Source: a virus. Taken from it: a stretch of 20,008 nucleotides of DNA. This document shows positions 1 through 20,008 of the stretch, in pieces. How positions within the stretch are numbered: position 1 is the stretch's first letter; every line of letters begins with the position of its first letter. The position numbers and the translations under genes are program-made. The stretch covers positions 1-20,008 of IMG/VR virus record IMGVR_UViG_3300044940_000559; one strand, written 5' to 3'. The notes beneath the pieces were generated by a model, which saw only the letters and a list, made by a program, of their open reading frames with translations, did not search any database and had not been told where the DNA came from.

Positions 1-893
1 AGGCTTTGCGCCCCCGCCCCATCGCAGAGCGAGGCGAGCCGCCGGACGACCTCGATGCGCGGCGCAGGCTCGGGAGGCGCCGCCTTGGCGCGCAGGGAGC
101 GAATGGCGGTGTCCAGCTTCGCTTGGCACGCCGGCGGCAGCCAGGGACGCAGGCAGACGAGACGCTCGACCAGGCGGCTTGGCACGGGGTGACGGCGCAC
201 ATGCGCCATCAGCGCCTCCAGCACCGCAGCGCCGGGCGCGGGATCGGGGTCGAGCAGGAAGCCGAGTGCCGCGTCACGCACGGCGGGGATGGTCGAGGCG
301 GCAAGCTCCGCCGCCATGGCCGCGCGATGTTCGGCGGGAAAGGCAGCACCCGTGGCAGCGATCTCCGCGTAGATCGCAAAGGGATCGTGGCCAAGCGCCT
401 CGGCGACGGGCGCAAGGTGGTCCGCGAAGCCACCGGACTTGGATGGCACTGGCCCGAGGGAAAAGTTCGCCTCCGTGGCCTCCAGGCTGGCGAGCGCGGC
501 GGCCTTGAGCGCCGGGCCGGGTTCAAGCCCAGCCTGTACGAAGGCGCGCGCAATGAGCATCAGCACGGCCGGAGGGAGTTGGCTCGTGGCGACTGCCGTC
601 TCCACCGCCTGGCAGGCCTGCGCGAGGCAGGCGCGCGCGGCCGAGTCGCCTCCGCTTCCGGTGATGCGCAGATCGGTCAGCGCCCCTGCGAGCAGGAAGC
701 AGCAGGCTTCGACGATGCGGGCCGTGGGTCGCTTCTTTGTGGCCTCGGCGACCAGAAGGGCGACGAGATCAGGCGTCGCACCCGTTTGGGCCAGCATCGG
801 GCCGGCGGCGAGGGCGCCTTGGCTTGGCGTACCGCGTGCCATGTCCTGACCGACCATCTTCGCCAAGTGCAGGATCGCGCCTCGCGGCGTCAT
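1..893 (-). CDS. Hypothetical alpha-helical protein, 3' end outside the window
   Basis: An open frame starts at ATG 893-891 on the minus strand and stays open to the window edge, giving 297 complete residues without a stop. The N-terminus begins MTPRGAILHLAKMVGQDMAR. Residues are Ala/Leu-rich, in helical periods broken by Pro-Gly, as in HEAT- or TPR-like helical proteins. No membrane span or signal peptide is visible. Near the end of the visible part a Pro/Ala/Glu stretch (KAAPPEPAPR) looks like an interdomain linker, so another domain may follow beyond the window. Codon usage is strongly GC3-biased in this frame, while the overlapping plus-strand frame reads as Arg/Gly-rich shadow. I do not recognise the family. 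It shares the strand of the integration block but lies beyond its terminator, so it may be host DNA or another element gene. Confidence 0.7.
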   Translation of the reverse strand, partial: MTPRGAILHLAKMVGQDMARGTPSQGALAAGPMLAQTGATPDLVALLVAEATKKRPTARIVEACCFLLAGALTDLRITGSGGDSAARACLAQACQAVETAVATSQLPPAVLMLIARAFVQAGLEPGPALKAAALASLEATEANFSLGPVPSKSGGFADHLAPVAEALGHDPFAIYAEIAATGAAFPAEHRAAMAAELAASTIPAVRDAALGFLLDPDPAPGAAVLEALMAHVRRHPVPSRLVERLVCLRPWLPPACQAKLDTAIRSLRAKAAPPEPAPRIEVVRRLASLCDGAGAQS

Positions 894-1263
894 GGTGCTG
901 TCCTCGTCGAGTGAACGGCCGCGTGCGCCGGCCGCGTAGGTGGCGGAGAGTAGCGGTCTGCTCGGCGGGTCGCCACCGGGGCGACACGGAGGGGCGCAGA
1001 TGCCGATGCGGATTAGGCGGCCTCTGGTGGCTCCGCGTGCTTCTGGCAGCCCTACTAAACTGGCAATGATCTCATTAGCCTCGGCAGATCACCCTCACCG
1101 GCTACCGCCTGTGTTCGTTCGCGAAGACGACAGCCAACACCAGCTGGGTCCGCCGAAACCGTGCCTCAGCTTGAAAATAGGGAGCGATAAGCCCACCATC
1201 TCAATGCGTCTGCCAGAGTGCCATTGGCGGCGTGAAAGGAGGTTACCGTGCTTCACTTGAAGC
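894..1263. other. Intergenic stretch without a convincing large gene
   Basis: This 370-bp stretch lies between the left-edge gene and the end of the recombinase operon. Frames on both strands are short and lack normal codon bias. Its middle (about 1050-1210) is less GC-rich than its surroundings, which suits a junction, regulatory DNA or gene remnant. The only notable element is a strong Shine-Dalgarno (AAAGGAGG, 1235-1242) on the plus strand in front of a GTG codon at 1248. It is a plausible place for an element boundary, but no duplicated core can be shown from this window alone. Confidence 0.4.
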
Positions 1264-1325
1264 TTAAGTGGCCTCCCCGAAAAGCCCCATGGCGGGGCTC
1301 TCGGCTCCGGGAAAGCCGTTGGTAG
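1248..1325 (+). CDS. Possible 25-aa small ORF with a strong ribosome binding site
   Basis: GTG at 1248 is preceded by AAAGGAGG with five bases of spacing, the best Shine-Dalgarno in the window. The frame encodes 25 residues, very basic and Trp-rich (three Trp; starts MLHLKLKWPP), and stops at TAG 1323-1325. It runs antisense to the tail of the minus-strand HTH gene and across its terminator hairpin. It is not preceded or followed by a plus-strand gene. It could be a leader peptide or small cationic protein, a remnant of a longer gene, or chance. No family is recognised. Confidence 0.25.
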   Translation: MLHLKLKWPPRKAPWRGSRLRESRW

Positions 1326-1800
1326 GGCGGCAGAGCAATAGCGGGCTTCCTTCCGTCGAGTTTTCGCGGCAAGGCATGGCACATGGAGACGAGGCCTTTC
1401 TACCCGGGACTCGTCTCCCCTCGCTCTCGCCGAGGTTCGCGTGCTGATCCGCCCACTCCACCGGGAAGGGCTCCATCAGCCCCGGCAGCGTCATCCCCTC
1501 GGGCTGCCGCCCATCCAGGATCGCCTCGACGATGTCGGGCGCGAGCAGCGCCAGCCGCAGGATGCGGCAGAGGTAGGAGCGGTTGATCTTCTCCGCCACC
1601 GCGAGCTCGGTGAGCGTCGCGAAGCGGCCCTCCTCCAGCATCCGCCGCCAGCGGAACGCGCGGGCCACGGCCTTGATGAGCGTGATGTCCTGGCGGGGCT
1701 CCAGCGCCAGCACGCCGGGTGTGACCATCGCCTTCCGCCCGCCCCGCGGCTTCACCCGGAGCGGGATGACGACCGTGAGGGTCTGCGGGGCATGACTCAT
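1264..1800 (-). CDS. ParB/KorB-type helix-turn-helix accessory protein of the serine recombinase cassette
   Basis: The ATG at 1800-1798 overlaps the recombinase stop in an ATGA junction, so translation is probably coupled. The product is 178 aa. Residues 60-85 (LTELAVAEKINRSYLCRILR) form a helix-turn-helix of the ParB/KorB type, with the characteristic SY-x-x-R-I-L-R recognition helix. The part up to about residue 123 (PFPVEWADQ) matches what I know of small proteins encoded directly behind DUF2924/recombinase pairs in Alphaproteobacteria. Those proteins usually end shortly after this point. Here the frame continues about 55 residues through an inverted repeat (1385-1418) and a terminator-like hairpin, so the tail (residues 124-178) is suspect. 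A single-base slip near residue 133 would give an immediate TAG. The likely role is DNA binding that assists or controls recombination, which is inference. Confidence 0.7.
   Translation of the reverse strand: MSHAPQTLTVVIPLRVKPRGGRKAMVTPGVLALEPRQDITLIKAVARAFRWRRMLEEGRFATLTELAVAEKINRSYLCRILRLALLAPDIVEAILDGRQPEGMTLPGLMEPFPVEWADQHANLGESEGRRVPGRKASSPCAMPCRENSTEGSPLLLCRPTNGFPGAESPAMGLFGEAT
1280..1299 (-). terminator. Rho-independent terminator-like hairpin closing the recombinase operon
   Basis: Read on the minus strand, a 6-bp stem AGCCCC/GGGGCT with a 5-base loop is followed by TTTTC. It sits about 15 bases before the formal stop of the HTH ORF, inside its unconserved tail. This supports the true end of that gene lying upstream. 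The T-run is short, so strength is uncertain. Confidence 0.5.
1385..1418. repeat. 9-bp inverted repeat with CCCGGG in the spacer
   Basis: GGAGACGAG (1385-1393) and CTCGTCTCC (1410-1418) are perfect inverted arms separated by 16 bases containing CCCGGG. The repeat lies at the point where the conserved part of the HTH protein ends. It could be a hairpin in the operon mRNA, a binding site, or part of a recombinase attachment site. None of these can be decided from this window. Confidence 0.55.
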
Positions 1801-3149
1801 GCGGCCGCCCTCCCTGCGTCGCCAGACTTCGCGGCCAGGTGGCGCACCAGGCTGCCGAGCCCGTCCAGCCGCAGCCGCACCGCGGCGCCCTCGGCGCGGA
1901 CATCGACCCGGTCCACGAGCAACCGCACGATGCGCGCTCTCTCTGCTGGGAAGAGCTCGTCCCACAGCGGCTCGATCCGATCCAGCGCCAGCAGCACCTC
2001 CTGCTCCGTCACATCGGTCGCCGTGGCGCGCGCCGCCCGCCAGGTGCCGACCACCATCTCGGGCTGGCGCAGCAGCGCGTGCACCTGGGCGACGACCGCT
2101 GCCTCGATCTCGCCGGCCGGCAGACGCGCGATCGCCGGTCGCTCCGCTGTGCCGCCCTTCAGCACCACCTGGCTCACGTAGTAGCGGTACATCCGCCCGC
2201 CCCGGCCGCGACTGTGGCTCGGCGACATAGCGCGTCCGTCACTGTCGAAGATCAGCCCGCGGAGCAGCGGCGCGGTGGTGTTCCGCGTCCGGTTGACCCG
2301 CACCCGCGGGCTGACCTGCAGGATGGCGTGTACCGCGTCCCACTGCGCCTGGGTGACGATGGCCTCGTGCTCACCTGGGTAGGCCGTGCCCTTGTGCACG
2401 GCCTCGCCGAGATACACGCGGTTGCTGAGGATGCGATAGACGTCGCTCTTGGTCAGCGGGCGGCCCCGCTTCGTGGTGGCGCCTTCGGCGCGCAGGGTCT
2501 GCACCAGCTTGGTGCAGGACTCCGTCTCGACGAAGCCCTGGAAGATGCGCCGCACCAGCGCGGCCTCGGCGTCGTTGATCACCAGCTTGCGGTCGCGCAC
2601 GTCGTAGCCGAGCGGCACGAAGCCCCCCATCCACATCCCGCGCTTGCGCGAGGCGGCGAACTTGTCGCGGATGCGCTCGCCGATCACCTCGCGCTCGAAC
2701 TGCGCAAAGCTGAGCAGGATGTTCAGCGTCAGCCTGCCCATGCTCGTCGTCGTGTTGAACGACTGCGTGACCGAGACGAAGGTCACCTCGTTCGCGTCGA
2801 ACACCTCGACCAGCTTGCTGAAGTCCAGGAGAGAGCGGCTGAGGCGGTCAATTTTGTAGACGACCACGACGTCGACCAGCCCCTCCTGGATGTCGGCGAT
2901 GAGACGCTTGAGCGCGGGGCGTTCCAGCGTGCCGCCGGAGATCCCGCCGTCGTCGTAGCGGTCGCGCACCAGCGCCCAACCTTCGGAGCGCTGCGAGGCG
3001 ACATAGGCCTCGCAGGCCTCGCGCTGCGCATCGAGCGAGTTGAACTCCATGTCGAGGCCTTCCTCGCTCGACTTCCTCGTGTAGATCGCACAGCGCAGCT
3101 TGCGAACGGTCGCCGCCATCATGCCGGCCGGGGGCGTGCCGCGCTTCAT
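1797..3149 (-). CDS. Large serine recombinase (site-specific integrase/resolvase)
   Basis: The 450-aa protein has an N-terminal resolvase domain (about 19-165). Its catalytic Tyr-x-Arg-x-Ser motif is at 23-27 (YTRKS, Ser27 the nucleophile), followed by NSLDAQREAC (37-46) and the YKIDRLSRSL segment (98-107) that carries active-site arginines. A recombinase domain follows (about 175-290: LGYDVRDRKLVIND, KSDVYRILSNRVYLGE). The C-terminal region GLIFDSDGRAMSPSHSRG replaces the usual zinc ribbon and has no cysteines. Enzymes of this family cut both attachment sites through a phosphoserine link and rejoin them after subunit rotation, so this is the probable integrase of the element. ATG at 3149 overlaps the upstream DUF2924 stop (ATGA); Met11 is an alternative start. 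It is the third gene of a four-gene coupled operon. Confidence 0.93.
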   Translation of the reverse strand: MKRGTPPAGMMAATVRKLRCAIYTRKSSEEGLDMEFNSLDAQREACEAYVASQRSEGWALVRDRYDDGGISGGTLERPALKRLIADIQEGLVDVVVVYKIDRLSRSLLDFSKLVEVFDANEVTFVSVTQSFNTTTSMGRLTLNILLSFAQFEREVIGERIRDKFAASRKRGMWMGGFVPLGYDVRDRKLVINDAEAALVRRIFQGFVETESCTKLVQTLRAEGATTKRGRPLTKSDVYRILSNRVYLGEAVHKGTAYPGEHEAIVTQAQWDAVHAILQVSPRVRVNRTRNTTAPLLRGLIFDSDGRAMSPSHSRGRGGRMYRYYVSQVVLKGGTAERPAIARLPAGEIEAAVVAQVHALLRQPEMVVGTWRAARATATDVTEQEVLLALDRIEPLWDELFPAERARIVRLLVDRVDVRAEGAAVRLRLDGLGSLVRHLAAKSGDAGRAAA

Positions 3150-3646
3150 GCCGCGCTCCGGCTCGGACGCAGCCCGAAGAAGGCACGCCCGTTCCAGCGG
3201 GTGCCGGTGATGGCGCGGGCGATGGCCGACAGCGACTGGTAGGGGCGCCCCTGGTACTCGTAGCCAGCGCGCGTGACGGTGACGACGTGCTCGACGCCCT
3301 GGTACTCGCGGATCAGCTGCGTGCCGGCGATCGGCCGGTCATCCCCGCGCATCCGCCGCACGGTGACCCTGCCGCCATCGAACTGCTCGCCGAGGGCCTC
3401 GAGGCGCGCGATCGTCTCGGGCTTTAGGCCGCCATACGCAAGTTCCTGGATGCGATACGCCAGGCGGCTTTCCAGGAAGCGACGGTTGTAGGGCGGCGGT
3501 TCGGTGCCGAAGAGCGCGCGCCACTGCTGCTTCAGCTCAGGCGTCGCCGTCGTCTTCAGCGCCGCGAGCCGACCCAGCACGTCGGCGGGCGGGATGGCGG
3601 GGGCGGTGAACGTCGGCGTAGCGGCTGTCTTCTTCTTCCTCGTCAT
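3146..3646 (-). CDS. DUF2924 domain protein
   Basis: The 166-aa protein carries features I associate with DUF2924: the N-terminal LKQQWRALFGTEPPPYNRRF segment (about 39-58), then ESRLAYRIQELAYGG, and a C-terminal half with GTQLIREYQGVEHVVTV and YEYQGRPYQSLSAIARAITG leading to WNGRAFFGL. The C-terminal half resembles small beta-rich DNA-associated domains in which a YxGxxYxSLSAIA motif recurs. The N-terminus is Lys-rich (TRKKK). The GGAGAGGGAG stretch just upstream supports the ATG at 3646. Its stop overlaps the recombinase start by ATGA, and its start overlaps the stop of the 68-aa gene in the same way. The family is regularly found beside serine recombinases, but its biochemical role is unknown to me; a recombination accessory role is inferred. 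Confidence 0.85.
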   Translation of the reverse strand: MTRKKKTAATPTFTAPAIPPADVLGRLAALKTTATPELKQQWRALFGTEPPPYNRRFLESRLAYRIQELAYGGLKPETIARLEALGEQFDGGRVTVRRMRGDDRPIAGTQLIREYQGVEHVVTVTRAGYEYQGRPYQSLSAIARAITGTRWNGRAFFGLRPSRSAA

Positions 3647-3849
3647 GCGACTCCCTCTCCGTTGGGGTTCGCATGACGGCGTTGGGTGGCCGGGAAGTGT
3701 AGCAACCGCTCTCCGTCGTCCCAGGCCGGTCGTGCGTTCTCCGCGGCAGCGCGGCTGCGCAGCCGCACGATGCCACGCGAGAGGATCTCGCAGACCTCGC
3801 GGAGATGGGGTGGGAGGTGGGCGTTGGCAGGGCGGTCATCGCGGCGCAT
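3643..3849 (-). CDS. Small conserved protein at the head of the recombinase cassette (68 aa)
   Basis: The frame from ATG 3849 to TGA 3643-3645 encodes 68 residues, with a central amphipathic helix (PPHLREVCEILSRGIVRLRS) and a conserved-looking LLHFPATQRRHA segment near the end. Similar short proteins precede DUF2924/recombinase pairs in other alphaproteobacterial elements, as far as I recall. Its stop overlaps the DUF2924 start by ATGA, which argues that it is translated. The ribosome binding site is weak (CCTGGT region), and the frame could extend further upstream without a better start. No catalytic or metal-binding motif is seen; function unknown. Confidence 0.65.
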   Translation of the reverse strand: MRRDDRPANAHLPPHLREVCEILSRGIVRLRSRAAAENARPAWDDGERLLHFPATQRRHANPNGEGVA

Positions 3850-3953
3850 GCCGACCAGGATGCAGAAGCATGCTGGTGCGGCGAAGACGGCTCGATGCGC
3901 GAAGCGAACGCGTGCACGCACAAAAGCAACGGTGCGTAGAGATGCGGAAACGA

Positions 3954-6188
3954 TCAGCCCGACGCGGCGAGATCCCGCTGCGCCTGCGGCGCCCGCAGGC
4001 GGACCTTCTCCCGCAGCCAGATCGCAAGCCTCGACCAGCGACGTCGCATGCCGGTTCCGCGAACCGCGATCGCGATGGCCCTGCGCTGCCCGACCAGGAC
4101 GACGAGTCGCTTGCCGCGCGTCACGCCCGTGTAGAGCAGGTTCCGCTGCAGCATCGGGTAATGCTGCGTGACCACGGGGATGACCACGGCCGGATACTCC
4201 GAGCCCTGGCTTTTGTGGATGGTGGTTGCGAAGGCCGGCATCAGAGTATCGAGCTCGCCGAAGCCGTAGCGCACCTCGCGATCGTCGAAGCGCACCACGA
4301 GCTCGCCCATCTCCTCGTCGATCGCCACGACCTGGCCAAGATCGCCGTTGTGCACCTCCTTCTCGTAGTCGTTGTCGAGCTGCATCACCCGGTCGCCCGG
4401 CGCGAAGCGCCAGCCGAAGCGCTCGACTGCGACAGGTGGGTTTGGGTTCAGTGCCGCCTGCAGCGCGAGGTTGAGCGCGCGAACGCCGGCCGCACCGCGC
4501 GTCATCGGGCAAAGCACCTGAATGTCGCGGAGGGGATCGAAGCCGAAGCGCTCGGGGATGCGCTTGCTGACCAGCGTGACGATGCGTTCGGCGACCGTCT
4601 CAGGGTCATCGGCAGGGACGACGTGGAAGTCACTCTCCTCGCCACGCGGGGCCGTCTGAGGCAGCTCGCCGCGGTTGATCGCATGCGCGGCCTGGACGAT
4701 GCGGCTCGCCGCAGCCTGGCGGAACACCTCCGTCAGGCGCACGACCGGGAGGGTGCCGGACGAGATGAGGTCCGCGAGCACCTGGCCGGGTCCTACCGAC
4801 GGCAGCTGATCGACATCGCCAACGAACAGCACCGCCGCGCGATCGGACACGGCGCGCAGGAGCGCATACATCAGCGGCACGTCGACCATCGAGGTCTCGT
4901 CAATCACGACGAGGTCTGCTTCGAGCGGGTGCTCGATCCCGCGGCGGAAGCCGCCCGAGACCGGATTGACCTCGAGCAGCCGGTGGATGGTCTTCGCCTC
5001 CATCCCGCTCGCTTCGCTCAGCCGCTTCGCTGCCCGTCCGGTCGGTGCGCACAGCGCGATAGTCGCGCCCTTGGCGGCAAGGACGCGCAGGATGGCGTTC
5101 ACGATTGTCGTCTTACCCACGCCAGGGCCACCGGTGATGACGAGGATCTTGCTGGCGAGCGCTGCCGCGACCGCCGCGCGCTGGCTGTCGGCAAGCGTGA
5201 TGCCGATCCGCTGCTCGACCCAGGGGATCGCCTTCGCGGGATTGATCGCAGGCCACGGTGTTGGGGCGGCGGTGATCGCGGCGAGACGCTCGGCGATTCC
5301 CTGCTCAGCACGATACAACCCAGCGAGGAAGATCACGCGCCGCTCGTCGACGTCTGCAGCGATCACCGAGCCGTCCGCCAGCTCAAGGTCCAGGGCGGTG
5401 CGCACGAGCGCCTCGGGCGCTTCAAGCAGCCGCTCGGCGAGCGGCACCAACTCCTCTTCGGGCAGCCCGCAATGCCCCTCGTCCATCGCTTCCCCGAGAG
5501 CGTGCGCGATGCCGGCGCGGAGGCGAATCAGCGCGGTCTTCTCGATGCCGAGGCGCATCGCAATCGCATCAGCGGTCTTGAAGCCAATGCCGCGGATATC
5601 CCGGGCGAGGCGATAGGGGTTCTCGCTCATCACCCGAATCGACTCGGCACCATAGGTCTTGAAGATGCGCACCGCGCGCGCAGTGCTGACCCCGTGGCTG
5701 TGCAGGAAGACCATAATCTCCCGCACGACCTTCTGCTCGGCCCACGCGGCCTGGATGCGCTCCGCGCGCATCGGCCCGATGCCTGGAACCTCGCGCAGCC
5801 GCTCGGAGGCGTTCTCGATCACGTCAAACACATCGGTGCCGAACGCCTTCACCAGCCGTTTGGCGAAGCCAGGCCCGATACCTCGGATCAGGCCCGAGGC
5901 GAGGTACTTCTCGATCCCCTCGGCGGTCGTGGGCGCAGAGGCACGGAGGAATCGGGCGCGGAACTGCGGGCCATGGGTTCGGTCGTTCACCCACTCGCCG
6001 GTGGCGATGATCCACTCTCCAGGCGAGATGCTGGCGGCATGGCCGACGACCGTCTGGAGGTCGCGTCGGCCGCGCACCTTGACCCGCAACACGCAGAAGC
6101 CGGTTTCGGCGTTGTGGAAGGTCACGCGCTCGATCAGCCCGGACAGCGTCTCGGTGGTGGCGGCGGCGGCGGTCGTGACCGCAGTCAT
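3954..6188 (-). CDS. recD2: RecD2/TraA-type SF1B DNA helicase
   Basis: The 744-aa protein has the RecD2 architecture. An N-terminal OB-like region (10-85: FHNAETGFCVLRVKVRG, ASISPGEWIIATGEWVND) is followed by helix-hairpin-helix repeats (RGIGPGFAKRLV near 102, VPGIGPMRAERI near 134, IRGIGFKTADAIA near 198). The SF1 core has Walker A GGPGVGKT (353-360), APTGRAAKRL (381-390), Walker B VVIDETSMVD (427-436), GDVDQLPSVG (457-466) and C-terminal TTIHKSQGSEYP. RecD2 enzymes are 5'-3' helicases without RecBC; length is normal. ATG 6188 is chosen because it follows GAGG and begins the conserved domain. The longer upstream frame is Arg/Thr-rich shadow. It is encoded on the repressor strand of a phage-like element, so it is probably accessory rather than the host housekeeping copy. 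Confidence 0.9.
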   Translation of the reverse strand: MTAVTTAAAATTETLSGLIERVTFHNAETGFCVLRVKVRGRRDLQTVVGHAASISPGEWIIATGEWVNDRTHGPQFRARFLRASAPTTAEGIEKYLASGLIRGIGPGFAKRLVKAFGTDVFDVIENASERLREVPGIGPMRAERIQAAWAEQKVVREIMVFLHSHGVSTARAVRIFKTYGAESIRVMSENPYRLARDIRGIGFKTADAIAMRLGIEKTALIRLRAGIAHALGEAMDEGHCGLPEEELVPLAERLLEAPEALVRTALDLELADGSVIAADVDERRVIFLAGLYRAEQGIAERLAAITAAPTPWPAINPAKAIPWVEQRIGITLADSQRAAVAAALASKILVITGGPGVGKTTIVNAILRVLAAKGATIALCAPTGRAAKRLSEASGMEAKTIHRLLEVNPVSGGFRRGIEHPLEADLVVIDETSMVDVPLMYALLRAVSDRAAVLFVGDVDQLPSVGPGQVLADLISSGTLPVVRLTEVFRQAAASRIVQAAHAINRGELPQTAPRGEESDFHVVPADDPETVAERIVTLVSKRIPERFGFDPLRDIQVLCPMTRGAAGVRALNLALQAALNPNPPVAVERFGWRFAPGDRVMQLDNDYEKEVHNGDLGQVVAIDEEMGELVVRFDDREVRYGFGELDTLMPAFATTIHKSQGSEYPAVVIPVVTQHYPMLQRNLLYTGVTRGKRLVVLVGQRRAIAIAVRGTGMRRRWSRLAIWLREKVRLRAPQAQRDLAASG

Positions 6189-6342
6189 GGATCCTCGCGA
6201 CCCGCAGGAACGGATGAGCGCATGCGCCCGCACAGCTTCACCGTGTCGGAACACGCTGATCGGCCAGCAACGGGACTGACGGACGCCGGGGCCATGCCGG
6301 ATGGTAGAACGGGTACGCGTCGATTCGTCAGTCCGCGTGCGC

Positions 6343-6570
6343 TCAGCCGCGGAGGTCAGGAAAGATCGCCTTGCAGCGTTCCGTCGCGAAGGGAGCGTTG
6401 CGCGGGCATCCATCGGTGATCGCGCAAAGCACATCCGGCATCGCGGCGTCCTCTCCGAAGCGGCGCATCGGGTTGCCGCGCTGGTACCGCCCCTCGCGAC
6501 CACAGGGCACGCAGCGGACGAGCACGGTGTCGAAGGGGTAGGTCCCGACCGTCAGTGCGCCACGGCTCAT
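6343..6570 (-). CDS. Small cysteine-rich, probable zinc-binding protein (75 aa)
   Basis: The frame starts at ATG 6570 behind GGGAGG and encodes 75 residues. Cysteines occur as C-x-x-C (VRCVPCGR, about 20-23), then DVLCAITDGC and ERCKAIF, an arrangement typical of a small zinc-binding fold. The N-terminus reads MSRGALTVGTYPFDTVLV and the middle contains NPMRRFGEDAAMPDVL. Similar proteins are common and uncharacterised in alphaproteobacterial genomes, as far as I recall. It begins 17 bp after the nuclease gene upstream and is followed by 154 bp before the helicase, so it is probably co-transcribed with the nuclease. A role as adaptor or DNA/RNA-binding protein is conceivable but unproven. Confidence 0.7.
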   Translation of the reverse strand: MSRGALTVGTYPFDTVLVRCVPCGREGRYQRGNPMRRFGEDAAMPDVLCAITDGCPRNAPFATERCKAIFPDLRG

Positions 6571-6587
6571 GGTGACTGCTGCCTCCC

Positions 6588-7121
6588 TCAGTGCGTCCTG
6601 TTCCCGGCGCGCCAATCCCAGGGCATGTCGAAGGTGCCGGCCCACATGCCTCGTCGCGCGCGCTCGGCCGCCTCCTCCTGGGGGACATAGTCGAGGCTGA
6701 AGCGACGGAATGCGACCGCCCAGCCCTGCGTCACCATCCAGCCACCGAGATCCTCAGCACCGCGCGAGCAGATCGCAATCAGGCGTTGGTAGTGATCAAC
6801 GCTCTGACCAACGCACCGGACCGAGCCTCGGCCGATCCTGTCGGCAAGAGCGTTCGCCGCCTGCTGCCCACATCGCCAGGATTGGCCCGCGCGCGTCTTG
6901 CAGAGCTGGCTGCTCTCGGGCGCATCGATGCCGTGGAGCCGGATCCTCGTTCCATGGATCTCGAGCGTGTCGCCGTCGATGATGGAGGCGACGCCCTGGA
7001 TCGTCTGCGACCGTGCTTCGACGCCGTCGACGATGAAAGCTGCCAAGATGATCGCGAGCCACCACGCCATCCGACGTGGAGGTGCCCCCCGTCGACCGTT
7101 TTCCTGGGGCTCGGTGGTCAC
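6588..7121 (-). CDS. Thermonuclease (staphylococcal nuclease-like) family protein with N-terminal membrane anchor or signal
   Basis: The 177-aa product has a hydrophobic segment near residues 19-36 (AWWLAIILAAFIVDGVEA), compatible with a signal peptide or anchor, so it probably acts in the envelope or outside the cell. The SNase domain follows with IIDGDTLEIHG (47-57). The expected catalytic triad is Arg61, Glu69 (RLHGIDAPE) and Arg113 (SVDHYQRLIA). The 61-69-113 spacing equals that of staphylococcal nuclease Arg35-Glu43-Arg87. The extra cysteines (74, 84, 103, 118) could form disulfides. The start is GTG 7121, preceded by AAGGAG at eight bases; the ATG overlapping this site is out of frame. 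The gene lies between the PD-(D/E)XK-like gene (64 bp away) and the zinc protein (17 bp away). Confidence 0.88.
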   Translation of the reverse strand: MTTEPQENGRRGAPPRRMAWWLAIILAAFIVDGVEARSQTIQGVASIIDGDTLEIHGTRIRLHGIDAPESSQLCKTRAGQSWRCGQQAANALADRIGRGSVRCVGQSVDHYQRLIAICSRGAEDLGGWMVTQGWAVAFRRFSLDYVPQEEAAERARRGMWAGTFDMPWDWRAGNRTH

Positions 7122-7185
7122 AACGCATTCTCCTTCTCGATGCGGAGCAACTCTGATCGCTGCAACCGCACCGCGCTGAGGCGGC

Positions 7186-7866
7186 TCACTCGGCTGCCTC
7201 ATCATCAGCGACGAGTTCCTCAATTCCTCCAGAGAGCCAGGGTGAGACATCCTGAATGGCCACGGTAGATGAATGCGCGGCGTAGTAGTCACCCACGGTC
7301 CGGTAGCGGTCACCAAAACGTTCCGCGAATGCTGCATTCATCTTCACGCCGCCGCTCATCACACTTGATATTGAACGCCGGCTCTTCATGAACTTCATCG
7401 CATGCTCTGTGCCGAGCAGGTACAGAAACTTACGCTTAGGAGTTGCGTGTTCGGCTAGCGCGAAAAAATCCTTGAACACACTATTCTGCCGGATCGTGTC
7501 GTGACCCCGCCAGCGAATGAACTTGAACTCTGCGACCCGCAGATTCGTCTCGAGGTCGAAATGCCGCCCTGTGTTGCCTGCTCCAAGGGAAACAGATTCG
7601 ACCCGCTCGCCAGGTTCGAGGATGCGTGGCAGGCAGAGCAGGATGCCGGCAGCATGGATGACCACATTGATCTGACCTGCCAAGCGCTTCATCTCTGCAG
7701 CGGCCGCCCACAGCTCGCCGTTGACGTTTGCGCTCTGCAGGAACGTGCCGCAGTCGTCAGCCGTAACGCCTCGGACCGCTCGCTCAATCTGCGACAATGT
7801 GGCTGTCAGACTGAGCCCGTGAAATCGATCCAGCGATTCGATGATCGCTTTGGGATCACCACTCAA
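7186..7866 (-). CDS. Conserved hypothetical protein with PD-(D/E)XK nuclease-like motif
   Basis: Starting at TTG 7866 (GGGAGG about six bases upstream) the product is 226 aa; a longer TTG start at 7953 would add an unconserved Arg/Ser-rich stretch. Residues 90-120 read ESVSLGAGNTG, RHFDLETN and RVAEFKFIRWRG, giving Asp104 followed by Glu113-x-Lys115. This is the spacing expected of a PD-(D/E)XK active site. Further conserved-looking parts are IRQNSVFKDFFALAE and KFLYLLGTEHAMKFM. The N-terminal 80 residues are helical. I recall similar stand-alone proteins across bacteria without an assigned function. The gene follows the phage repressor and precedes a second nuclease gene, so a role in DNA restriction or superinfection exclusion is an inference only. 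Confidence 0.7.
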   Translation of the reverse strand: MSGDPKAIIESLDRFHGLSLTATLSQIERAVRGVTADDCGTFLQSANVNGELWAAAAEMKRLAGQINVVIHAAGILLCLPRILEPGERVESVSLGAGNTGRHFDLETNLRVAEFKFIRWRGHDTIRQNSVFKDFFALAEHATPKRKFLYLLGTEHAMKFMKSRRSISSVMSGGVKMNAAFAERFGDRYRTVGDYYAAHSSTVAIQDVSPWLSGGIEELVADDEAAE

Positions 7867-7948
7867 GGGATGCCTCCCTCTCGATCCTATCGAACTCCTC
7901 GATCGCGCTGAGCACAGCGCGGCGGTCGGTGATGTCGGAGAGGGCCAT
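7856..7948 (-). CDS. 30-aa ORF resembling a McrA-type N-terminal head, overlapping the next gene
   Basis: ATG 7948 is preceded by GGGAG at about eight bases and opens a 30-residue frame, MALSDITDRRAVLSAIEEFD followed by ten more residues, ending at TGA 7856-7858. The D-I-T-D-x-x-A-V-L-x-A-I-x-E-F-D pattern matches, from memory, the N-terminal head found on ScoMcrA-like restriction proteins, where it would continue for many more residues. Here it stops and overlaps the TTG start of the next gene by 11 bases in another frame. It is either a truncated remnant of a restriction gene or a short coupling ORF. It lies 20 bp downstream of the repressor gene. Confidence 0.45.
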   Translation of the reverse strand: MALSDITDRRAVLSAIEEFDRIEREASLEW

Positions 7949-7968
7949 CGCAATGCTCCCTGGAATCG

Positions 7969-8715
7969 CTACAGCTTCTTCGCAGCCCAAATGACGCGGC
8001 CAATGATGTTGACCTCGTCGGCGTGGCGCTCATAGGTCGGGTAGTCTGGATTGATTGACCGGATCACAACGGTGGTCGGTTCCGAGCTCGGCACGTGCTC
8101 CACGCGCTTGGCCACGACCCCCATGCCGTCCCAGATCACAAAGACGCCCGGCGGCACGGGAACGCGCTGGCTGACGTCGACGAGGATGCGGTCGCCAGAC
8201 GAGAGCAGCGGCTCCATCGAGTCGCCATCGATGGTGATCACGCGCAGATCCCCAGGCCGTGCACGAAGCTCATGCCGCAACATCTCCTCCGGGAACACCC
8301 AGGTTCTCGCAACCGCCTCGAGCCCTTCGTTCAGCGCACCAGGCCCCGCAGACGCACGCACGTCGATCTCGGGCACGGAGGCGAACCCCACAGGCACTTC
8401 GATCCGCTTCTCCCATAGGCGCTCCACGATCGGTTGCTTGCTCGTCTTCGGAGGAGGCTGCCCGCGTTTGTCTGGCGACGCGAGGGGTCGCTTCAGCGTC
8501 CGCGTCACAGGATGACGTAGATCGTCTGGACCGACACCGAGCAGTGCGCCGAGACTCTCCCGCACATCCTCGGGCAGCACCTTGGGCGTGCCGCGATAGA
8601 GAAACTGGTGGAGATAGGCCGGGTTTTTGCCGATCGCGAGCGAGGCGTTCTTCAGGTCGGTCTTGTTCAGCTGGATCAGCTTCATCAGTCGTAGGCGGAT
8701 TGGGTCGAGGTCCAT
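7969..8715 (-). CDS. CI/LexA-like phage repressor with S24 peptidase domain
   Basis: The 248-aa protein has an N-terminal helix-turn-helix region (about 10-60: NKTDLKNASLAIGKNPAYLH), a Pro/Lys-rich linker (about 75-100) and a C-terminal S24 domain. The presumed self-cleavage site is Ala123-Gly124 in VRASAGPGA. The catalytic Ser is 166 (IDGDSMEPLLSSGD) and the Lys is 203 (GVVAKRVEH). Such repressors hold the lysogenic state and cleave themselves when RecA is activated by DNA damage, so induction by the SOS response is expected. ATG 8715 is preferred because an upstream extension would run through the presumed operators. The gene is divergent from the Cro-like gene and is the first of the minus-strand lysogeny genes. 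Confidence 0.92.
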   Translation of the reverse strand: MDLDPIRLRLMKLIQLNKTDLKNASLAIGKNPAYLHQFLYRGTPKVLPEDVRESLGALLGVGPDDLRHPVTRTLKRPLASPDKRGQPPPKTSKQPIVERLWEKRIEVPVGFASVPEIDVRASAGPGALNEGLEAVARTWVFPEEMLRHELRARPGDLRVITIDGDSMEPLLSSGDRILVDVSQRVPVPPGVFVIWDGMGVVAKRVEHVPSSEPTTVVIRSINPDYPTYERHADEVNIIGRVIWAAKKL

Positions 8716-8805
8716 GGCCGGCAACGCCTTGATCTGTCGAGATAGGGGATAGCCTATTTTTACTGTTTGACCGATCGCCGCGTCCAGCATTTCCTATCGC
8801 CCAAC
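8716..8805. promoter_or_regulatory. Divergent promoter/operator region between repressor and Cro-like gene
   Basis: This 90-bp gap holds repeated GATAG/CTATC half-sites: GATAG at 8741-8745 and 8748-8752, the palindrome ATAGCCTAT at 8749-8757, and CCTATC at 8793-8798 just before the Cro-like start. The local AT-rich run (8755-8770) also contains TTGACC (8767-8772), a possible plus-strand -35 box, but no convincing -10 hexamer fits. Such arrays between divergent CI and Cro genes normally bind both regulators. Assignment of individual operators is inference. Confidence 0.55.
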
Positions 8806-9033
8806 ATGACAAGCATCAGCGAACAGTTCCTCGCCCGCGTGGAGGGGTTTCTCGCGGCGACCCGGATGCGCGTGACCGATTTCGGTCGCGAGGCAGTCGG
8901 AGACCCGAGCTTCGTGACGCATCTGCGCCGCGGACGATCGCCCACGCTCGCCACCGCCGATCGGGTGCTCGCGTTCATCGCGCGGCTCGAAGCGGAGCGG
9001 CTCGCCAAGACATCGCGGAGTGCGGCGCGATGA
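8806..9033 (+). CDS. Cro-like small HTH regulator (75 aa)
   Basis: The first gene on the early strand starts at ATG 8806 and encodes 75 residues. The segment RVTDFGREAVGDPSFVTHLR followed by RGRSPTLATADRVLAFIARL has the pattern of a lambda-type HTH, with the GDPSFVTHLRRGR recognition helix and a following dimer helix. No clear Shine-Dalgarno is present, as the ATG lies eight bases after a CTATC operator-like half-site; a leaderless or short-leader transcript is possible. Its position opposite the CI-like repressor suggests it represses lysogeny genes or autoregulates the early operon. Its stop overlaps the next start by ATGA. Confidence 0.75.
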   Translation: MTSISEQFLARVEGFLAATRMRVTDFGREAVGDPSFVTHLRRGRSPTLATADRVLAFIARLEAERLAKTSRSAAR

Positions 9034-9239
9034 GCGAGCGACCCGTGCATCTCAACCAGCTGCAGCTTGCGCGTCGCTGGCACGTCAGCCCTCGCACGCT
9101 GGAGCGGTGGCGCTGGCTCGATCGCGGCCCTGCCTTCGTGAGGCTCGGCGGGCGAATCGTCTATCGCCTCGAGGACGTCGAGGCCTACGAGGCGGCGCGG
9201 CGCCACGATCCGGCCGCATCGGCAAGGGCGACCGCGTGA
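9030..9239 (+). CDS. MerR/excisionase-type helix-turn-helix protein (69 aa)
   Basis: The 69-aa product begins with LNQLQLARRWHVSPRTLERW, a MerR/excisionase-type winged helix-turn-helix, followed by GPAFVRLGGRIVYRLEDVEA, the typical wing and YRLEDVEAY strand-helix. Proteins of this type serve as excisionases or early regulators in phages and integrative elements. For a serine recombinase such a protein could act as directionality factor, but sequence alone cannot show this. The ATG overlaps the Cro-like stop (ATGA), and its own stop TGA overlaps the next start, so the genes are probably co-translated. Confidence 0.8.
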   Translation: MSERPVHLNQLQLARRWHVSPRTLERWRWLDRGPAFVRLGGRIVYRLEDVEAYEAARRHDPAASARATA

Positions 9240-9955
9240 TGGCCGCCCTGGTTCGCTACGAGCAGGCCCGCACGGCGCTGGCCGAATGCGCCCGCATCGA
9301 TGAGGCCTCCGAGATCCGCGACAGAGCCGCGGCGCTCGCCGCCTATGCCCGTCAGCGTGACGACCGCGATCTCGAGGTCTGGGTGCGCGAGATCCACCTG
9401 CGCGCTTGCGTTCGCATCGGCGAGTTGAGCCGGGAGCTGGAACGCGCGGAGCCGGGGGGTTCAGGTGGCGGATCGAAGTTCCCAGCGGTGGGAATCTCGA
9501 AGGCCCAGGCGCTGGCCGATGCTGGCATCTCGACCAGCACGGCCCACCGGTACGAGGAACTCGCTGGCGGGCGAGAGGAGCAGGCGCAGACCGCGGGTCG
9601 CGCCGCGATGGAGGCCTACTTCACGCGCTCCCGCGCTGCAGGCGCGCCGCCGACCATGGCCGGGCTGCGCGGCGCCGTGCGCGACGCCGTCCAGGCCACC
9701 CTTGGCCCGCCGGCCCGCACGAAGCGCTCGGCCCCTTCGACCGACCTGCCGAAGGTCGCGCCCATCGGCGCCGACTGGGCCGACTGGACCGCCGCCGTCC
9801 TCACCGTGGCGACCCTGCCCGTCGACATCGTCTCGCTCGCGCGACGGGCCCCGCGTGCCCTGCTCGCCGACCTGCGCAGCGAGGCCCGTGAGGCGTTGCA
9901 GCGTCTGCCGCTCTGGATCAACGCCTTGGAGGCCGAACATGACCACACCGCATGA
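9239..9955 (+). CDS. Uncharacterised phage early protein (238 aa)
   Basis: ATG 9239 (or GTG 9236) overlaps the previous stop. The first 80 residues are helical and charged (VRYEQARTALAECARIDEAS, AAALAAYARQRDDRDLEVWV, IRIGEL-type ending), a pattern I know from uncharacterised early proteins of alphaproteobacterial phages. A Gly-rich linker (GGSGGG) follows, then SKAQALADAGISTSTAHRYE, which looks like a second HTH-type segment. The C-terminal part contains DWADWTAAVLTVATLPVDIV and ends in a helical region. Two possible DNA-contact segments suggest a regulatory or DNA-processing role, but I do not recognise a defined function. It overlaps the following gene by 17 bp. Confidence 0.75.
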   Translation: MAALVRYEQARTALAECARIDEASEIRDRAAALAAYARQRDDRDLEVWVREIHLRACVRIGELSRELERAEPGGSGGGSKFPAVGISKAQALADAGISTSTAHRYEELAGGREEQAQTAGRAAMEAYFTRSRAAGAPPTMAGLRGAVRDAVQATLGPPARTKRSAPSTDLPKVAPIGADWADWTAAVLTVATLPVDIVSLARRAPRALLADLRSEAREALQRLPLWINALEAEHDHTA

Positions 9956-10409
9956 CCGCATGCGGACGCTGATCCGCGAAGCCCGTCTCAGCGTCCATCA
10001 CCGAGGCAGCGTGCCGGCCATCGTCTGCGAGATTGTGCGAAACGCCGCGGACACGATCCGCCAGGACGATCAGCTCTTCGGCGTGGTGCTATCGACTGCG
10101 CTGAACAAGCTGATCCGCGACGAGCTCAAGCGCAGCGCTGAGAGCGTCGACCACGCCGAGGGGCTGCGGGCGGAGCAGATGGAGATGTTCCCGCCGGACG
10201 CCCGCGCGACGGTGGAGCAGATCGGGCGCGGCGAGGTGTTCGTGCCCAGCCGCAATGCCTTCGTCCCGCTGCTGCCGAGCCACCTGCAACCGCAGGAGAT
10301 CGACGAGGCCGGGAAGTACCTCATCGATCATGGCGGCGACTGCATCCGCCGCGGCGGCCTGCTGCGCCGGCTGAGCCGGATCATGCTCGCCCAGCGGAAG
10401 GCGGCGTGA
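9939..10409 (+). CDS. Uncharacterised early protein (156 aa)
   Basis: The frame starts at ATG 9939, inside the end of the previous gene, and encodes 156 residues. It is helical at both ends (LIREARLSVHHRGSVPAIVC, GDCIRRGGLLRRLSRIMLAQ) with a middle segment QMEMFPPDARATVEQIGRGE and FVPSRNAFVPLLPSHLQPQE. The C-terminal tail is Arg-rich and basic, which would fit nucleic acid contact. No enzyme motif or membrane segment is visible. Downstream Met8 is an alternative start. It belongs to the same early operon by strand and overlap. Family not recognised. Confidence 0.7.
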   Translation: MTTPHDRMRTLIREARLSVHHRGSVPAIVCEIVRNAADTIRQDDQLFGVVLSTALNKLIRDELKRSAESVDHAEGLRAEQMEMFPPDARATVEQIGRGEVFVPSRNAFVPLLPSHLQPQEIDEAGKYLIDHGGDCIRRGGLLRRLSRIMLAQRKAA

Positions 10410-10417
10410 GGTTGGTG

Positions 10418-10480
10418 ATGACCACAGCGTCCAGCGGCAAGAGCCAGAGACACGATCCCGCGCAGGAGCAGAGCCCTTGA
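10418..10480 (+). CDS. Possible 20-aa coupling ORF before the 123-aa gene
   Basis: ATG 10418 opens a frame of 20 residues (MTTASSGKSQ...) ending at TGA 10478-10480, which overlaps the TTG start of the next gene by three bases. It fills an otherwise unexplained 67-bp gap. No good Shine-Dalgarno lies in front of it, and its composition is unremarkable. It may be chance. Confidence 0.2.
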   Translation: MTTASSGKSQRHDPAQEQSP

Positions 10481-10848
10481 AGCCGCTCCTCGCGATGCAC
10501 CACGTGGCCGACGCCAACGCGCTCACAGACTGGCTGGTCGATGCGAAGGCCGGCGAGCACGCCGTCTATCACTGCGGCCATCTCGCCAGCGATCTCGCGC
10601 CAGGCAGCAGCGCCCTGACGCAGCAGCGCCGCCGCGAGCTTGCGGTGTTGGCGCAGGCTGCCTGGCGGCTCGGAAAGCGCGGCCTCGTGCATCTCGTGCA
10701 GCGCCGGGTCGATGAGACGGCCTGCGCCTACCTCGTCATCGCGCGGCGGCGCCCCGTCGTCCCGATCCGGCGGCCCACACCTCCGGTGCCGCACGCCTCC
10801 GTGCGCGCCGAGATCCCGTCCCCATCCGAGACCAGGAGCATCGCGTGA
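10477..10848 (+). CDS. Uncharacterised early protein (123 aa)
   Basis: TTG 10477 is preceded by AGGAG at eight bases and gives 123 residues; ATG 10495 would remove six. The core reads ALTDWLVDAKAGEHAVYHCG, then SALTQQRRRELAVLAQAAWR and LGKRGLVHLVQRRVDETACA, ending in YLVIARRR and a Pro/Arg-rich tail (residues about 95-115). The order strand-helix-strand with a final beta hairpin suggests a small winged-helix fold, a guess from pattern only. Such proteins are common and unnamed in early regions of alphaproteobacterial prophages. Its stop overlaps the GTG start of the next gene. Confidence 0.65.
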   Translation: MKPLLAMHHVADANALTDWLVDAKAGEHAVYHCGHLASDLAPGSSALTQQRRRELAVLAQAAWRLGKRGLVHLVQRRVDETACAYLVIARRRPVVPIRRPTPPVPHASVRAEIPSPSETRSIA

Positions 10849-11333
10849 CCCATCTGCCCAACCGCCCGACGCTGGAGAGCGTCCGGCACATGCCGATCGG
10901 CGAGGTGATCAAGCTGCCTGCCGACATCCTCGCACTGCTGCAGGCCGATGCGCGTGAGGCGCAGGAGGCTGCGAAACGCCTGCAGGACTGGATCGATGGC
11001 GCGATCGCGCTCCGCTACGAGCAGCGTGCGATCGCCGCACGCGGTGCCTCGGGCAAGGACACCGGTACGGTGCGGTTCCAGGATGGTGACGTCGAGGTCA
11101 CGGTCGACCTGCCGAAGCGGGTCGAGTGGGACCAGGCCCGGCTGGCCACGCTGGCCGAGCAGATCCGCAACGGCGGCGAGGACCCCGCCGAGTACCTCGA
11201 GGTCAGCCTGAAGGTTTCGGAGCGCGCCTACACGGCGTGGCCCGAGCGCATCCGCGCAGCCTTCGCGCCGGCGCGCACGGTCCGCACCGGGCGCCAGACC
11301 TTCAAGCTCACGCTCAAGCCGGAGCGTGTCTGA
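10845..11333 (+). CDS. Uncharacterised early protein next to the Sak4-like gene (162 aa)
   Basis: GTG 10845 overlaps the preceding stop (GTGA) and gives 162 residues. The N-terminus carries SVRHMPIGEVIKLPADILAL followed by a coiled-coil-like stretch (ADAREAQEAAKRLQDWIDGA). The middle has a beta segment DTGTVRFQDGDVEVTVDLPK and VEWDQARLATLAEQIR, and the end is FAPARTVRTGRQTFKLTLKP. Proteins of this build often sit directly before the RecA-like ATPase in phage recombination modules, from memory, but no function is known to me. Its stop shares a base with the ATG of that ATPase (TGATG), so coupling is likely. Confidence 0.72.
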   Translation: MTHLPNRPTLESVRHMPIGEVIKLPADILALLQADAREAQEAAKRLQDWIDGAIALRYEQRAIAARGASGKDTGTVRFQDGDVEVTVDLPKRVEWDQARLATLAEQIRNGGEDPAEYLEVSLKVSERAYTAWPERIRAAFAPARTVRTGRQTFKLTLKPERV

Positions 11334-12208
11334 TGGCGTTGCCCATCATCACCGCCGATGAGCGGATGGCCCTGGAGCGGATGATCAAGGCGGCCATCTT
11401 CGGCCGCAGCGGCGAGGGCAAGACCAGCCTGCTGTGGACGTTGCTCGCATCGACCACGCTGTTCTGGGATCTCGAGGCGGGCGACCTCGCCGTCGAGGGG
11501 TGGCTGGGTGACACCGTCCGGCCACGGACCTGGGAGGAATGCCGTGATCTCGCCGCGTTCGTCGGCGGGCCCAACCCGGCGCTCCGCAGCGACCAGGCTT
11601 ACTCGCAGGCGCACTACGACAGCGTCTGCACGAAGTTTGGCGATCCCGCCGCACTGGAGCGCTACGACACGCTGTTCATCGACAGCATCACCGTCGCGGG
11701 CCGTCTCTGCCTGCAATGGTGCCGCGGCCAACCGGAGGCCTTCTCCGATCGGACAGGCAAGCCGGACACCCGCGGCGCCTATGGCCTGCACGGTCGCGAG
11801 ATGATCGCCTGGCTGACGCAGTTGCAGCACACGCGCCGGAAGAACGTCGTCTTCGTCGGCATCCTCGATGAGAAGCTCGACGACTTCAATCGCAAGGTCT
11901 TCGTGCCGCAGATCGATGGCAGCAAGACCGGCCTCGCGCTTCCAGGCATCGTCGATGAGGTGCTGACACTGGCCGCGATCGCGGGCGAGGACGGGAAGCC
12001 TCGCCGCGCGCTGATCTGCCACACGCTGAACCCGTGGGGCTATCCGGCGAAGGACCGCAGCGGCCGGCTCGACATGGTCGAGGAACCGCATCTCGGACGG
12101 CTCTTCGAGAAGATCCGCGGCCCTGCACGGCCGGCACCAGAACGCCTCGCGCTCCCCACGCCCGAGACGTCGCCACCCGCTGTTCCCTCCAACGCCTCAG
12201 CCATCTGA
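11333..12208 (+). CDS. Phage RecA-fold AAA ATPase, Sak4-like single-strand annealing candidate
   Basis: The 291-aa protein has Walker A GRSGEGKT (24-31) close to the N-terminus, a conserved WDLEAG turn (about 45-50) and Walker B YDTLFIDSIT (111-120). Further on are RGAYGLHGREMIAWLTQLQH and NVVFVGILDEKLDDFN, typical of the AAA_24/phage nucleotide-binding family. Members of this family in other phages act as Sak4-type RecA-like annealing proteins working with a phage SSB. The SSB-like gene follows 12 bp downstream, which supports that role. The Pro-rich last 25 residues look disordered. Start ATG 11333 overlaps the previous stop. Strand-annealing activity is inferred from family and context. 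Confidence 0.85.
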   Translation: MALPIITADERMALERMIKAAIFGRSGEGKTSLLWTLLASTTLFWDLEAGDLAVEGWLGDTVRPRTWEECRDLAAFVGGPNPALRSDQAYSQAHYDSVCTKFGDPAALERYDTLFIDSITVAGRLCLQWCRGQPEAFSDRTGKPDTRGAYGLHGREMIAWLTQLQHTRRKNVVFVGILDEKLDDFNRKVFVPQIDGSKTGLALPGIVDEVLTLAAIAGEDGKPRRALICHTLNPWGYPAKDRSGRLDMVEEPHLGRLFEKIRGPARPAPERLALPTPETSPPAVPSNASAI

Positions 12209-12220
12209 CGGAGACCCACC

Positions 12221-12862
12221 ATGCCCGCATGGAACGACTACAACGACGCCAAGCAGAACCCGAACCTGATCCCCAAGGGGACGATCGCGAAGGTCCGGCT
12301 GACCATCCGGCCCGGCGGCTTCGATGACCCCAGCCAGGGCTGGACTGGTGGCTACGCAACGCGCAGCAACAGCGGCGCAGTCTACCTCAACGGCGAGTTC
12401 ACCGTGCTGGAGGGGCCCTACGCCAAGCGCAAGATCTTCACGCTGATTGGCCTCTACAGCCCGAAGGGTCCCGATTGGGCAAACATGGGCCGTTCGCTGG
12501 TCCGCGGCATGCTGAACTCCGCGCGCGGCATCTCCGACAAGGATGTCTCCCCGCAGGCGCAGGCGGCGCGGCGCATCGGTGGCTTCGCCGATCTCGATGG
12601 TCTGGAGTTCGTCGCCAAGATCGACATCGGCACGGACACGAACGGCGAGGAGAAGAACGAGATCCGCTCGGCGGTCACGCCCGACCATCGTGGCTACGCA
12701 GAAGCGATGGGTCAGCAGCGCTTCGCGGCCGCGCCCCCTGCCTATGCGCCTGCTCCCTCCGCACACGCGCCGATGCCACAGGCGATCCCGCAGGGCGCGT
12801 TCCCCGCTGCGCCCGCTGCACCGCCTGCCGGTCACGACCCGCGGCCGACCTGGGCGCGCTGA
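12221..12862 (+). CDS. Phage single-stranded DNA-binding-like protein (DUF669-like)
   Basis: The 213-aa protein begins MPAWNDYNDAKQNPNLIPKG and continues with beta-rich segments (AKVRLTIRPGGF, GAVYLNGEFTVLEG, KRKIFTLIGLYSPKG). These resemble OB-fold SSB-like proteins of the DUF669 type that accompany phage RecA-like ATPases. GFADLDGLEFVAKIDIG is another conserved-looking strand pair. Residues about 160-205 form a Pro/Ala-rich flexible tail (PAYAPAPSAHAPMP). Unlike bacterial SSB it ends in PTWAR rather than an acidic tip. GGAG lies nine bases before the ATG. Its role would be to coat ssDNA for the upstream ATPase and downstream helicases. Family assignment is from pattern, not a search. Confidence 0.75.
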   Translation: MPAWNDYNDAKQNPNLIPKGTIAKVRLTIRPGGFDDPSQGWTGGYATRSNSGAVYLNGEFTVLEGPYAKRKIFTLIGLYSPKGPDWANMGRSLVRGMLNSARGISDKDVSPQAQAARRIGGFADLDGLEFVAKIDIGTDTNGEEKNEIRSAVTPDHRGYAEAMGQQRFAAAPPAYAPAPSAHAPMPQAIPQGAFPAAPAAPPAGHDPRPTWAR

Positions 12863-12880
12863 GCCGGGGGGCATCGCGAC

Positions 12881-14554
12881 ATGCTGCTCAGGCCGCGGCA
12901 GAAGGTGTTCGTCGAGCGCAGCCTCGCTGCGCTCGGCACGCACGGCAACACGCTCGGCGTCGCGCCGACCGGTGCCGGCAAGACCATCATGCTCTCTGCC
13001 GTCGTCCAGGGCAGCATCGCCGGCACGGCGGCGAAGGTAGCGGTGCTCGCGCATCGGGATGAGCTGACGGCTCAGAACAGAACAAAGTTCGGCCGCGTCG
13101 CGCCAACGATCGAGACGTCGGTGGTCGACGCGGGCCAGAAATGCTGGGCCGGCCAGGTCACCTTCGCGATGGTACCGACCCTCACGCGCGCAGCGAACCT
13201 CGAGGCGATGCCGGCGCTCGATCTGCTGGTCATCGACGAAGCACACCATGCGGTCGCTGACAGCTACCGGCGCGTCGTCGATCAGGCGCTCAGCCTGAAC
13301 CCGGCCTGCCGGGTGTACGGCGTCACGGCCACGCCGAACCGCGGCGACAAGATCGGGCTGCGGCAGGTCTTCTCCAACGTCGCGGATCAGATCCGGCTTG
13401 GCGAGCTGATCGCCTCAGGCCACCTGGTGCCGCCCCGCACCTTCATCATCGACGTCGGCGTGCAGGATGAGCTGCGCGCCGTCCGCCGCAGCGGCGACGA
13501 TTTCGACATGGCCGAGGTCGCCCGCGTCATGGACACCGTCCCGGTGACCGATGCGGTGATCCGGCACTGGACGGAGAAGGCCAGCGATCGCCAAACCGTG
13601 GTGTTCTGCTCGACCGTTGCGCATGCCGAGCACGTGGCCCGGGCGTTCAACGCAGCCGGCGTGCCGGCAGCGGTGGTGAGCGGAGAAATGCCCGACTCCG
13701 AACGCCGGTCGGTGCTTGCGGCCTACGCCTCGGGCGAGGTGCAGGTGCTGGTCAACGTCGCGGTGCTGACGGAGGGCTGGGACCATCCACCGACCTCCTG
13801 CGTCGTGCTGCTTCGGCCGAGCTCGTTCAAGAGCACGATGATCCAGATGGTCGGCCGGGGGCTCCGCACGGTCGATCCCAACGAGCATCCCGGCATCGTC
13901 AAGCGCGACTGCGTCGTCCTCGACTTCGGCACCTCGTCGCAGATCCATGGCTGCCTGGAGCAGGACGTCGATCTCGACGGCCCCGGCACTGGAACGGGCG
14001 ATGCGCCGACCAAGACCTGCCCCGAATGCGAGGCCGAGATCCCGATCGCGGTGATGGAGTGCCCGATCTGCGGCCACCTCTTCACACCGCGCGAGCGCAG
14101 TGCCCCGCTCGCAGACTTCGTCATGACCGAGCTCGACCTGCTGAAGCGCTCCAGCTTCCAGTGGTGCGACCTGTTCGGCGACGACGCGGCGCTGCTGGCC
14201 AACGGCTTTCATGGCTGGGCTGGCGCGTTCTTCATGAACGGCACCTGGCATGCGGTCGGCGGTGCCCGCGGCGAGCAAACCAGGCTGCTGGCGATGGGCG
14301 AACGCCTGGTCGCACTCGCCGCCGCCGATGACTGGCTGAACACGCACGAGACCGATGAGACCGCGCACAAGAGCCGGCGCTGGCTGCGCGAGCCCCCGAC
14401 CGAGCGGCAGCTGGCGCATCTGCCGCCGTCGCTGCGTGCCGATCTCGGCATGACGCGCTACCACGCCTCGGCCCTGCTGACCTTCAAGTTCAATCGCCAC
14501 GAGATCCGCCGCCTCGTGATGGGGGCGCAGCCCGCCCTGGGACGCGCCGCGTGA
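12881..14554 (+). CDS. SF2 DEAD/DEAH-box helicase with C-terminal zinc finger
   Basis: The 557-aa protein shows the SF2 motifs in order: RPRQ Q-motif-like start (4-7), APTGAGKT (28-35), LAHRDEL (56-62), VIDEAHH (117-123), TATP (150-153), and in the second RecA domain VFCSTVAHAE, VLTEGWDHP (295-303) and QMVGRGLR (322-329). A four-Cys knuckle (C380, C383, C394, C397) follows; the remaining 160 residues have no recognised motif. Similar helicases occur in phage replication regions, where they remodel forks or recombination intermediates. It sits 18 bp after the SSB-like gene, with a G-rich stretch before the ATG. The helicase class is clear; the exact substrate is not. Confidence 0.9.
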   Translation: MLLRPRQKVFVERSLAALGTHGNTLGVAPTGAGKTIMLSAVVQGSIAGTAAKVAVLAHRDELTAQNRTKFGRVAPTIETSVVDAGQKCWAGQVTFAMVPTLTRAANLEAMPALDLLVIDEAHHAVADSYRRVVDQALSLNPACRVYGVTATPNRGDKIGLRQVFSNVADQIRLGELIASGHLVPPRTFIIDVGVQDELRAVRRSGDDFDMAEVARVMDTVPVTDAVIRHWTEKASDRQTVVFCSTVAHAEHVARAFNAAGVPAAVVSGEMPDSERRSVLAAYASGEVQVLVNVAVLTEGWDHPPTSCVVLLRPSSFKSTMIQMVGRGLRTVDPNEHPGIVKRDCVVLDFGTSSQIHGCLEQDVDLDGPGTGTGDAPTKTCPECEAEIPIAVMECPICGHLFTPRERSAPLADFVMTELDLLKRSSFQWCDLFGDDAALLANGFHGWAGAFFMNGTWHAVGGARGEQTRLLAMGERLVALAAADDWLNTHETDETAHKSRRWLREPPTERQLAHLPPSLRADLGMTRYHASALLTFKFNRHEIRRLVMGAQPALGRAA

Positions 14555-14557
14555 AGC

Positions 14558-14926
14558 ATGCGCGCTCCCGTCCCGCCCTGCGTCGTCTGCACGCGGCCCT
14601 CGCGCGGCTTTGGCTGGTTCGATCCGCTGTCCCGGCGTCGGCCGCGGCCGTCCGTGCGCTTCTGCTCGATGCCGTGCCAGGGGTTCTGGTGCGCGGCAGC
14701 CGAGAGATCGCTCGCCATGGTTGACCTCACCGAGCAGGAGCAGGAAGCGATCCGCGCCGCGATGCGTCGCGTGGCCGAGGCGATGGGCGAGATCGGTTGG
14801 GCCACGCGGTTTCAGGATCTCACCGAGGCACAGGTCCTGACGCTCATCGAGGTCAGCGTGGGTGGCTTCCAGGAGGCGATGCAGGCGATCGCCCGTGGCC
14901 AGCCCAAGGAGGAGGTTCCCTTCTGA
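14558..14926 (+). CDS. DUF6511-type zinc-finger protein with SSB-like C-terminal tip
   Basis: The 122-aa product starts three bases after the helicase stop. Its first 50 residues hold CVVCTRPSRGFGWFDP (Cys8 and Cys11) and FCSMPCQGFW (about 36-45), a treble-clef-like zinc finger that I associate with DUF6511. The remainder is helical (TEQEQEAIRAAMRRVAEAMG) with a second conserved part ALTLIEVSVGGFQEAM-like. It ends in KEEVPF directly before the stop, like the acidic-Pro-Phe tip by which SSB recruits partners. The same bases supply AAGGAGGAGG, the ribosome binding site of the next gene, so the ending is under double constraint. The stop shares one base with the next ATG. Internal ATG 14718 could start a separate 69-aa helical protein. 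Confidence 0.7.
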   Translation: MRAPVPPCVVCTRPSRGFGWFDPLSRRRPRPSVRFCSMPCQGFWCAAAERSLAMVDLTEQEQEAIRAAMRRVAEAMGEIGWATRFQDLTEAQVLTLIEVSVGGFQEAMQAIARGQPKEEVPF

Positions 14927-15693
14927 TGCTGGACTTCAACAGCCGCAGCCAGACCGCGCACCACGTCAACGCCGCGATCGACGCGGCCCTCGTCGCGCGC
15001 CATGCCGAGACGCCGCCGCGGCGTTATCTCGGCGGCTCGCGGCTCGGGCACCCTTGCGAGCGCGCCTTGCAGTTCGAGTTCCTGCAGGCGCCGAAGGACG
15101 AGGGTGCCGGCTTCGATGGACGCATCCTTCGCGTCTTCGGCATCGGCCATGCCCTCGAAGACGTCGCGGTCGACTGGCTGCGGGCCGCAGGCTTCGATCT
15201 CTACACCCGCAAGGGCAACCGCCCGGACGCCGAGCAGTTCGGGTTCTCCGTCGCCGGCGGCAGGATCCGCGGCCACGTCGATGGCGTGTTGGCCAGCGGC
15301 CCCTCGATCCCCGGCCTCGCCTTCCCCGCCCTGTGGGAGTGCAAGACGATGAACGCCAAGACCTGGCGGGAGACCGTCGCCAAGGGCGTGGCCATCGCCA
15401 AGCCGGTCTATGCCGCACAGATCGCCATCTACCAGGCCTACATGGACGCATCGATCCCCGGCGTCGCTGACAACCCCACGCTCTTCACGGCGATCAACAA
15501 GGACACGGCCGAGCTGCACCACGAGCTCGTGCCCTTCGATGCCGATCTCGCGCAGCGCATGAGCGATCGCGCCGTGCGCGTGCTGGCGGCCTGCGATGCG
15601 GGCGAGCTTCTGCCGCGCGTCGCCACCTCCCCGGACTTCCACGAGTGCCGCTTCTGCCCGTGGGCGAAGCGCTGCTGGAGCCAGCCGGTGTGA
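14926..15693 (+). CDS. Cas4/AddB-like PD-(D/E)XK exonuclease with four-cysteine Fe-S motif
   Basis: The 255-aa product shows the RecB-family nuclease signature: Asp119 (RGHVDGVL), Glu138-x-Lys140 (LWECKTM) and QxxxY at 165-169 (QIAIY). Cys44 (GHPCERAL) near the N-terminus and Cys241, Cys244, Cys250 (CRFCPWAKRC) at the C-terminus match the split four-cysteine iron-sulfur cluster of Cas4, AddB and Dna2. The enzyme is expected to resect DNA ends and feed the Sak4-like/SSB pair. ATG 14926 is preceded by AAGGAGG and overlaps the previous stop by one base. The stop overlaps the GTG start of the primase gene. No CRISPR array or cas1/cas2 is present, so a phage recombination nuclease is more likely than CRISPR adaptation. 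Confidence 0.9.
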   Translation: MLDFNSRSQTAHHVNAAIDAALVARHAETPPRRYLGGSRLGHPCERALQFEFLQAPKDEGAGFDGRILRVFGIGHALEDVAVDWLRAAGFDLYTRKGNRPDAEQFGFSVAGGRIRGHVDGVLASGPSIPGLAFPALWECKTMNAKTWRETVAKGVAIAKPVYAAQIAIYQAYMDASIPGVADNPTLFTAINKDTAELHHELVPFDADLAQRMSDRAVRVLAACDAGELLPRVATSPDFHECRFCPWAKRCWSQPV

Positions 15694-17960
15694 CCCTCTG
15701 GTCGGACTTCAACGACGCGCCTGGCCTGCCCTGGGAGGACGAGACGCCGGCGCTCAACCTCGGCGCGATCGCGATCTTCCTCGACGTCGTGTTCGGCTAT
15801 TGCGAGGGGATGATCCCCGTCCGCGGCTTCGTCGACCAGGGTCAGGGCCTCGACAGCAAGCCGCACAACAGCTGGATCCCAGCCGACCGCAACGCCTGTG
15901 ATCTGCTCGGCACCTTCGCTGCCTGGGCAGCACGGGACGGCTCCGCCGTCTACGTCATCCCTGGCACTGTCGCCGAGCCCGGTCAGGCCCGCGCGGAGCA
16001 CGTGGTGCAGATGCAGGCCGCGGTGGTCGATCTCGACACCGGCAACGTCGAGGCCAAGCTCGCGCATCTGGTCCAGCATCTCGGCGCACCGACGCTCCTG
16101 GTCGAGAGCGGCGGCCGCACCGCCGACGGAATGCCGAAGCTGCACGCCTGGTGGCGGCTGACCGAGCCGGCCGAGGGGCCCGACCTCGCCCGGCTCTGCG
16201 CGTTGCGCGGCGAGATCGCAGACAAGGTCGGCGGCGACCCGCACTTCCGCTCCGCGCACCAGCCGATCCGCGTCCCAGGCACGCTCTACCGCAAGGGCGG
16301 CGTCGCGCGTGTGGTCGTCATCCGCCAGCACGATCCGTCGCGCGAGGTGGATCTCGCCGAGTTCGCCGACGCCGTCGCCGCCATGCCCTATCTGCCCGGC
16401 CAGGAGCGCCAGCCCGCGCCTTCGGCCGGGGACCGCCCCAGCATCGACACCGTCCTCACCACCCCCGTGCGAGAGGGCGCGCAGGACGGCTGGACGCGCT
16501 TCCAGGGCGCGAGCGCCGCCATCGGGCACTTCATCCGCCAGGTGCATGAGGGACGACTGACGCCGGACCAGGGCTGGGAAGCGATCTGCGGCTACAACGC
16601 CGCCTGCCTGCGCCCGCCGTGGCCGCTCGAGCGGCTCAAGGCCGAAGCGGATGCGCTGTGGGCGCTGCACCTCGACCGCAACGGCCCGCCGCTGCTCCGC
16701 TCCGACCATGCCCCGGCGGTGGTGCCTGCCCACACGCTCGGCGCGCTGCTCGATGACAGGTCGCCGATGCCGGACGATCTGATCGGCCCGCGTGTGCTCA
16801 CCCCGGGTGGCATGCTCGTGCTCGGCGGCGCGCCAAAGGTCGGCAAATCCGACTTCCTGATCAGCCTGCTGGTCCACGCCGCCGCGGGCGTGCCGTTCCT
16901 GCGCTTCACCGCACCACGGCCGCTGCGCGTGTTCTATCTGCAGGCGGAGATCCAGTATCACTACCTCCGCGAGCGGCTGCAGCAGCTGCGCATCGATCCC
17001 GCGGTGCTTCCCCGCGCCCGCGACACACTCGTCGTCACGCCGAAGCTGCGGCTGCTGCTCGACGAGCAAGGCCTCCCCCTGGTCGGGGCCGCGATCCGCC
17101 AGGCCTTCCCCGATGCGCCGCCCGACGTGATCTGCATCGATCCGATCCGCAACGTCTTCGATGGCGGTCCGGGCGGCGAGGGCGAGAACGACAACGCCGC
17201 GATGCTGTTCTTCCTGCAGAGCCGTGTCGAGGCGCTGCGTGATGCCGTCGCCCCGGAGGCCGGCATCATCCTCGCTCACCACACGAAGAAACTCGGCAAG
17301 CACCAGGTGAAGGAGGATCCGTTCCAGTCGCTCTCGGGCGCGAGCGCGCTGCGCGGCTTCTACACCTCCGGCATGCTCCTCTTCCGGCCCGACGAGGAGG
17401 AGACGGCGCGCGAGCTGCATCTCGAGCTGCGCAACGGACCTGCCCTCTCGTCGCTCCTGATCGACAAGCTGGCGGGGCGCTGGGTGGAGCTGAACCGGCG
17501 CGACGAGCGGCTCGTCCGGAAGGACATCGGCCGCAAGCTCGATGCTGAGCGCACCCGCCGCCACGACATTATCCTGCGCCTTATCGCGGAGGAGGCAGTG
17601 GCCGGACGGCTCTGCACCACGAACGCCTTCGCCTCGAAGTTCGAGAACAAGCGCGGCCTCGGTGGCAAGGACACCATCCGCGACAGGATCTCGGTGCTCG
17701 CCACAAAGGGGTACATCAAGTTCCGCCGCGATGCGCAGGACCTTGGAATACCCTACACGAGGTCCAAGCATGGCTATCTCGTCGTGCAGGACATGCTGCT
17801 TGGGAACGGTCAGGAGACCATCGACCCCGAAACCGGCGAGGTCCTGCCCGACGGCGTCCGGGTGCTCCCGAGCCACTACCAGTGCCCCCAGAGCGGCGCA
17901 CTGCTCGAGGTCGAGAACCCCGAGGTCTGGGTGCTGCACGATCCTGAGGAGGCTCCGTGA
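15690..17960 (+). CDS. Primase-polymerase (AEP-like) fused to RepA-like AAA helicase
   Basis: The 756-aa protein starts at GTG 15690 inside the previous stop. The N-terminal half carries archaeo-eukaryotic primase-type motifs: VVDLDTG (Asp114, Asp116), LHAWWRL (His152) and HQPIRVPGTLYRKGG (190-204), as in RepB-like primases. A linker with helical PriCT-like segment (about 275-325) leads to a RecA-fold helicase with Walker A GGAPKVGKS (379-387), FYLQAEIQ (415-422) and Walker B ICIDPIRNVF (481-490), then ILAHHTKK and SLSGASALRG. The C-terminus has a winged-helix-like region (about 620-690). One polypeptide thus could prime and unwind the element's DNA, like RepB'-RepA of mobilisable plasmids. 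A repeat array resembling iterons lies directly downstream. Confidence 0.85.
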   Translation: MTLWSDFNDAPGLPWEDETPALNLGAIAIFLDVVFGYCEGMIPVRGFVDQGQGLDSKPHNSWIPADRNACDLLGTFAAWAARDGSAVYVIPGTVAEPGQARAEHVVQMQAAVVDLDTGNVEAKLAHLVQHLGAPTLLVESGGRTADGMPKLHAWWRLTEPAEGPDLARLCALRGEIADKVGGDPHFRSAHQPIRVPGTLYRKGGVARVVVIRQHDPSREVDLAEFADAVAAMPYLPGQERQPAPSAGDRPSIDTVLTTPVREGAQDGWTRFQGASAAIGHFIRQVHEGRLTPDQGWEAICGYNAACLRPPWPLERLKAEADALWALHLDRNGPPLLRSDHAPAVVPAHTLGALLDDRSPMPDDLIGPRVLTPGGMLVLGGAPKVGKSDFLISLLVHAAAGVPFLRFTAPRPLRVFYLQAEIQYHYLRERLQQLRIDPAVLPRARDTLVVTPKLRLLLDEQGLPLVGAAIRQAFPDAPPDVICIDPIRNVFDGGPGGEGENDNAAMLFFLQSRVEALRDAVAPEAGIILAHHTKKLGKHQVKEDPFQSLSGASALRGFYTSGMLLFRPDEEETARELHLELRNGPALSSLLIDKLAGRWVELNRRDERLVRKDIGRKLDAERTRRHDIILRLIAEEAVAGRLCTTNAFASKFENKRGLGGKDTIRDRISVLATKGYIKFRRDAQDLGIPYTRSKHGYLVVQDMLLGNGQETIDPETGEVLPDGVRVLPSHYQCPQSGALLEVENPEVWVLHDPEEAP

Positions 17961-17985
17961 TGCTTCCCTGCGATACGGCAGCGTT

Positions 17986-18179
17986 CCGAAACTGCTCCCG
18001 AAACTGCACAGTTTCGGACCGAAACTGCTCCCCCGCCGAAACTGCCAAACTTGTTTTTCCCAATCGCGTCAACGGCTTACAGACGAAAGCAGTTTCGCGT
18101 AACGAATCTGCCGAAACTGCTCTCAAAACTGCTTTTTCCCTCTTTCTATCAATGGGTTGGAGCAGTTTGGCAGTTTCGG
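17986..18179. repeat. Iteron-like array of CCGAAACTGC repeats in both orientations
   Basis: Exact direct copies of CCGAAACTGC begin at 17986, 17998, 18019, 18036 and 18111, and one exact inverted copy is at 18170-18179. Near copies are the inverted CAGTTTCGG at 18009-18017, GCAGTTTCGC at 18089-18098 and GCAGTTTGG at 18162-18170, plus the direct CAAAACTGC at 18124-18132. Copies at 17998 and 18009 form a perfect 9-bp inverted repeat with a CA spacer. Spacing is irregular (10-60 bp), so this is not a CRISPR array. Confidence 0.85.
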
Positions 18180-18187
18180 TTTTTCGT

Positions 18188-18206
18188 CACCCCCCTACGG
18201 GGGGTG
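18188..18206. repeat. 8-bp stem-loop CACCCCCC/GGGGGGTG
   Basis: CACCCCCC (18188-18195) and GGGGGGTG (18199-18206) form a perfect stem with a TAC loop. On the minus strand the stem is followed by A-rich, not T-rich, sequence; on the plus strand it runs into the next hairpin. It is therefore not a standard terminator in either direction, although a T-run precedes it on the plus strand. Confidence 0.7.
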
Positions 18207-18236
18207 TGCGTGCGCGCCTCAAAGGCGCGCGCACAC
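18204..18236. repeat. 13-bp GC-rich hairpin with TCAAA loop
   Basis: GTGTGCGTGCGCGCC (18204-18218) pairs with GGCGCGCGCACAC (18224-18236) with a 2-base bulge and a 5-base loop. It abuts the preceding stem-loop and is mutually exclusive with its right end by three bases. It could be a priming structure of the origin, or a terminator/attenuator without T-run. Confidence 0.7.
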
Positions 18237-18376
18237 CACACCTCCCGAGGACGAGGCGTGGGCGCGATCCGCCCCGACAGCCCCCCCACCGCTGCATGCC
18301 GGGCAGCGACGGTGAGCTCCGCCAAGAACCGCACCGTCGCCGCCCTCACCACGACGATCCCCTCTCGGAGGCCATC

Positions 18377-18922
18377 ATGGCTCTCGCGACTCTGACCGCG
18401 CCCGCGCCGCTGGCAAGCGGCGACGGCACCATCCCGGTGCACGCCGCACTCGCCCACCGCTCCGTCCTCGCCCTCGACCTCGGCACCATCACCGGCTGGG
18501 CGATCCGCTTCCACGATGGCGTCATCACCTCGGGCACGATGCGCTTCACCCCCAGCCGCTTCGAAGGCGGCGGCATGCGCTACCTGCGCTTCCGACACTG
18601 GCTCGGCGACGTCGCCCGGCTCGCTGGTGGCCTCGAGCGCATCGTGTTCGAGGAGGTGCGTCGCCACGCCGGCACAGATGCCGCGCACATCTACGGCGGC
18701 TTCCTCGCTCACCTCGCCGCATGGGCCGACGAGCGTCGCATCGCCTACGAGGGCGTGCCCGTTGGCACGATCAAGCGCTTCGCGACCGGCCGCGGCAACG
18801 CCGACAAGATGGCGATGATCGCGGCGATGCAAGCCCGCGGCTTCACCCCCGCCGACGACAACGAGGCCGATGCCATCGCGCTGCTGCTGTGGGCCACGGA
18901 CGCGCAGGGAGGCCGCGCATGA
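18377..18922 (+). CDS. RuvC-like Holliday junction resolvase / RNase H-fold nuclease
   Basis: ATG 18377 is preceded by CGGAGG at six bases and gives 181 aa. The RNase H-fold acidic residues are visible: Asp34 (LALDLGTITGWAI), Glu92 (RIVFEEVRRH), and Asp161/Asp165 at the C-terminal helix (ADDNEADAIALLLWA). PVGTIKRFATGRGNADKMAM carries the conserved Lys-rich segment of phage RuvC-like enzymes. Such enzymes resolve branched DNA before packaging and would complete the recombination set upstream. The much longer upstream frame crosses the repeat array and is not coding in composition. The stop overlaps the next start by ATGA. Confidence 0.88.
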   Translation: MALATLTAPAPLASGDGTIPVHAALAHRSVLALDLGTITGWAIRFHDGVITSGTMRFTPSRFEGGGMRYLRFRHWLGDVARLAGGLERIVFEEVRRHAGTDAAHIYGGFLAHLAAWADERRIAYEGVPVGTIKRFATGRGNADKMAMIAAMQARGFTPADDNEADAIALLLWATDAQGGRA

Positions 18923-19143
18923 TGCTGCCCGGCTCTCCTATGCAGCCGCGCTCGTCGTTGCATCGCGCGAGCAGCCCAGCCAACGCCCTCGAGCTCGACG
19001 CCCTGCGCCGCCGCGTCTGGCACGAGCAGGGCGTGGTCTCAATCGGCATCGATGACATCACCGATCCATGGCTCCGCCAGTCGCTCATCAACGAAGCCAC
19101 GAAGCGGTGGGGACACCGCATGGGAGGGAACAATGGCCGGTAA
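18919..19143 (+). CDS. Small phage protein after the resolvase (74 aa)
   Basis: The ATG overlaps the resolvase stop (ATGA). The C-terminal two thirds look conserved: LELDALRRRVWHEQGVVSIG followed by IDDITDPWLRQSLINEATKR and WG. I recall such short proteins downstream of RuvC-like genes in alphaproteobacterial prophages, without a known function. The acidic-helix-then-basic-tail layout would suit a partner protein of the resolvase or of DNA. It overlaps the next gene by 11 bp. Confidence 0.7.
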   Translation: MMLPGSPMQPRSSLHRASSPANALELDALRRRVWHEQGVVSIGIDDITDPWLRQSLINEATKRWGHRMGGNNGR

Positions 19144-19687
19144 GCGGAAGACCAAGCGCACCACGTCGCCCCGCGAGGATCTGGCGCAGCCGACCAGGTG
19201 GCGGCTGCAGCATGGTGGCTTCACCGCGCCCGTCCGCGAAGCCGATCCCGACACGGGCAGCACCGTTGTCCACCGCCGTGCCGTCGATACGCTCGGGCTG
19301 ATGCTCGCGCATGGCACCATCACGCAGAGCATGTACGACGCAGGATGCCTGTTCCGCACGCTGTTCCGGCGCGCCGCCCTCGACAGCATGACGCACTCCC
19401 AGTTGATCCGCCTGCCGGGCGGGACTACGGACGCGCTGTCGGATCGCACCATCGATGCACGCCGCAAGGTCGCCGATGCGCTTGACGTGCTCGGCGGCCA
19501 CGACAGCGCCGCGGGCTCGTGCGCCTGGTATGTGCTCGGCTTGGAGACGTCGGTGCGGGAGTGGGCGATGCGCCAGGGCTGGGGTGGCCGGCCCGTAGCT
19601 CCGCCTCAGGCGCAGGGGATGCTCGTCGCGACGCTCAGCGTGCTCGCGGGGCACTTCGGCCTCGTGCCGCGGATGAGGGCTGCGTGA
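19133..19687 (+). CDS. DUF6456-like phage protein (184 aa)
   Basis: ATG 19133 follows GGGAGG by five bases. The N-terminus is basic (MAGKRKTKRTTSPRED). The core reads VDTLGLMLAHGTITQSMYDA, then LFRTLFRRAALD, TIDARRKVADALDVLGG, SCAWYVLGLETSVREWAMRQ and a final LVATLSVLAGHFGL. The A-R-x-x-V-x-x-A-L-D helix followed by a W-x-V-x-G-L-E helix and a C-terminal L-x-V-L-A-x-H-x-G is the pattern I associate with DUF6456. Proteins of this type close the early gene block in related prophages and may regulate late transcription, a guess from position. It ends at TGA 19685-19687. Confidence 0.7.
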   Translation: MAGKRKTKRTTSPREDLAQPTRWRLQHGGFTAPVREADPDTGSTVVHRRAVDTLGLMLAHGTITQSMYDAGCLFRTLFRRAALDSMTHSQLIRLPGGTTDALSDRTIDARRKVADALDVLGGHDSAAGSCAWYVLGLETSVREWAMRQGWGGRPVAPPQAQGMLVATLSVLAGHFGLVPRMRAA

Positions 19688-19929
19688 GCGATGCGACCTC
19701 GAAGAAAGATCGCGCGAGCGCAGTCGCGCGTAGAGAAGCGAAAGAATGTCGTGTTGCGCAACGAAATCCCATTGACCTATCATCACCATACCTCACAAAG
19801 ATGCGGGTGCGCCCCGGACAACGATCCGCCAGCGCAGCAAAGCGAAGCCGAGCGAAGACCTGATGGTTCCTTCGTTGCCCTGGCGTATGCGGGGGGCGGA
19901 CGCGCCGGACTTCGCTAGCGTCAGCCCCG
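19688..19929. other. Gap after the early operon, no convincing gene
   Basis: This 242-bp stretch has open frames on the plus strand (for example from 19691) but their composition (Arg/Lys/Gln-rich, no conserved pattern) does not look coding. It includes a 7-bp hairpin (19711-19730), the 10-bp palindrome GTTGCGCAAC (19753-19762) and TTGACC at 19772-19777 without a matching -10 box. It may carry a late promoter or the end of the early transcript. Confidence 0.4.
19711..19730. terminator. Possible terminator hairpin between convergent units
   Basis: CGCGCGA (19711-19717) and TCGCGCG (19724-19730) form a 7-bp stem with a 6-base loop, 23 bases after the DUF6456-like stop. The T-rich tail (ATCTTTCTTC) appears only when read on the minus strand, so it would fit better as terminator of the minus-strand gene at the right edge. 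Confidence 0.3.
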
Positions 19930-20007
19930 TTATTCAGGTTGCCAGCGTTGCCAGGTTGCCGGCTTAGGCGCCTTCCCGATCACCACATGCAGGTTGCGAT
20001 GCCCCAC
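19930..20007 (-). CDS. C-terminus of a possible minus-strand gene cut by the window edge
   Basis: One minus-strand frame from the window edge to TAA 19930-19932 encodes 25 residues (GHRNLHVVIGKAPKPATWQR, then WQPE). The beta-strand-like start, Lys/Pro turn and repeated A-T-W-Q-R-W-Q ending look like a natural C-terminus. The coding bases contain three GTTGCC units on the plus strand. The gene would converge on the early operon. Too little is visible for a family assignment, and chance cannot be excluded. Confidence 0.35.
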   Translation of the reverse strand: MGHRNLHVVIGKAPKPATWQRWQPE

Positions 20008-20008
20008 G

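Follow-up and report, generated by a model that had tools for sequence, protein, structure and literature searches.

Where does this virus start the replication of its DNA, and which protein recognizes the starting site? The question arises from an array of short repeats in the 20,008-base virus record IMGVR_UViG_3300044940_000559, which was analysed over its whole length (the window; overall GC approximately 69%). The array begins 26 bp past the stop codon of a gene for a primase-helicase, in non-coding DNA that extends from that stop to the start of a RuvC-like gene (Table 1). A sequence-only reading of the window had described approximately ten copies of a 10-bp unit, five of them exact and direct and one exact and inverted, in AT-richer non-coding DNA. 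It had proposed that the element replicates from this array and that, in default of a separate RepC-type initiator, the repeats would have to be bound by the primase-helicase or by one of the unknown early proteins.

All six exact copies of the unit, CCGAAACTGC, were found within 17986-18179, and none elsewhere in the window. When one mismatch was allowed, the window gave 10 matches, of which 8 fell within the array, as compared to 1.5 expected from shuffled sequences (0 of 100 shuffles reached 10). A 9-base core with up to two mismatches placed 11-12 units in the array, showing that the earlier count was right, if slightly low. The description of the array as AT-richer also held, as the lowest-GC 60-base stretch of the window falls inside it; by composition only, eight relatives were similar in this respect, their arrays ranking among the lowest 0.01-0.9%. 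The locus therefore has the features of an iteron-type origin, namely repeats beside an initiator gene (6 exact, approximately 5 near) and an adjacent A+T-rich element. Cumulative GC skew showed no turn at the array in six Acetobacteraceae-type genomes tested, while in two Rhodobacterales-type genomes it turned approximately 0.9 kb and approximately 4 kb from the array, respectively. GC skew was set aside as evidence for the origin, being uninformative in the Acetobacteraceae-type phages.

Table 1. Positions of the iteron array and neighbouring features in the 20,008-base window.
Feature	Position	Strand	Remark
Primase-helicase gene	15645..17960	+	771-residue fused protein; stop at 17960
C-terminal winged-helix domain, proposed iteron reader	17517..17957	+	residues 625-771
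Predicted recognition helix (KDTIRDRISVLATK) and wing			C-terminal domain of primase-helicase; helix at approximately residues 675-688, wing at approximately 692-713
Iteron, exact	17986..17995	+	sequence
Iteron, exact	17998..18007	+	sequence
Iteron, inverted, 1 mismatch	18008..18017	-	one-mismatch scan
Iteron, exact	18019..18028	+	sequence
Iteron, exact	18036..18045	+	sequence
Degenerate IHF-like site (CGTCAACGGCTTA, 2 mismatches)	18067..18079	+	located where relatives have the first IHF site
Iteron, inverted, 1 mismatch	18089..18098	-	one-mismatch scan
Iteron core, 1 mismatch (CGAATCTGC)	18103..18111	+	9-base core placement
Iteron, exact	18111..18120	+	sequence
Iteron core, 1 mismatch	18124..18132	+	9-base core placement
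Lowest-GC 60 bases of window, candidate unwinding element	18125..18184		40% GC; composition
Exact IHF consensus WATCAANNNNTTR (TATCAATGGGTTG)	18147..18159	+	sequence; sole exact site in window
Iteron core, inverted, 1 mismatch	18162..18170	-	9-base core placement
Iteron, exact inverted	18170..18179	-	sequence
Hairpin 1, CACCCCCC-TAC-GGGGGGTG	18188..18206		right border of swapped module
Hairpin 2, GTGCGTGCGCGCCT-CAA-AGGCGCGCGCACAC	18206..18236		partly mutually exclusive with hairpin 1
Hairpin 3	18301..18345	-	14-bp stem (13 pairs modelled); invariant minus-strand loop 5'-CTTGGCGG
RuvC-like Holliday junction resolvase gene	18377..18922	+	next gene after the putative origin; phrog_159, E 2e-23

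Pfam and PHROGs searches of this 20-kb record fragment (records of relatives reach 47 kb and more) found integrase, S24 repressor and recombination genes, and the virus seems to be a phage and not a satellite. The gene for a large serine recombinase (integrase) occupies 1797-3646 and is preceded by a small minus-strand gene of unknown kind, the two likely forming an integration module. A gene for an S24-peptidase CI-like repressor, on the minus strand at 7969-8790, is divergent from the early replication genes. A long minus-strand ORF next to the integrase gene, at 3954-6503, resembles a RecD-like helicase by eye and could be host DNA or phage cargo.

We compared the locus with 160 relatives encoding the primase-helicase (80 viral contigs and 80 bacterial genome loci), all from alphaproteobacterial phages or prophages. 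Hosts named in the genome records were mostly Acetobacteraceae (Roseomonas, Falsiroseomonas, Neoroseomonas and others) and Rhodobacterales. In the first 80 relatives, the density of GAAACTGC in the 600 bases downstream of the gene was 60 times that elsewhere. The place, spacing and orientation of the array were kept across relatives, while the unit sequence fell into at least seven classes, and many relatives without GAAACTGC carried another unit at the same place: TGCGGAACTT (class B), CCTAACTCCT (C), TGGCAACTG (D), TGGCAGCTT (H), TCCCAAAGT (I), TCCCAACTG (J) or further ones. Classes A, B, C, D, H, I and J have a common geometry, consisting of a cluster of direct and inverted units, an IHF site, inverted and then direct units, a second IHF site and two inverted units. 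Conservation of the repeats in relatives had been suggested as a check on the original proposal, and their absence as its refutation. The array was indeed kept, but its unit was often different, as expected for initiator-specific iterons, so that this refutation test needs amending. In the Rhodobacterales branch the array was shorter or more degenerate, and at 35 of 147 loci no catalogued unit was present in three copies, which we count against the origin reading. Other clusters of CGAAACTGC in the viral collection, found without a primase-helicase gene, were rejected; they were mostly spaced at multiples of 18 bases and are probably coding repeats. In class C, the array lies partly within the coding end of the primase-helicase gene. 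At four class C loci the last approximately 20 codons of the gene are iteron sequence, and the tail of the protein would therefore be dictated by the origin.

The sequence WATCAANNNNTTR is the conventional IHF consensus (PMC10380432). Relatives have two copies within the array, 79-82 bp apart; of the two sites in the window, one is exact and the other degenerate. As a sequence consensus only, exact matches numbered 26 in 18.9 kb of array DNA versus 1 in 654 kb elsewhere.

The 771-residue protein encoded beside the array combines an N-terminal AEP primase (approximately residues 40-250), a RecA-like helicase ATPase (Pfam AAA_25, residues 368-551, E 1e-19) and a predicted C-terminal winged helix, and PHROGs primase/helicase families phrog_13004 and phrog_239 were matched by this neighbouring protein. 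A sequence search of the PDB with the protein found nothing, and NCBIfam yielded no family. An AlphaFold2 model of the full protein (pLDDT 70) gave fold matches to S-2L PrimPol (6zp9), to RSF1010 RepB' (3h20, E 3e-7; 3h25, E 1e-6; fold similarity only), to DnaB (2q6t) and to the RSF1010 RepA helicase (1olo/1nlf), in agreement with the AEP-like primase and RepA-like helicase that had been recognized in this gene. When residues 625-771 were modelled alone (pLDDT 84, pTM 0.75), three helices and two strands were followed by a beta module. Helix-helix-helix-strand-strand is the order of a winged helix. Foldseek found no significant PDB match for this domain model, and the probable assignment as a winged helix thus rests on the AlphaFold2 secondary-structure order, that is, on topology.

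Sequence identity along the primase-helicase was compared within and between iteron classes. Identity over residues 1-600 was 0.82 between relatives of the same class and 0.81 between those of different classes, whereas over residues 631-771 it was 0.86 versus 0.57. In 68 dereplicated relatives, same-class and different-class identities were approximately equal for residues 1-585 and split sharply from approximately residue 600; for residues 646-685 they were 0.89 and 0.54, and none of 2000 permutations gave so large a separation, the largest null difference being 0.057. Strong discrimination among classes A, B and C was seen at 59 of 171 C-terminal positions versus 0 of 600 others, and the discriminating positions include 675, 680, 683 and 687 in the recognition helix and 705, 708 and 709 in the wing. 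A label-free partial Mantel correlation over 126 loci was 0.69 (0 of 999 permutations). Class changes numbered at least 32 on a tree of residues 1-600 (the backbone) and 6 on the C-terminal tree, 6 being the minimum for seven classes; the trees were made with FastTree and the figure of 32 is approximate. On the right side of the array, the class signal stopped at hairpin 1. In a census of genomes made with a covariance model of hairpin 3 (see below), some of which overlap the first set of relatives, the type of recognition helix agreed with the iteron class in 16 of 16 classifiable cases. We propose from these sequence comparisons that the C-terminal domain (approximately residues 625-771) is the iteron reader and that iteron units are probably specific to their cognate initiator. 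The suggestion that the primase-helicase is the repeat binder is thereby supported and narrowed to one domain, and no separate RepC-type initiator was recognized in the window by Pfam or PHROGs.

Co-variation of this kind could also arise by linkage, through recombination of adjacent DNA, with another phage or host protein reading the array. The array and the C-terminal domain lie within approximately 600 bp, the swapped block spans approximately residue 600 to hairpin 1, and block recombination alone would co-transfer both. However, the within- versus between-class identity of RuvC, the DEAD helicase, the SSB-like protein, Sak4 and the small upstream protein differed by at most 0.027, small differences which were above chance for most and which we read as background relatedness; no other protein tested tracked the iteron class. 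Furthermore, the sole protein segment exchanged has the winged-helix order, and a single host protein could hardly read at least seven different units in one geometry. Because no clear mismatched pair of domain and array was found in approximately 30 inferred swaps or in the 16 census cases, and no other tested protein tracks the class, we favour the functional reading and consider linkage improbable. Iteron-type sites often double as operators, and the array is located 200 bp upstream of the RuvC-like gene, yet it is very unlikely that it is an operator through which the primase-helicase or another regulator controls that gene or its own transcription while replication starts elsewhere, as a scan of 17900-19000 for sigma-70-like promoters (other promoter types being outside the scan) found none, the array lies 3' of the gene with which it co-varies, three unrelated replication proteins are each accompanied by an array of their own in this position, and the proposed reader domain belongs to a replicative primase-helicase.

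We conclude that the array is very probably where a temperate phage of Acetobacteraceae-like Alphaproteobacteria starts its replication, that the primase-helicase probably reads iterons of its own class through the predicted C-terminal winged helix, and that winged helix and array would make up one exchangeable specificity cartridge. The comparative evidence for replication from the array, as first proposed, consists of its conserved place and geometry, the joint exchange of iteron unit and C-terminal domain, and the enrichment of the IHF consensus. From this we infer a sequence of events that runs from iteron binding through melting to priming and includes IHF. The winged helix would attach the primase-helicase to iterons of its own class. 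IHF, a host protein that bends DNA, would act at two sites approximately 80 bp apart and fold the array, bringing its direct and inverted iterons together. Next to the IHF sites, the A+T-rich stretches would then open, the RecA-like motor of the same protein would unwind the DNA, and its AEP domain would lay primers. Each virus appears to copy only origins in its own iteron code. Several bacterial genomes hold two or three such origins. The idea that co-resident prophages avoid the same iterons was not upheld, as a unit was shared in 1 of 22 within-genome pairs versus 1.5 expected, a comparison with no power; the differing units in 21 of 22 pairs were not significantly different from chance.

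Downstream of the primase-helicase gene, the array is followed by two G+C-rich hairpins, by hairpin 3 and by the RuvC-like gene, in this order. Hairpins 1 and 2 represent alternative pairings within 18188-18247, in which GGGGGGTGTG pairs with the 5' CCCCCC or with CACACCTCCCG, and Rhodobacterales relatives show an equivalent alternative, CCCATAC-GTATGGG-CCCATAC. Neither hairpin had a clear strand preference. The hairpins were also considered as a terminator or a sigma-70 promoter, with no match.

The loop and inner stem of hairpin 3 were approximately 95% identical across iteron classes. Deviations from pairing in a plus-strand fold comprised 42 A.C versus 2 G.U; because a plus-strand A.C becomes a G.U on the minus strand, it is the minus strand that folds, although mutation bias could contribute to this asymmetry. 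In the minus-strand consensus, 98.6% of cells were paired, and the covariation score was 0.40 as compared to at most 0.20 when slid. Neither gathering nor relaxed thresholds gave anything credible in Rfam (sub-threshold miRNA and symR matches were taken as chance), and hairpin 3 has no known counterpart. With a covariance model, every complete phage record tested had a single strong match, in each case directly 3' of the initiator gene, and 46 copies were detected in 28 genomes among 250 genomes of one bacterial family. Of 45 copies read, 18 follow an AEP/RecA-like primase-helicase, approximately 10 a VapE-like helicase (PF05272) and approximately 15 a third, uncharacterized initiator type (phrog_10537), and the co-varying minus-strand fold is common to these three unrelated types. 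The VapE-like and third-type initiators each have their own iteron array, that of the third type within the coding end. At five third-type loci, up to 14 iterons lie wholly inside the 3' coding end of the gene; some groups are inverted and others direct, and they surround an alternating CACATGCGCGCGCGCACATG-like stretch. As hairpin 3 adjoins unrelated initiators with their own iterons, it looks like a constant element, next to which an initiator and its iterons can be exchanged together as a cartridge. We lean towards regarding hairpin 3 as a structural element of phage origins that forms on the minus strand, has not been described before and serves three or more unrelated types of initiator (AEP-RecA-like, VapE-like and the third), each arriving as such a cartridge with its iterons. 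Single-strand priming or the loading of a primosome could take place at this site; alternatively, it could act as an antisense RNA.

Searches of the open-access literature turned up no account of this origin, and several known systems resemble it in part. The lambda O protein itself is neither a helicase nor a primase. Lambda likewise has phage iterons next to an A+T-rich region (PMC7466680). They are inside the O gene, much as iterons lie inside the coding end of the initiator in class C and third-type relatives, but the lambda origin is mid-gene. In PICI/SaPI pri-rep-ori replicons, the origin is immediately 3' of the replication protein gene and iterons form two sets around an A+T-rich region (PMC6092414). 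The present locus is similar in these respects and in having allelic replication proteins with differing iterons (PMC6092414), and differs in its fusion of AEP and RecA-like (AAA_25) domains, two IHF-consensus sites, apparent phage nature and constant minus-strand hairpin. Phage P4 alpha unites primase, helicase and winged-helix binding of repeats in one protein (PMC4234260); its family is marked by a Toprim-type primase and a superfamily 3 helicase, whereas the protein described here has an AEP fold and an AAA_25 RecA-like motor and was not assigned to it. The pRN1 ORF904 protein also joins an AEP domain, a helicase and a C-terminal winged helix, with the origin 3' of the gene, but that origin is a stem-loop without iterons and the helicase is of superfamily 3 (PMC4234260). 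RSF1010/IncQ has an AEP primase of RepB' fold, a helicase of RepA fold and origin iterons, but as three proteins, with RepC reading the iterons (PMC4538821). The RepA/RepB' likeness noted at the outset is sustained for the fold of both domains and not for membership, as separate RepA, RepB' and RepC are replaced by a single fusion, in which the winged helix seems to take the part of RepC. The ssi hairpins of RSF1010/IncQ are recognized by its primase; the present locus has a minus-strand hairpin, hairpin 3, which is found also beside other initiators. In PLE, exchange of a replication module changes initiator and iterons together, as here, and origin-directed nucleases may drive the exchange (PMC8263062, PMC7145576); PLE RepA, however, is of RepA_N type, and exchange has been described among few elements.

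Iteron origins and their initiators have usually been studied one at a time. Among the relatives, seven or more iteron codes occur naturally on one scaffold (more with the other initiator types), and since the matching changes are confined to one small winged-helix domain, the recognition code of the initiator is directly testable by domain and array swaps. The iteron classes could also yield replicons for Alphaproteobacteria that exclude one another. If hairpin 3 has a role of the kind suggested above, it could allow phages to replace their initiator while the remainder of the origin stays as it is. The diversity of iterons raises the question of what drives it; prophages sharing a host may be incompatible, or new iterons may permit escape from origin-directed nucleases such as those described for PLE.
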